In this document: positions 1 to 53,573 of the stretch, piece by piece | How positions within the stretch are numbered: position 1 is the stretch's first letter | Layout: every line of letters begins with the position of its first letter | NCBI GenBank assembly: GCA_001767075.1 | Contig: MEKX01000157.1 | Location: 1-53,573 of the forward strand | Origin: Acidobacteria bacterium RIFCSPLOWO2_12_FULL_54_10 | GTDB lineage: Bacteria > Acidobacteriota > Terriglobia > 2-12-FULL-54-10 | Reading direction: 5' to 3' | Length of the DNA stretch: 53,573 nt | Notes under the pieces: model-generated | What the model was told of the DNA's origin: nothing | What the model saw: the letters and a program-made list of their open reading frames with translations, nothing else | The model's database searches: none | Program-made: the position numbers and the translations under genes

Positions 1-107
1 GGGGAAATGGCATGGGTATTTCGATTCGCAAGCTATCCGAAATGGGAAAATCTCTTCTATGAGGTAACCGCCGACAGTCGTTCGCGCAGCTCCCGCTGGG
101 GCGAGGC

Positions 108-716
108 TTATTCAGCCGCTCGCGCATGAACGATGAAACGTTTTGGAGCGGAACCCACAAAGGAGAACGGGTAGCAAGTGACTAGCGTCAATGCGGGCTC
201 CGCGGAGGGTTGCAGGACCGTGGTATTGTCAGGGTCCGCGATTTCGACCGATTTCACAATGTACCGGAAAGAGCCAGAGAGCGTGGTCAGCACAATCTCG
301 TCATTCTCGGCGATTTCTTGCAGCGGCCGAAAGAACGTGTCGCGGTGCGCGGCAATCACTGTATTGCCTGCATCGCCGGGCAGGCCTGTTCCCGGGATGT
401 GCCCTGCTCCCAAGAGCAACTGTCGTTCCCCATCGCCTTCCAAGATCATCGTGGACAAGTTCAGACGGGGGATTTCAATCCTGCCGATCACCGAATTGAT
501 CATCGGAGGCGGACGGTTCTTTGCACCGCGATACCAAGGACCCGAATTGGAAGAAAGATGTGCAGCGACTGGGCTGTTCCCCAAGTCCCGCTGGAATGCC
601 CAATTTGCGTAAGCCTGAAATCCCTCCGCCCACACGAGCAGAACTACGCAATAGACTAGAGCCAGTGCGCCGGCAATCTGAAATCCGCGAGCTAGCAGGC
701 GTATCGTAGCCTTCAT
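108..716 (-). CDS. Class D-like sortase (transpeptidase)
   Basis: A membrane-anchored cysteine transpeptidase that should cut a C-terminal LPxT-type signal and attach the protein to an amine acceptor. The 202-residue protein has one N-terminal membrane segment (about 12-30) and a sortase barrel with His124 (AAHRDTFF), Cys181 (TLVTCYPF) and Arg193 (KRFIVHA), the full catalytic triad. The TLxTCYPF form is typical of class D sortases. The gene follows the LPRTA-bearing gene at 783-1538 on the same strand, its obvious substrate, with a strong hairpin and T-tract between them. A GGAAGG sits just before the ATG at 716. Sortases are known mainly from monoderm cell walls; in a diderm the acceptor is unknown. 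The fold and triad are clear; the acceptor and exact specificity are inference. Confidence 0.9.
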   Translation of the reverse strand: MKATIRLLARGFQIAGALALVYCVVLLVWAEGFQAYANWAFQRDLGNSPVAAHLSSNSGPWYRGAKNRPPPMINSVIGRIEIPRLNLSTMILEGDGERQLLLGAGHIPGTGLPGDAGNTVIAAHRDTFFRPLQEIAENDEIVLTTLSGSFRYIVKSVEIADPDNTTVLQPSAEPALTLVTCYPFSFVGSAPKRFIVHARAAE

Positions 717-726
717 AGCCTTCCGG

Positions 727-770
727 AAAAAAGGAGCGGCCGCGGCGCCTTCGCCCCGGCGCCGGGCCGC
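727..770 (-). terminator. Hairpin plus T6 between LPRTA gene and sortase
   Basis: On the minus strand, arms 758-770 and 736-749 form a very GC-rich stem (GCGGCCCGGCGCC against GGCGCCGCGGCCGC, one bulge) followed by six T at 732-727. This has the form of an intrinsic terminator. It lies after the LPRTA protein gene and before the sortase gene, so it may let the substrate be made in excess over the enzyme by partial readthrough. Confidence 0.7.
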
Positions 771-782
771 GGAAAATCGAAC

Positions 783-1538
783 CTAACTACTCTCTTTGGC
801 GAACGATTTCAGTATGGCTCCCATCGCCAGTGCCAATCCTCCTAGCAATCCCAGTAACGGGAACGGGCTGGCGGTGCGCGGCAACTCGGGCTGTTCCTGA
901 GTGGTCGGTTCCGCAGCCGGCGTGGGCGTCGCAGCTGGGGCCGTCGGAGCGGGAGTGGTAGCTTGTGCTATCTCAACGTTTTCCTGTTCCGCAGGCTGTT
1001 CCGCCATCGCCGGTTCGCGGCTAGCTGGAGCAGCTTGGGGTTCATACGCCGGAGCTGCCGGTGCTGGGGCAGCGGCAGTGCTGGCCGGGGTCACCGGCTC
1101 GCCCGCGAGTGCCATCAACACTGGCCCGCCCTTGGGATAGAGGAATTGCTCTCCTGTGATCTCCCCTGGATAAAAAATATCCCTCACGGCCGGAGGGGTA
1201 CTCCCTCTGGTTTCATAAAACGTCACTTCGACATTTTCCGAAGGCCGCGAACGCTCGACGGGAATCGCCATGAGGGTGGCGTGAATTTTCGTTTCATCGT
1301 GATTCCAAAACCGCAAGATGTTCGGATTCCCCCAGTCCACCCGCTTGACGACATAGGTGCCGGATTCCAGAACCGCACCCGGAATTTGTACCGGCTGGCT
1401 AAAGGTCAAGATTGTTTTCTTGTCCATCGCGCTGGCGCTGCTGTTGGGAACCAAACAGAGCCCCAACAGCATCAGTCCAGTTACTAGCATCAGAAGGGCT
1501 CTCCGCAGTGGTAGTCTTCGATTCATTTCATAGTGCAT
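783..1538 (-). CDS. Secreted protein with LPRTA sorting signal
   Basis: A likely substrate of the neighbouring sortase. The chosen ATG at 1538 has GAGGAGGAAG seven bases upstream; the longer reading from 1556 begins with a TTG that overlaps this Shine-Dalgarno and is unlikely. The 251-residue product has a signal peptide (about 14-38, ending SSASA) and a beta-rich domain of about 90 residues (ILTFSQPVQIPG to YPGEITG). A long Ala/Pro/Glu linker follows, then LPRTA at 219-223, a hydrophobic stretch (PFPLLGLLGGLALAMGAIL) and a KSFAKESS tail. That is the classic sorting-signal layout with TA in place of TG. The N-terminal domain matches the protein at 23466-23936. Its biochemical role is unknown. 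Confidence 0.85.
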   Translation of the reverse strand: MHYEMNRRLPLRRALLMLVTGLMLLGLCLVPNSSASAMDKKTILTFSQPVQIPGAVLESGTYVVKRVDWGNPNILRFWNHDETKIHATLMAIPVERSRPSENVEVTFYETRGSTPPAVRDIFYPGEITGEQFLYPKGGPVLMALAGEPVTPASTAAAPAPAAPAYEPQAAPASREPAMAEQPAEQENVEIAQATTPAPTAPAATPTPAAEPTTQEQPELPRTASPFPLLGLLGGLALAMGAILKSFAKESS

Positions 1539-1880
1539 AAATATCTTCCTCCTCAATTCTGGCTACCCCACTAATTGCAAGTCATGGGCCAAGGAAGTGA
1601 CAGCCCGTAACTTTTTGATTCCAGTTGGGCTGTTCAACGTTGGGGGGGATCTTGAGACCATTGGATTCCTCTCAGATAACCCTCCGTTCCCCTCTAAAAG
1701 GAATTTTTTCCGCTTTGCAAGTGCCCGTAGGGGGACGGGAGTAATTCGGGCAGGACTAGAGCAAATATCCTAAAAAACTAAGTTGAACTCCCAATTGCGT
1801 CTCCGGTCAATCGAACTGACAATCTGCCTGGAACACAGCATCTGAGGATCGAATTGCGCGGGGAAGCATCGGAGCCGAAC
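1539..1880. other. Divergent intergenic region with CCCGT hairpin
   Basis: 342 bases between two divergent genes, without a convincing ORF. It holds a GC palindrome (CCCGT 1724-1728, ACGGG 1735-1739 around a G-run) and a TTTTTTCC tract near 1704. It must carry both promoters, but no clear -35/-10 pair stands out. Confidence 0.5.
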
Positions 1881-2399
1881 TTGCAAAATCTGCAGGAGCT
1901 TGCTGCAACGGAACGAAACTCCAGAAGAACCAGATTCTGGCATCTGCTTTTCACACTTACTTGGATCCTGGGAACCGCTGTAGCGGTCTCAAGCGCTGAC
2001 TTGCCGGTCGACCTTACCGAGCAACACCTAAATGACGTCGTAAGGGATTTTCGGGGCAGGCTGCGTATTACTCCACCGGTATCGGTTTCCATTGTCGCAG
2101 CCAATCAATACCTTGTTTCGGTGGAACAAGCATCGCGGCCACAGAAGGGTTTCATCATCAAGTTTGACCGAGAATTTCTCCCTACTTTGGAAGAGCAAGA
2201 ACTGCGCGCTGTGATTGCCCACGAGCTGGGCCACATCTGGATTTTCACCCACCACCCCTATCTTCAGACAGAACCTCTGGCGAATGAAAAAGCAATGCAA
2301 CTGGTTGACCGCGAGAGCCTCGAGAAGGTTTATAAGAAGGTCTGGCAGTTCGAGGGACAGAAGGGTTCTTTGGAAGAATTCCTAGCTAAGGTCGAGTAG
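1881..2399 (+). CDS. Small secreted HEXXH metallopeptidase-like protein
   Basis: A 172-residue exported protein with a minimal zinc-protease core. The TTG at 1881 is chosen because GGAG lies six bases upstream; the reading frame stays open to another TTG at 1854. A hydrophobic segment (FWHLLFTLTWILGTAVAVSS) looks like a signal peptide or anchor. The active-site helix reads IAHELGHIW (HEXXH at about 114-118), followed by LANEKAMQLVD, whose Glu could be the third zinc ligand as in M48-like gluzincins. It is about a third of the length of the M48 protein at 16549-18057 and lacks that protein's C-terminal region. Its substrate is unknown, and an inactive or chaperone-like role is possible. Confidence 0.7.
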   Translation: MQNLQELAATERNSRRTRFWHLLFTLTWILGTAVAVSSADLPVDLTEQHLNDVVRDFRGRLRITPPVSVSIVAANQYLVSVEQASRPQKGFIIKFDREFLPTLEEQELRAVIAHELGHIWIFTHHPYLQTEPLANEKAMQLVDRESLEKVYKKVWQFEGQKGSLEEFLAKVE

Positions 2400-2518
2400 A
2401 AAACCCCAAAGCGCTTGGCATTCCTCTGGCGTCCGTCGCGGCTCGATGGAACGCAAGGTCTAGTCCCACCCATCATGCGGTTGAGAATCGATCCAGACGG
2501 GCCATAGTGACGTAGAAA

Positions 2519-3907
<1,389 letters not shown>

Positions 3908-4031
3908 TTTTTCATTCTCCGATTATCTAGGATTCCCATCTCGCCCCGCCGGCTGCGCAAATTATAGACCCAACTGCTTTCGTTCCTGCTATATTCCTCA
4001 ATACTCAGTCAGCGCTCGGAAAATATACCGT

Positions 4032-4068
4032 CCTGCCAGTCTCGCAAACCGGTCCAGGTCCTGGCAGG
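4032..4068 (-). promoter_or_regulatory. Hairpin between treT and fumC
   Basis: A perfect eight-base inverted repeat (CCTGCCAG at 4032-4039 and CTGGCAGG at 4061-4068) with a 21-base loop lies between the end of treT and the start of fumC. It has no T-tract on the minus strand, so it could be a weak or Rho-assisted terminator for the operon, or a fumC leader structure. Confidence 0.35.
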
Positions 4069-4186
4069 TAAGGGCTATGAAGGCAATTGGCAAAATCACC
4101 TGCCTAGGCGGGTTGGTCGGTTAGGGGGAGCGGTGCCGACTCTGGATTAACCCCGGGGTCTACTCGAAGGTTTTTGGGCGATTAAC

Positions 4187-5434
4187 TTAGCTCTGTTGAA
4201 GGACCAAAAACAGAAGAAGATAACGCTTCAGGTTGTGCGTGACCAGAAAATTCTCTTTGATATGCTCATGACCATTCTCGCCGAGCCGGGCGGCGAAGTC
4301 CGGGTTGGAAAGCAGGAAGCGAATCTGGTAGGCGGTTCCCTCGACCGAATGTGTCAGCATTCCCGTCACTTTATGGATGACCTGAGAGGGAATCCCACCC
4401 ACGGCCGAAGCTACTACCGGCTTCTTTTTCCATAGCGCTTCGGTAACAGTAAGCCCGAATCCCTCCCGTAGCGATTTCTGAATGATTATGGTCGAAACAC
4501 GTTGTAGGGCATTGATCTCCAAATAGCTCCAAGGCGGCAAGATTAGAATGTGAATATCGGGATCCATTCCAGCAGCTTCCTGTACTTCCTGCAAGACCGC
4601 TGCACCCTCCGGATCGTCTGTCGCTCCGCCGCCCGCTAAGACCAATTGGCAGTCAAAATACTTTTTGACCCTGCGATACGCTGCGAGCACGCCCACGGGG
4701 TCCTTGAGCCGGTCGAAGCGGGAAATCTGCGTCAGGATAGGACGCTTCGTGTCAATCCCGAATCGGTCTGCCACCGACTGGATAAATTCTGGCTCGAGTT
4801 CACGATTCTTATCTGCCAAAGGATCGATCGTCGGGAAGAAAAGGTATTGAGGGATGCTCAAACCTTGAGTGAAGGAGGGAGAGGAAAACAATGACGCGTC
4901 ATACTTCTCGATGAAGGGGCGGAGGAAGTTCCACACATCGCTGTTCGGACGGGATAGATCGATGTGACAGCGCCAAATCCACTTGTTATTCAAGCCGTCT
5001 CTGGCTTGCACCAATGCAGCTGGTTGGGGATCGTGGATCACGATAAAATCATCATCCAGCGCGATGTTTTTCTTGTTTTCCTCGATCACCTGGAGAAAAA
5101 GATCATACCATTCCGGGCGACCCTCAAACGGGGCGCCGTGGAGGGCATTGTGGAACGCTTTGGTGATGACAAAAAAGTCATCGCCGCCCTTCAGCACCTC
5201 CCAACAGGTGGGCACCCACAGCTCCTCCATTAACGGCACGATGCGGTACAGCAGCTCTGCCACGCCGCCTCCCACTGCGGTGGAGTTCACCATTTTTACA
5301 CGCCGTCCTCCAATCCGATTGGCCAGTTCGCGCAGTTCATGCACTTCCGGCTGGCCAATGACGGCCGCATAGTCATCGAGATGAGGTGTATTAACCCCTT
5401 CCGATATCTTGGGGGTACTCATTAGTGTTGCCAT
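4187..5434 (-). CDS. treT: Trehalose synthase TreT, GT4 glycosyltransferase
   Basis: TreT joins the glucose of an NDP-glucose to free glucose to give trehalose, reversibly, in the cytoplasm. The 415-residue protein has the family length and GT-B layout. The N-terminal half carries VKMVNSTAVGGGVAELL (donor loop), WEVLKGGDDFF and FIVIHDPQPAAL. The C-terminal half carries ILTQISRFDRLKDP, VLAGGG and the retaining-GT4 signature QKSLREGFGLTVTEALWK. It is the last gene of the mla-DUF5752-treT operon and overlaps the DUF5752 stop by 13 bases, so translation is probably coupled. A GGAACG precedes the ATG. TreT next to DUF5752 is a recurrent pairing as I recall it; linkage to a lipid transporter is unusual. 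Confidence 0.85.
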   Translation of the reverse strand: MATLMSTPKISEGVNTPHLDDYAAVIGQPEVHELRELANRIGGRRVKMVNSTAVGGGVAELLYRIVPLMEELWVPTCWEVLKGGDDFFVITKAFHNALHGAPFEGRPEWYDLFLQVIEENKKNIALDDDFIVIHDPQPAALVQARDGLNNKWIWRCHIDLSRPNSDVWNFLRPFIEKYDASLFSSPSFTQGLSIPQYLFFPTIDPLADKNRELEPEFIQSVADRFGIDTKRPILTQISRFDRLKDPVGVLAAYRRVKKYFDCQLVLAGGGATDDPEGAAVLQEVQEAAGMDPDIHILILPPWSYLEINALQRVSTIIIQKSLREGFGLTVTEALWKKKPVVASAVGGIPSQVIHKVTGMLTHSVEGTAYQIRFLLSNPDFAARLGENGHEHIKENFLVTHNLKRYLLLFLVLQQS

Positions 5435-6096
5435 CGTTCCATTGTCTCCAATATTTCTTTGCGCACGCCTTCGAGAGTATTGGTATAGAAGTCAACACGA
5501 TTTACCTTTTCGGCCAACTCGGGAAGACTCAGACTGTCTTCAATCCACTGGGAGAAATCATTGGTCGCTAGTTGCAATCGTAAGCGGGAATTAATGAAGT
5601 GAAAATGAAGTGTTTGCAAGCTGAGCTTCCTGATCCCATCGGAGAGTTCCCGGAGCGTGTAAGCCTTGGCGTCCAGAGGAACCGCCAGTTCGATGGCTTC
5701 GGAAAAGTAGAAGGGCTCAAATGCCGGCCGGTCCGCTGATTGCGGGTTCCGCTTAAGATAGTTTTCCAAGGCGTCCACGAGAACTTGGCGGAGGTCCGCC
5801 AGCGAGACAAAATCCCTCAGGTCGATGGCCCCCAATTCTTCGGCCAGCATGGTTTCGTTACACGACGCCATTACCCATTGCGCGAAATCATTCGAAAAAA
5901 CTGTATAGTGGTGTGATTCCAGGCTTTGAAAGGTGTGAAAGAAAATCGAGTCTTCCGGAACTGTGCGAAGGTGGCTGCCTAACTCCGCCAGCGTCCATGC
6001 ACGTTCGGTTCTAATTTTGATCAGATAGGATGCCGCTACAAAGTGGAAGGAGCGTTTCGCCTGTCTTATCACACTGTCTGCCAGAACCTTATTCAT
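5422..6096 (-). CDS. DUF5752 family protein (internally duplicated)
   Basis: A 224-residue protein of unknown function, often a neighbour of TreT-type trehalose synthases. The ATG at 6096 is chosen because GGAGGAGG lies eight bases before it; an ATG at 6114 in frame is weaker. The sequence is two tandem repeats of about 95 residues. Each starts FhF..A..L and passes through a (W/Y)TLxEL motif, F(F/H)H, NDF(A/S)QW and LAE, and ends in a helix with LENYL or METMERW-like residues. No catalytic motif or membrane segment is visible. The start overlaps the stop of the MCE-OmpA gene by eight bases and its end overlaps treT, so it belongs to the operon. A scaffold or regulator of TreT is possible but unproven. 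Confidence 0.75.
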   Translation of the reverse strand: MNKVLADSVIRQAKRSFHFVAASYLIKIRTERAWTLAELGSHLRTVPEDSIFFHTFQSLESHHYTVFSNDFAQWVMASCNETMLAEELGAIDLRDFVSLADLRQVLVDALENYLKRNPQSADRPAFEPFYFSEAIELAVPLDAKAYTLRELSDGIRKLSLQTLHFHFINSRLRLQLATNDFSQWIEDSLSLPELAEKVNRVDFYTNTLEGVRKEILETMERWQH

Positions 6097-7189
6097 TTCC
6101 AGCGCCTCCTCCATTTATTCGGCCCTCCGAGGATGGTGTCGAGGAGTCCGCCGGTGACGCCGTGGACCCGGTTGGATACACCAGGATTTCAACTTTGCCC
6201 GCATCGCCGGCGTTCGTCCGTGCAGTCTTGCCCAGCCCCTTCGTCTTGAACCGGCTGTCATCCATTTTGAAGTTTTTGACCAGATAGTCGCGCACTACCA
6301 TAGCCCGAGCCTGCGTCAGCACGCGATTATCCTCTGCGTCGCCTTTCATCCCGGTATAGGCCACCGCCACCGCCAGGCCGAAACGGTTTCCTTCAAGGAA
6401 TTTTCCAGCCGCGTTCAATGCCTTTTGATTCTTGAGCTTCGCGCTGTCAGTCTTGTCGAAGATCTGATTTGCGTCGTAGACAAATCTCTGAATGCTGGGC
6501 TGTGCGGGCAGGCGTGCAATTTCGTGCGTGGTCAGTTCCGCGGAATCCTGATAACCGCGCCGGTTGAAAAACCCGCGCAGGAAGAAATTGGTCTTGAGCG
6601 CTTCCATGTTTTCCCGAAACGCGGTAGTCCCGGCTTTGGCCTGCTGGTAGATCTGCTTGTCGTTGACGAGCGCACCCAGGGTTCCTTTACCTTGATCGAT
6701 GTTCGAACTGATCGACTCCAGATGTTCCGTGGCCTCACTGGTACTATCCAGAATTTCATTTGCCTTCTTAATCAAGTCAGAAATATCCAGCGGAGGAAGG
6801 CTCCCTATGGTAGCTCCATCATTCACCTGAGGCGCGTCATTGGATCCGAACGAGATCTCCACGTATTTGTTTCCCAGCAGCCCTTCCGTCTGTATCGCCG
6901 CGATGGAATCATTCTTGATGACATCCTGGGTCGAGCTTTCCATGTCCATCAACACGGTCATTTCTCCGTCGGATTGAGTGGGCAGTTGGATTTGCCGGAC
7001 AGTTCCTTTGTGAATTCCTCCGACGCGCACCGGGGCTCCATTATTGAGGCCAGAGACGTTCTTGAAAGACGCCTTCAGCCGGTAGGTGGAGCTAAACAGG
7101 AACTGCCGATCCCCAATCAGGAAGATGCCGGCGGCCAAGAGAATCAGCGTTCCAACGATAAACATGCCCAGGCGGATCACTCGCGACAT
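6089..7189 (-). CDS. MCE (MlaD-like) protein fused to OmpA-like domain
   Basis: Periplasmic lipid-binding subunit of an Mla-type ABC system. The 366-residue protein has one N-terminal membrane anchor (about 7-27), then an MCE domain (about 36-115, with NGAPVRVGGIHKG and TEGLLGNKYVEIS) and a helical stretch (NEILDSTSEATEHLESISSNI). Past residue 230 comes a domain that resembles OmpA/MotB-type peptidoglycan binding (IFDKTDSAKLKNQKALNAAG, DNRVLTQARAMVVRDYLV, RFKTKGLGKT). Typical MlaD proteins end near 180 residues and lack such a domain. The start lies eight bases after the mlaF stop. The fusion suggests that the transporter is tied to the cell wall or bridges towards the outer membrane. The OmpA assignment is weaker than the MCE one because the usual D...R pair is only partly visible. 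Confidence 0.82.
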   Translation of the reverse strand: MSRVIRLGMFIVGTLILLAAGIFLIGDRQFLFSSTYRLKASFKNVSGLNNGAPVRVGGIHKGTVRQIQLPTQSDGEMTVLMDMESSTQDVIKNDSIAAIQTEGLLGNKYVEISFGSNDAPQVNDGATIGSLPPLDISDLIKKANEILDSTSEATEHLESISSNIDQGKGTLGALVNDKQIYQQAKAGTTAFRENMEALKTNFFLRGFFNRRGYQDSAELTTHEIARLPAQPSIQRFVYDANQIFDKTDSAKLKNQKALNAAGKFLEGNRFGLAVAVAYTGMKGDAEDNRVLTQARAMVVRDYLVKNFKMDDSRFKTKGLGKTARTNAGDAGKVEILVYPTGSTASPADSSTPSSEGRINGGGAGNE

Positions 7190-7197
7190 AATCCCTC

Positions 7198-7947
7198 CTA
7201 AGTATCCTGCCCCAGAAATTTCGCAACAAACGGCTCTTTGCTCTGCTCAAGTTTGTCAAAGGTTCCCTCAAGCAAAATAGTTCCTTCGTGGAGCAGGGCT
7301 ACCCGGTCGGAAACGGCGCGGGCGCCATGCAGGTCATGAGTGACGACAATCGATGCCATCTTATGTTCCGACTGCAGCTGCAGAATCAAGTTTTCGATTT
7401 CTCCCGCGGTGATGGGATCCAGCCCGGCCGTGGGTTCATCGAACAGTAAAATATCAGGCTCCATAGCCAAAGCGCGGGCCAGACCGACTCGCTTCTTCAT
7501 CCCGCCAGAGATCTGGGATGGCATCTTGCGCATGTCCTCGGCCATGCCGACACTCGCCAGCAACTTCCGGGCGCGATCTATTTGTTCTCCTGCTGGCATC
7601 CGATTATGCCGCCGCAGTGGGAAGGCGACATTTTCCTCTAACGTCAGAGAATCATAGAGCGCTGCCTCCTGGAACAGGAAACCGATCTTTTTCCTCACTT
7701 CATTCAACTGCTCCAAGGGCAGGTCCGTAATTTCGCGCCCGTGGATGCGGATGGAGCCTGCATCTGGCTTCTGCAAGGCAACCAACAATTTCAGCAGAAC
7801 GCTTTTTCCGGTTCCGCTGCGGCCCAGCACGGTGAGGGTTTCTCCCTGGGCAATCTCCAGATCAATTCCGTTGAGGACCGTCTGCGTGCCGAAAGATTTC
7901 CGCAAGCCCTTCACGACCACTGCCGACTCGTTCTGTTTGCCTTCCAT
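7198..7947 (-). CDS. mlaF: ABC transporter ATPase, MlaF-type
   Basis: Cytoplasmic ATPase that powers lipid movement through the MlaE permease. The 249-residue protein shows Walker A GRSGTGKS, Q-loop FLFQEAALYDSLT, signature ISGGMKKRVGLARAL, Walker B ILLFDEPTAGLDP and the H-loop VVTHDL. The ISGGM(K/R)KRV form and TAGLDP are typical of the MlaF/TtgA group. ATG 7947 is chosen because AGGGGGAAC lies just upstream; the open frame continues to a TTG at 7974 inside the permease gene, which is less likely. It lies ten bases after the mlaE stop and eight before the MCE gene. Confidence 0.92.
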   Translation of the reverse strand: MEGKQNESAVVVKGLRKSFGTQTVLNGIDLEIAQGETLTVLGRSGTGKSVLLKLLVALQKPDAGSIRIHGREITDLPLEQLNEVRKKIGFLFQEAALYDSLTLEENVAFPLRRHNRMPAGEQIDRARKLLASVGMAEDMRKMPSQISGGMKKRVGLARALAMEPDILLFDEPTAGLDPITAGEIENLILQLQSEHKMASIVVTHDLHGARAVSDRVALLHEGTILLEGTFDKLEQSKEPFVAKFLGQDT

Positions 7948-7957
7948 CGGGTTCCCC

Positions 7958-8740
7958 CTAAGGGAAAAATACAAGGATCAAGCGAACAAGCAAGACGTCG
8001 GCCAGAATCACAAACAGCGACGACAACACGACCGAGCTAGTGGCGGCTCGGCCCACGCCGGCTGTTCCGCCCCTGGTTCGCATTCCCTGAAAGCACGCAA
8101 TCAACCCAATAATCAGACCAAATACGGCGGTCTTGAAGGTTGGCGGGAGAAAATCGTTGAAGGTCACGTTCTTCAGGCCGTCATCCAAAAACAGACGCAG
8201 CGACATGGGTTCCGCAAGCGTCGTGGTGACCCAGCCCATGAAGATGCCTGAGAAATCGGCCGCCAGGGTCAGCAACGGGAGCATCAGAGTGCAGGCCAGA
8301 ACCCGCGTAGCAGCGAGGAACTTGTAGGGATTCACGCCCGAAGCCTCCATGGCGTCGATTTGATCAGTTACTTTCATCGACCCCAATTCTGCACCGATGC
8401 CCGCTGCCACCCGGCCGCTTACGATCAGGGCGGTGATAATCGGGCCACTTTCTCGAAGAATCGAAAATATGATGACGGAGGGGAGCAACGATTTGGCGCC
8501 AAACTGGATTAAACTGTCGCGTGTCTCCAGGGACAAAACTACTCCCGTCGCGGCGCCGGCCAGAGCGACCAGCAACAGCGATTTCGATCCCACCTCGTCC
8601 AGTTGACGGAGGAGCTCGCGACCTTCGTAGGGGGGAGTGAGGACGGCCCGCACCAATCGCCCGGAGAATACGCCCATCTCGCCAAACCATTCTAGGAATG
8701 AGACAACAAGATTCTTAGCAACAGGCAAATGGTTTCTCAT
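7958..8740 (-). CDS. mlaE: Mla-type lipid transport permease
   Basis: Integral inner-membrane permease of an Mla/MCE lipid transport system. From ATG 8740 the protein has 260 residues, the usual length for the family. Typical features are RQLDEVGSKSLLLVALAGAA, SGRVAAGIGAELGSMKVT, EQ-loop-like TDQIDAMEASGVNPYKFL and the C-terminal GTAGVGRAATSSVV. It has five to six membrane segments. An in-frame ATG at 8818 (with GGATGGAGC close by) would add a membrane segment and cannot be excluded; the frame stays open to 9049, where the sequence no longer looks coding. It is the first gene of the five-gene operon ending with treT. Confidence 0.88.
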   Translation of the reverse strand: MRNHLPVAKNLVVSFLEWFGEMGVFSGRLVRAVLTPPYEGRELLRQLDEVGSKSLLLVALAGAATGVVLSLETRDSLIQFGAKSLLPSVIIFSILRESGPIITALIVSGRVAAGIGAELGSMKVTDQIDAMEASGVNPYKFLAATRVLACTLMLPLLTLAADFSGIFMGWVTTTLAEPMSLRLFLDDGLKNVTFNDFLPPTFKTAVFGLIIGLIACFQGMRTRGGTAGVGRAATSSVVLSSLFVILADVLLVRLILVFFP

Positions 8741-9605
8741 CCCACCGTTCGGTAAAATCCATGGCAGTGAAGACGCCATCGCCACGATCACAATAAAGAT
8801 ACTGAGATTGATCGTCATCGCTCCATCCGCTGAGTCGAGTTGCAACTCGCGGTAATTCCAGAACCGCGCGTAGAAACACAGTCCTCGACAGAACCACTGG
8901 GAGCAAATTGCTTGCCAGAACTCTAAGTGTGTGAGATACCCCAAGTACTTATTAGCCTTAGAAAGCGATCGTATGGCTCGCCTGAGCCAGCCAATTCTCG
9001 ATATCAGGGAAAAGTGTCCCGCTACTCTGCTGAATTGAAAATTAGGCAATGATCTTCTGGAATTCCACTAACATATTGATACAAATTAAGTTATTTAACT
9101 GCGTAAGCCTTCCAAAAGTAACCATCGCGCATTACGACTGGGAGACTGGATTGGAGGGAAGGCAGTTAAGCATGCCTGGAGTGATGATCGTTCTGGGTAA
9201 CTGTTAAGTGATCTGGCGATACCGTCCCCTGTGAATCGAAATTCCACTTCCGCCATAACTTTCTACTCAGTCATACTTCGATCATTCTTTGGACTGATTT
9301 ACTTAATCAATATTGGGAACTGGACTCTGAATTGCCAGATCCTTCGTGTGCGGCCGAGCCCACCTGTTTGGGGCACCAAAGGTAGAGCGAGGTCGCGAAA
9401 TCCGCCAAGGGCGAAGCTTCCGGGGGGAACTTCCTCGCCTTTGAGGATTCAGAACGTAGGGCGACAGAACTTTCTAGGGATCTGTCAGAGGCAAGCGGTG
9501 CGCAGCATCGGCCTCCGAATGTGGCACTCCAGATTTCGTCGTCCAGTCACCAGGAGTAAATCTGGCGACTGACTTAGATCGGATTCACAGATTGGGGGGA
9601 TCACT
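8741..9605. promoter_or_regulatory. Long divergent regulatory region
   Basis: About 865 bases between the divergent mla operon and OmpA gene, with no convincing gene; the 113-codon frame at 9231-9572 has biased composition and no Shine-Dalgarno. At 9075-9098 lies an AT-rich element (ATTGATACAAATTAAG then TTATTTAA) that nearly matches one at 12226-12250 ahead of the BON gene. At 9544-9571 a ten-base hairpin (CAGTCACCAG / CTGGCGACTG, one mismatch) ends 34 bases before the OmpA-gene ATG and may act in its leader. Confidence 0.45.
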
Positions 9606-10223
9606 ATGAAGAGAGCGAATCTATTAGGGAAGTGGATCGGGACGTTTTCGATGGTTCTCAGTTTCCTGGCCGTGCACGGCTGGGGCCAGGCAGTGCAAAC
9701 CGAATCCGTGCCCATTTACCGCATCACAGTGGTGGAGCGGACTACCAGAGCCATCAACTACCGCCACCGCGGTGGCTCTACGACGATCGATTTCAAGGGG
9801 ACCGAACTTCTGCCTAGGGCTCGCGGAGAAGCCAAAGTGGAGAGCAAGCAGGGCTACATAGAAATCGAAGTGGAGTTTGACGACCTGCAACCTGCCACGC
9901 AATTCGGGCCGGAATATATGACATACGTCATGTGGGCTGTCACTCCGGAAGGCCGCGCCACCAACCTCGGCGAAGTGCTGTTGAACGGAACCAAAAGTAA
10001 ATTGAACGTCACCACCGAGTTGCAAGCTTTCGGACTAATCATAACAGCCGAACCCCATTTTGCCGTCACACGGCCGAGCAATCTGGTGGTAATGGAGAAT
10101 TCGTTGCGTCCGGAGACTAGAGGCAATATCGAGCTGGTCGAGGCGAAATATGAGTTGCTGGAAAGAGGGCAATATACGGCGGAGATAGACCGGGCGAAAG
10201 TCATTCCAATTCGGTTGGATTAA
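9606..10223 (+). CDS. OmpA-family protein, N-terminal half of a split gene
   Basis: A 205-residue secreted fragment: signal peptide (about 10-29, ending GWGQA), then a beta-rich domain (VPIYRITVVERTTRAINY, GPEYMTYVMWAVTPEGRA, LIITAEPHFAVTRPSN) that in many acidobacterial proteins stands in front of an OmpA domain. ATG 9606 has GGGGGGA upstream. Translation ends at TAA 10221-10223; the next codons, in the same frame, run straight into the coiled-coil OmpA half at 10227. As I know the family, the two parts form one protein of about 540 residues. Alone, this part would be a free periplasmic protein. Confidence 0.8.
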   Translation: MKRANLLGKWIGTFSMVLSFLAVHGWGQAVQTESVPIYRITVVERTTRAINYRHRGGSTTIDFKGTELLPRARGEAKVESKQGYIEIEVEFDDLQPATQFGPEYMTYVMWAVTPEGRATNLGEVLLNGTKSKLNVTTELQAFGLIITAEPHFAVTRPSNLVVMENSLRPETRGNIELVEAKYELLERGQYTAEIDRAKVIPIRLD

Positions 10224-10226
10224 AAG

Positions 10227-11240
10227 GTGCCACTGGAGCTTTACGAAGCTCAGAATGCGGTGCGAATCGCCCAATGGGGATGGGCCGACCGCTATGCCGA
10301 GGAAACCTTCCGAAAAGCCGAGGGACTGCTGCGGCAGGCGGAAAATCTTCAAGCGCAGAAGGCAAATAAGAAAAACATAGTGATGGCGGCCCGGCAGGCG
10401 GCACAGACTGCGGAAGATGCGCGCCTGATCGCAGTGAAGCGGCGGCAAGAAGAACAGATGGCCAACGAACGGGCTGCTGCCGCCGACCGGGAGGCTCGCG
10501 CCAAGGCCGAAGCGGCAGCCGAGGCACAGCGAAGATCTCAAGCGGAAGCGGAGCGTGCCCTTGCCGAGCGCGCCAGGCTGGACGCCGAGCGGGCCAAGCA
10601 GGAGGCACAGAGTGCTGCCGATTTTGCGGCGCGACAACGGGCCGAGGCGGAAACTGCTCGCGCATCGGCAGAGGCTTCCCGCGCTGCGGCCCTAGTCCAG
10701 CAACAGGCCGCGCAACTCGAAGCGGAGAGAGCGCGCATGGCTGCGGATGAGGCCAATCGCCTGCGGCAGCAAGCCGAAGACGACAAGGCTGCGTTGCGAT
10801 CACAGCTCTTGCAGCAGTTAAACATGATTCTGGAAACACGCGACACCGCACGGGGATTGATCGTGAACATGTCCGACGTTCTGTTCGACTTCGGGAAATA
10901 TACATTGCGGCCCGGAGCCCGGGAAAGACTCGCGAAGATATCCGGAATCGTCCTGGGCCATCCGGGTCTTCGACTGGAAGTCGAGGGTCACACCGATAGC
11001 ATAGGAAGCGACGAATACAATCAGCGTCTTTCGGAGAATCGCGCTACTTCTGTGCGCGACTACCTGGTACAGCAGGGCATCTCCATGAACGACATTGTCG
11101 CCCGCGGCTTTGGCGAGACGAGTCCCGTAGCTTCGAACGATACGGACGCAGGCCGCCAGCAGAACAGGCGCGTGGAGCTAGTTGTATCCGGCGAAGTGAT
11201 TGGGACGACGATGGGTTTGTCGTCTCCGAGCAGGCGCTAA
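10227..11240 (+). CDS. OmpA-family protein, C-terminal half of a split gene
   Basis: A 337-residue segment that can start at GTG 10227, three bases after the in-frame TAA. It has no signal peptide, although OmpA domains work in the periplasm. The order is a helical Ala/Glu/Arg-rich coiled coil (about 15-205) and an OmpA peptidoglycan-binding domain (about 215-320) with [52 protein letters not shown] and the QNRRVE end. The peptidoglycan-contact Asp and Arg are present. Only a poor ribosome site precedes the GTG, so the segment may depend on stop readthrough, re-initiation or not be made. It probably anchored the upstream domain to the cell wall. Confidence 0.8.
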
Positions 11241-11281
11241 GTGGTCTTTTCGTGTGTTGTTTCGACGAATCTAGGAGGTGA

Positions 11282-11998
11282 ATGATGCACCGTTATTTGA
11301 ATATTGTGCTCTGCGTTTCATTTGCTGTAGCCACGCTATATGCGGTGGACAAAGCCAAGGAAGAAGAGCGGCTGGAAAATGCCGCCGTCGTGATGGAAGA
11401 AGTCATGGGAATGCCCGACACCATCCCGCAAGACCTATTGGATAAAGCTGAGTGTGTCGTTGTGATACCGTCGGTTACGAAGGTAGCGATCGGAATCGGA
11501 GGAAGCTATGGCCGTGGGGCGATGGCCTGCCGAACTGGCCAGCAATTCAACGGGCCATGGGGCGCGCCGGCAATGTACGCACTGGAAGGTGGCAGCGTTG
11601 GCTTCCAGCTCGGTGGACAATCCACCGATCTCGTTCTCCTGGTCATGAATGAGAGAGGCGCCGACTCGATTCTCCGGAGCGGGGTCAAGTTGGGTGCGGA
11701 GGTCTCCGCCGTGGCAGGGCCAAAAGGCCGGGAGGCGCAAGCAGCCACAGACGCATTCCTGCGGGCGGAAATACTCAGCTACTCGCGCTCGCGTGGTTTG
11801 TTCGCCGGCGTTTCCCTCGCGGGCACCACGCTTCGTTCCGACGATGATGCCAACGAGCGGATTTATGGCCGGAGAATCTCGCCAAGAGACATTGTTCTGG
11901 AAAGTAAGTTCGCTGTTCCGCCCGCGGGCAGTCATTTCGTCCGCGTTTTGCAGAAAAGCGCACCGCGGAATGAATCAGATCAGGCCTCTGTAAAGTAG
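11282..11998 (+). CDS. SYLF (Ysc84) domain lipid-binding protein
   Basis: A 238-residue exported protein of the SYLF/Ysc84 family, which binds phosphoinositide-type lipids in eukaryotes and is of unclear role in bacteria. It has a signal peptide (about 5-22), the helix VVMEEVMGMPDTIPQDLLDKA, AECVVVIPSVTKVAIGIGGSYGRG, NGPWGAPAMYALEGGSVGFQLG, LVLLVMNERG and GLFAGVSLAGTTLRSD, all typical. GGAGG at 11274-11278 serves either of two adjacent ATGs; the second (11285) has the better spacing. It follows the split OmpA gene in the same direction by about 40 bases and may be co-transcribed. Confidence 0.88.
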   Translation: MMHRYLNIVLCVSFAVATLYAVDKAKEEERLENAAVVMEEVMGMPDTIPQDLLDKAECVVVIPSVTKVAIGIGGSYGRGAMACRTGQQFNGPWGAPAMYALEGGSVGFQLGGQSTDLVLLVMNERGADSILRSGVKLGAEVSAVAGPKGREAQAATDAFLRAEILSYSRSRGLFAGVSLAGTTLRSDDDANERIYGRRISPRDIVLESKFAVPPAGSHFVRVLQKSAPRNESDQASVK

Positions 11999-12365
11999 CC
12001 AGAAATTGCCGCGGCGTTGCTTCTAGCGTAACGATCGGTAGTCGTATTGCCCCGTCGACGCAGAGCGTTGCGCGGAAGGCGTTGATACAGCTCCATCGAG
12101 CACTGGCGCAGAGTCTTTACTTGGAGGCTCTGCGCCCGGTGGCGAGGACCCCGCATCGGGGAAATTTTTCCAGCCACTAGGCCAAGCAGGTGGGTGGTCC
12201 CTTGTCGTTTCGATTCCCCTATTCCATTGATTACAAAATAAGTTATTCAATCTTATTCGCTTTGGAAAGGGGGCTGCAGACAAATTGTTTGTCAGGAGGT
12301 AGTCAGGCTAGCGCCTCATGCTGCGGATTTCACAAATGCTCTTGTTTGAGGAAGGAGGAAGACCC
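11999..12365. promoter_or_regulatory. BON gene upstream region: AT-rich element and palindrome
   Basis: 367 bases with no gene. The AT-rich element at 12226-12250 (ATTGATTACAAAATAAG then TTATTCAA) resembles that at 9075-9098 in the same orientation. A short palindrome, GACAAATTGTTTGTC, lies at 12279-12293, about 73 bases before the BON gene ATG, and is a candidate operator. Confidence 0.4.
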
Positions 12366-12979
12366 ATGAGCAGAATTTGCAGAAGGCTTTCCTATGTTTT
12401 CGTCGGCCTCTCGCTTGCCTTGGCGTTGTCCGCCGGCACGTGGGCTGAGCAGCCGATTTCGCCCAAAGCGCAACAGAGATTGGAGCGGGAGGTACGCCAC
12501 GAGTTGATTATGCTTCCCTTCTATGGAGTCTTCGATCACTTGGCATTCCAAGTATCCGGCTATGACGTCGTGTTGACGGGTCAAGTTACGAGGCCAACAT
12601 TGAGATCAGATGCCGAACAGGTGGTGAAAAGGGTGGAGGGGGTTGAACAGGTTACCAACAACGTTGAGGTATTGCCCCTCTCCCCACACGATGACCGAAT
12701 CCGCCGGGCGGTTTACAGAGCCATCTATTCGGAAACCGCTTTGCAGCGCTATGCATTGCAGGCAGTTCCGCCCATTCACATCATCGTGAATGGGGGCCAT
12801 GTCACTCTGGAAGGGGTGGTTTCCAACGCGGCAGAGATGCACCTCGCCAATATGCAGGCCCAGCAGGTCGCTGGCGTCTTCTCGGTGACTAGAAGCTGTT
12901 TCAAAACATGGTACAAGCCACTGATTCTGCTTTGAATTGGTGGCTGTTATCCCGGATAACGTGGTTGAAGGGAGAACCG

Positions 12980-13785
12980 ATGCCACGATCCGGGCCGTTG
13001 TTAAGCGAGTTGCAATGGGAAAAGATCGCGCCTCTGCTGCCCCGCTGCCGCCAGAATCCTCGTGGCGGGCGACCGCGTGCCAGCGACCGCAAGGTGCTGG
13101 AAGGGATTCTTTGGATGTTGCGCAGCGGCGCTCGATGGCAAGACCTGCCGGAGCAGTACCCGTCGCCGTCGACTTGCTGGCGGCGGTTGCGGGACTGGGA
13201 AGAGCAGGACGTTTGGCTGAACCTCTGGCGGGCGTTTCTCGGAGAGCTGAACGAGCGCCAGCAATTGAAGTGGAGCGAATCGTTCCTAGACGGCAGTTTT
13301 GCTCCGGCGAAAAAGGGGGCGCTGCAGTCGGCAAAACCAAGCGGGGCAAGGGGACGAAGTGGATGGTGGTGGTCGACGGCGCGGGTGTTCCTCTGGGAAA
13401 CCAGCTTCACTCTGCATCCCCGGCGGAAGTCCGGCTCGCGGAAACGACGCTGGCGGCCATCCGGGTTCCGACCCGAGGCCGGCCGCGGCAGAAGCCCGCG
13501 CGCGTGATTGCCGACAAGGGCTACGACAGCGACCCGCTGCGGGCCAGGCTGGCGCGACGCCACATCGAACTGATCGCGCCGCATCGCTCGAACCGCCGCA
13601 AGCCGCCGACACAGGATGGTCGCTCGCTGCGCCGCTACCGCCGCCGATGGATTGTCGAGCGCGCCTTCGCCTGGCTCGGCAACTACCGCCGGCTCACCGT
13701 GCGCTGGGATCGCTCGCTCACCATCTACAACGCGTTTTTCCATATCGCCTGCTTCATGATCGTCTTACGGAGGGTTTTGAAATAG
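12980..13785 (+). CDS. IS5-type transposase, two frames joined by -1 frameshift
   Basis: DDE transposase in two overlapping frames. The first starts at ATG 12980 (GGGAGAACCG upstream) and runs in frame to 13507 with the helix-turn-helix region (RPRASDRKVLEGILWMLRSG) and DGSFAPAKKG. The second frame carries GGAAVGKTKRGKG, VADKGYDSDPLRARL (as VIADKGYDSD) and the DDE Glu region RRRWIVERAFAWLGNYRRL, ending at TAG 13785 inside the right inverted repeat. A run of A5G5 at 13310-13319 lies exactly where a -1 slip joins AKKG to GAAVGK, giving the normal IS5 protein. The coding part looks intact. Confidence 0.85.
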
Positions 13786-13787
13786 CT

Positions 13788-14791
13788 TGGCTCTGTTGAC
13801 ATCCTTGGCACAAAAACAGGGAACGCAGATTTGATTCTCGAACAGGCGGCAGGAATATGTTTTCTTTGGGGGCAGGAGGAGAAATGGCCGAAGTCGGGCT
13901 CCTGCCCTTCGCTCGAACCGCCCTGCAAGTTGCTACTGCCGTTCTGCCGCCGTACCGGAGTCGTTTCAGCAAACACCAGTTCACGCAACCGCAGTTGCTC
14001 GCCGTGCTGTGCCTGATGCGCTACGAGGACTGGACCTTCCGGGAAACCGAAGTACGGCTGCGCGAGCACCGGGAATTGCGGCGGGTGTTGCAACTGGGGA
14101 GCGTGCCGGATTACACGACGCTGTATCGTTTCCTGAAGCGACTGGACGAAAAGAAAATCGATCAGGCGCTGGGGGAAGCCGCCCGCCGCGTGAGAACCGT
14201 GGGCCTTCGTCGCCGAGCCCGAGTGGCCGTGGACGCCACCGGATTGGCGCAGGGAGCGGTCAGCACCTTCTTTATGCGGCGCATGCACCATCACACGGGG
14301 CAGCCGCTTCCTTGGCGGCACTGGCTGAAATGGCTGGTGACGGTCGACGTGGATCGTCAACTGCTGCTGTCCCAGACGGCTCGCCGGGGTCCCTGGAACG
14401 ATTGTGCCCACCTGCCCGCCTTGGTGGAGACGGCTAAACAAGTGGTCCCCATCGGAGTGGTGCTTGCCGATGCGGAGTTTGACAGTGAACGCAACCATAC
14501 GTATATCCGGCAACAACTCCGCGCTCGCAGCATCATTCCGGCCAAGCGCGGAAAGAAAACTTGGCGCATTCATGGAGTGCGAGCTGAAATGCGACATTCC
14601 TTTCCCCGGCGGCAATATGCTCGACGCTCCTTGGTCGAGACTGTTTTCTCGACCGTCAAGCGTAAACTCTCCGCCCGTGCGCCGGGTAAAAGTTTGTTTA
14701 TGCAACTGCGCCAAGCCTTGTTGCTGGGCTTGGCCTACAACCTCTACCGGCTCTAGCCGTCGGTAGAGAAAAAAGGATGTCAACAGAGCCA
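13788..14791 (+). mobile_element. Second IS (1004 bp) nested in the first
   Basis: The ends are perfect 19-base inverted repeats (TGGCTCTGTTGACATCCTT at 13788-13806, its complement at 14773-14791). AATAGCT is directly repeated at 13781-13787 and 14792-14798, a target duplication of five to seven bases depending on where the ends are set. The target is the right inverted repeat of the first IS. The perfect repeats and intact gene point to a recent insertion. Confidence 0.9.
13884..14756 (+). CDS. IS4/IS5-type DDE transposase
   Basis: Transposase of the nested IS, 290 residues from ATG 13884 with GGAGGAGAA directly upstream. It has an N-terminal DUF772-like helical domain (FTQPQLLAVLCLMRYEDWTFRE, PDYTTLYRFLKRLD), catalytic Asp in VAVDATGLA, second Asp in VLADAEFDSERNH, and the Y-2-R-3-E-6-K signature in YARRSLVETVFSTVK. 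No stop or frameshift interrupts it, so the enzyme should be active. A long antisense frame opposite it is a shadow. Confidence 0.92.
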   Translation: MAEVGLLPFARTALQVATAVLPPYRSRFSKHQFTQPQLLAVLCLMRYEDWTFRETEVRLREHRELRRVLQLGSVPDYTTLYRFLKRLDEKKIDQALGEAARRVRTVGLRRRARVAVDATGLAQGAVSTFFMRRMHHHTGQPLPWRHWLKWLVTVDVDRQLLLSQTARRGPWNDCAHLPALVETAKQVVPIGVVLADAEFDSERNHTYIRQQLRARSIIPAKRGKKTWRIHGVRAEMRHSFPRRQYARRSLVETVFSTVKRKLSARAPGKSLFMQLRQALLLGLAYNLYRL

Positions 14792-14884
14792 AATAGCTTC
14801 TAGTCATCTGCATGTTGAAACATAAAATCGGACGGGGCAGAGATTCTGCCGTTGATTCTGAGTGGTGTCCAGCCACCCCTAGGA

Positions 14885-16087
14885 TCAGGCGACTTGAGAG
14901 TGAGCGTCGGCCGGCAGAAGTTTCAGCCGGGCAGCCACACCGCGGCTTGCGATGCCGTGATCGAAAGAGCGATGGTTCCCTTCCTGACGCAGCAGGGCAG
15001 CGTTAAAGCGCAAGGCGAGCTCCCCGCAGTGAGTAATCTCATCCGGAAGATCCATTGCCAACTCCACGGATTGGCCTAAGGGAACTGAATTCGGCACAAC
15101 AAAGTAAATGCCAGTCCTTGAAATATCCAGGGCGACACCCCGTACCTCGTGTCGCTCTCCGCTTGGCGCCTGCCAGGCTATTTGAATGGGAAGTTCGAGG
15201 CGATAGCGGGAATCATGCCGGCGTTCGGAAGCCGCGCCGCGATACCCATCTTTCATTTTGGCGTGCGGCAGCCCGATCTCCAATCCTTCGGCTGCTCCGA
15301 TCGTATTGGGAAATTCCTGGCGAGCGTTTTCGACTAAGCCATCGACACAAACATCATCATTATCCGGGTCGTGGTGAAACAGGATCAGGTGTTCCACCCC
15401 GCACTCTTTGGCAATCCGTGTTCCTTCCAACCACGAACTGTGTCCCCAGCCTTTCCTCTCACCTCTCAACTGCTCCGGCGTGTATTGCGCGTCATACACG
15501 AGCACATCGGCCCCTTGGGCCAATTCCCGCAAGGCGCGATCGTGGAATGAAGATCCCGGTTCGTTGTCGGTGGCCAGGACGAAAACCGCGTCGTCGGCCT
15601 CAACCCGGTATCCCGCGCATCCCTGCGGATGAAACAGGGGAGCAGAGCGGATAACCGCACCGTTGAGGCCTATGGGGTCGTAATCCAGATCGTAAAAATG
15701 CCTAGTGGAGCGCAGCATGGTCATATCCACCGGGAAAAACGGTTGGATCATCTGGCCCTCAATCGCCGCCTTCAGCTCCTGCTCGCCTCGCCGCATGGAA
15801 TAAAAAGAGAATTCATTGCCAGCTTTGTAAAAGGGAGCACAAAAGGGAGCCCCCTGGATATGGTCCCAGTGAAAGTGTGTAAGAAAAACGTGGGCGTGGA
15901 TGGCAGAGTCTCTGAATTCGCGTGTTAGGCTTCGGCCCAAGCTTCGCAAGCCGCTTCCGCAATCCAGAATAATCAGCGTGTCGTTTGCCAGCCGAACTTC
16001 GATGCAGGCCGTGTTTCCACCGTAACGCGAGTTGCGTCTTTCAGGAGTGGGGATGGAGCCCCTGACACCCCAGAATTTGATCCTCAT
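14885..16087 (-). CDS. Metallo-beta-lactamase-fold hydrolase fused to PilZ
   Basis: A 400-residue two-domain protein. Residues 1-265 are an MBL-fold hydrolase of the phosphodiesterase/PhnP-like kind: FWGVRGSIPTP, GGNTACIEV, the metal motif HFHWDH (71-76), FHPQG, an Asp in LATDNEPG and a His in LILFHHDPDND. Residues about 285-390 are a PilZ domain with both c-di-GMP motifs, RHDSR (RxxxR) and DISRTG (DxSxxG). This suggests a hydrolase whose activity responds to c-di-GMP. The substrate is unknown; cyclic nucleotides are one option. The ATG at 16087 lacks a clear Shine-Dalgarno. The gene lies just downstream of the IS pair and reads towards it. Confidence 0.88.
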   Translation of the reverse strand: MRIKFWGVRGSIPTPERRNSRYGGNTACIEVRLANDTLIILDCGSGLRSLGRSLTREFRDSAIHAHVFLTHFHWDHIQGAPFCAPFYKAGNEFSFYSMRRGEQELKAAIEGQMIQPFFPVDMTMLRSTRHFYDLDYDPIGLNGAVIRSAPLFHPQGCAGYRVEADDAVFVLATDNEPGSSFHDRALRELAQGADVLVYDAQYTPEQLRGERKGWGHSSWLEGTRIAKECGVEHLILFHHDPDNDDVCVDGLVENARQEFPNTIGAAEGLEIGLPHAKMKDGYRGAASERRHDSRYRLELPIQIAWQAPSGERHEVRGVALDISRTGIYFVVPNSVPLGQSVELAMDLPDEITHCGELALRFNAALLRQEGNHRSFDHGIASRGVAARLKLLPADAHSQVA

Positions 16088-16548
16088 GTGCTGTTAGAAA
16101 GCAACCAGAATGCCAGCGAGACTTTCATGAGATTGGCGCAGTATCTCTTCCAGAATCAATGAGGAGGTATGGAGCCGCACCGCTAGCGCCAACCCCACAA
16201 GGAGGAACAGCGGTTCAACAGGGGAGTACTGAATTACTTCTCGGGAATAGAGACCGGATACTCACGGTCAGCAGCCATCAATCGCTAGCTGCCTGACGAA
16301 GAAGAATTCTGATACCACTTGCGCGAGGTGGACAGGAAAGTTTTCCCTGTTCTCGGTCCATGCAGTGCCTCCTGAGACTTCACTTTGGAGCATCCTCTAA
16401 CTACCTTTGACCACCTTCAAGAACTCATGTAGGGTGAAGCTCCTGCAAAACATCCGTCGCCAAGTCTATTTCTTGTTCTCCCCCGTCTTGGCACAACAGT
16501 TGCAGCATCCTTGGCGAGTGGCGATTGGAGCGTATAGAAAGGGGGCCT
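16088..16548. other. Intergenic, no gene seen
   Basis: 461 bases between divergent genes. Two purine-rich AGGAGG stretches (near 16160 and 16200) precede only very short frames. I see no RNA gene, repeat or clear promoter. Confidence 0.4.
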
Positions 16549-18057
16549 ATGTTAACCAGATTCAAACTCAGTTCGATGGAAGGACGAATCGCCAGAAATG
16601 ATCTAAGAGGTAGCGGCACCGTCCGATTCGGGCCGATTGGGCACCGCTTGCGACAGGCACTGGCGGTGCTTACAACGCTGGCGCTGTTGTCTTCGCTGGC
16701 CTGGGCTGACCGTACGCTGCTGAAGCCCGGCTGGAACATGTTTTCGGCGCAGCAAGACGTTGAAATGGGCCAGCAAGTCTCTCAGGATGCCGAGCGGCAA
16801 TTGCCCATGCTGAACAATTCCCGCGTGGACAACTACTTGAATGACCTCGGTCGTCGGCTGGCGGCAAAGGCTCCAGGCGAGAAATATCCCTACCGGTTCA
16901 AGGCCGTGAATGACCGCGCGATTAACGCCTTTGCGCTACCCGGCGGACCCGTTTACATCAACCGTGGCGTAATTGAAGCAGCCGATAGCGAAGCGCAGCT
17001 CGCTGGAGTGATGGCGCATGAAACCGCTCATGTGGCACTGCGCCACGGGACCAATCAAGCGAGCAAGGCCTACGCCGCGCAGGCGCCGCTCTCAATCCTG
17101 GGCGGCATTCTGGGCAGCAATTCCGTAGGGGCGGTGCTGGCGCAGCTCGGCGCTGGTTTTGCAGTGAATTCCATCCTACTGAAATATTCGCGCACAGCGG
17201 AAAGCCAGGCCGACATCATGGGCACCCAGATCCTCTACGACTCCGGGTATGATCCGCGCGCTATGGCTCAATTTTTCGAGAAGATTCAGGCACAGGATCG
17301 CGGCGGCCGTTCCATCGAGTTCTTCTCAAACCACCCCAATCCGGATAACCGCATCGGACGCGTGAATGAAGAAGTGAGCAAACTCGGCGGACCGCAGCGC
17401 GGGTATAGCACCGATTCCACGGAATTCCAGGAGATCAAGCGCTACGTCCAGTCTTTGCCCGCTGCGTCGAGAGCACAGCAAATGCAAAGCACGAACCGGA
17501 ATGATACCGGTGGCCCGGGGTCACCGCCGCAGTGGCCATCGGAACGGTTCGTCAGTTTTCAGAATTCACTGCTCCGCCTCGATCACCCGGACAACTGGCA
17601 GGCCTACACGCAGGGTGATGCGGTGACCATCGCACCCCGCGGGGGGCTGGTGGAAGACGGCAAAGGGAATCAGGCTCTGGCCTACGGTGTAATCGTGAAC
17701 ATCTTCGACCCGCACTCCAACCGCTACAACCAGCAGTTGCAGCCGCGCGGTTACGGGCAGGACTCCAGCATATTTTTGGAGGACGCGACCGACCAGTTGG
17801 TGCAGGAGTTTCGCCAGTCCAACCGGAACATGCGGGTGGTGCGTTCCCAGGAGAGCATCAGCGTCACTGGCGAGCGCGCGCTTTCGACATACCTTTCAAA
17901 CGATTCGCCCAGCGGGGGCCGTGAGACGAATTGGCTGATCACGGTCGACCATCCCGAGGGCTTGCTATTCCTCGTATTCACTGCCCCGGAGCGCGAGTTC
18001 CAAGGCTATGAAAGCGTATTCCGGCAAATGCTGTATTCGGTCCGGATCAACCGCTAG
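16549..18057 (+). CDS. M48 family metalloprotease (BepA/LoiP-like)
   Basis: A 502-residue exported zinc protease, probably for envelope protein quality control. ATG 16549 follows AAAGGGGGCCT; earlier in-frame codons lack a ribosome site. A signal or anchor segment (about 33-53, LAVLTTLALLSSLAWA) is followed by the M48 domain with AFALPGGPVYINRG, HETAH in VMAHETAHVALRHG, RTAESQADIMG (third ligand Glu) and FFSNHPNPDNRI. The remaining 200 or so residues (from about 330) form a second, beta-rich domain with no TPR, ending FRQMLYSVRINR. That tail recurs in acidobacterial M48 proteins as I know them; its role is unknown. Confidence 0.9.
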   Translation: MLTRFKLSSMEGRIARNDLRGSGTVRFGPIGHRLRQALAVLTTLALLSSLAWADRTLLKPGWNMFSAQQDVEMGQQVSQDAERQLPMLNNSRVDNYLNDLGRRLAAKAPGEKYPYRFKAVNDRAINAFALPGGPVYINRGVIEAADSEAQLAGVMAHETAHVALRHGTNQASKAYAAQAPLSILGGILGSNSVGAVLAQLGAGFAVNSILLKYSRTAESQADIMGTQILYDSGYDPRAMAQFFEKIQAQDRGGRSIEFFSNHPNPDNRIGRVNEEVSKLGGPQRGYSTDSTEFQEIKRYVQSLPAASRAQQMQSTNRNDTGGPGSPPQWPSERFVSFQNSLLRLDHPDNWQAYTQGDAVTIAPRGGLVEDGKGNQALAYGVIVNIFDPHSNRYNQQLQPRGYGQDSSIFLEDATDQLVQEFRQSNRNMRVVRSQESISVTGERALSTYLSNDSPSGGRETNWLITVDHPEGLLFLVFTAPEREFQGYESVFRQMLYSVRINR

Positions 18058-18111
18058 GCTTCGGGCGGCGGAAGAATCTGCCAGGAGGTGGCTGTCAAGA
18101 GGAGGACCAAC

Positions 18112-18261
18112 ATGTGGACCATTTTTGTGATCCTACTTGTCCTGTGGCTGTTGGGAATGATCAGCACCTACACTTTGGGAGGATACCTGCACATCCTGCT
18201 AATTATCGCAGTCGCTGTAGTTCTGATTCGGGTCATTCAAGGACGGAACCCAATCGAGTGA
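18112..18261 (+). CDS. Tiny membrane protein, lmo0937-like
   Basis: A 49-residue protein with two membrane segments (FVILLVLWLLGMIS and LHILLIIAVAVVLIRVI) around TYTLGGYLH, ending QGRNPIE. The size and the W-LG-xxxxxTLGGxxHxLLxxAxxxxxxR pattern match the lmo0937 family. AGGAGGACCAAC precedes the ATG. It lies 54 bases after the M48 gene and 16 before the next small membrane gene, so the three are probably one transcript. Function unknown; relatives are often tied to stress conditions. Confidence 0.8.
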   Translation: MWTIFVILLVLWLLGMISTYTLGGYLHILLIIAVAVVLIRVIQGRNPIE

Positions 18262-18277
18262 TCGTAGAGGAAAAATA

Positions 18278-18493
18278 ATGAAGGCTCTATTTTGGACCGG
18301 GGTGGTGGTGTTGATTCTGGGCTTCCTATCATTATTGGTTCCCATACCTCGCCATGAGCGGGAGGGCTTCCGAGCCGGCGACATCTCCGTGGGCGTCGAG
18401 ACCCGCCATGATGAACCCGTGCCGCCGGTTGTGAGCGCGGCGATGATTCTGGGCGGAGCGGGCATGATGATCGCGGGAAAGAGAAGAAGCTAG
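18278..18493 (+). CDS. Small two-segment membrane protein
   Basis: A 71-residue protein with an N-terminal membrane segment (LFWTGVVVLILGFLSLLVPI), a short charged stretch (HEREGFRAGDISVGVETRHDE) and a second hydrophobic segment (VVSAAMILGGAGMMIAG) before KRRS. It resembles the general pattern of DUF3185-like small proteins, but I do not recognise it firmly. GAGGAAAAATA lies upstream of the ATG. It comes directly after the lmo0937-like gene. Confidence 0.65.
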   Translation: MKALFWTGVVVLILGFLSLLVPIPRHEREGFRAGDISVGVETRHDEPVPPVVSAAMILGGAGMMIAGKRRS

Positions 18494-18602
18494 CTCCGAT
18501 GCTTATCCACAGAATAGATTCGGCTCTATTTTGGCCACCGCGATTCTGTTCTCCGTGTTTCATCCTTCCTGGGGAGTCAAGAATATCTTGCTGCGGTCAG
18601 CT

Positions 18603-20183
18603 TCATTTCCGCATCAGATTCCGTTGATCGGCTGTTTCCCGATGTTCTCCGGCATGTAGCTTGGAAAGAAGTGTGCGGTGAGAGCAAAGATCGACTTTGA
18701 TGCCGTTGGGCCATTTTCCTGGAAACTCTCGTTCCTCTACGCAGCGAAGGTTTCTTGGGAGCATAAAACGAATGAACCCCGGCTGGCCTACGTTCTCGTG
18801 ATGAAGGACCATCCAGATTCTCTGATAGTTCTTTGTCAATAGGTCGATTTGTTGTGGGCTCGGAGGGACTCGAACGTCTGTGTCTGAACCTGCCTCGGGA
18901 AAAAGTACCGTGAGCAGGGAGCGGCTCGCCTCCCCAGCAGTCTGGCGATGAATATAGTAGGCAAACGGCCGGTAGCCGGACGCGATATAGAAAATTACTG
19001 CGTCGCCACTTTCCTGCCGCTCGAGCAGATATCGCGTGGCGGAGCGCCAGTCATTGCCGGAGCGGGCCGAATCTCGGTTGTAGCGAGAAACTCCGAGCAA
19101 AGAGAATCCCAGCAGGAGAATCAGAGCCGCCGGCATAGCCCAGCGTGCGGCAACAAACCGTTGCTTCAAGCAGCTCAAGCCATGCGCTGCCAATAACACC
19201 AGTGCCGGAACGCAAAGGCCCAGGTAACGATACGAGAAAAGAGGTTGGATCAAGAAAGAAAACGCGAGCAGAAAAGCAATCGGGAAGATCACGGAGAATG
19301 ACAACAATCTCACGGGAAAATTGTCCGGGGGAGCGGGTTCATTCTCGTGTGCATCTCGACGGCCAGCCGCGGCAAGAGCACATGCCCCGGAATAGGCGAG
19401 GAACAGTAGGATCACGCCGCCGCCGGTCAAGAAGCCAAAGCCGTGAGCGACCAAGCGTACGGTCGGGCGTGGAATCCAGTCGATTTGCCCTTTATTGTGG
19501 ACCATCAGAAAAGCTGCCATCGGTCCCACGAGTACGGCCAAACATCCCAGGACGCCCAGGATATTCTTAAGTCCTATTTGCCGCAGCCGGACGGAGCCGA
19601 GGGATAGCCATTGGGCCCCTAGAATCAATACTGCAAGCACGTGGGAGTACACCGCGGCGGCGCTCAGAAAAATGTAGGCAAGCCATCTGGTTTTCCTTGG
19701 CCCGGTCTCGATCGCAAGCACGAAAAAGGAAGTGGAAAGGATCAAGAGCAGCAGCAGCAAACTGTAGCTGCGGGCTTCCTGCGAGAATTGGATGTGAGCT
19801 GCGTGCACAGCCAGTAATGCTGCGCCAGTCAATCCGGTCTCGCGATCGAACAGCCGTTTGCCAAGCAGGTAGATCGCTGGGATCGCCGCGACACCGAACA
19901 GGACAGAGATACTGCGGATGGCGACCTCGCTTTGACCGAGATGGATCCAGCCGCGCAGCAGCAGGTAATAAAAAACCATGTTGCCTTCGTAGCTCCAGAC
20001 CTCGCGCCAGAAGTTGCTCCAAGACGCCTGCGCCAAGGCCACGCTGACTGCTTCGTCAATCCAGATGCTCTTGCTCCCTATCGAGTGCCAGCGCAGCAGA
20101 GCGCTTACGGCTGTTATTAACGCAAGGAGCATCCACGTCCTTTGCAGACAGGGCGAGGAGCGTCTCAGTGGTGAAATCCACAT
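18603..20183 (-). CDS. GT39-like membrane glycosyltransferase
   Basis: A polytopic, 526-residue enzyme of the ArnT/PMT-like superfamily that moves a sugar from a polyprenyl-phosphate donor to an acceptor on the outer face of the inner membrane. The first luminal loop holds SIWIDEAVSVALAQ with the conserved acidic pair, followed by FYYLLLRGWIHLGQSEVAIRS and about ten membrane segments (RLFD, SQEARSYSLLLLL). The C-terminal 150 residues are soluble (SGNDWRSATRYLLERQESGDAV, FAYYIHRQ). ATG 20183 is chosen where the membrane domain begins; the open frame upstream runs antisense into the DoxX gene and is not real. Acceptor unknown. Confidence 0.82.
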   Translation of the reverse strand: MWISPLRRSSPCLQRTWMLLALITAVSALLRWHSIGSKSIWIDEAVSVALAQASWSNFWREVWSYEGNMVFYYLLLRGWIHLGQSEVAIRSISVLFGVAAIPAIYLLGKRLFDRETGLTGAALLAVHAAHIQFSQEARSYSLLLLLLILSTSFFVLAIETGPRKTRWLAYIFLSAAAVYSHVLAVLILGAQWLSLGSVRLRQIGLKNILGVLGCLAVLVGPMAAFLMVHNKGQIDWIPRPTVRLVAHGFGFLTGGGVILLFLAYSGACALAAAGRRDAHENEPAPPDNFPVRLLSFSVIFPIAFLLAFSFLIQPLFSYRYLGLCVPALVLLAAHGLSCLKQRFVAARWAMPAALILLLGFSLLGVSRYNRDSARSGNDWRSATRYLLERQESGDAVIFYIASGYRPFAYYIHRQTAGEASRSLLTVLFPEAGSDTDVRVPPSPQQIDLLTKNYQRIWMVLHHENVGQPGFIRFMLPRNLRCVEEREFPGKWPNGIKVDLCSHRTLLSKLHAGEHRETADQRNLMRK

Positions 20184-20298
20184 CGCGGTTTTTCCCCACG
20201 CTAACCATGTCCGATCAGCTTGCCAACCAATTAGGGATTTGGCTCCATATTTGCACTTGGAAAAGGGGGACCAGTGCTTTCCGCCAGAGGATGCTTGC

Positions 20299-20802
20299 AT
20301 GAACCGACTGCTGAAAACGTGGCGAGAGCTATTCCGGCGGATGGACCCCGTCATCACAGGCTGGATGGCGCGCCATGGGATCGGGCTAATCCGCGTGAGC
20401 CTGGGCGTGGTGTTCCTATGGTTCGGCGCACTAAAGTTCTTCCCGGGACTCTCCGACGCAGAGACGCTCGCCGCCAGGACCATCGGCGCGCTAAGCTTCG
20501 GCCGAATTCCGCCATCGCTCAGTTTGCCCGGGCTAGCCACGTGGGAATCTCTGATCGGCTTAGGCCTCCTGACGAACATGGTGCCACGCCTGACTCTGCT
20601 TCTTCTTTACGTGGATATGTTGGGAACACTGACACCGCTCGTTTTATTCCCGCACGAGACATTCAAAGTCATCCCCCTGATCCCGACCCTGGAAGGGCAG
20701 TACATCATCAAGAACTTGGTCCTCATCAGCGCCGGCATTGTCATTGGTGCCACCGTCCGGGGCGGCCGGATCGTGGCTGAGCCAGGAAGAAAGAGGACCT
20801 AA
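20299..20802 (+). CDS. DoxX-like membrane protein
   Basis: A 167-residue membrane protein with four predicted segments. The pattern ARHGIGLIRVSLGVVFLWFG-ALKF, TIGALSFG, LATWESLIGLGLLT, LLLLYVDMLGTLTPLVLFP and LEGQYIIKNLVLISAG matches a DoxX-like group. Members are linked to quinone or thiol redox functions, but the precise role of this group is unknown. AGAGGA lies eight bases before the ATG. It is divergent from the GT39-like gene with a 115-base shared promoter region. Confidence 0.78.
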   Translation: MNRLLKTWRELFRRMDPVITGWMARHGIGLIRVSLGVVFLWFGALKFFPGLSDAETLAARTIGALSFGRIPPSLSLPGLATWESLIGLGLLTNMVPRLTLLLLYVDMLGTLTPLVLFPHETFKVIPLIPTLEGQYIIKNLVLISAGIVIGATVRGGRIVAEPGRKRT

Positions 20803-21105
20803 GGTGCCCTCTTCTTGAAAATGCGGAGAGCAATTCCGCGCCGTAATCCTGAAACAAATAACGACAAGCAAACAATATGCCAATCGGTATCTGGTGATCG
20901 CGAGGATTGAAGCTTTTCAGAATGAAGTTGCGGAGTGTCATCCCCACGGGAACGTCAAAGTCTACAAAGTGGCAGAGAGATTCCCTTTTGTCCGGCGTGA
21001 TAGGAATCAGCATACCCACGGCTCCCCTCGTTCACCTCTACTAACGCCTTTCTCCTCAATGGCTGAAGTTTTGGGGGTTAAGTTGCCCCTCAGGGGGCGG
21101 AGCCA
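20803..21105. other. Intergenic, ends with a GC palindrome
   Basis: 303 bases without a gene. A palindrome-like CCCCTCAGGGGG at 21087-21095 and on lies directly before the NHL gene start and overlaps its ribosome-binding region. Similar C/G-run palindromes occur upstream of 783-1538 and 23466-23936. Confidence 0.35.
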
Positions 21106-22971
21106 ATGGGAGGTGGAGACGTGTCGAGGAACGTATCAAAAATTCGGAAAGCAATAAGGTCACCAATCTTTGGGCCAGGACGATTGGATCAGGTACAGCT
21201 GGCAAGCGTTTTTGTCATTCTCGCGCTGGCGGTGCTGGTCAGCGGCCCTGCCGCTATCGCCCAGACCATCAGCACCGTTGCGGGAAACGGGTTGGTAGGT
21301 TTCAGCACCGATGGCGGACCTGCCACCGGCTCGGCACTCAACAATCCGCGCGGTGTAACCTTTGACAGCTCGGGGAACATGTACATCGCCGACAAAATGA
21401 ACCATCGAGTCCGCCGCGTGTCTCCGAGCGGAATCATTTCGACATTCGTGGGCAATGGCATCGCCGGTTTTTCCGGCGACGGCGGTGCGGCGGTGAATGC
21501 GCAATTAAACCAGCCGGAGGATGTTTGCATTGATGGCGCCGGGAATATCTACATCGCCGACGCCAGCAATCACCGGGTACGCAAGGTGACTCCTGGAGGC
21601 ATCATCTCCACGGTCGCTGGTATTGGGGCATTCGGCTACAACGGCGACAACATTGCAGCCGTCAACGCCCAGCTCAACCGTCCCACCAGCGTCGCTATCG
21701 ATGGTTCGGGGAATTTACTTATTGCCGATGCGTCCAATCATCGGATCCGCAAGGTGTCAGCGAACGGCAATATCACCACGGTGGCCGGCAACGGCGTTGC
21801 GGGTTATTCCGGCAATGGTGGCCTAGCGACTACGGCGTCCCTGAGATTTCCCGTAGGGATCGCTCTGGACGCTGTCGGCAACCTGTATATCGCGGATGCG
21901 GGCAACCATGTCGTGCGAGAAGTCACGCCAGGGGGCGGCATCTTCAACGCTGCCGGCAACGGCGTTGGCGCCGGAACCGATACCGGGAGTTTTTCCGGCG
22001 ACGGCGGAGCCGCGTTCTCTGCCGGGTTGAATACGCCGGAAGACGTAGTCGCGGACTCCGCGGGCACTCTGTTCATCGCCGATACCGCTAATAACCGTAT
22101 TCGGAAAGTAAATTCGAGCGGTGTCATCTCCACCTTCGCTGGAACGGGATCGAACAGTTTTTCTGGCGATGGCGACGTCGCCGTTCTGGCCACCCTCAAC
22201 TTCCCATGGGCGGTGGCTCTCGATGCCTCCGGAAATCTATTGATTGGCGATGGATTCAATAACCGAGTTCGCAAGATTTCGCCAGCGGGTGCGCCTCCGC
22301 CGGTAGTCGGAAGTCCCTCAGAGGGTGGCGCCTTCACCTATTATTTTGCGCACCTGGCGTTGGGAGGTGCGTGGCAGACCACGCTCACCTATATCAACAT
22401 CTCCTCGCAGACGGTGACCTGCCAGACCAATTTCTTTGCCGATTCCGGAGCCCCGCTGGCGGTCTCGTTTGGCGGAGCGGCCGCATCCAGCCGGACCGAC
22501 ACCCTGGCGGCGGGAGGATCGCTTCACACCCAGAGCACTGCCGACCCCAATGCGATTGTTGTTACGGGATGGGCGCAGGCCTCCTGCAGCGGGCCAGTTA
22601 AGGCCAGCCTGCTGTTTCGATCGTTCCAAGGGGGGGTGGCCTGGGCCGAGGCGGGAGTGAATGCGATGATCACACCGATGACCAAGTTCGTCACGTTTGC
22701 GGAGCAGCGGACCGGAATCGCCTATGCGAATCCATCCGCCCAGCCGGCGCTGGTCACCGTTACGGCGATGAACGCGGCGGGAGGGACACTGGCCAGCATG
22801 AGCCTGACACTGCTGGCCGGAGCGCATGGATCGGCGAATATCGGTCCGCTGCTGGGGCTGAGTAGTTTTGCGGGCTCGATTCAGATCACCTCCACGGTGC
22901 CGATTGTCAGTTTGTCGCTCAACTTTGAAGCCTTCCCGGCCTTCTCCTCACTGCCTCCGGGAGAATTGTGA
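21106..22971 (+). CDS. Secreted NHL-repeat beta-propeller protein
   Basis: A 621-residue exported protein. A long basic N-region leads into a signal peptide (about 31-52, ending AIAQ). Six NHL repeats (about 55-395) follow; each has a form of NxPxGVxxDxxGNxYIAD-xxNHRVRKVxxxGxIxTVAGNG and GFSGDGG. They should build a six-bladed propeller. The last 220 residues (from SEGGAFTYYFAHL) are a beta-sandwich pair with GWAQASCSGPVKASLLFR and NPSAQPALVTVTAMNAAGG, common at the ends of acidobacterial secreted proteins. No sorting signal or PEP-CTERM is visible. ATG 21106 follows GGGGGCGGAGCCA. Likely binding or adhesion role; the ligand is unknown. Confidence 0.87.
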   Translation: MGGGDVSRNVSKIRKAIRSPIFGPGRLDQVQLASVFVILALAVLVSGPAAIAQTISTVAGNGLVGFSTDGGPATGSALNNPRGVTFDSSGNMYIADKMNHRVRRVSPSGIISTFVGNGIAGFSGDGGAAVNAQLNQPEDVCIDGAGNIYIADASNHRVRKVTPGGIISTVAGIGAFGYNGDNIAAVNAQLNRPTSVAIDGSGNLLIADASNHRIRKVSANGNITTVAGNGVAGYSGNGGLATTASLRFPVGIALDAVGNLYIADAGNHVVREVTPGGGIFNAAGNGVGAGTDTGSFSGDGGAAFSAGLNTPEDVVADSAGTLFIADTANNRIRKVNSSGVISTFAGTGSNSFSGDGDVAVLATLNFPWAVALDASGNLLIGDGFNNRVRKISPAGAPPPVVGSPSEGGAFTYYFAHLALGGAWQTTLTYINISSQTVTCQTNFFADSGAPLAVSFGGAAASSRTDTLAAGGSLHTQSTADPNAIVVTGWAQASCSGPVKASLLFRSFQGGVAWAEAGVNAMITPMTKFVTFAEQRTGIAYANPSAQPALVTVTAMNAAGGTLASMSLTLLAGAHGSANIGPLLGLSSFAGSIQITSTVPIVSLSLNFEAFPAFSSLPPGEL

Positions 22972-23051
22972 AGGAGCCGACAAGGCAGGATAGGCGGTTA
23001 GAATTTCAGCTTGCGCCGCGAAGATGGGGGTTCTGACAGCACTACTTCGCC

Positions 23052-23399
23052 ATGAAACATCTGCTCCTCAACTGGTTGCTCAGCGCACTGAGCTTGCTGA
23101 TTGTGGCTCACGTGATTCGGGGATTTGAAGTCAGCGGATTCATTGCCGCTCTGATTGCTGCAATTGTCATCGGACTGGTCAATTCAACCCTCGGGCTGTT
23201 GCTGAAAATCGTAACTTTCCCGCTAACCATCCTGACGCTGGGCCTGTTTGGGTTCGTCATAAATGCTCTCATGCTGGAGCTGGCATCTTGGTTGGTGCCC
23301 GGTTTTACGGTGCAAAATTTCTTGTCAGCGTTCTTTGGGGCCATCATCCTGAGTCTTGTAAACTTGTTCCTCAAGTTCCTGGTCTTCGATCGAGATTAA
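23052..23399 (+). CDS. Phage holin-like family IV membrane protein
   Basis: A 115-residue protein with four membrane segments, matching the chromosomal 'phage holin family' (PF04020 type): HLLLNWLLSALSLLIVAHVI, GFEVSGFIAALIAAIVIGLVN, TFPLTILTLGLFGFVINALML and the end SAFFGAIILSLVNLFLKFLV. Despite the name, these are common in non-phage loci, and no phage gene is nearby. The role is unknown. It converges with the gene at 23466-23936. Confidence 0.85.
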   Translation: MKHLLLNWLLSALSLLIVAHVIRGFEVSGFIAALIAAIVIGLVNSTLGLLLKIVTFPLTILTLGLFGFVINALMLELASWLVPGFTVQNFLSAFFGAIILSLVNLFLKFLVFDRD

Positions 23400-23465
23400 G
23401 GGGAAAATGGGTGAGCGATCCTGCGATGGCCCACCCTCTGGCAGATCTGTTCTTGGACGTAGCAC

Positions 23466-23936
23466 TTACTCTACATGATCGTCGGTGCTTCTGTCCGCTG
23501 ACCAAGGAACATAGGGATAGTAGACGGAAGCCGTAACGCGCCGTTCCCGCTCCAGTGCCTTTACGTTCTCCGGCAGCGGAAACTCATAGCCGGAGCCCTT
23601 CCCCTGCACCCAAACTTGGTCAAGGTAAAGGCGCCTGTCGAAGCGGCGCAAGACTACTTTGGTTTCTCCACTGGCCCTGGCACTTTCGGTCGGGATCGTA
23701 AACATGGCGGCTTCTACACGCATGTTCTTTGGATCGTCAGGATTCTTGACAATCTGAAGGACCGTGCCCGACACTTGTCGGATTGCATACCTGGACGGTT
23801 CCAGAATTTTGTCCCCGACTCTGACGTGGAATGGCAGGTTTACCGTAACCTGATCATGCAAGGGTCCCTGTGCCTGCGCTCTTAACGCGCCAACCGCGAG
23901 CACAGTCAAAGCCAGCAAGTAGATTTCTAGTTTCAT
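23466..23936 (-). CDS. Secreted protein related to the LPRTA protein
   Basis: A 156-residue exported protein of unknown function. ATG 23936 has AAGGAGGAGAGAT just upstream. The signal peptide ends at about residue 22 (RAQAQ). The domain VNLPFHVRVGDKILEPSRYAI - QIVKNPDDPKN - FTIPTESARASGETKVVLRRF lines up with residues 45-120 of the sortase substrate at 783-1538: the same spacing of the F-x-x-P-V, IPG..L..G.Y and IPxExxR elements. It lacks the linker and sorting signal. It ends ASVYYPYVPWSADRSTDDHVE. So it is a free, presumably periplasmic form of the same domain. Confidence 0.75.
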   Translation of the reverse strand: MKLEIYLLALTVLAVGALRAQAQGPLHDQVTVNLPFHVRVGDKILEPSRYAIRQVSGTVLQIVKNPDDPKNMRVEAAMFTIPTESARASGETKVVLRRFDRRLYLDQVWVQGKGSGYEFPLPENVKALERERRVTASVYYPYVPWSADRSTDDHVE

Positions 23937-24524
23937 ATCTCTCCTCCTTCCACAACCGATCTGTGAAGGCTTAGCAGTACCCGCAGGGGGTACCTCCCGA
24001 AGTAGCCTTTGGGACCTAGCACTTCCCGCCCGGGGGGTCCGGCGCTAGGTCCCGTGGCCACCTGCCACTCACTCAATTTCCAGTGAGTCGCAACCACCAT
24101 TAGGGCAATTACAAGTCCAGCCCCTGGAACGATGCAACTTATTGATTTAGAGATCGCTATTGAACCGTGCAGAAAACAGGCATCGTTCTGATGCCAGCTC
24201 TTGACGGGAAAATTTCCCCGTAAAAGGTCCCAAGATGATCGCCCCGCTTGGTCAGATCTTCCTCCACTATCCAAAGGGAAATGCGCGAAACTCACAGAAA
24301 AGACATATAGATAAATTTCCGTTGAGCGTTTAGTCGGAACGGCGTATGGCTTTGGCAGGCTGGTTGCCATTCAGTAGCTGGGAGAGGAAGAAGAGAAGAA
24401 AGGACAGTTCGAAAGGGAGGAGCGGATGGGCTTAGCGATCGTATCCAGCGATTATTCCTTCAGTCGAAGCAAAGTGTGCGGCTGGGACTCGCGAAGAAAG
24501 AGGGTATCGGTCAGCGGGGGGAAT
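23937..24524. promoter_or_regulatory. Structured upstream region of the 23466-23936 gene
   Basis: 588 bases without a real gene. Two stem-loops precede the minus-strand gene: GTACCC/GGGTAC at 23977-23993, about 40 bases from its ATG, and a perfect ten-base repeat GGGACCTAGC (24011-24020) / GCTAGGTCCC (24044-24053). The loop of the latter contains a further C-run/G-run pair. They could form a structured leader RNA. The rest shows nothing clear. Confidence 0.45.
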
Positions 24525-24914
24525 ATGGACGAAATCAGAATTCCCATCTCTTCGGACTCCGACGTGATTGCCGCCCGGAGGGAGGGACGCGCCAAGGCAG
24601 AGCGTGCCGGTTTCAAAGGTACCGACTTGACGGTAGTTTCTACTGTCATCTCCGAGATGGCACGCAACATCAAGGAATCCGATCTTCCTGGCGAAATGGT
24701 CATCTCTGATTGCACGGAAAACGGGAAAATTGGAATTGTTGTGGCTACACGCACGGTCTTGGCGAGGAAGTCCGAGGAACTCATGATTGCCCACCGGCTA
24801 CGTCCGTTAATGGATGAATGCACGATCTACTACAAGCCCGATGAAACGATCGTGACGATGAAGAAATGGATCGACGTATGGGCCGAGGAACCGGGGCCAG
24901 CTCGGACGGTTTGA
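24525..24914 (+). CDS. RsbT-like protein lacking ATP-binding motifs
   Basis: A 129-residue relative of the RsbT kinase at 43327-43734. It shares IRIPISSDSDVIAARREGR, AGF(K/N)G(T/S)DLTV(V/I)ST, the N-box region VISEMARNI (Glu44, Asn48) and the end LMDECTIYYKP...VTMKKW. Between them it lacks the DHGPG box and the GLGLGLPG lid of RsbT; the region is about 13 residues shorter and reads RTVLARKSEELMIAHRLRP. ATP binding is therefore unlikely. ATG 24525 follows CGGGGGGAAT; an in-frame start at 24426 adds unconserved residues. It stands alone, away from the stressosome operon. It may act as a decoy partner for RsbS/RsbR-type proteins or be decaying; the open frame and good ribosome site argue for expression. 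Confidence 0.78.
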   Translation: MDEIRIPISSDSDVIAARREGRAKAERAGFKGTDLTVVSTVISEMARNIKESDLPGEMVISDCTENGKIGIVVATRTVLARKSEELMIAHRLRPLMDECTIYYKPDETIVTMKKWIDVWAEEPGPARTV

Positions 24915-25002
24915 GGAACTGAAGACCAGTTCCGTTCGGTGGAGATTCTCAGGTCTCCCGGGAACACCCCAATCCTCTGGCTCTCTAGGAATGGAGGACA
25001 AC

Positions 25003-25620
25003 ATGAAACGCAAGGTTCTCTATCTTGCGCCATTAGTTCTTGGAAGTTTGCTAGTAAGTCTATGGGCCTATCAAAGCATGGTATCGGCGCGGGAAGTTGA
25101 AATTCCGGCGGGAACGAAACTGCGAATTCGTCTCGACCAGACTCTCGACACATCCCGCAACCGTCGCGGCGATAGTTTCGCGGCGAAGCTGGATACCCCA
25201 CTCATGCTAGAAGAAAAAGTGGTGCTGCCGCAAGGCACACCGGTCCAGGGGCATATCACCGCGGCAAAACCATCGGGACGTTTGAAAGGTCGCGGCTTCA
25301 TGACTCTCACGCTCGATTCGCTGCATCCGAATGACCAGAGCTACCAGGTTGTTTCCAACTCTCAAAGTCGCGCCACCGGTTCGCACAAGAAGAGAAATCT
25401 TATGTTTATCGGCGGCGGCTCGGGCTTTGGGACGCTGGTGGGCGCTCTGGCGGGCGGGGCGAAAGGAGCCCTGATCGGCGGCGGGGTCGGAGCAGCAGCC
25501 GGCGCTGCGACCGCGGTGCTCACCGGCAAAAAGCATGTCTATCTTCCAGCAGAGACTGTTCTAACCTTCTCGTTGAAGGAGCCGGTTCGGATCGGGGGTA
25601 AGTCGCCTGCGACCACGTAG
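25003..25620 (+). CDS. Secreted glycine-zipper protein
   Basis: A 205-residue exported protein. ATG 25003 is chosen since GGAGG lies five bases before it; the ATG at 24991 overlaps that site. A signal peptide (about 5-28) precedes a beta-rich domain (VEIPAGTKLRIRLDQTLDTSRNR as two parts around RIRLDQ, GDSFAAKLDTPL, LPQGTPVQGHI, MTLTLDSL). A glycine zipper follows (FIGGGSGFGTLVGALAGGAKG, LIGGGVGAAAGAATAV), which may insert in a membrane, and then LPAETVLTFSLKEPV. This layout is frequent in Acidobacteriota; no function is established. Confidence 0.75.
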   Translation: MKRKVLYLAPLVLGSLLVSLWAYQSMVSAREVEIPAGTKLRIRLDQTLDTSRNRRGDSFAAKLDTPLMLEEKVVLPQGTPVQGHITAAKPSGRLKGRGFMTLTLDSLHPNDQSYQVVSNSQSRATGSHKKRNLMFIGGGSGFGTLVGALAGGAKGALIGGGVGAAAGAATAVLTGKKHVYLPAETVLTFSLKEPVRIGGKSPATT

Positions 25621-25658
25621 CGGGAAGCTGGCTGCATTCTTTGACGGCAGCTCGCTTC

Positions 25659-26138
25659 TTATTGCTTGTGTCGGCCGCAGTGCGGTGGAAGCTTAGCCAC
25701 CCGCATCCAGAATTCCTCGATGGCCTTCACCACCACGCGGAACTGATCCACGTAGGTCGGCTTGGTTACGTAACCGTTGGCATGAAATTTATAACTGCTG
25801 ACGATATCTTCTTCCGCTTCGGACGTGGTCAGGACCACTACCGGAATGCATACCAGGTTGGGATCCTTTCGCATTTCCGCCAGAACCTCGCGCCCATCTT
25901 TCTTCGGCATGTTCAGGTCCAATAAGACCAATTCCGGACGGGGCGCCCCGGAGTACTTTCCTTGCCGGCGCATGAAAGCCAGCGCTTCCTCGCCGTCTAC
26001 GGCCACGCTGAGATTGACCCGTACCCGGCTGTCCTTTAGGGCCTCGCGCGTCAAGCGCACGTCTCCCGGGTTGTCCTCCGCCAGCAGCACCTCAACGGAT
26101 CGGACTTCCCTCGGCCGTTCGGTTATGGAGAGATTCAT
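25659..26138 (-). CDS. Single-domain response regulator (Rcp1 type)
   Basis: A 159-residue stand-alone receiver. EVLLAEDNPGDVRLTREAL gives the acidic pocket, LVLLDLNMPKKDG the phosphorylation site Asp, VVLTTSEAEEDI the Thr, and GYVTKPTY the Lys. The NPGDxxL and FHANGYVTKP patterns are typical of Rcp1, the partner of phytochrome-type kinases. It has no output domain. The start overlaps the end of the kinase gene at 26092-28008 by 47 bases, so the kinase is its likely phosphodonor. Confidence 0.9.
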   Translation of the reverse strand: MNLSITERPREVRSVEVLLAEDNPGDVRLTREALKDSRVRVNLSVAVDGEEALAFMRRQGKYSGAPRPELVLLDLNMPKKDGREVLAEMRKDPNLVCIPVVVLTTSEAEEDIVSSYKFHANGYVTKPTYVDQFRVVVKAIEEFWMRVAKLPPHCGRHKQ

Positions 26139-28008
26139 AGTCTTTTGCCTTTCCGGATCCCGCCGCTACCGCCGGAATCGTAAAGAAGAATGTGGAACCT
26201 TCTCCGGGGTGGGATTCCACCCAGATCCGGCCGCCATGCCGCTCCACAATCTTCTTGCAGAGGGCTAGCCCGATGCCAGTGCCTGGATAAGCCATTCTAT
26301 CGTGAAGCCGCTGAAAAATCACGAAGATTCGTTCGCGGTGCTCGGGGCTGATGCCGATGCCATTATCGCTGATTGAGAAAATCCACTCCGTACTGACATG
26401 CCGGGCGGACAGGTGCACGCGTGGCGAGCGGGATCCGGTGAACTTAATGGCATTGGACACCAGGTTTTGGAACAATTGCGACATCTGTGAGCGGTCAGCG
26501 ATCACCGTGGGTAACGGATCGTGGGTTACCTCCGCCCCGCTCTCCTTCACCACCACATCCAAATTCTGCAGCACCTCTTTGAAGACAGCATCGCACTCAG
26601 TGGGAGAAAATTCTTCCGGATGCGTGCCGACCCGCGAATAGACCAGCAAGTCCGTGATGAGTTGCTTCATCCGCGTAGCGCCGTCTACCGCGAAGCCGAT
26701 GAATTCGTCCGCCTCGGCATCGAGCTTCCCCTGATAGCGGTCCGCCAGCAATTGCATGAAGGTCGTAACCATGCGCAGCGGCTCCTGTAAATCGTGCGAA
26801 GCCACGTAAGCGAACTGTTCCAGGTCGGCGTTAGAGCGCGCCAGCTCCGCCGCCTGTCTCTTTATCGCTTCTTCCGCCTGCTTGCGGTCGGTGAGATCGC
26901 GCGTAATTTTCGAAAAACCAGCCAGCTTGCCCTCCGGGTCGCGCAGGGCAGTCATAACTACATAAGCCCAGAAGCGCGAACCGTCCTTCCGAATCCGCCA
27001 GCCCTCATTCTGCAACCGGCCTTCTGCCGCAGCGGTCTCCAGTGCATGCTCAGGAAGGCGCTTTCCCATGTCCTCGGCGGGGTAAAACCGGGAGAAATGC
27101 TGGCCGATGATCTCCTCGGCGCGGTATCCTGTGATTCGTTCTGCTCCTTCATTCCAGGTCGTGACGTGTCCCGCTGGGTCAAGCGTAATGATGGCGTACT
27201 CCGCGACGCTCTCGACCAGGGAACGAAACCGCTCTTCGCTCTCGCGCAATTTCGCCGTGCGTTCCTGCACCCGCTGTTCGAGTTGATCGCGGGCCTGGCG
27301 CAACTCGGCGTCTCGCTGCTGGATGTCGGCCAGCATGTCGTTAAACGAGTTCGCCAGCAAACCCAGCTCGTCCTCGGAGAGCTTTTCCGCACGAATCGTA
27401 TAGTCGTGAGTCTGATAAACGGCCTCCGCCGCCCCCGCCAGCCGCATCAGGGGCTCGGTGATGAGCAGCCGCAGCCGGCCGGAAAGCACCACTGCCAGCA
27501 GCGTGGCAGTCAGCATGATGGCGATCACAAGGCCGGAGTAGAGCGTTCGCCGGGCGGCGAGCTCGCTCAGCTCATACTGGAAATAGAGCGTTCCCACCTT
27601 CCTGCCATCGAGGAGGATGGAGCGGAACAGATGCAGATTGTTGCCGTCGATTCGTGCGGAATCGGCCTCGATGGACCGGGGACAGGCGGAGGCCGTGCCG
27701 GCCCGGATGTAACGGGCGAAGATCATGGAGTCTGGAGTGTAGATGCAGGCCTGCACCAGAGCCGGGCGCGCGCGCAGGCTGGCCAGGGTCTCCTCGGCGT
27801 CGGCTGCGTTCTCGAACGACAGAGCAGCCGTGCTGTTGTCCGCCACGATCTGGGCCAGAGCGTCGAGGTCGCGACGAATATAGCCCTGGTACAGCACCGA
27901 GTCGGACACCACGATCGCAACCGCTGACATTAGGAGAGCCGCGCCGCTGGTCAGCAGGATGATGACCAGAAGCTTGCGTTTGATGGGTATGTCGTGGAGC
28001 AACCGCAT
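26092..28008 (-). CDS. CHASE8-HAMP-PAS histidine kinase
   Basis: A 638-residue inner-membrane sensor kinase. The order is: membrane segment (13-34); periplasmic CHASE8-like domain (about 38-150: LYQGYIRRDLDALAQIVADN, STAALSFENAADAEETLASL); second segment (155-178); HAMP (to about 232); coiled coil; PAS (about 255-375: WNEGAERITGYRAEEIIGQHF); HisKA of the phytochrome-like type (His in YVASHDLQEPLRMV); and HATPase with NLVSNAIKFT, DNGIGISPEH and GTGIGLALCKKI. CHASE8 is the sensor type of the YfiN cyclase, and a yfiR-like gene lies directly upstream in the operon, so YfiR probably binds this sensor. The output goes to the receiver gene that overlaps its end. Confidence 0.9.
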   Translation of the reverse strand: MRLLHDIPIKRKLLVIILLTSGAALLMSAVAIVVSDSVLYQGYIRRDLDALAQIVADNSTAALSFENAADAEETLASLRARPALVQACIYTPDSMIFARYIRAGTASACPRSIEADSARIDGNNLHLFRSILLDGRKVGTLYFQYELSELAARRTLYSGLVIAIMLTATLLAVVLSGRLRLLITEPLMRLAGAAEAVYQTHDYTIRAEKLSEDELGLLANSFNDMLADIQQRDAELRQARDQLEQRVQERTAKLRESEERFRSLVESVAEYAIITLDPAGHVTTWNEGAERITGYRAEEIIGQHFSRFYPAEDMGKRLPEHALETAAAEGRLQNEGWRIRKDGSRFWAYVVMTALRDPEGKLAGFSKITRDLTDRKQAEEAIKRQAAELARSNADLEQFAYVASHDLQEPLRMVTTFMQLLADRYQGKLDAEADEFIGFAVDGATRMKQLITDLLVYSRVGTHPEEFSPTECDAVFKEVLQNLDVVVKESGAEVTHDPLPTVIADRSQMSQLFQNLVSNAIKFTGSRSPRVHLSARHVSTEWIFSISDNGIGISPEHRERIFVIFQRLHDRMAYPGTGIGLALCKKIVERHGGRIWVESHPGEGSTFFFTIPAVAAGSGKAKDYESLHNRTAEGSPIR

Positions 28009-28046
28009 CGAAGTTGCGTGTCTCCGCTTGGTGTCGGCGCGGCTAT

Positions 28047-28694
28047 CTAGCGCGCCCCTCTTACTTCCTTGGCCACCCGCAGCAGCCTGGAACTCAGCTT
28101 CACGCTCGCGGCATCGGCCGCCGCCGCATTGATATAGAACCGGACTTTACCGTCTTCAATGAGGAACTCGATCATGCCGCCAACCCGCGTGAATCCGGGA
28201 AGCTCGCTCACCGTGAGGGTGCTGGAACCGCGCAGTGCGGCAAAGATCAGGTCCAGGCTTCCTTGCTCGGACCGGCTGATGAAAAGAACGTGGCAGCTCC
28301 GTGGATTCGCCTCCGGCACCAGCCGCCGCGCTCTGACCGCTCGGCCGTTCACACTTTCGCCTTGCACCGTCCTATCCAGAATGGCTCCGAAGGGGTCGTC
28401 GCCGATGACACAAATCGTGATGGGGGCATCCGGAGCGGCGAACGCCGCTGCCGGCCAATCCACAAATTTCGTGAAATTCAGCAGGAAGGCAGCCTTCACC
28501 TGGTACTCCAGCGACTGCGCCTGGAGCTCCGGCGTGAGTGGCCAAACCGCCAGCCCCAGCCACAACGCCAGCCAGGCTCCCACCCAGCGGCCAACCCAGC
28601 GGGAAGTTACACGCCTCCGCCTGCGCCGCAAAGAGGAGCCACCCATCGACTCAGCGTGCAGCGTGCCAGACGCGCTGTGCGTCAGAAGGTCCAT
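28047..28694 (-). CDS. YfiR family periplasmic protein (DUF4154)
   Basis: A 215-residue exported protein of the YfiR family. In Pseudomonas, YfiR is the periplasmic repressor of the CHASE8-containing cyclase YfiN. Visible are an Arg-rich N-region, a signal segment (WLALWLGLAVWPLTPELQAQ), YQVKAAFLLNFTKFVDWP, ITICVIGDDPFG, CHVLFISRSE, ALRGSSTLTVSELPGF and the end MIEFLIEDGKVRFYINAAAA. GGAAAGG lies before the ATG, which overlaps the TonB-receptor stop by 13 bases. Downstream is the CHASE8 kinase. A role as ligand-dependent regulator of that kinase is a strong inference from this arrangement. Confidence 0.9.
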   Translation of the reverse strand: MDLLTHSASGTLHAESMGGSSLRRRRRRVTSRWVGRWVGAWLALWLGLAVWPLTPELQAQSLEYQVKAAFLLNFTKFVDWPAAAFAAPDAPITICVIGDDPFGAILDRTVQGESVNGRAVRARRLVPEANPRSCHVLFISRSEQGSLDLIFAALRGSSTLTVSELPGFTRVGGMIEFLIEDGKVRFYINAAAADAASVKLSSRLLRVAKEVRGAR

Positions 28695-30634
28695 ACTACC
28701 TTTCCGTAGACTCCGCGCTGAATTTCTTCTTGGACTGCGGCGGGAAACTCGGCGTGCTGTTCTTCCGGCAGGTTCTGTCCAACAATGGAAAGCTCCAGAT
28801 TATTCAGGGGCCGCCAGCCGAGCCGAATATCGAACGTAGCGTAACCGGGCAGCCTCGCTGCCGTTACCGGCACCGGATTGGGCCGCCCGCTGATAGAGCG
28901 CAACCAGAAATCCAGCTCGACGCGATGCGGAAGATTCATGTTGGAGCGGAATGAGAAGCGGTGCTTCGGGTCGTTCGCCTCGGAGGTCCCTTCATTTATG
29001 GCGCGGCTGCCTTCCTTCCGTTCCAGGTGCAGGCTGACATAGGCGTAGGAGGCACGCAATTGCCACCAGGAACGCACTTGAACGACGCTCCCCAGCTCGC
29101 CCCCGAGTGTGTGTCCTTGCAAGCCGTTCCCCAATATTTGGGATTCGCCGGGCCTGGGGGCCTCCTCAATACTGCGAATATGATCATACTGATTGTAGTA
29201 GCCGCTTACGCTCACAGTGAAATTCTCATTGGTCAAGTAGCGGTAGCCGAATTCGTAGGCAATCAATTCCTCGGACTGCTGATCCGGGTTGCCAATAATC
29301 AGGATACCCGGAGCGTCCACCCGCAGGTCCGCATCCAGCCGCGTGGGGGTGCGAACGGCGCGCGATACTGCGCCCCAGAGCAGGTTCCGGACGCTCTGAT
29401 TCCAGGCCAGCCGCACCGTCGGTTGCACTTCCAACCCGGTATAGGAATTGGTTTCAAACTTGGAACCCAGAGTCAGTTCCAGGCGGTCGGGAAGCAGCGT
29501 GATCTCATCCTGTGCAAAGGCGCTGAACCAGTGCAGGGTCCGGTTTTCCGGTTCAAAAAACAGGATCGGGACTCGGCGAGTGTCGTCGGCGCTGGCGCGA
29601 TATCCTAAGCCCCAGACGACATTCTGCCGGCTTCCCACCAGCAAGCCATGCTGCAGTTCCACGTCGTAGCTGTTGCGCACCTCAAAAAGGGTGGGCGGGA
29701 TGCCGCGCGAGGTCCGGTCGTAGTAAGTCAGAACCTGGAGGTCAGAGCCGTTATCGAACCGGCGCGTCCAGCGGCCCAGCACATTTCCGCCGCGGGTATT
29801 GACGTCCTCCTGATTGAAACGCCCGGCGTTGCCGCGATAGAGATCGCCTTGCACCGTGAGGCGGTCCGAGTTGGCGAGAGTCCAATCGGTGCGGAATCCC
29901 AGGAAGCCTCGCTGCAGCGGGTCGTCGGCAGTGCTGCCGTCGCGCAGGGCGAGTGCTCCGAAGTAATCGTATTTAGAGTGGATGCGATAGTAGCCGCGGT
30001 CGCCCACTTTGCCGCCGTAACGGACACCCCCAAAAGCGGTCTCAGTGCCGCCCCCGGCAACGAGCAGCCCGCCCTGGGTCGTATTGGCCGTCTTGGTTAT
30101 GATGTTGATCACTCCATTGACGGCGTTGGCGCCCCACAAGGTGGCGCCGGGTCCGCGAATCACTTCAATGCGCTCGATATCTTCGAGCATGGTGCCCTGC
30201 ACATCCCAGAAGGTTCCCGCGAACAGCGGTGAATAGAGAATGCGGCCGTCCAGCAAGACCTGCATCTTGTTGGGAGAGCTGCTGTCGAAGCCGCGGGAGC
30301 TGATAGACCAGGAATTGCCGTTCGATCGGGCAACGTCCAGGCCGTTGGCCAGGCGCAGCGCATCGGCGATGGTGCGAACCCCGGATCGGCGAATATCTTC
30401 CTGGGTGATAACGGCGATGGCAGCCGCAGCCTGAGTCACCGGTTCCTCGCGTCTGCTGACCGATATCACTTCGATATTGGTGAGTTCCTCCAGGCTCAGC
30501 CTCTTGAGGGAGGACTCGTCGCTTTGTTGGGAGACCGGCGCTCCCGTCTGCGCCGGCAGCAGACTGGCGAACCACAGCAGGGTGACCACGGTTCCCTTAG
30601 CGATCTTGATACGCCGACAACGTTTACGAGTCAT
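28682..30634 (-). CDS. TonB-dependent outer-membrane receptor
   Basis: A 650-residue receptor. ATG 30634 has GGAGGG three bases upstream; the frame is open to 30712 without a ribosome site. It has a signal peptide (about 8-28), a short TonB-box region (RLSLEELTNIEVISVSRREE), a plug domain (QEDIRRSGVRTIADALR, VLLDGRILYSP, IERIEVIRGPGATLWGANAV, NGVINIITKTA) and a barrel ending RGVYGKVVWTF with terminal Phe. The LSLEELxNIEVxSVSRR start is common in receptors that are co-encoded with YfiR and sensor kinases. It opens the four-gene operon. The ligand is unknown. Confidence 0.92.
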   Translation of the reverse strand: MTRKRCRRIKIAKGTVVTLLWFASLLPAQTGAPVSQQSDESSLKRLSLEELTNIEVISVSRREEPVTQAAAAIAVITQEDIRRSGVRTIADALRLANGLDVARSNGNSWSISSRGFDSSSPNKMQVLLDGRILYSPLFAGTFWDVQGTMLEDIERIEVIRGPGATLWGANAVNGVINIITKTANTTQGGLLVAGGGTETAFGGVRYGGKVGDRGYYRIHSKYDYFGALALRDGSTADDPLQRGFLGFRTDWTLANSDRLTVQGDLYRGNAGRFNQEDVNTRGGNVLGRWTRRFDNGSDLQVLTYYDRTSRGIPPTLFEVRNSYDVELQHGLLVGSRQNVVWGLGYRASADDTRRVPILFFEPENRTLHWFSAFAQDEITLLPDRLELTLGSKFETNSYTGLEVQPTVRLAWNQSVRNLLWGAVSRAVRTPTRLDADLRVDAPGILIIGNPDQQSEELIAYEFGYRYLTNENFTVSVSGYYNQYDHIRSIEEAPRPGESQILGNGLQGHTLGGELGSVVQVRSWWQLRASYAYVSLHLERKEGSRAINEGTSEANDPKHRFSFRSNMNLPHRVELDFWLRSISGRPNPVPVTAARLPGYATFDIRLGWRPLNNLELSIVGQNLPEEQHAEFPAAVQEEIQRGVYGKVVWTF

Positions 30635-30775
30635 AAGCCCTCCGCAGGTTTTGCGCTGCAGGAAACTCTTTCTCAGTCGTTCTGTGATTGATGGACGAGG
30701 ACTCTGGCGCATCCACGATTCACAGCCCGCATTTATGAAGCTTCACGCCGTGCCTGAGCAAAAAAGGCAGAAGTG

Positions 30776-31177
30776 TTACTGAACGGTGGGGGCTGCGGGA
30801 GGACCACTGCACCGAAAGATGGCTCGAGCCAGCAAGTGCACGTCCACGCGCTCTTTGGCAATAAAGTCCTGTGCTCCCTGGCTCAGGGCCTGGACGGCCA
30901 TATCTCTGTCGGAAAGACCGGTAATAACGATGATGGGAACATGGGGAGCCTGGGCGCGGGTGCGAGCAAGGGTTTCCAGTCCCGCACTATCGGGAAGCCC
31001 GAGGTCCAGCAGCACCACATCAATACCGCCTTGCCGGAGCAGGTCCAGACCATCCGAGAGCATAGTCACGTGCCTGACAGTGAAATGCCCGTTGATGGTC
31101 GAGAGCATCCGCCGGATGAGACTGGCGTCGCCGGGGTTGTCCTCCACCAGCAAGACTGTGATCGGCTTGTCCGCCAT
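30776..31177 (-). CDS. Single-domain response regulator
   Basis: A 133-residue receiver with [18 protein letters not shown] (acidic pocket), [14 protein letters not shown] (phospho-Asp), IIVITGLSDRD (Thr) and DFIAKERV (Lys). It ends in a short Pro-rich tail with no output domain. It closely resembles the receiver fused to the C-terminus of the kinase at 31987-35166: [17 protein letters not shown](V/A)[10 protein letters not shown] and GAQ(D/G)FIAKE occur in both, so one probably arose by copying the other. It is separated by 141 bases from the TonB receptor start downstream and 337 from the next receiver upstream. Confidence 0.88.
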   Translation of the reverse strand: MADKPITVLLVEDNPGDASLIRRMLSTINGHFTVRHVTMLSDGLDLLRQGGIDVVLLDLGLPDSAGLETLARTRAQAPHVPIIVITGLSDRDMAVQALSQGAQDFIAKERVDVHLLARAIFRCSGPPAAPTVQ

Positions 31178-31514
31178 CGGCGCTCCTCGTTCAAAATCAG
31201 GGCCAAAATTCGAATCAGTCTACCATATAGCTTAGGCGGTGAGCACCCAATCTGGCCAGGGCCTCGCGAGCAACTCCAGGCGCCTGCGCCTCAAAGTTCC
31301 CCCTGCGGATATCGCGTCGGGACAGAAACGATCCGCATCAAGCCGCCTGGCGAAAACACACTTGAAATCATGCGATACATCTGTTGGCGACAGCATACCT
31401 AATACCAGGATGTACATGCAACCCAGCACAGTAGTCGGCTTCTCTCACCCCGGTCTGTCGGGTACCCAACATAGGAGGTTGCCGCTGGGGGGGCTCTGTT
31501 CGGCAATAGTTCTT
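31178..31514. other. Intergenic between two receiver genes
   Basis: 337 bases in which I see no gene, hairpin terminator or repeat. It must hold the promoter of the receiver at 30776-31177 on the minus strand. Confidence 0.35.
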
Positions 31515-31958
31515 TCAGGGCAGGTGCTGCAATGAAGGGGAGACGAAGCGCTTCCCCTGCAGAGCAGCGTCGATGGCGCTAGGAAGATCAGTTACCATGC
31601 GATGCTTCAGAACGTAGCCAGTGGCTCCGGCAGCCAATGCCGCATGCAGGAATTCCGGTTCCCAATTCATGGTCAGGATCACAATCCGAGTGGTGCAGTT
31701 CCTCTTTTTCAGCTCGGCCGTAGCCTCCAGCCCGTTCAGTCCGGGCATGCTGACATCAACCACGGCAACATCCGGTGATAGCCTCTCTGTCTCACTCACG
31801 AATGCAGTTCCATTTCTCACCGCGCCGACGACTTGATAGCGCTCCTTGCAGCGCTCCTGCAGGAACGCGGAGATTGCTGCCAGCACATATTCCTGATCTT
31901 CGGCCAAGAGAATCTGAGGCAATTGTTTCGCGTCACTTTTCAAGATCGAACCCTCCAT
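31515..31958 (-). CDS. NarL-type receiver without HTH
   Basis: A 147-residue receiver of the NarL/FixJ subgroup: QILLAEDQEYVLAAISAFL, AVVDVSMPGLNGLEATAEL (phospho-Asp), IVILTMNWEPE (Thr) and GATGYVLKHRM (Lys), ending GKRFVSPSLQHLP where the helix-turn-helix of NarL proteins would start. It therefore lacks the DNA-binding part. It lies 28 bases after the end of the large MASE1 kinase, probably in one transcript, and is a likely phosphate acceptor for it. Confidence 0.87.
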   Translation of the reverse strand: MEGSILKSDAKQLPQILLAEDQEYVLAAISAFLQERCKERYQVVGAVRNGTAFVSETERLSPDVAVVDVSMPGLNGLEATAELKKRNCTTRIVILTMNWEPEFLHAALAAGATGYVLKHRMVTDLPSAIDAALQGKRFVSPSLQHLP

Positions 31959-31986
31959 TTCGAAACCGTCCTGTCCACGTTGATAG

Positions 31987-34900
31987 TCACCAGCGTTCTA
32001 CTGGAACTTTGGCACGACCAATCTCCCGCAGGATGGCATTGGCCAGCCGTTGCGTGTTCATGTGTTCCTTAGCGATGAAGCCCTGTGCTCCCTGGTTCAT
32101 CGCCAGTACGGCCGTTTCTTTCTCAGGCAGGCCGCTAACGACGATGGTTGGCACATGCGGAGCCTGCGCACGGAGGCGGGCCAGCGTTTGCAGTCCGGAA
32201 CTGTCGGGAAGACCGAGGTCCAGCAAAACTGCATCGATCCCCCCTTGCTGCAGCCGCGCCAGGGCGTCGGAGAGCTTGGTCACGTGCGTGACACGGAACT
32301 GACTGTCAACCATGGGGAGCATCCGGCGAATGAGGCTGGCGTCGCCCGGGCTGTCCTCCACCAGAAGAAGATTTTTCGCAGGGATCCAAACTTCGATCCG
32401 GGTGCCTTGCGCCGGCGATGACTGAATGTGTAACGTCCCTTGTAGCAACCGTAACCGCTCCCGCATACTGACAAAGCCAAGGCCCGCCTTGCCATCCAGG
32501 GTTTTCGGATCAAAGCCGGTTCCGGCATCTTCGACGCTGAGAGCAATTCCCTCTGCGCCTGCCGACAGCTCCACCCGGGCCGAGCGAGCGCTGCTGTGCT
32601 TGGCAACGTTGTTTAGACTCTCTTCAGCGATGCGGAACAGGCACAGAGCGACATCGGATGGGAGTTGCCCCGCCATCGATTCGGGCGCGAATTCCACTTC
32701 AATGTGCCGCCGCTTGGTAAAATCCGTGACTAGGCTTTGCAGTGCGGGGACAAGTCCGAGCTGGTCGAGCATGGAGGAATGAAGGCGATGCGAGAGGTTG
32801 TGAATGTCCTGGGTAAGTTCATCGGCTTGTTGCCATAACTCATCCAGCCCCTTCTGCAAAGCCGCCGCGGTCATCGAATCCTCGGTGCGAAGCTGATCGA
32901 TCAGGATCGCCAGCAGCCCCACCCTCTGGCTCACGTGGTCGTGCAGCTCCCGTCCGATGCGGCTGCGCTCTTCTTCCTGCGCGCCAATGAGGCGGCCGGC
33001 CAGCTCCTGGAGCGCTTGCTCGGCGTGTTTGCGATCGCTGATGTCGCGGATGGCGCTGGTGATGAGGGGTCCGCTCTCGGTTTGCAAGGGACTGAGGCTG
33101 ATTTCCACCGGAACCTCACTGCCGTCCTTGCGCCGCCCATAAAGCTCCAGCCCCGCTCCCATGGGACGCGCGTGAGGGTTGGTGGAGAAACGCTGCCGAT
33201 GATCGGCGTGTTTGACGCGCAGAGACTCCGGCACGAGCATCTCAATGCGCTGGCCCTGCAACTCCTCACGCGCGTAGCCGAACAGCTTTTCCGTCTGGGC
33301 GTTCACCAGAACGATCTTTCCCTTCTGGTCTACAATCACCATGGCATCGGGCGCCGCCTCCAGCAGCTCCCGAAACTTCGCTTCACTGGCTTGCAGCGCC
33401 TCCTGGGCCCGCTTGCGGTCTCGGATGTCGCGAGCAATTTTGGAAGCGCCAACGATCCGCCCTCCGGAATCTCGAATGGGGGAGAGCCTCGAGGAGACAT
33501 CCACTGGCAAGCCATTTTTGGTGAGGCGAATCGTTTCATAGTGCTCGATTCGTTCGCCCCGCTCCATCCGCTTGAGCCAGGCCGCCTCTTCGCTCTGCAG
33601 GTCCGCAGGGATCAGAAGGGTAATTGGCTTGCCAACGACTTCCTGCGCGCTGTAACCAAAAAGCCGTTCAGCCCCCTGGTTCCAGCTCGTGATAATACCT
33701 TGGAGGTCTTTGGCGATAATTGCATCGTCGGAGGATTCCACGATGGCTGCCAGGTAGGTGCGGGATTGCTCGGCCTGGTGCTCCTCGGTGATGTCGCGGC
33801 AGACGCCGTGCAGCCCCACGAGGCGCCCGGTTGCGTCCAGGACTACCTCGCCGGTAGAGTCCAGGACTCGGACCTCCCCATCGGGACGGAGGATCCGTTC
33901 GCGCATCCGGAACGGCTGCCGGTCCCGCAAAGCCCGCTCGATCTCAGCACGCACCGCAGCCTGGTCGTCAGGATGCACGCAGGGGAGAAATGCTTCCAGC
34001 GTGCCCGAAAAGTCTGCCGGGGTTCGCCCATAGATCCGATAAAGCTCGTCAGACCACGTTACACGGTTCGTGATGACGTCCCACTGGAAGCTGCCCATGT
34101 GCGCGATCTGTTGCGCGCGCGCCAGCAACGCCTCGCTGCGGTGAAGTTCATTCTCCGCTCCTGCCAGTGCTTCTCCAGTAATCTCGACCCTTCCCTCCAA
34201 TTCGTGCCGGGCTATACGCAGTGCTGCCTCAACCTCCTTTTGCTCGGCAACGACCGCGGCCACAATTAATGTCATTACCCCAACGACTCCAATGAATCCC
34301 TGAACTACCAAAAGCGACCTATTGGGAGTCCCTGGGCCGACAAAATCATGACCATAAAGCAAACTTAAGATTGCGGCTCCGGACAACATAAGTACAGCCA
34401 TCGCCGCTCCCAATTTGCCAAAGCGGAAGGCAGCCCAAATTGTGAAGGGGAAGCATAGGTATTTTATCGGGCTCTCAATGCTTGTGAGCGGGCCAAGGGA
34501 GATCCAGGCGGCAAGAATTAACCCGCTGCTAAGGGCAATGGCTTCCAATACCTTGCGGCTATCCCACCGGGCCTGCGGAGCGACAAACCCAAGGACCAGC
34601 ACGGGGGTAACGACGAGGGCACCGATGGCGTCCCCGAGCCACCACGTCAGCCAGATCCGGCCGAAGTCTGCCCAGTCGGCAAACCCTGCCATTGAGAGAG
34701 TCGTGACACCAACTGTGGCGCTCACTGTGGTGCTGAGAATCGCCGCCAGGATCACAAAGCGAAAGATGGTTTGCGTTCGGTTGAAAACGTTCAACCCGCC
34801 CGCCAACCGGTTCACCAAGTAAGCTCCGGCCAGTCCTTCGGCGGTGTTTCCGATGGCAATACCGATGGAGGTTGCCACAGTGCCCGCCGTCGTTACATTC

Positions 34901-35166
34901 ACTATGAACGCGCTGATGAGAATGGCGGGCCAAACGCGATATCCGAACAGGAGGAACGCGGCCAGCGCGATGCCGGTGGGAGGCCATACTGGCGTCGCAC
35001 TGGGATTCACAAAAGCGAGTTGCAAGCTCAGCTTTGCGGCGGTGATATAGAGGAAGGCTAGCAGGCAGGAAATGGCCACATACCTAAGAGACGTTCGGTT
35101 CAGCTGCCAGTCTCGCACAAACTGCGGCGCTGCGACCGTCCCGGGTGCGGATTCATGGTCCATCAT
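31987..35166 (-). CDS. MASE1-PAS3 hybrid histidine kinase with C-terminal receiver
   Basis: A 1059-residue hybrid kinase. The order is: MASE1 membrane sensor (about 30-310, with [19 protein letters not shown] and [16 protein letters not shown]); three PAS domains (about 345-465, 470-590, 595-715; [19 protein letters not shown] and [17 protein letters not shown]); a HisKA_3 dimerisation domain with the His in [17 protein letters not shown]; a HATPase (about 830-925, [40 protein letters not shown]); and a receiver (about 930-1050). HisKA_3 kinases normally pair with NarL-type regulators, and one follows downstream. The receiver joins the ATPase domain with almost no linker ([19 protein letters not shown]), suggesting that a separate gene was fused. 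Confidence 0.9.
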
Positions 35167-35542
35167 GGTATCCCGCTATTCATCCCCCCGCCACTTTACC
35201 TGCCTTGAGTAGCATTATACAGATTCGCGAGTTCGCCTGGTGGCTTGAGTTTAGGAGAGGCTATCAGTGGAGGGCGCCACACCATTATTGGGAGAAGTCC
35301 CGGAGGCCTCCGCCGCGCCTGCGGATATGCTGTGCGGTCCCCAGATCAGCCGCACCATCCCGCCATGTGAAGCGCAGCAGAAGGCTTCCGGAACTCTCCG
35401 AACTGGAAACGCCGGGAATGCAGTTCCCCCCGGAAACATTCCCTGTTTCCAAACTCTTCTGAAATCCAGTTCCGTCGGACCCGCCGCGAGCAGAACCTCG
35501 TCCGCGTCCAGTGATTCTGGAACACCCGGTGGTTACTTCCCT
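35167..35542. other. Intergenic with a short hairpin
   Basis: 376 bases between the CBS gene and the MASE1 kinase, both on the minus strand. A seven-base hairpin (GGAAACA 35432-35438, TGTTTCC 35444-35450) lies about 110 bases past the CBS stop region; no T-tract follows. No gene seen. Confidence 0.35.
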
Positions 35543-36013
35543 CTAGGCGGCGGCGACAGCACGCGACTCGGGCATAGTGTGTTCGCAAATCGCCTTTAAG
35601 GTATCCGCAACATCCGCGTAAGAGATATCCCCCTTGCGGTTGGCAGCGCGAACTGCCACGTCGTTGAGACTCAGAATGCCCTCCAGCGATCCCGATGAGC
35701 CCAGTACCGGCAGCCGCCGCACCTTCTCAGATTTCATAGTTTCCAGGGCTTCGTGGATATCATCCTCCGGGGCGCAAGCAAATAGCCTCCAGGCTACCAC
35801 TTCACCCGCTTCCACCTCCGAAGGGAGCCGGTTCCGTGTGCCGACCGCGATGCAGATGTCGCGATCCGTAATCATTCCGACTACCTTTCCCCCTTCGTCC
35901 ACTACGGGCAGGGTCCCACAGTTGGTGGTCCACAATAATTCGGCGGCCACTGCCAAGTTTGTATCAACCCGGCAGAACTTTGGCGCTGGAGTCATAATCT
36001 CTTTCACCTGCAT
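35543..36013 (-). CDS. CBS-pair protein
   Basis: A 156-residue protein made of two CBS domains, which bind adenosine nucleotides and act as energy or ligand sensors. The first: QVKEIMTPAPKFCRVDTNL, CGTLPVVDEGGKVVGMITDRDI. The second: RLFACAPEDDIHEALETM, VRRLPVLGSSGSLEGILSLNDVA. The tail is ADTLKAICEHTMPESRAVAAA. ATG 36013 has GGGGGATC upstream; a start at 36049 is less likely. No fused effector domain. The degenerate-receiver/zinc-ribbon pair lies 130 bases upstream on the same strand. Confidence 0.9.
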   Translation of the reverse strand: MQVKEIMTPAPKFCRVDTNLAVAAELLWTTNCGTLPVVDEGGKVVGMITDRDICIAVGTRNRLPSEVEAGEVVAWRLFACAPEDDIHEALETMKSEKVRRLPVLGSSGSLEGILSLNDVAVRAANRKGDISYADVADTLKAICEHTMPESRAVAAA

Positions 36014-36142
36014 TTCAGATCCCCCTTCTTCTTGCGTTCCTAATAACAAGAAGCGAAAATTAATAGGACAGTGTTTTTGGGCTTCTTCGGCTGCACCAGG
36101 ATGGCATGATCGGCAAGAGCTCGCCGGATGCCACCAAACTCC

Positions 36143-36358
36143 TCATGCTGGCTTCCGCGTTTCATCCCAAACAGCAACGGCTGCTGGCAGACCGACAGGA
36201 TTGCGGTGGAAGCGCACCAGTCGGGGAAGGCGGAGGGCCAGGGAACGATCGGACCAGGACCACGGAATTCGCGCTCCGCATTCCAAGCAGCGGCAGTATT
36301 CTCCCTTTTCATCTCGCCGGGGAGATGTCTGGTTCCGGTGGTTGCACCAGAGGCCCAT
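36143..36358 (-). CDS. 71-residue zinc-ribbon-like protein, copy 1
   Basis: A tiny soluble protein. Its first 37 residues hold four possible metal ligands: C5/H7 in WCNHRNQ, then SPRRDEKGEYCRCLECGAR and PWSWSD. This matches the 71-residue protein at 41476-41691 over residues 4-37 (C-x-H-x-N-Q-T-x-P-R-R-D-E-x-G-E-Y and C-L-E-C-G-A-R-x-P-W-S-W-S-D), while the last 34 residues differ. A short zinc ribbon with CLxCG and an aromatic end is familiar to me from other acidobacterial proteins, but I cannot name the family. GCGGGGGGATTC precedes the ATG, which lies 12 bases after the stop of the degenerate receiver. It overlaps another minus frame (36040-36426) that has no support. Confidence 0.8.
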   Translation of the reverse strand: MGLWCNHRNQTSPRRDEKGEYCRCLECGARIPWSWSDRSLALRLPRLVRFHRNPVGLPAAVAVWDETRKPA

Positions 36359-36370
36359 GAATCCCCCCGC

Positions 36371-36790
36371 TTAGTTGGCCATCGCTTTGACATAAGAGGC
36401 GGCATGGTGCATCCGCCGCGCCTCATAGGACTCGACAGCTTGTTCCAGGACCGGGAGGACGGTGTAGTTTTGATAGGGCGCGACCAGCAAATCGAAGCCG
36501 CCAGCCTCCAGCACCTGCACCCATTCCTTCTCGCCTCCCGTCCCGCGGAAGATGATTACCGGCAAGTCCGGACTCAGTTGTTGAATTTGCCGTACGGCGG
36601 CATTCCATGAGTCCCGATGGAACGACCAATCGCAGAACACGGCATCGTAGCAGCCTTCGTCCAAAAGGGTTTGCAATTCCATCAGGCCCGTGACTTTGTG
36701 TAACGATACATGCTCGTCGAGAATTCTTTCCAGCCCGCTTGTTTCCGTCGCGGGATCGCTCAACAGGAGAACTTTCGGAAGGCTCAGCAT
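36371..36790 (-). CDS. Degenerate receiver-like protein, copy 1
   Basis: A 139-residue receiver-fold protein: PKVLLLSDPATETSGLERIL, LMELQTLLDEGCYDAVFCDW, LSPDLPVIIFRGTG, EWVQVLEAGGFDLLVAPYQ, VLPVLEQAVESYEARRM. The Asp of FCDW could be the phosphorylation site, but the N-terminal acidic pair is reduced (LLLSDP) and the Lys of the active site is replaced in LLVAPYQ. The ATG at 36790 is preferred over 36793: GGAGGT is six bases away and the N-terminus then matches the paralogue at 41045-41461. It is followed by the 71-residue zinc-ribbon gene. Whether it is phosphorylated is unclear. Confidence 0.82.
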   Translation of the reverse strand: MLSLPKVLLLSDPATETSGLERILDEHVSLHKVTGLMELQTLLDEGCYDAVFCDWSFHRDSWNAAVRQIQQLSPDLPVIIFRGTGGEKEWVQVLEAGGFDLLVAPYQNYTVLPVLEQAVESYEARRMHHAASYVKAMAN

Positions 36791-36900
36791 CATCCCACCT
36801 CCAACCCGAGTGAATCTTGGAGATGCGAAAATAAAATATTCCGATGGTCCTCGTCTGTCAGCTACCCAACAAAGTTCCAGCGGTTGGAAGCGAGACTCCC

Positions 36901-37254
36901 CTATTGATTGTTCTGAAGCCGGTATTCCCTGGGAGTAGCTCCGACTCGCTTGTGGAATATGGTGGTGAAGTGGGCCCGGCTAGCGAAGCCCAACCGCCGG
37001 GCGATCTCCGCGATTGTGAGAGGATTGTTGGACAGCAGTTGCTTGGCCTGTTCGATTCTCTGGCCTGTCAGGTACTGGTGAGGAGTCAACCCGGTGGCCT
37101 GCTTGAAGAGCCGTGCGAAATGGTAGGGGCTCAGCTGCACCAAATCTGCCATGGTGCGGAGCGTAATGTTTTCGTCCAAGTGGGTTCGAACGTAGTTTGT
37201 TACGAGGCGTAGCCTGGCGGGCGGCAATTCGTTTGCAGTGCGGGTCGGTATCAT
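36901..37254 (-). CDS. Short AraC-type transcription regulator
   Basis: A DNA-binding protein made essentially of the AraC domain: LRLVTNYVRTHLDENITLRTMADLVQ with LSPYHFARLFKQATGLTPHQYL (first helix-turn-helix) and LTIAEIARRLGFASRAHFTTIFHKRVGATPREYR (second; read as two parts). From ATG 37254 it has 117 residues and no ligand domain. The frame is open to 37539, but that part has neither a ribosome site nor a recognisable domain. It ends 110 bases before the degenerate-receiver gene on the same strand and may control the module. It is divergent from the first Crp/Fnr gene. Confidence 0.8.
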   Translation of the reverse strand: MIPTRTANELPPARLRLVTNYVRTHLDENITLRTMADLVQLSPYHFARLFKQATGLTPHQYLTGQRIEQAKQLLSNNPLTIAEIARRLGFASRAHFTTIFHKRVGATPREYRLQNNQ

Positions 37255-37668
37255 CAGGAGTGAAGGGCAATTGACTTTCCAAACCCGGCAGAGGTGTACA
37301 ACTCTTTTGGTTTCATTGTGCTTTGTCGGACTCCGAAACCGCCAATCAGATGGTTTGACGGTATTTCGATTCCCTGCCGAGTAAAGTACGTACAGTAGCG
37401 GAACCGTCCAATGAGAGCACCGAATTTCTAAGGGCAAAGTGTTAGTTACCTCACATTTCCGCAAGATTCCGAACATTTCCGCAAGAATCTGAAAGTGTTG
37501 GCGGGAAAGTAATTGACAGGCGAGATCACCATTGCTCAAGATAAAAGTGAGGGTTCAACACACGACATCAAAGGCGCGTTGTTTCTCTGGATTTCTCCCG
37601 AACCCAACGGGCCTTTTACCTCCTGCCGTCTGTAGTGAGCTACAGGTGGTATTCGCAGGAGGTGCGAG
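37255..37668. promoter_or_regulatory. Divergent region AraC / Crp-1
   Basis: 414 bases between the AraC gene (if it starts at 37254) and the first crp-like gene. It includes the open but unsupported extension of the AraC frame. AGGAGGTGCGAG at about 37657-37668 is the ribosome site of the GTG-started Crp gene. No clear Crp-type palindrome is seen. Confidence 0.4.
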
Positions 37669-38391
37669 GTGTCCCTTCTCCCCCTAGTTGATTTTTCCAA
37701 AAACCAAATCCTAGCCAATTTGCCCGACGAGGAATCCAAGCGTCTGCTACCTGATCTGCAGCTCCTATCGCCTCGCCTAAGCGACGTTGTCTATCGGTCC
37801 GGGGACCCCGTCCGCTACGCCTATTTCCCCCTCGATGCTGTGGTTTCCATCCTGGCTTCGATGGAAGATGGCAGGACCGTCGAGGTAACTCTAATAGGAA
37901 ACGAGGGCATCGTAGGAATCACGGCGCTGCTGGGCGGAAGTACGTCGGGGACCGTTGCGGTGGTCCAAGTTCCTGGCGACTACCTGAGGATAAAGGCGGA
38001 CGTGCTGCAGGCCGAATTCAGGCGCGGCGGCATGCTGAACCGCCGTCTGCTACGCTATATCAATTACCTTCTAGCTCAGATTTCACAAACGGCTGCCTGC
38101 AACCGCCTCCACCGACTGGAACAGCGGCTTGCCCGCTGGCTGCTGATGACCCACAATCGGGTACAGCGGGACGAATTTCCAATTACCCATGAATTCCTCT
38201 CCCATATGCTCGGAACACCGCGGTCGGAAGTGACCATCGCTGCCGGAATTCTCCAGAAGTCCTGGCTGATCCGATATGGGCGCGGCAGCGTAACGATCCT
38301 GGACCGTCCGGGATTGGAGGCCGTCGCCTGCGAATGCTTCCAAACGGATAGGGCTAGATTAAATGATCCCCCATCAGAAATGAAGCTGTGA
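37669..38391 (+). CDS. Crp/Fnr-type regulator, copy 1 of 3
   Basis: A 240-residue transcription regulator: cyclic-nucleotide-binding beta barrel (about 15-125: LLSPRLSDVVYRSGDPVRYAYFPLD, LIGNEGIVGITALLGG), dimer helix (RRLLRYINYLLAQISQTAACNR) and winged helix (HEFLSHMLGTPRSEVTIAAGIL, RGSVTILDRPGLEAVACECF). No Cys cluster for an iron-sulphur centre, and the cAMP-contact residues of E. coli CRP are not visible, so the ligand is unknown. The GTG start has AGGAGGT eight bases upstream. Two close paralogues follow in the same direction. Confidence 0.9.
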   Translation: MSLLPLVDFSKNQILANLPDEESKRLLPDLQLLSPRLSDVVYRSGDPVRYAYFPLDAVVSILASMEDGRTVEVTLIGNEGIVGITALLGGSTSGTVAVVQVPGDYLRIKADVLQAEFRRGGMLNRRLLRYINYLLAQISQTAACNRLHRLEQRLARWLLMTHNRVQRDEFPITHEFLSHMLGTPRSEVTIAAGILQKSWLIRYGRGSVTILDRPGLEAVACECFQTDRARLNDPPSEMKL

Positions 38392-38535
38392 GACACTGCT
38401 ACCAGTCCTAGCAGGATTGTTCTGGATGCCTAACTGACTAGGGTAAGGTGTTCTTTGCTTACGAAGTCGGGAGAAGGCCCTCCATCCCTGCCCTTTGTGC
38501 TGTTCGCAAGCGATGGAAGCGAGGAAGGTTGCAGG

Positions 38536-39243
38536 TTGACCGAGATATCCGAAGCCGATCTTAAAAAGAATCAGATTCTGGCGGCATTGCCCGAGAAGGA
38601 ATCCGAGCGCCTGCTACCCCATCTGCGATTCGTTTCTCTGAGCCTGGCACAAGTGCTCTATAAGCCGGAAGACACCATCCGCCACCTCTATTTCCCGCTC
38701 GATAGCGTAATTTCCTCGCTCGCTTCCATGGAAGACGGCAGGAGTGTTGAAATCAATCTTACTGGAGACGAAGGACTGCTGGGTCTTCGGGCGGTACTGG
38801 GAGCGAAAGTTTCTGGGTACTTTGCGATTGTCCAAGTTCCGGGCAAGGCCTTGAAAGTAGATGTAGACGTTCTTCGAGCGGAGTTTAAGCGCGGCGACGT
38901 GCTGCACGACAGGGTACTGCGCTATACCCGCTACCTTCTTTTTCAGGTTTCGCAAACTGCGGCTTGTAATCGCATCCACCGATTGGAACAGAGACTCGCC
39001 CGCTGGCTGCTGATGGTTCACAACCGCGCCAAGCGGGACGAATTTCCCATCACTCATGAATTCCTCTCCCAAATGCTCGGCACACCGCGCTCGGAGGTGA
39101 CCATCGCTGCCGGTATCCTACGCAAGGCCTGGCTTATCCGTTACTGGCGCGGCCGAATGACAATCCTCGACCGCCCGGGATTGGAATCGGCCACCTGCGA
39201 ATGTTATCGAGTCGTCACCAACGAGCTATGTAACCCCGGCTAG
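38536..39243 (+). CDS. Crp/Fnr-type regulator, copy 2 of 3
   Basis: A 235-residue paralogue of its neighbours, with the same domains: FVSLSLAQVLYKPEDTIRHLYFPLD, LTGDEGLLGLRAVLGAKVSG, RYTRYLLFQVSQTAACNR, RLARWLLMVHNRAKRDEFPI and LGTPRSEVTIAAGILRKAWL. The TTG at 38536 is chosen because GAGGAAGG lies about eight bases before it and because it gives exactly the length of copy 3; a TTG at 38455 would add 27 unconserved residues. The RYTRYLL and LLGLRAVLGAK forms group it with copy 3 rather than copy 1. Confidence 0.88.
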   Translation: MTEISEADLKKNQILAALPEKESERLLPHLRFVSLSLAQVLYKPEDTIRHLYFPLDSVISSLASMEDGRSVEINLTGDEGLLGLRAVLGAKVSGYFAIVQVPGKALKVDVDVLRAEFKRGDVLHDRVLRYTRYLLFQVSQTAACNRIHRLEQRLARWLLMVHNRAKRDEFPITHEFLSQMLGTPRSEVTIAAGILRKAWLIRYWRGRMTILDRPGLESATCECYRVVTNELCNPG

Positions 39244-39498
39244 AGCAGTGCCGGTGATGCATTCAGCCATGTGAAACGCTGGCGCGTCGCCAGTCACTCC
39301 ACCTCCCCCCCAATTGCAAGTGGGCCCATCCGAGAAGCGGGATCTGAATCTGCGGCTGTCCCGTCTTGGCGTGAGCGATTTAGTGGAAGGCCTGCACTGT
39401 CGTGCTCCCCGGATTTGGTCTGTTGGGAGGCTGACTGACGAGCCAGGAGAGGCCGTGCTCTCATATTCTTCAAATCTCAACGGTCCTATTCCTAGTCT

Positions 39499-40206
39499 AT
39501 GCTTGGCTCAACGCAACTCGGTCTGTCCCAAAATCAGATTCTCGCTGCCTTGTCCAGGGAAGAGACCAAAGACCTTCTGCCCAGTTTGGAGCTCATTTCT
39601 CTCCGTCCGGGTGAAATTCTCTACCGGCCCGGAGCTCCCATGCGCTACGTCTATTTCCCGCTGAATTCTGTGGTTTACTTGCTTGCGTCCATGGGAGGGG
39701 GCAGGACCGTCGAGGTGAATTTGATCGGAGAGGAAGGGATGCTGGGACTTCGGGCAGTATTGGGAGCAAAAACGTCTGGAAAGCTTGCTGCTGTGCACAT
39801 TCCCGGCAGCTGCTTGAGGATCAAAGCGAATGTGATTCAAGCTCAGTTCAAGCGGTGCGGCGGGCTGCACGATCGGCTACTTCGTTATACCCGCTATCTC
39901 CTTTGTCAGATTTCCCAAACGGCAGCCTGCAACCGGGGTCACTTGGTGGAACAGCGTTTGGCTCGCTGGTTGTTGATGGTTCATGATCGCGCGAAAAAGG
40001 ATGAGTTCCCCATAACTCACGCGCTGCTATCTGATATGCTCGGCACCCCGCGGTCGGAGGTAACCCTGGCGGCTGGAATGTTCCGTAAAGCTGACATAGT
40101 GAGGTACGTGCGCGGCAGAATCACAATTCTGAACCGCCGGAAATTAGAATCTACAGCTTGCCAGTGCTACCGCATCGTCTCCGACGAATTGGATCATCCA
40201 ATCTAG
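39499..40206 (+). CDS. Crp/Fnr-type regulator, copy 3 of 3
   Basis: A 235-residue regulator with LISLRPGEILYRPGAPMRYVYFPLN, LIGEEGMLGLRAVLGAKTSG, RYTRYLLCQISQTAACNR and LLSDMLGTPRSEVTLAAGMF. The recognition helix keeps LGTPRSEVT but the flanking wing differs (ADIVRYVRGRITILNRRKLE), so its DNA site may differ from those of copies 1 and 2. No good ribosome site precedes the ATG. It is separated from copy 2 by 255 bases without a gene. The three copies probably arose by tandem duplication followed by divergence. Confidence 0.88.
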   Translation: MLGSTQLGLSQNQILAALSREETKDLLPSLELISLRPGEILYRPGAPMRYVYFPLNSVVYLLASMGGGRTVEVNLIGEEGMLGLRAVLGAKTSGKLAAVHIPGSCLRIKANVIQAQFKRCGGLHDRLLRYTRYLLCQISQTAACNRGHLVEQRLARWLLMVHDRAKKDEFPITHALLSDMLGTPRSEVTLAAGMFRKADIVRYVRGRITILNRRKLESTACQCYRIVSDELDHPI

Positions 40207-40463
40207 CAAGAATCTTTCGGTCAGCGAGGACCTGTGAGAAATTCTGAGTGGCAATATCAAATGCAGTTGCACCGGAATTCCACTTTGAGAGCTACTATTC
40301 TCCCAAACCGGCCTCCCAGAGTTTTCATTTAATACTCCAGGCAAGAGAATAATTCCACGTAACTATCTCAATGTACACCAGTTAACAGATCTGCTTTCCT
40401 CCACTTGCTCCCTTGGCGATTCAGTTGCGAGAGGCAAAGGTGTGAGCAGTTAAGGAGGTCCCC

Positions 40464-40688
40464 ATGCAGGAGGCACTGGCGGAATTCAAGGAATTAAAGC
40501 AAATCAAAGAAAATGTTCGCCGAAACATAAACGCTCTCGAGTGTTGCTGGAACTGCCAAAGAATCTCTGAATGCGAACAAGGTCTTGGAGAAAGCGCTGC
40601 GGCGGTATGGCTTTGCACCGGGTGCCGAAGGAAGCTCTTAACCTGCCGACCAGGCCGGACCGGGGCATCTTGGCAACATTCGGCGTGA
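40464..40688 (+). CDS. Small Cys-rich protein, probable metal binder
   Basis: A 74-residue protein with a helical start (EALAEFKELKQIKENVRRN), then CCWNCQRISECEQG and, 12 residues on, WLCTGCRRK: a C-x2-C...C-x2-C arrangement fit for one zinc ion, with extra Cys nearby. AAGGAGGTCCCC precedes the ATG, the strongest ribosome site in this stretch. I do not recognise the family. It lies between the third Crp gene and the second receiver/zinc-ribbon pair. Confidence 0.68.
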   Translation: MQEALAEFKELKQIKENVRRNINALECCWNCQRISECEQGLGESAAAVWLCTGCRRKLLTCRPGRTGASWQHSA

Positions 40689-41044
40689 CACCAGCAAAGC
40701 AAGGCCGTACTCCGCTGTCTGTTTACCGTCGATCCATTGAATGAGAACTTGTCAATCAACGCTTTTGGATCCGAAGGATTCTCCCCGTTTTCATGTCGGC
40801 AATATGGCATTTGAATACCACTTCGTGAGTAAGCTCGTTCCCCTGACAATCAGTTTTTGAGCTCCTAGAAAGGCTCAACTCTTGCATTTTGTTGGTTCTG
40901 ATTAGATAGGCTGAATGGTCCCCGACTTGCCTTATACGGTGGAAGTGCAATTCACAGCAGCGGTGAGGGCCGGTGGGACAATGGGGCAAGAGGGTCAAAC
41001 CGTTGAGGAGAATGAGTTCGATGGATATTGCACGGAGGTGAGGG
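40689..41044. other. Intergenic upstream of module copy 2
   Basis: 356 bases before the second degenerate receiver. A minus frame (40756-41142) crosses into that gene and lacks a ribosome site. GGAGGTGAGGG at the right edge is the ribosome site of the next gene. Nothing else seen. Confidence 0.35.
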
Positions 41045-41461
41045 ATGCTGGCGTATCCGAAAGTTCTTCTGCTCAGTAGCGACGAAACGGAAACGAGTGT
41101 AATGGAAAAAATCCTCAGCGAGCACGTAATACTGCGGAGCATCGGAGACCTGGCCGAGTTGCGAAACCATCTGGATGGTGCCTATGACGCCCTGTTCTGC
41201 GGGTGGTCCTTTCAGAAAGGCGGCTGGAATGAAGCCTTGAGACAAGTTCGAAAACGCTGTCCCGACTTGCCAGTGGTGATTTTCTCCCGGGTGGGAGGGG
41301 AGCAGGAATGGGTCGAGGCGTTGGAAGCAGGTGCCTTTGACCTGCTGGTTGCGCCATATTTGAAACGCAATGTTCTCCCGCTCCTGGAACACGCCGTCGC
41401 CTCCCACGAAGCACGGCGCTGGCACAATGCAGCCTTTCGCAACAGCGCGATGGCCGTTTGA
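41045..41461 (+). CDS. Degenerate receiver-like protein, copy 2
   Basis: A 138-residue paralogue of 36371-36790: PKVLLLSSDETETSVMEKIL, YDALFCGWSFQKGGWNEALRQV, CPDLPVVIFSRVGGEQEWVEALEAG, AFDLLVAPYLKRNVLPLLEHA. The site that is FCDW in copy 1 is FCGW here, so the only candidate phospho-Asp is lost, as are the acidic pair and the Lys. Signalling by aspartyl phosphorylation is therefore unlikely, and it may act by binding. GGAGGT lies five bases before the ATG. The 71-residue zinc-ribbon gene follows after 14 bases. Confidence 0.82.
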   Translation: MLAYPKVLLLSSDETETSVMEKILSEHVILRSIGDLAELRNHLDGAYDALFCGWSFQKGGWNEALRQVRKRCPDLPVVIFSRVGGEQEWVEALEAGAFDLLVAPYLKRNVLPLLEHAVASHEARRWHNAAFRNSAMAV

Positions 41462-41475
41462 GCAGGGGGTAGAGC

Positions 41476-41691
41476 ATGATCCTCGGATGTAGACATCAAA
41501 ATCAGACGACCCCGCGGCGGGATGAGCTGGGAGAATATCGCCGCTGTTTGGAATGCGGTGCGCGGCTTCCCTGGTCCTGGTCGGATAGTTCACCGGCTTT
41601 CCCTCTGCCGAAGCATTCCCCGGCGCTCCAGGCGCCTGCTGTTCGTCAATCATTCGTTACGGTTTGGCATCTAGGGAAGAAATCGGCGTGA
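41476..41691 (+). CDS. 71-residue zinc-ribbon-like protein, copy 2
   Basis: Exactly as long as copy 1 (36143-36358). Possible ligands are C5 and H7 in GCRHQNQ and the pair in RRCLECGARLPWSWSD. Residues 5-37 are highly conserved between the copies and the rest is not, so the ribbon is the part under selection. GGGGGTAGAGC precedes the ATG. A seven-base stem (GCCAGCG 41696-41702, CGCTGGC 41717-41723) just after the stop could end the transcript. Binding of metal or nucleic acid is possible; no function is known to me. Confidence 0.8.
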   Translation: MILGCRHQNQTTPRRDELGEYRRCLECGARLPWSWSDSSPAFPLPKHSPALQAPAVRQSFVTVWHLGKKSA

Positions 41692-42014
41692 GGCCGCCAG
41701 CGCCGCCCGGCGGGAACGCTGGCTGGTCATTCCGGCAACGGACTGGAAGGATCCGGTTACCAGCGAACCTGGTGTCGTTTCCCTGTTTCTGACTGGAAAA
41801 AATCTGTGGCCGCATGTCCGGGAATGCGTTATTCTCTTGGAGATTGGGCAATCCGAACGGTCTGGACGGGAGGCATCGTTGGGGTCCGACCCTGGCACTG
41901 TGCTGAGAAACAAAATCATCGGCAATAGGCGTATTTTGGGGGATTGAGGGACAGGGGAATCAGTGGGACGGATTTCCAATAGTTACAAGTATCGAGCAGG
42001 AGGGAAAAGTATTT
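41692..42014. other. Upstream region of the stressosome operon
   Basis: 323 bases with the stem-loop at 41696-41723 next to the preceding stop, lacking a T-tract, and the ribosome site GGAGGG (near 42000) of rsbR. No gene is seen. The rsbR promoter must lie here. Confidence 0.4.
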
Positions 42015-42959
42015 ATGGCGGACAGCAAAAAGAGGGACAAGCGAACCAGAATTCCGGGCCCGTCATCGTTAGCATCGCCTATGGGGACAGCAATGCTAGA
42101 ATCCACGGCAGTGTTGCTCAGAGAGTTGGTATCCCACCTGCGGGAGAACCGCACCCAGTTGCGCGAGGAGTGGGCGCGGCGCATCACTGAATCCCAGTTG
42201 CTGGTGGCGATGACCCAAGAGGAGATCTTCAAGGAAGCTACCGCCGTGTACGACAACTACGTGGCGGTGCTGGAGACGGGCAGCGTTGAAGCTCTGGAGG
42301 CATACGCTCGGGACCTGTCGGAACGCATCATCCCGCGGGGCGTAGAAACCCGCGAGGTGTTGGGCATCGTGCTGCTGCTGCGCGACGTGCTGGCCCGCTC
42401 CCTGTTTAAGAAGTATCAGGCGGACTTTGGACTGCTGAACCGGGTCCTGGATGCCTATGAACCGGCCGCTAACCGCATCGCGAACACCGTGGGCGTCGGT
42501 TTCGTGCAAGAGCGCGAGCGCATCATCCGCCAGCAGCAGGAGGCCATCCGGGAACTTTCCACCCCGGTGCTGCAGGTCCGCGAGCGGCTGCTCATCTTAC
42601 CGATCATCGGCGTGATTGATCCGCAGCGCGCCCGCCAGGTGACCGAGCAACTCCTCCGCGGCATCCGGGCCAACCGCGCCAAAGTGGTGGTGATTGATAT
42701 CACCGGTGTTCCCTCTGTGGACTCAACGGTCGCCAATCACTTGGTGCAGACGGTGGACGCTTCCCGGCTGATGGGCGCTACCGTTATCGTCACCGGCTTG
42801 TCCTCCGAGATCGCCCAGACGCTGGTGACCATCGGAGTGGATCTGACGAAGATGAAGACCATCGGCGACTTGCAGGGAGGCATCGAGGAAGCTGAACGAC
42901 TGCTGGGTTACAGAGTCACGATGATGATGCAGGCCCCAGAACAAACTGCTGCGAAGTAA
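42015..42959 (+). CDS. rsbR: RsbR-type stressosome protein
   Basis: A 314-residue co-antagonist that builds the stressosome shell with RsbS. The N-terminal part (about 28-175) is an RsbRD-like helical sensor (LLRELVSHLRENRTQLREEWARRI), LGIVLLLRDVLARSL; the C-terminal STAS domain (about 185-300) has PIIGVIDPQRARQVTEQLL, VVVIDITGVPSVDSTVANHLV with the phosphorylatable Ser/Thr after VD, and GATVIVTGLSSEIAQTLVTIGVD. GGAGGG is ten bases before the ATG. It opens the rsbR-S-T-X-kinase operon; rsbS starts three bases after its stop. Confidence 0.93.
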   Translation: MADSKKRDKRTRIPGPSSLASPMGTAMLESTAVLLRELVSHLRENRTQLREEWARRITESQLLVAMTQEEIFKEATAVYDNYVAVLETGSVEALEAYARDLSERIIPRGVETREVLGIVLLLRDVLARSLFKKYQADFGLLNRVLDAYEPAANRIANTVGVGFVQERERIIRQQQEAIRELSTPVLQVRERLLILPIIGVIDPQRARQVTEQLLRGIRANRAKVVVIDITGVPSVDSTVANHLVQTVDASRLMGATVIVTGLSSEIAQTLVTIGVDLTKMKTIGDLQGGIEEAERLLGYRVTMMMQAPEQTAAK

Positions 42960-42962
42960 GCG

Positions 42963-43343
42963 ATGAGAGTTCCCATCCTCAAGCAAGGCGGTTATTTAAT
43001 TGCTTCCATTCAGTCCGCCCTCTCGGACTATGAGCTGCTCCAGCTCCGGGACGACCTGTCCGCGCAGGTGGGACGGTTCCGTTCCCGGGGAGTCATTGTG
43101 GATGTCACTGTGCTGGATGTGATGGACTCATTCGCCGTCCGAACTCTGCGTGCCATTGCCCAAATCGGCCACATGCGGGGAGCGGAAACGGTCATCGTCG
43201 GCATTCAGCCCGAGGTTGCCTTCGCGATGGTGCAGTTGGGCTTGGCGCTGGGTGACGTGGAGACCGCGCTGGATTTGGAAGAAGGCCTGGCGTTGTTGGA
43301 TCTCCGGACCAAGCGGGGCGAGAGCCATGTCACTGAAAGCTGA
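42963..43343 (+). CDS. rsbS: RsbS-type stressosome scaffold, STAS protein
   Basis: A 126-residue single STAS domain protein, the antagonist that holds RsbT in the stressosome until phosphorylated. VPILKQGGYLIASIQSALSD opens the domain; the phospho-Ser is Ser56 in VMDSFAVRTLRAIAQ, aligned with Ser59 of Bacillus RsbS; GAETVIVGIQPEVAFAMVQLG is the second helix region. It overlaps rsbT by 17 bases. Confidence 0.93.
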   Translation: MRVPILKQGGYLIASIQSALSDYELLQLRDDLSAQVGRFRSRGVIVDVTVLDVMDSFAVRTLRAIAQIGHMRGAETVIVGIQPEVAFAMVQLGLALGDVETALDLEEGLALLDLRTKRGESHVTES

Positions 43344-43734
43344 AATCCATATTCCCATCAATTCCGACGCTGACATTGTGACAGCCCGCCAGCAAGGGCG
43401 GGAGCTGGCGCAGCAGGCGGGTTTCAATGGCAGCGACCTGACCGTCATCTCCACGGCGATTTCCGAAGTGGCTCGCAACATCGTAGAGCATGCGCGGTCG
43501 GGAGAGATCGTCCTCAGCGTTGCCAATGGCCCCGGACGGTCTGGCCTCGTCGTAGTGGCTCGTGATCATGGGCCCGGCATACTGGACATCTCTCTGGCCA
43601 TGCAAGACGGCTATTCTACCGGAAAAGGCTTAGGGCTGGGTTTGCCGGGGACCCGCCGTTTGATGGATGAATTTGAAATCACTTCCAAGCCGGGGGCCGG
43701 GACCACCGTGACCATGAAGAAGTGGAGGCGGTGA
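43327..43734 (+). CDS. rsbT: RsbT serine kinase
   Basis: A 135-residue GHKL-fold switch kinase that phosphorylates RsbR and RsbS and, once free, binds the RsbU-type N-terminal domain of its target. The N-box is AISEVARNIVEHA (Glu47, Asn51), followed by RDHGPGI (80-85) and the lid GLGLGLPG (101-108), all intact. ATG 43327 overlaps the end of rsbS and is preceded by GGGGCGAGAG. Its target here is probably the kinase at 44359-46854. Compare the motif-less paralogue at 24525-24914. Confidence 0.94.
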   Translation: MSLKAEIHIPINSDADIVTARQQGRELAQQAGFNGSDLTVISTAISEVARNIVEHARSGEIVLSVANGPGRSGLVVVARDHGPGILDISLAMQDGYSTGKGLGLGLPGTRRLMDEFEITSKPGAGTTVTMKKWRR

Positions 43735-43735
43735 C

Positions 43736-44362
43736 GTGTCGCGAGGGACTCCGCAGACAATGCGGCTGGTAGAGTATGCCACCGCTAGTATGATAATTCC
43801 GGGGGAGTCGGAATCGGGCGACCGCTATATTGCTGCTCCCACGCCAACCGGGGCGCTGATCGCGGTGATCGATGGCCTGGGGCATGGAGTGGAGGCGGCG
43901 GAGGCCTCCAAAGTGGCCGTGGCGACGCTGGAACGTTACGCCTCGGAATCCGTCATCGCATTGATTCGACGCTGTAACGAAGCAATGAAAACAACGCGCG
44001 GCGCGGTGATGAGCCTGGCCTCGTTCAGCGCCCAGAACCACACCATGACTTGCCTGGGCGTGGGCAATGTGGAAGGCGTCTTGCTGCGCACGGATGCGCA
44101 GGCGGGCCAGTCGCGGGAAAGCATTTTGATGCGCGGCGGAGTGGTCGGCTTTCGGCTCCCCACACTGCGAGCCTTGGTCATGCCTGTTTCGCCCGGAGAC
44201 ATTTTGATTCTTGCCACCGACGGCATTCGGAGCGGTTTTGAGATCAACCTGAGCATCAGTGCCCCGCTGCAGCAGATCGCCGACACTATTTGCAGCCAAC
44301 ACGGGAAAGGTACTGATGACGCCCTGGTATTGGTGGCCCGATATATGGGAGACGGGTCATGA
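43736..44362 (+). CDS. rsbX: RsbX-type PP2C phosphatase
   Basis: A 208-residue SpoIIE/PP2C-like phosphatase that should dephosphorylate RsbR and RsbS to reset the stressosome. The metal-binding motifs are ESGDRYIA, GALIAVIDGLGHG, LASFSAQNHTMTCLGVGNVEG, GDILILATDGIRSGF and GTDDALVLVARY. It lacks an extra sensor domain, like RsbX and unlike RsbU. The GTG start follows the rsbT stop by one base; its TGA overlaps the ATG of the next gene as ATGA. Confidence 0.92.
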   Translation: MSRGTPQTMRLVEYATASMIIPGESESGDRYIAAPTPTGALIAVIDGLGHGVEAAEASKVAVATLERYASESVIALIRRCNEAMKTTRGAVMSLASFSAQNHTMTCLGVGNVEGVLLRTDAQAGQSRESILMRGGVVGFRLPTLRALVMPVSPGDILILATDGIRSGFEINLSISAPLQQIADTICSQHGKGTDDALVLVARYMGDGS

Positions 44363-46854
44363 GCGATATCTTGGACCAATTGACGAAGCAATATGCAGCC
44401 GCACTGCACGACTTTCTTGCGGTGGGAGGGGAGGCCGCGTTGCGCCGGGCTTATGAGCTAGGGCGCCAAGCCATTGCCGACCGGGTGGGCGTTCTGGAAA
44501 TGTTCGCAATCCATAGCAGGTTGATTACGACAACCTTCGCGGTTCCCGTCCCGCGTGAACCGGCTATGCAAATCTCCGAGCGGGCCGCGGCGTTTTTTGC
44601 CGAATGCTTGTCGCCTTTTGAAATGGCACTGGGCGGTTACCAGGAAGCGAACGAGTCGCTGCGCGTTAAGGTCGAACAGATTCAGGCAGCCGAAAAGGAA
44701 GCGCAGCTGCAGAACCAGGAATTGGTGGCCGCCTACCGGTCCGTAGAAATGGAGCGCCGTCGCTACCAGGAACTGTTTGATTTTGCTCCAGACGCCTACT
44801 TGATCACGGATCTGGGCGCCATTATCCAGGAGGCTAACACCCCGGCGGCCGCCCTGCTTCAGCGCCATCAAGACCTTCTGGTAGGCGAGTCCTTGTCCTC
44901 TTTCGTAGTCGAGGAAGAGCTGCAATCGTTTCTGGGCCAATTGGCACGGCTTCGGAATGGGGAACCAGAAAAATTGGAATTCTGGCAACTGGCGGTGCAG
45001 CGCCCCAATGGCAGATCCATCCCTGTTTCCCTCACCGTGGGAATCGTGCGCGATCCGCACGGCGTGCCTGTGGGCCTGCGCTGTCTGCTGCGCGACATCA
45101 CGGAAAGGAAACGACTGGAGGAGGAGAGATCTCAACTTCGCGTTCGGGAGCATCTGGCTCGCACGGAGTCCGAGGCGGCCCAACGACTAAAGTTCCTAGC
45201 GGAAGCGAGCACCGCCTTGACAGGTTCCCTGGACTACGAGTCCATCCCGGCCAATATCGCGCGTCTTGCGGTGCCGCACCTGGCAGATGGTTGTTTTGTG
45301 CACCTGACTGATGATTCGATGGCTATCCGTCATTTTGCAGCGGCCCATAAGGACTCCGGGAAAGCGGAGTTCCTGGAAGGGCTGCAATCCCACAAGCCCC
45401 AACGAGAGTTGCCGCCTCCCGTAGCGGAGGTCTTACGTAGGGGAAGACCGGAAATTATCCTGGAAATCTCCGATGCCTGGCTGGAAGGTTTTGCCGGCGG
45501 GCCCGAGGATTTCAAAATTCTGCGCAACATGAACTTTACGTCTGCATTAGTGGTGCCGCTTATTACGCCGGGACGCCTGCTGGGAGCGATTACCTTAGGA
45601 AGCGCCGCATCGAATCGTCTCTATACTGCCGAGGACGTTGCTCTGGCGGATGTATTTGCCCGTCGCTGCGCTTTGGTTCTTGAAAACGCCAGACTCTACC
45701 AGCAGGTCGTCATTGAACGGGACAAGGCCGAAAGGGCCAGCCAGGCGAAAGAGGAATTTGTGGCAGTCCTCAGCCATGAGCTGAGGACTCCTCTGATGGC
45801 AATCCTTGGTTGGGCGCGCCTTCTGAACAGGCAGCCTCAGATCATGACGAATAAGGACCTCGGCGACGGAATCCGATCATTAGAGCACAATGCCCAAACG
45901 ATCGCCCGGCTGGTCGATGATTGCCTGGACGTAGCCCGGATTTCCGAAGGCAAGATTAAACTGCAAAGGGAATTGGTAGATCTGAATCAGGTGGCCAAGG
46001 CAGCCTCTGCGGCTACTGGTGAAATGGCTCATGCCAAGCGAATCCGGTTCGCGATACACTCCTCGGGCTCCAGCCTCACTGTTTCCGGCGACAAGACTCG
46101 ACTGGAACAAGTGCTGCTGAACTTGCTGACAAATGCTATCAAATATACCGAGAGAGGTGGCGAAATTTCTGTCAATTTGCGCCAGGCAGGCAAGGAAGGA
46201 GAAATCGAAGTGCGGGACACGGGGATCGGGATCGATCCCGATTTCATTGAGCAAATCTTTCAGCCTTTCGGCCAAGGGACTATGAATTGGTTTGCCTCCG
46301 AGTCCGGCCTCGGACTGGGACTCGCCATCGCGCGCGAGATTGTCCAGATGCATGGCGGCCGTATTTGGGCCGAGAGTTCCGGACGAGGACGTGGAAGCAC
46401 TTTCCGTCTGCAGTTGCCGCTAACTCCGGTTGCCGTGCTGCAGAAGGATGTTGGTTCGCAACAACTGTCTGTCCTGCCGGAGGTCAAACCGTTGCGGATA
46501 TTGTTCGTAGAAGATTCTAGGGATGTTCTCAATTTGCTTCGGATAGAGCTGGAAGCGTTGGGTTATTCCGTCCTGATGGCAGCGGACGGCGAGAGCGGAT
46601 TGGAAATCGCTAAACGGGAACTGCCGGATGTGCTTGTTTCAGACATTAAGATGCCACGGTTTGACGGATACCAATTAATTGAGCAGGTCCGCAGGATCCC
46701 GCAGTTAGCTGCAATTCCTGCCATCGCCCTGACTGGTTTTGGCAGGAGCAAGGATGTCGAAAAAGCTCTCCACGCCGGGTATAATGCCCACCTTTGCAAG
46801 CCTGTCGAGCTGAACGAACTGATTGCTGTGATTCAAAAACTAGCTTCCGTGTGA
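44359..46854 (+). CDS. RsbU_N-PAS-GAF hybrid histidine kinase
   Basis: An 831-residue soluble hybrid kinase. Residues 1-95 resemble the RsbT-binding N-terminal domain of RsbU (LTKQYAAALHDFLAVGGEAALRRAYELGRQAI, in two parts around FLAVGG; VLEMFAIHSRLI). Then come a coiled coil, PAS (about 140-255), GAF (about 275-450), HisKA with the His in AVLSHELRTPLMAILGW, HATPase (NLLTNAIKYTERGG, DTGIGIDPDFIEQIFQPFGQ, GLGLGLAIAREIVQ) and a receiver (about 705-825; RILFVEDSRDVLN, LVSDIKMPRFDGYQ, IALTGFGRSKD, LCKPVEL). It has no membrane segment. Coupled by an ATGA overlap to rsbX, it takes the place that rsbU has in Bacillus, so free RsbT may set its activity. Confidence 0.92.
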   Translation: MSDILDQLTKQYAAALHDFLAVGGEAALRRAYELGRQAIADRVGVLEMFAIHSRLITTTFAVPVPREPAMQISERAAAFFAECLSPFEMALGGYQEANESLRVKVEQIQAAEKEAQLQNQELVAAYRSVEMERRRYQELFDFAPDAYLITDLGAIIQEANTPAAALLQRHQDLLVGESLSSFVVEEELQSFLGQLARLRNGEPEKLEFWQLAVQRPNGRSIPVSLTVGIVRDPHGVPVGLRCLLRDITERKRLEEERSQLRVREHLARTESEAAQRLKFLAEASTALTGSLDYESIPANIARLAVPHLADGCFVHLTDDSMAIRHFAAAHKDSGKAEFLEGLQSHKPQRELPPPVAEVLRRGRPEIILEISDAWLEGFAGGPEDFKILRNMNFTSALVVPLITPGRLLGAITLGSAASNRLYTAEDVALADVFARRCALVLENARLYQQVVIERDKAERASQAKEEFVAVLSHELRTPLMAILGWARLLNRQPQIMTNKDLGDGIRSLEHNAQTIARLVDDCLDVARISEGKIKLQRELVDLNQVAKAASAATGEMAHAKRIRFAIHSSGSSLTVSGDKTRLEQVLLNLLTNAIKYTERGGEISVNLRQAGKEGEIEVRDTGIGIDPDFIEQIFQPFGQGTMNWFASESGLGLGLAIAREIVQMHGGRIWAESSGRGRGSTFRLQLPLTPVAVLQKDVGSQQLSVLPEVKPLRILFVEDSRDVLNLLRIELEALGYSVLMAADGESGLEIAKRELPDVLVSDIKMPRFDGYQLIEQVRRIPQLAAIPAIALTGFGRSKDVEKALHAGYNAHLCKPVELNELIAVIQKLASV

Positions 46855-47211
46855 GGGATGTACTCTGCGCCAAGCGGACATCCCGCAGGCCGCATGGCCC
46901 GTGGCTCTGGATGGTACCCGCATTCCAGCGAGTCTGGAAAAGTCATTCCTACCGAATACTTCCGACAGTCGATCTCGAATTGCGATCAGATTCTCTCCCT
47001 TAATGAAAATTCTCAATAACCGTCGGAAGGTCAGACACATAGATCATTTGAGGAATTGACCCTGCTTGGTAGTACTGGGACTGGCTACCGCTTTGGCAAT
47101 CCAAATGCCCTTTCACCGAGTGGGTAAATGGACTCGAGGCGTACGCTGATGAAACCAGAGGGCAGCGAAGGGCCATTACCTGAAAGGCGCACGTAGACAG
47201 GTGGCGAAGTG
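46855..47211. other. Intergenic after the stressosome operon
   Basis: 357 bases without a gene. CTTCCGAC (near 46962) and GTCGGAAG (near 47022) form a long-loop inverted repeat of eight bases, perhaps by chance. The promoter of the PilZ gene is expected here. Confidence 0.35.
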
Positions 47212-47859
47212 ATGAGCTTACCAGCTCCATCCTGGAGTGAACGCCGCATCGTACACAGATTCGCGACAGTGAGCCCCATTCGGTTCGAATGGCTAACCGC
47301 TGGGGGCGACCTGTTTCGCGCCCGTGGGATGACGCGCGACATTTCCAATGGAGGAGTATTCAGTTACGTCGAACACCCCTTATCAGCCGGTTTAGAAGTC
47401 ACCTTTGACGTCTTGTTCCCGGCAGAACTGGTGGGCCGCGAGGCAGTGATGTTGCGTTGCCGCGGTCGAGTGCTGCGCAGCGAGAAATTTCATAACCGTT
47501 TCGGAGTTGCTGTTTCGATGGAAGGCCTCCATCTGATCGACACGGCAAAGTTTTACCGACGTGCATCTCTGCGGGTCGTCCCTGCCTCCACCGTAATAGC
47601 CGAGTGCGCCGGATTGCACGCGGCGGTTCGGGATTTATCTCCGATTGGCGCTTTCGTTGAGGATCGCGATCCCCAGCCGCTCGGCCGTAGGATCGAGTTG
47701 CACCTCCAGACGCGGGAATGGAAGGGCGAAATCGAAATGGATGCTATTGTGCGACGGGTGGAGCCCGAAACGGGCATGGGCGTGGAGTTTGTCGTTATAA
47801 CCCGCGATGCTCAACGCCAGTTGCGAGAACTTGTGAGAAACGGCGCGACTGCGGAATAA
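47212..47859 (+). CDS. Tandem PilZ-domain protein
   Basis: A 215-residue protein of two PilZ domains. The first (about 10-105) has RRIVHR (RxxxR) and TRDISNGGVFSY (DxSxxG); the second (about 115-205) has RRASLR (RxxxR) and VRDLSPIGAFVED (DxSxxG). Both motif pairs for c-di-GMP are complete, so it may bind two dimers or sense concentration in a graded way. No output domain. GTG at 47209 precedes ATG 47212 in frame; the ATG is preferred. It lies just upstream of the exopolysaccharide operon in the same direction, which it may control. Confidence 0.9.
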   Translation: MSLPAPSWSERRIVHRFATVSPIRFEWLTAGGDLFRARGMTRDISNGGVFSYVEHPLSAGLEVTFDVLFPAELVGREAVMLRCRGRVLRSEKFHNRFGVAVSMEGLHLIDTAKFYRRASLRVVPASTVIAECAGLHAAVRDLSPIGAFVEDRDPQPLGRRIELHLQTREWKGEIEMDAIVRRVEPETGMGVEFVVITRDAQRQLRELVRNGATAE

Positions 47860-48152
47860 GAAATCCAAATCAGGCTACTACTTCGATTCATGGTAATCCT
47901 TCGGCGAGCCAATGCTATCGGATTCAATCTGGCTGCTTCTGGAAAAAAAATTTGTTTGCGGAGCCAAAGAGTAACTGCATTCCACTAAAAAGCCTCTCCA
48001 ATACCACTTTCCCGTTGTGTTGAATTTTGCTTTCCCACCCTCCGACTCTAGCACTAACTTGCTCCGTTGCCTCACTTAACTGTTCCAACTGTATTTCTGT
48101 TCCCTCTGGCCCCGCTCTTGCATTGATCCAAGTGGCAGACGAGGGAGGTTGT

Positions 48153-48722
48153 ATGGCTTGGAAGAAAGTTTGCACCGCAATTTTCCTTCTGAGTTTCCTG
48201 GCACTTCGGGCGGAAGGGCAGCAAACCCAGTCGATCGCATTCGGCGATGGGGAATACTTTCTGGGCCCGGAGGATGTGGTCCAGATCTGGATTTGGAAGG
48301 AGCCTGATCTTTCCACCACCGCTGTCGTGCGACCGGATGGAAAACTTTCCTTACCACTCATCGGCGAGCTTGAGGCAAAGGAAAAGACTGCAACGCAACT
48401 GCAAGAGGAGATTCGAAACAAGCTGCGAAGCTACATCGCCGACCCCGTGGTCACCGTGATTGTGAAGGAAGTCAACTTCCCCAAGGTCTCCGTGCTTGGC
48501 AAGGTCCACAAGCCGGATATGTACAAGCTCAAGCAGAAGATTACAGTCCTCGATGCCATTGCAATGGCAGGAGGATTTACCGACTATGCCAAACGCGACA
48601 AGGTCTTCGTGATCCGAAAGAATTCTATCCAGCAGCAACGAATTCAGATCAATCTCAAGAGCCCCGAGAAAGAAGCTGGGCCATTCTACTTGCAACCGTT
48701 CGACACCGTGTACGTGGAATGA
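48153..48722 (+). CDS. Wza-type polysaccharide export protein
   Basis: A 189-residue outer-membrane exporter of the Wza/OPX class. ATG 48153 is chosen for GGGAGGTTGT upstream and the signal peptide it opens (MAWKKVCTAIFLLSFLALRA, then EGQ). The poly-export domain is YFLGPEDVVQIWIWKEPDLS, VRPDGKLSLPLIGELEAKEKT and IADPVVTVIVKEV; then a SLBB domain (VSVLGKVHKPDMYKLKQKIT, AIAMAGGFTDYAKRDKVFVI). No lipobox Cys and no C-terminal barrel helix, so it is a short OPX and another outer-membrane protein (perhaps the one at 49344) may complete the channel. First gene of the EPS operon. Confidence 0.92.
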   Translation: MAWKKVCTAIFLLSFLALRAEGQQTQSIAFGDGEYFLGPEDVVQIWIWKEPDLSTTAVVRPDGKLSLPLIGELEAKEKTATQLQEEIRNKLRSYIADPVVTVIVKEVNFPKVSVLGKVHKPDMYKLKQKITVLDAIAMAGGFTDYAKRDKVFVIRKNSIQQQRIQINLKSPEKEAGPFYLQPFDTVYVE

Positions 48723-48723
48723 A

Positions 48724-49260
48724 ATGGAACAGACGCTGGAAACCATCGGACATGGGCGCGGAGAGGCCGCAGTGGGACCGAACCGCAAAATCAGGATGCT
48801 GCTCTCGAGTAAGAATGTGATGTTTCTTGAGGGAATCCGGGCGATTCTCGGCCAAGACCCTTCGATTCAGATAGTGGGAGAAGCCCGCCAGCTCAGTGAA
48901 ACGGTAGAAAAAGCTGATGTCCTTCATCCGCACGTGGTGTTGTTGGACGGTGTTCTAACGGATTTCAGCACCCTGGACGCCATCCAGAACATGAGGCGAG
49001 CCCACGCGAAGATCAAGATCATGGTGCTCAGTGTATCCGGGCGGTTGAATTCCACTGCGCCACTCTTGGCCGCCGGCGCCTCGATGTATGTTCCCCCGGA
49101 GATTGGACCAGCGCAGTTGTTCCACTGGATCCATGCTGCCGTGTCGCCGGATGGACGGCAGTCTGTGCAGCATGTAAGCGGCGCCCACATGCGCCGCGAT
49201 CAAAAAGCCCCAAGACCGGGCGGGGGCAATCTACGGATCGTGAAAAGGACGAGGATATGA
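48724..49260 (+). CDS. Receiver-domain protein within the EPS operon
   Basis: A 178-residue NarL-like receiver: KIRMLLSSKNVMFLEGIRAIL, HPHVVLLDGVLTDFSTLDAI (phospho-Asp), IMVLSVSGRLNSTAPLLAAGAS, YVPPEIGPAQLFHWIHAAV. The acidic pocket is reduced (LSSKN) and the active-site Lys is replaced (MYVPPE), so it is a degenerate receiver. The tail (about 145-178) is short and basic and not a helix-turn-helix. It starts one base after the Wza stop. It may be a protein-protein regulator of polysaccharide assembly. Confidence 0.78.
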   Translation: MEQTLETIGHGRGEAAVGPNRKIRMLLSSKNVMFLEGIRAILGQDPSIQIVGEARQLSETVEKADVLHPHVVLLDGVLTDFSTLDAIQNMRRAHAKIKIMVLSVSGRLNSTAPLLAAGASMYVPPEIGPAQLFHWIHAAVSPDGRQSVQHVSGAHMRRDQKAPRPGGGNLRIVKRTRI

Positions 49261-49343
49261 GAACGGAACCGCAGGATGGCTGGGTTGGAATTGTTGGACC
49301 GGCCCGCACCCCGCGATTCCGCAGCAACCCAAGGGGGACAAAG

Positions 49344-50720
49344 ATGCTGATTCGATGGCTGGTCTTCGGGATGATGGCATTCGCCGTGACGGCTGCGGCG
49401 CAGGAGCCATCGACTCAACAGGCCCTGGCTCAGGAGCCCGCGGCCCGAGAGATGCAGGCTCAACAAGAAGCACCGGCTCAGACTGGATTCTATTTCAACA
49501 CCCCGCTGGTTGTAAGCGCGACCCGGGAACGGGGCTTGCAGGTCGGCCAAAACCGCTTCGATGATGACGTCCTGTTGATCACATCTCCAGAGTTTTCTTT
49601 CCGCAGCGCAAGGCCCCGAACCGACTTCTTCCTGGGTTACATACCGGAGCTGCAACTCTTCAAGCGGTACAACGATCTCAACACTCTGGATCATGCGGCC
49701 CGTTTACGCTTGACGCATCGTCCCACACCGCGTCTACTATTCGACGCGACCAATTCGTTCCTGCAAACCGAAGATGTGGGGCGCGCAGTCTCGGAGAGTG
49801 CATTCCTGCTGCCGCGCGGTCAATTCCTGGAAAATACATTCAGCTTGAATGTGGACTATAGCTGGAGTCCGCAAACCAAGGTGAGCCCTGTATTTTTGAA
49901 CACCGTGGCAAAACTCCTGCTGCCCGAGCTGAGAGAGACGGAACTGTTCACAGGCCGGTTCGAGCAAATGGGCACTGCCACGGGCATTTTCCTGTCGCAC
50001 ATGCTGGGCCGCCAGCATCAGGTGTCGGCGGGCTATACGTTTTTTGTCATTCAAGATCTGAAACATGGATTTCACTGGCCTTTCGCAACCGGCGCCAGAT
50101 CCCAATCTACGCACGGCATCAGCCTTGGCTACCAATACGGCTTTGAGCCACGGGGCATTTCGCTGGAGCTCTCCGGCGGCTTGTTGCATAGTCGCAGCAA
50201 CACCTACCGGATAGCAGCTCGCTTTGAGAAGCGGTGGAGTTCTTTCGTTGTTGCCGCGGGGATCAGCCGCGAGATCGCTTTGCTGGGAGGTCTGGGGGGC
50301 ACCGCGGCATCTGCCGCTCGGCTGGCGAGCGGAGTGCTCCCCGATAACTTCTATGAGATGGCAATGTTAAGCCTCGAAGGCAGCCTCGGAAACCGCTGGG
50401 GCTTGGAACTTAGAACGCAAGTAGGAAGCAGCAATCCGGGGATTCAGGTTGAAGACATCGAGAGCTTCTCCGGCCAGCTCCGGCTCTCCTACCGGTTGAC
50501 GGATCGCATCTACCCGTTCCTGGGTGCGAGCGTTTACAGTCAAAGTTACAGTGAATTGCTCCTGACTTCCCTGGCACGACAACGCTATTTCGTAGGGTTC
50601 TCCATCGTTCTTTCCCGACCGCCGGAGTGGGGAGCTTTGCCCGAACGAACGGGAGTGTGGCCTGCTGATCCGTCGCCCGCCGACAGGCAGAGACAGAAAT
50701 CCGAAAGCGCGGGGAGATAA
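49344..50720 (+). CDS. Outer-membrane beta-barrel protein of the EPS operon
   Basis: A 458-residue exported protein. ATG 49344 is chosen because GGGGGACAAAG precedes it and a signal peptide follows (MLIRWLVFGMMAFAVTAAAQ); the frame is open upstream to 49257. After a Gln/Ala-rich spacer there are many amphipathic strands ending in aromatic residues (YFNTPLVVSATRERG, EFSFRSARPRTDFFLGYIPEL, HQVSAGYTFFVIQDLKHGF, LSYRLTDRIYPFLGASVYSQS, RQRYFVGFSIVLSR), as in a barrel of the BBP2/GfcD-like kind. Its place between the OPX and the Wzc-like kinase suggests a polysaccharide outlet. Family not certain. Confidence 0.78.
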   Translation: MLIRWLVFGMMAFAVTAAAQEPSTQQALAQEPAAREMQAQQEAPAQTGFYFNTPLVVSATRERGLQVGQNRFDDDVLLITSPEFSFRSARPRTDFFLGYIPELQLFKRYNDLNTLDHAARLRLTHRPTPRLLFDATNSFLQTEDVGRAVSESAFLLPRGQFLENTFSLNVDYSWSPQTKVSPVFLNTVAKLLLPELRETELFTGRFEQMGTATGIFLSHMLGRQHQVSAGYTFFVIQDLKHGFHWPFATGARSQSTHGISLGYQYGFEPRGISLELSGGLLHSRSNTYRIAARFEKRWSSFVVAAGISREIALLGGLGGTAASAARLASGVLPDNFYEMAMLSLEGSLGNRWGLELRTQVGSSNPGIQVEDIESFSGQLRLSYRLTDRIYPFLGASVYSQSYSELLLTSLARQRYFVGFSIVLSRPPEWGALPERTGVWPADPSPADRQRQKSESAGR

Positions 50721-50726
50721 GCAGCC

Positions 50727-53012
50727 ATGCAAGCAACGGAAACCGCCAAAGAATTTTCCATTGGCAGAATATTTGCGGTGATCCGAAAGCGCAGAGCTTG
50801 GCTGCTGACCACTGTGTTGCTGGCAACTCTTGCGGCTGCGATCTATGCCTTCAGCCAGGCCGATCGTTTCCGGGCGGAGGCGCTGTTAGCAGCCGAGCCT
50901 CCGGGCGTCCCGAATTACGTCAAGCGCGATATGCCTACTGCCCCCATCAATATGCAGGACAAATTATGGCTCATCCGCGAACGCCTGTTCAATCCCACGG
51001 TGCTCGAGACGGTCATTCAGGAATTCCAGCTTTACGCGAACACTCTCCCCGAAAACTTTTTGGAAAAGATGTGGGCTCAATCCAAGCTCCGGCTGATGGA
51101 AGCCGCCCGAAGCCTGCCGTTTTATCATCCGGAAGAAATGACCGAAACAGAACGGCGGCAACGCCAGATTGAGGATATGAAGTCGAGAATTACGATCCAG
51201 GTGGAAGCAGCCGATGCCTTCGCGATTGGTTTTGAGGGAAAAGGCAGGGAGCAAACAATGGATGTGGCCAATCGACTGGCCGACCTGCTGGTCCAGAGGA
51301 CAACAGCGGTCAGCGAGCAGAATGCCAGTTGGGCCGCAGGCTTTCTGAAAACCGAAGTGGAGCAGGTCAAGACAAGACTGGACCAGCAGAACGAACAGAT
51401 CCGGCAGTATCAGCAGCGAGCTCCGGATGAATTGCCGGCACGTTTGGCGACGGATCTGAAGTTTCTGGAGACGTTGCAAGCTCAATTGCACGCCAAAACA
51501 GAGCAGATCTCTGACGACCAAGCCCGGCGCTCGGCCGTCTTGCAGGAATTGAAAGACCTCGAAGACCAGGGAGCGCTAGAGTCTGGGGTAAAGTCGTCCA
51601 CGGAGACCCGGCTGGATGAGTTGCGGACTCGGCTGAAACAACTACAGGCGACTTATACCGACCAATACCCTGAGATCCGAAGTGTTCAGACAGAAATTCA
51701 GAGCTTGGAGAAAACCATTACGGCCAGCCAGAGCGCTGACGGGACAATTCGCGGGGAAGCCACGCCCGCCAGACTTCGGTACGTGGCTTTGAAAGCGGAG
51801 TCGGAGGAGATCAACCAACGATTGGAGAGCTACCGGAAACAGCAAAGCGAGCTTTCCTCCGATATGGCAGGTTACGAGCGAAAAGTAAACTCAGCACCGC
51901 AGCGGGAAAGAACCTTGGCCGAACTGGTCAGGAATTACGAGCTAACAAGGGCGGAATATCAGTCGCTTCTCGATAAACAGAATCAGGCGCAACTCGATGA
52001 GCGTCTGAGCAAGGTAAATCAAAACTCCGATTTTCGGATCGTTCGAAATGCAATCCTCCCCTTGAAACCATACGCTCCGCAACGTGCCCGAATTATTCTG
52101 ATGGGAGTATTTGCCGGCCTCGCCCTGGGTGTCGGCCTGGTTGTCTTCGCAGAGGCTCGGGATACTTCCTATGACAGCGCCGAGGAATTTCACGATTCCA
52201 CGAATCTGCCGGTACTGACGGTAGTCCCATCCCTTCATTCGCCCAGCAACGGACGGACTCGCTCCGGGACACGATCCAACACGCTCTCGCTAGGGACCAG
52301 GCCTTTGGAGAACAAGTGCGTGGTGGCGTTGAGTGATCCCCGATCCATTGCTTCCGAGCAGTATGGCATCTTGGCGATGGAAGTTCGCCAACGCCTGGGG
52401 AGAGAGCCCGGCAAGGTGCTGGCAGTGACCAGCGCCGCCGGCGGCGAGGGGAAGACAATCACTTCTCTGAACTTGAGCCTGGTATTGTCCAGAACAATGG
52501 ATGGCCGGGTCCTGCTCCTGGAGAGCGATTTGCGCAGGCCGCGGCTCCAGGAATATCTGGGCTTCCGCCCGCAGAAAGGCTTCAGCGATCTCCTCAAAGC
52601 GCCCGATGATCCAATGGAGCCCTACCTGGTGAGGGTCAACGGGCTTTCCGTTCTCCCGGGCGGACCTGTTCTCGAAGATCCTTTGAAACTGTTGGCCTCG
52701 CCACAGACACCTGCTGTTTTTGCCCGTCTCCGACAGAAGTTTGATCTCATTGTTGTCGATACGCCTCCGATACTTCCCATCGCCGACACGCACATTCTGT
52801 CAGGCTTCTCGGATGGAGTCATTCTCGTTGTTCGCGCCAGGCAGACTCGCCGTGAGCTTCTCCAGCATGCCCTCCGGAGCTTCCGCGTATCCAATCTTCT
52901 CGGGGTGGTATTGAACGGAGTGGACCTCCAACGCTCTGGCTACTACTACGCGTACGATTACTACGCGAATCAATACCTTGCCGGCGAGAAACAAAAGGGG
53001 TCAAGGCCATGA
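50727..53012 (+). CDS. Wzc-like tyrosine autokinase / chain-length regulator
   Basis: A 761-residue inner-membrane co-polymerase and BY-kinase for exopolysaccharide. Wzz domain with two membrane segments (about 27-43 and 452-470), a long periplasmic coiled coil (about 190-430, GNVR-type end), and a C-terminal kinase with Walker A TSAAGGEGKT, Walker A' VLLLESDLRRPRL, Walker B FDLIVVDTPP and a C-terminal Tyr cluster (SGYYYAYDYYANQYL) for autophosphorylation. The Walker A' Asp is in ESDLR. It follows the barrel gene by six bases and overlaps the next gene by ATGA. Confidence 0.94.
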   Translation: MQATETAKEFSIGRIFAVIRKRRAWLLTTVLLATLAAAIYAFSQADRFRAEALLAAEPPGVPNYVKRDMPTAPINMQDKLWLIRERLFNPTVLETVIQEFQLYANTLPENFLEKMWAQSKLRLMEAARSLPFYHPEEMTETERRQRQIEDMKSRITIQVEAADAFAIGFEGKGREQTMDVANRLADLLVQRTTAVSEQNASWAAGFLKTEVEQVKTRLDQQNEQIRQYQQRAPDELPARLATDLKFLETLQAQLHAKTEQISDDQARRSAVLQELKDLEDQGALESGVKSSTETRLDELRTRLKQLQATYTDQYPEIRSVQTEIQSLEKTITASQSADGTIRGEATPARLRYVALKAESEEINQRLESYRKQQSELSSDMAGYERKVNSAPQRERTLAELVRNYELTRAEYQSLLDKQNQAQLDERLSKVNQNSDFRIVRNAILPLKPYAPQRARIILMGVFAGLALGVGLVVFAEARDTSYDSAEEFHDSTNLPVLTVVPSLHSPSNGRTRSGTRSNTLSLGTRPLENKCVVALSDPRSIASEQYGILAMEVRQRLGREPGKVLAVTSAAGGEGKTITSLNLSLVLSRTMDGRVLLLESDLRRPRLQEYLGFRPQKGFSDLLKAPDDPMEPYLVRVNGLSVLPGGPVLEDPLKLLASPQTPAVFARLRQKFDLIVVDTPPILPIADTHILSGFSDGVILVVRARQTRRELLQHALRSFRVSNLLGVVLNGVDLQRSGYYYAYDYYANQYLAGEKQKGSRP

Positions 53013-53573
53013 TCAGGGTTTGGCGTTACTCCATCGTACGACCCAAGGCTCTCTTCCTCGCTTCGCAATGCATGCTTCTGACGGCGGTCCTTTCCGGTGC
53101 TGCCTGGGGGTATCCAACTCACTCGCTAGCCGTTACCCTTAGCGAGAATGCAGGCTTAATCCTGCTGCTGTTGACCCTGCAGATCTGCGCCCGTTTCAGC
53201 GGGCTCGAAGCCGTGATCGTCGCGCCCAATGCCCGGCTTTTTGTAACCAGGATCGGGGCTTCCCTGGCAATGGCGCTGCTCCTGCTCCTGCCTCTGTTTC
53301 TTGCGTTCCCGAACCTCTTTCCCGGCTACGCCGGGGGAGTGACTGTGGTCGTGCTGTCAACACTGGTGCTTTTCGGCTTGCGGCCGCTGCTGTATTGGCT
53401 GATCAAGCACAAGAGATTTGTTGAGGGCTTGTTGATCTTGGGCAGCGGAGAACTGGCAAGAAAATTCTGTAACGAATTGGTTAAAGAAAAGAACACCGAT
53501 GCCAACAAGTCTCCACACACTGCGACACTCCTTTCCACCGGTTCTGATCATGGCGCGAATATCGGCGGGGAGT
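53009..53573 (+). CDS. Polyprenyl-phosphate sugar transferase, N-terminal part
   Basis: The gene is cut by the window end; 188 codons are visible. The start is MIRVWRYSIVRPKALFLASQ, with four or five membrane segments (LFLASQCMLLTAVLSGAAW, LILLLLTLQI, MALLLLLPLFLAF, VTVVVLSTLVLFG) followed by a Rossmann-type region, EGLLILGSGELARKFCNEL. That is the N-terminal layout of the EpsB/WcaJ-like exosortase-type sugar transferases that load the first sugar on undecaprenyl phosphate. The transferase domain would lie beyond the end. The ATG overlaps the kinase stop. Confidence 0.85.
   Translation, partial: MIRVWRYSIVRPKALFLASQCMLLTAVLSGAAWGYPTHSLAVTLSENAGLILLLLTLQICARFSGLEAVIVAPNARLFVTRIGASLAMALLLLLPLFLAFPNLFPGYAGGVTVVVLSTLVLFGLRPLLYWLIKHKRFVEGLLILGSGELARKFCNELVKEKNTDANKSPHTATLLSTGSDHGANIGGE

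Follow-up and report, generated by a model that had tools for sequence, protein, structure and literature searches.

Two inverted copies of a two-gene cassette, each coding for a single-domain pseudo-receiver (recA, recB) and a tiny, probably zinc-binding ribbon protein (ribA, ribB), are found in the draft genome (88.6% complete) of Acidobacteria bacterium RIFCSPLOWO2_12_FULL_54_10, an acidobacterium of soil and groundwater. The cassette combines parts of familiar kinds in a way that is new and specific to its lineage, and we tentatively read it as a family-restricted accessory of a stressosome locus, an adapter pair that would act independently of phosphorylation. Such a stressosome accessory is not described in the literature searched. 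The features of the island within the window, by which we mean the whole stretch of 53,573 nt that was analysed (contig MEKX01000157.1), are summarised in Table 1.

Table 1. Features of the inverted island and its flanks, in window coordinates.
Feature	Position	Strand	Evidence or remarks
CBS-domain protein, 3' of ribA on the same strand	35543..36013	-	
ribA, probable one-zinc ribbon, 71 aa, C-x-H ... C-x-x-C	36143..36358	-	disordered tail, terminus WDETRKPA
recA, pseudo-receiver, 139 aa, single domain	36371..36790	-	Response_reg 4.3e-07 (Pfam), residue alignment
AraC-family regulator	36901..37539	-	
Direct repeat, operator-like, 2 x ACATTTCCGCAAGAWTCNGA, 20-bp spacing	37453..37492	.	
Crp/Fnr-type paralogue 1	37669..38391	+	without counterpart in the G001 island
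Crp/Fnr-type paralogue 2	38455..39243	+	start uncertain
Crp/Fnr-type paralogue 3	39499..40206	+	
Small Cys4 protein	40464..40688	+	
recB, pseudo-receiver, 138 aa	41045..41461	+	Asp to Gly; AF2 receiver fold
ribB, probable one-zinc ribbon, 71 aa	41476..41691	+	terminus WHLGKKSA
RsbR-type stressosome scaffold, RsbRD_N + STAS	42015..42959	+	Pfam
RsbS-type STAS protein	42963..43343	+	Pfam
RsbT-type kinase, HATPase_c_2	43330..43734	+	Pfam; start inferred
SpoIIE/PP2C-type phosphatase, RsbX-like position	43736..44362	+	Pfam
Hybrid histidine kinase, RsbU_N-PAS-GAF-HisKA-HATPase-receiver	44359..46854	+	Pfam

A first-pass annotation of this DNA had described two gene pairs in the same order and in inverted orientation, with gaps of 12 nt (recA/ribA) and 14 nt (recB/ribB), small proteins of 71 aa in both, and an AraC gene, three Crp-type genes and a small Cys-rich ORF between the copies; matching of the translations confirms all of this at the positions in Table 1. 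The 3' neighbour of copy A is a CBS-domain gene, for which the start ATG at 36013 was picked by homology to the island in a second genome. The 3' neighbour of copy B is, by gene content, a predicted stressosome operon, with RsbR, RsbS, RsbT and PP2C/SpoIIE genes contiguous on one strand (Pfam matches at or above thresholds), a context absent from that annotation. Window positions 39217-44326 recur at 99.96% identity in a 5.1-kb scaffold (L065) filed under 'Gammaproteobacteria bacterium RIFCSPLOWO2_02_FULL_56_15'; that scaffold was probably mis-binned into the public gammaproteobacterial draft.

Judged by their alignments, the two copies are homologous far beyond chance: recB matches recA with E=1.1e-47 (59-60% identity), ribB matches ribA with E=3.1e-20 (55% identity in the match, 51% by full alignment), and the copies, on opposite strands, share 68.5% DNA identity over 572 bp. 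The DNA similarity begins ~12 bp 5' of the receiver start codon and ends within the ribbon gene, near the end of its conserved core, and hence copies A and B have no common promoter region beyond that short stretch. The same inverted layout occurs in Acidobacteria bacterium isolate NC_groundwater_1065_Ag_S2p5_55_111 (G001), which belongs to a second genus of the host's family. There, the left side has CBS, ribbon and receiver genes and the right side has receiver, ribbon and rsbR; between the two sides lie genes for an AraC regulator and a small Cys4 protein, and the three Crp genes are missing, their place being taken by a VWA protein and a second small Cys protein. This synteny indicates that the island predates the split of the two genera, and it is synteny only that speaks for an ancestral duplication, since the AU test does not separate that history from a within-genome grouping of the A and B copies (p 0.15-0.80); trees of the four module copies likewise leave A/B orthology across genera unsettled. 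Receiver and ribbon are both intact in all four copies, 9-30 nt apart, with synonymous sites near saturation (pS ~0.5-0.8). Both genes of the pair code for protein under purifying selection, and in the small frames, where such selection had been in question, it was found, with a pN/pS of ~0.2 in the ribbon core against ~0.75 in the tail.

Between the two copies, a 20-bp direct repeat at the 5' end of the AraC ORF is conserved in G001 (L051 3823-3862) and could be an AraC operator; the host and G001 genomes have one such site each, with no further sites that would make up a regulon. As the conserved repeat lies inside the ORF, the annotated AraC start is probably too far upstream. The three tandem Crp/Fnr-type paralogues (37669-40206) have ~68-73% DNA identity to each other, and their absence from the G001 island rules them out as part of the unit. 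The small Cys4 protein (LELCWxCQxxxEC...PVWLCxxC) is found in two to three copies, at varied loci, in all seven genomes of the family.

The description of the larger proteins as degenerate receivers is upheld by an alignment of the acidobacterial receiver family, in which phosphorylation residues are missing. A pseudo-receiver domain is defined as a receiver fold without at least one of the five residues DD, D, T/S and K (PMC12632262), and by that definition recA, recB and their relatives are pseudo-receivers, given their receiver (beta-alpha)5 fold and the loss of the Lys and the first acidic residue. Pfam Response_reg matches lie at or near threshold, and the AF2 model of recB (pLDDT 93.9) has a receiver fold with a long C-terminal helix, matching the DctD receiver with E=2e-08 (Foldseek). 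Continued phosphorylation of the receivers by the hybrid kinase, with the ribbon incidental, is very improbable: recA and 26 of the 40 family members do retain the phospho-acceptor Asp, but all 40 have replaced both the Lys and the first acidic residue, recA itself lacks the Lys and the full acid pair, and three module copies out of four (recB and both from G001) have Gly in place of the Asp. By the criterion for an aspartate-less receiver (ALR; Asp missing), recB and both G001 copies would be counted in and recA would not. A stretch resembling LPDG-x-W often follows the Asp position (conserved D-x-x-L-P-D-G-x-W). This single-domain family spans the Acidobacteria, with several members per genome. 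Elsewhere in the host's family, receivers of the same clade adjoin universal stress protein genes, recognised by Pfam at one locus (L057) and by sequence resemblance at two others (L135, L144).

Among 29 ribbon sequences drawn from several families of the class, C5, H7, C24 and C27 are invariant or nearly so (at least 90% conserved), which points to one probable zinc site per protein, with two ligand pairs on a predicted beta-hairpin core. The hairpin is modelled with a pLDDT of ~92 at residues 11-30, and model confidence is low in the tail, as expected for disorder. The tails had been thought to diverge completely, and this does not hold: mean identity, taken over five ribbons, falls from 73% across the first 37 residues to 17% across the middle 24 and is 53% across the last 8, and all four module ribbons, together with a fifth from another genome of the family (G003), end in W-x(4)-[KR]K[SP]A. 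This terminal motif is carried by 5/5 ribbons of stressosome islands against 0/4 other ribbons of the family (Fisher p=0.008, phylogeny ignored), a contrast that descent may explain as well as function.

Searches of the ribbon against Pfam, NCBIfam and PDB sequences returned sub-threshold matches only, and a fold search with its model gave no significant match. Membership of the HVO_0758 mu-proteins (PF23137) is rejected at 14 bits against a curated cut-off of 27. A nucleic-acid or RNA-polymerase-binding effector regulated by the pseudo-receiver, the two forming a two-polypeptide regulator of transcription or translation, is improbable: the basic residues of the ribbon core (PRRDExGEYxRC) and a weak profile resemblance to RPAB4, aIF2-beta and Rpb12 ribbons would suit it, but all three of those matches are sub-threshold, no fold match accompanies them, and HVO_0758 and LysW-like ribbons match equally weakly. 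Tiny proteins of the form C-x-H...Y-x-x-C-L-D-C-G-x-x-x-[PW][YW]-[SD]-W, for which there is no Pfam model, occur across the class (L079-L094); some have a hydrophobic N-terminal stretch, and sigma-24 and anti-sigma-like genes lie near some of them.

The pairing of receiver and ribbon was followed by profile scans, which covered 299 genomes of the class for the ribbon, 200 for the receiver, and ~400 genomes of the phylum, with most unpaired loci examined 1.5 kb to either side. Outside the two islands, a ribbon lies beside none of 41 receiver loci and a receiver of the recA/recB family beside none of 27 other ribbon loci, and the phylum scan added no further pairs. In these scans the pairing is therefore restricted to one family, in two related genera and one island. 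It had been proposed that the adjacency marks a general two-gene unit; in other acidobacterial genomes, receiver homologues lack a following ribbon and most ribbons stand without a receiver, which is largely what had been named in advance as telling against that proposal. Thus, of the signalling unit kept twice, what stands is a conserved duplicated cassette with a degenerate receiver and a probable zinc ribbon, and its generality does not. Of the unpaired receivers, the nearest ones (G002, G003) have no ribbon adjacent: G002, which has the closest of them, lacks a ribbon, and G003 has both genes at separate places. G004 has ribbons and no receiver of the recA/recB family, and the ribbons of G004 and G005 occur without rsbR and without a paired receiver. 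Single absences are soft, as the drafts are 82-100% complete. At one of the 27 ribbon loci (L098), a ribbon that is more divergent lies opposite a normal NtrC-type regulator.

An association of the ribbon with the stressosome is seen within the family. Three of its seven genomes have rsbR, each with a ribbon as the closest recognised gene on the upstream side; the ribbon of G003 is divergently oriented and unpaired. Outside the family, 0/27 rsbR loci have a ribbon or pseudo-receiver, which rules out the ribbon as a general stressosome component. In three genomes of another family (L177, L178, L181), a response-regulator gene lies divergently upstream of rsbR, and its acidic residues look normal. 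RsbU_N is the RsbT-binding domain of RsbU, and the hybrid kinase that carries it N-terminally is likely to be the RsbT output of the acidobacterial stressosome. RsbU_N kinases adjoining stressosome genes have been reported from Proteobacteria (PMC12143880), and so this route from RsbT to a kinase is already a known idea.

The two genes may, on the other hand, be functionally independent neighbours, with an adjacency that became fixed on a single occasion and gained its second copy through one inverted duplication, with the ribbon a stand-alone acidobacterial protein that landed by rsbR and the receiver an independent pseudo-receiver. We regard this as a possible, if somewhat doubtful, account: both families are single nearly everywhere, the G003 ribbon lies by rsbR without a receiver and no fusion of receiver and ribbon was seen, but both partners survive in both copies and both genera despite near-saturated synonymous divergence, and the gaps between them are short and operon-like.

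The reading as a stressosome accessory draws on the layout kept in G001 with both genes in all four copies, a strongly constrained ribbon core despite near-saturated synonymous sites, the loss of phosphorylation residues in a confident receiver fold, the ribbon's place next upstream of rsbR in each of the three family genomes that have rsbR, the terminal motif of the island ribbons and the precedent of proteobacterial RsbU_N kinases (PMC12143880). It is the stressosome neighbourhood, together with the receivers beside universal stress protein genes, that makes the cassette look like an accessory of stress signalling. Against it weigh the origin of all pairing evidence from one homologous island, and thus from one or two independent events, the exceptions in G002, G003, G004 and G005 to the pairing or to the rsbR association, the bare rsbR loci outside the family, and a motif contrast confounded by shared descent. 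On the stressosome-accessory reading, the pseudo-receiver would act as a docking subunit without phosphorylation and would form a complex with the co-translated ribbon, whose terminal peptide (W...KK-S-A) would tether both proteins to some component of the stressosome or kinase. The tethered pair would then tune RsbT-to-hybrid-kinase output, with its dose, under the control of the local AraC and Crp regulators, as the input in place of phosphorylation. Gene order, conservation, the lost phosphorylation residues, the fold class and the stressosome neighbourhood are observed; docking, complex formation and abundance as input are what we infer, with contact to the partner putative. A more specific form of this reading, in which pseudo-receiver and ribbon with its docking peptide are a dedicated adapter linking the stressosome to the hybrid histidine kinase, seems unlikely.

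The cassette points to an acidobacteria-wide pseudo-receiver family and to a tiny one-zinc family without a Pfam model. Its pseudo-receiver, which is short, soluble and single-domain, has a candidate dedicated small partner and is present twice beside a stressosome, making the cassette a compact system for studying the binding targets of these domains. No paper on small zinc proteins with response regulators in Acidobacteria came up in a literature search, and the available part of the review PMC12632262 describes no zinc-ribbon partner for pseudo-receivers or atypical response regulators. Like FrzS, the ShkA PsR, NblR and ChxR (PMC12632262), recA and recB have a receiver fold without conserved phosphorylation residues and are expected to act by protein contacts; unlike them, they are stand-alone, with a conserved D-x-x-L-P-D-G-x-W and an operon-like zinc-ribbon neighbour. 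The ribbons resemble the HVO_0758 (PF23137) mu-proteins and other C-x-H / C-x-x-C ribbons in being short with few zinc ligands, and differ from HVO_0758 in falling below the Pfam cut-off, in a single CHCC site and in the [PW]-[YW]-S-W signature. The operon that follows copy B has the same core genes and RsbU_N kinase as the RsbR-RsbS-RsbT-RsbX stressosome module with RsbU_N-type output (PMC12143880; papers on the Vibrio vulnificus stressosome), but, unlike that module, it has an extra pseudo-receiver and ribbon pair upstream, found only in the host's acidobacterial family.

Follow-up and report, generated by a model that had tools for sequence, protein, structure and literature searches.

The window analysed in the current work, by which is meant the whole 53,573 nt stretch of contig MEKX01000157.1 from Acidobacteria bacterium RIFCSPLOWO2_12_FULL_54_10, contains between positions 42015 and 46854 five genes, all located on the plus strand, in the order rsbR, rsbS, rsbT, rsbX and a gene for a hybrid histidine kinase. 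The first of these, rsbR (42015..42959), specifies an RsbRD_N-like sensor domain followed by a STAS domain, as assigned by Pfam and by alignment with Bacillaceae RsbR. It is followed by rsbS (42963..43343), encoding a STAS antagonist, and rsbT (43327..43734), encoding a switch kinase of the HATPase_c_2 type, both assigned by Pfam and alignment, and by rsbX (43736..44362), which has a GTG start and encodes a feedback phosphatase with a SpoIIE/PP2C domain according to Pfam. The fifth gene (44359..46854) encodes a protein of 831 aa, for which Pfam gives the arrangement RsbU_N-coiled helix-PAS-GAF-HisKA-HATPase_c-REC. A preliminary description of this region as a stressosome operon with a hybrid kinase agrees with these coordinates and Pfam domains. 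Its wording that rsbRSTX is complete and overlapping is correct in that all four genes are present, but overlaps occur only between rsbS and rsbT (17 nt) and between rsbX and the kinase gene (4 nt), whereas rsbR and rsbS are spaced by 3 nt and rsbT and rsbX by 1 nt. The conserved start of rsbT is the ATG at 43327, the ORF list opening the same frame earlier, at the GTG at 43150.

In RsbR, the RsbRD_N match amounts to 24.3 bits, which is exactly the Pfam cut-off, and the STAS match to 55.6 bits. Alignment with Bacillaceae RsbR places Ser237 at the position of Thr205 and Val200 at that of Thr171, the phospho-threonines of B. subtilis RsbR. Similarly, Ser56 of RsbS, located in a conserved DSF motif, aligns with the position of Ser59, the phospho-serine of B. 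subtilis RsbS. The N and G boxes for ATP binding are intact in RsbT, and its residues Arg21, Arg25 and Asp94 correspond, upon alignment with Bacillaceae RsbT, to Arg19, Arg23 and Asp92 of the B. subtilis protein; among 18 RsbT sequences Arg21 is invariant, with Arg25 and Asp94 being nearly so. In the kinase, the phospho-acceptor positions are His473 (HisKA) and Asp762 (receiver), and the ATPase boxes are present by sequence. No PP2C/SpoIIE domain was detected by Pfam in its C-terminal part, where HisKA, HATPase_c and REC are present instead.

The kinase gene is followed at a spacing of 354 nt, and on the same strand, by genes for a PilZ-domain protein (47209..47859), a Poly_export/SLBB (Wza-like) protein (48027..48722), a stand-alone receiver domain (48724..49260) and a Wzz/GNVR/AAA_31 (Wzc-like) exopolysaccharide tyrosine kinase (50727..53012). 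Compared with the usual receiver motif, the stand-alone receiver is degenerate, SS replacing the acidic pair and the conserved Lys being absent. The same hybrid kinase is encoded in L041 and L036 (67% and 58% identity, respectively), which are the two family members of the window's organism that have RsbU_N, and its gene precedes in both those for a Poly_export/SLBB protein, a stand-alone receiver, an unannotated protein and a Wzc-like kinase, so that the Poly_export/SLBB and Wzc-like neighbours of the window are each kept in two relatives; the PilZ-domain protein is common to the window and L041 only (59% identity). A full hybrid kinase with 51% identity is furthermore found in L070, named Acidobacteria gp18. 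The adjoining exopolysaccharide cluster is regarded as a candidate only for the regulon of the kinase.

The RsbU_N domain of the kinase and its putative RsbT-docking surface

Residues 10-63 of the kinase match RsbU_N in a Pfam protein scan with 32.1 bits (cut-off 25.5; E 1.3e-7), and the same domain scores 36.4 bits in the genome scan. A profile of the N-terminus, made from the window and 20 sequences from related genomes (21 in total), recovered four RsbU chains (2j70, 2j6z, 1w53 and 2j6y; E 2.9e-7 to 3.5e-6) and no non-RsbU match at E <= 1 among 177,635 PDB sequences. A single-sequence PDB search with the 116 N-terminal residues of the window kinase missed RsbU and returned weak unrelated matches only. 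The Pfam domains over cut-off and the RsbU-specific profile match bear out the initial proposal of an RsbU-like N-terminus joined to PAS, GAF, HisKA, HATPase and a receiver; the identification as RsbU_N rests on the sequence profile, and at that level the match is not due to chance.

The structure predicted by AlphaFold2 (mean pLDDT 92.1, pTM 0.59) contains helices at residues 2-22, 25-40 and 45-61, and then a single continuous helix of 73 residues (69-141; 44563..44781) that runs into the PAS domain, while the model of residues 1-116 (44359..44706), corresponding to the RsbU_N domain and the start of the linker helix, reaches a pLDDT of 95.8 and a pTM of 0.83. When this 116-residue model was compared using Foldseek, 1W53, representing the kinase-recruitment domain of RsbU, ranked first with a probability of 1.00 but with an E value of 0.12; VIA-align placed RsbU (Z 8.2-8.3, with an rmsd of 3.2 over 67 aligned residues for the match at Z 8.2) below the C-terminal domain of KaiA (Z 11.0) and RsbR_N (Z 9.3). 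VIA-align with a 255-residue model produced matches mainly over PAS, which are uninformative for RsbU_N. As to the earlier expectation that this N-terminus folds like RsbU_N, the predicted four-helix fold is compatible with it, but the Foldseek E value and the higher Z scores of KaiA and RsbR_N make the fold match by itself not decisive.

Excerpts from PMC12143880 implicate RsbU residues Glu24, Tyr28, Ile74 and Ile78, together with RsbT residues Arg19, Arg23 and Asn24, in binding, and describe a salt bridge between RsbU Arg91 and RsbT Asp92. Glu25 of the window kinase aligns with the RsbT-contacting Glu24 of B. subtilis RsbU, and its column is the sole invariant one in 58, and again in a set of 51, sampled RsbU_N domains from many phyla. 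The other RsbU contacts are changed in the window, the profile alignment giving Arg29 for Tyr28, Ala81 for Ile74 and Ser85 for Ile78. RsbU Arg91 maps to Asn98 in an ungapped and to Arg102 in a gapped alignment, and kinase residue 92 is Gly, at a position occupied by Arg in at least 90% of the sampled RsbU_N domains. Considering that Glu25 and RsbT Arg21, Arg25 and Asp94 are kept while three contacts are changed, the core of an RsbT interface is plausible, with a rim that would be different; the predicted fold and the key contact glutamate fit docking of RsbT to the kinase N-terminus. The linker is of equal length in six PAS-GAF-type kinases (window, L036, L041, L044, L050 and L070) with the exception of L041, in which it is shorter by exactly 14 residues or two heptads, a loss which fits a coiled coil bound to keep its register.

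The docking glutamate also bears on the possibility that RsbT phosphorylates the kinase on Ser/Thr rather than docking to it. Phosphorylation of a kinase by RsbT has been proposed for Vibrio, as presented in excerpts from PMC9237108, for a kinase devoid of RsbU_N (VvD1), but the window kinase, unlike that of Vibrio, does carry an RsbU_N domain with this glutamate, and such a mode of action is considered very improbable here. The lack of a positive interaction between Vibrio RsbT and VvD1, described in the same excerpts, counts against docking of RsbT to the kinase, albeit for a protein devoid of RsbU_N.

RsbU_N proteins in relatives and beyond the phylum

A class sample of 151 related genomes yielded an RsbU_N match in 26 and a match over cut-off in 23, and the proteins examined were that of the window and 23 other RsbU_N proteins over cut-off; four sub-threshold matches (L052-L055), for which rescanning gave no RsbU_N, were dropped before the counts, and the RsbU_N domains of L050 and L051 were just below cut-off in Pfam protein scans. 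HATPase_c is present in 22 of the 23 other proteins, the remaining one (L034) being truncated by the end of its contig behind a partial HisKA_3, and Pfam detected a PP2C domain in none of the 23. Profile models assign 16 of them to the HisKA_3 (NarX-like) type, and a gene for a receiver-GerE (NarL-type) protein adjoins all of these except the truncated L034 (15/16), REC-GerE being confirmed by Pfam in all four neighbours scanned. The other seven are of the HisKA type, none of which has a NarL neighbour; four have a receiver of their own and two more are cut by the end of a contig. Both rsbS and rsbT adjoin 20 of the 23 RsbU_N kinase genes. The wiring of stressosome to kinase looks real and common to many relatives.

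Even sampling across the phylum (396 genomes) added 14 further RsbU_N proteins, namely 12 kinases, one sigma-54 activator and one protein cut by a contig end; the loci L164 and L168 of this phylum-wide set look identical in genome to L070 and L061, so that samples overlap. The fusion of RsbU_N to a sigma-54 activator was seen in one case, L170.

Named genomes were scanned with the RsbT alignment; from the loci detected, which numbered at least 561, the best 80 were retained, and these, being picked by their likeness to acidobacterial RsbT, give biased proportions of effectors. Among these best 80 loci, a downstream RsbU_N is present in 66 and absent from 14, and 42 have a kinase, either of the NarX type (26, with a NarL-type neighbour at 25) or of the HisKA type (16, with a same-frame receiver in two). 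The same best 80 include two GGDEF proteins recognised by motif and 22 RsbU_N proteins without an output assigned by profile models. Pfam, applied to nine of these 22, revealed three PP2C, two GGDEF-EAL and one HD protein, with three having no output domain in frame, and the other 13 showed a weak PP2C-like match (four) or no assignment (nine). Among the 14 loci without RsbU_N, a PP2C protein follows at two and a sigma-54 activator at one. Kinases with RsbU_N are found under the record names Acidobacteria, Rokubacteria, Bacteroidetes, Verrucomicrobia, Ignavibacteria, Chloroflexi, Proteobacteria and others, although many of these records are metagenome bins, for which the name cannot always be relied upon.

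It is conceivable that RsbU_N is a mere dimerisation domain or a sensory domain in its own right, the stressosome genes being neighbours by history, which would agree with three of the four published RsbU-side contact positions being different and with three of the 23 class kinase genes having no rsbT in the stretch examined. This is judged to be quite unlikely, given that rsbS and rsbT lie beside the other 20 and that RsbU_N next to rsbT also occurs on PP2C, GGDEF-EAL and HD effectors, so that the domain tracks RsbT and not the effector. On an RsbT tree (98 rows and 130 columns, near-duplicates L077, L097 and L102 left out), effector type required seven changes across 72 labelled rows as compared to a shuffled mean of 11.7; effectors are thus clustered, yet at face value have switched several times, a weak result as the starred branches alone (15 of 95 inner branches) force at most one change per group.

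Kinase output and comparison with known systems

Within this genome, which is 88.6% complete, no SigB/F/G sigma factor was found over cut-off (best 133 bits versus 234), and a sigma-B output is not supported. An RsbU-type phosphatase elsewhere was considered as the target of RsbT and set aside, since the genome scan found SpoIIE at seven places, including RsbX, and RsbU_N only on this kinase. A search of the genome for HPt returned one only, within a frame of 873 aa located on contig C10. The stand-alone receivers at 41045 and 48724 are doubtful as partners, both having degenerate motifs. The repeated pairing of RsbU_N kinases with response regulators among relatives supports a two-component output. 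Of the original suggestion that RsbT feeds a two-component phosphorelay and not a sigma-B pathway, the two-component output thus gains support from the relatives, and the lack of sigma-B from the finding of none over cut-off in the 88.6% complete genome, but a strict phosphorelay is not supported, given the lone HPt in its 873-aa frame and the degenerate nearby receiver. Judged from sequence, RsbT probably controls the window kinase.

The reading that we favour, and hold to be likely, is that the locus encodes a complete stressosome signalling module with a histidine kinase as its output, to which RsbT docks and which it activates. We infer its course, from complex formation through docking and activation (as opposed to inhibition) to the receiver and the regulon, as follows. 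RsbR and RsbS would build a stressosome that retains RsbT, which upon stress would phosphorylate RsbS and RsbR and then leave. Free RsbT would bind the RsbU_N domains and the adjoining helix of the kinase dimer and so fix the geometry of the long helix into PAS and then, via PAS and GAF, that of HisKA. Autophosphorylation would thereby be turned on, and phosphate would pass to the kinase's own receiver and from there to a further regulator, with RsbX resetting RsbR and RsbS. Docking of RsbT might instead inhibit the kinase or turn it into a phosphatase, in which case stress would lower phosphorylation of the receiver. That the own receiver can restrain a hybrid kinase is illustrated by RsbK, the sigma-B pathway kinase of B. 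cereus with an inhibitory receiver, as described in part of PMC4574943, but RsbT controls both characterised RsbU_N effectors and acts on RsbU by activation, according to excerpts from PMC12143880, and inhibition is accordingly thought unlikely.

More broadly, we see about an even chance that in Acidobacteriota, and probably in many phyla, the default stressosome output is a two-component system and not sigma-B, RsbU_N acting as a portable RsbT socket, mostly on a NarX-type kinase with a NarL-type regulator, but on a hybrid kinase linked with an exopolysaccharide locus where the window lineage is concerned, and at least once on a sigma-54 activator. Among the open-licence papers searched, no paper on acidobacterial stressosome outputs was found. 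The breadth of RsbU_N kinases and the fusion of RsbU_N to a sigma-54 activator are the more interesting results. The window case also hints at what the stressosome does in bacteria without sigma-B, which is a little-known matter. The published idea that RsbT-controlled domains are swapped among phosphatases, kinases and cyclases becomes testable on natural proteins, and in the NarX-type cases, which adjoin a DNA-binding regulator, the output could be read directly.

The fusion had at first been singled out as deserving attention in this exact form, but it is not unique: excerpts from Heinz et al. 2022 (PMC9237108) report proteobacterial RSTX modules with downstream kinases, of which some carry RsbU_N, and parts of a 2025 eLife paper (PMC12143880) repeat this case, model an NreB-like example and propose exchangeable modules, so that the window case is not a new kind, and its hybrid PAS-GAF form is also present in relatives. 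With those proteobacterial loci, as far as they are presented in these excerpts, the window shares the RSTX order, the RsbU_N-kinase fusion, a predicted coiled-coil linker and a proposed two-component output. It differs in that its RsbR has an RsbRD_N-like N-terminus, whereas the loci excerpted from PMC9237108 have globin-coupled RsbR, and in that its kinase is a PAS-GAF hybrid with a receiver of its own. The Vibrio vulnificus RSTX-VvD1/VvD2 locus likewise has a stressosome module adjoining a two-component system, but VvD1 is described in the excerpts from PMC9237108 as being without RsbU_N. The diguanylate cyclase of Moorella thermoacetica, as outlined in portions of PMC12143880 and PMC4976288 (citing Quin et al. 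2012), resembles the window kinase in that RsbU_N is joined to an effector other than a phosphatase, with control by RsbT reported there and proposed here, its output being GGDEF and not a kinase. Compared to the RsbT-RsbU-sigma-B system of Bacillus subtilis, the window has in common RsbR, RsbS, RsbT and RsbX, the RsbU_N domain, and the positions of RsbU Glu24 and RsbT Arg19, Arg23 and Asp92, but it has a kinase in place of the PP2C phosphatase, rsbX before the effector gene and no sigma-B over cut-off in its genome.

Regulatory genes upstream of the stressosome operon

Three Crp/FNR-like regulators are encoded in succession at 37669, 38455 and 39499 of the window (37669-40206), upstream of the stressosome operon, and a degenerate receiver gene (41045-41461) is located immediately upstream of rsbR. 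A counterpart of this receiver, exhibiting 69% identity, is present at the same position in L041, a relative from the window's own family that carries the same hybrid kinase. Approximately 7 kb upstream of the operon, the minus strand (31987-35166) encodes a membrane hybrid kinase of 1059 aa with the architecture MASE1-PAS-HATPase-REC.

Effector genes beside stressosome modules in other genomes

Among the best 80 of at least 561 loci from the RsbT scan, a 1408-aa frame of Pseudonocardia acaciae (L113:6394-10617) adjoins the rsbR/rsbS/rsbT/rsbX module and, according to Pfam, has the composition RsbU_N-HisKA-HATPase-REC-PAS-SpoIIE-HATPase_c_2, this single protein combining kinase, phosphatase and anti-sigma-like domains. 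In a Bipolaricaulota bin (L120:7412-9217), an HD_5 domain is fused to RsbU_N (Pfam), with the stressosome module being adjacent. Five actinomycetotal loci (L058, L067, L068, L082 and L085) display the gene order rsbT-rsbR-rsbS followed by a short RsbU_N frame, in which no effector domain was found (the Pfam scan covering L082 only).

Sigma-54 activators

In a Planctomycetota bin, the rsbR/rsbS/rsbT/rsbX module is followed by a sigma-54 activator gene (L086:6092-7546), in the product of which RsbU_N was sought and not detected. In genome G436, of the same phylum as the window, the gene following those for RsbT and RsbX (L170:1024-3231) encodes RsbU_N-GAF-Sigma54_activat-HTH_8. No paper on such a fusion was present among the literature matches listed, none of which contained RsbT. 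The encoded protein joins the docking domain for RsbT to an enhancer-binding protein of the sigma-54 type, possibly representing a direct link from the stressosome to transcription.
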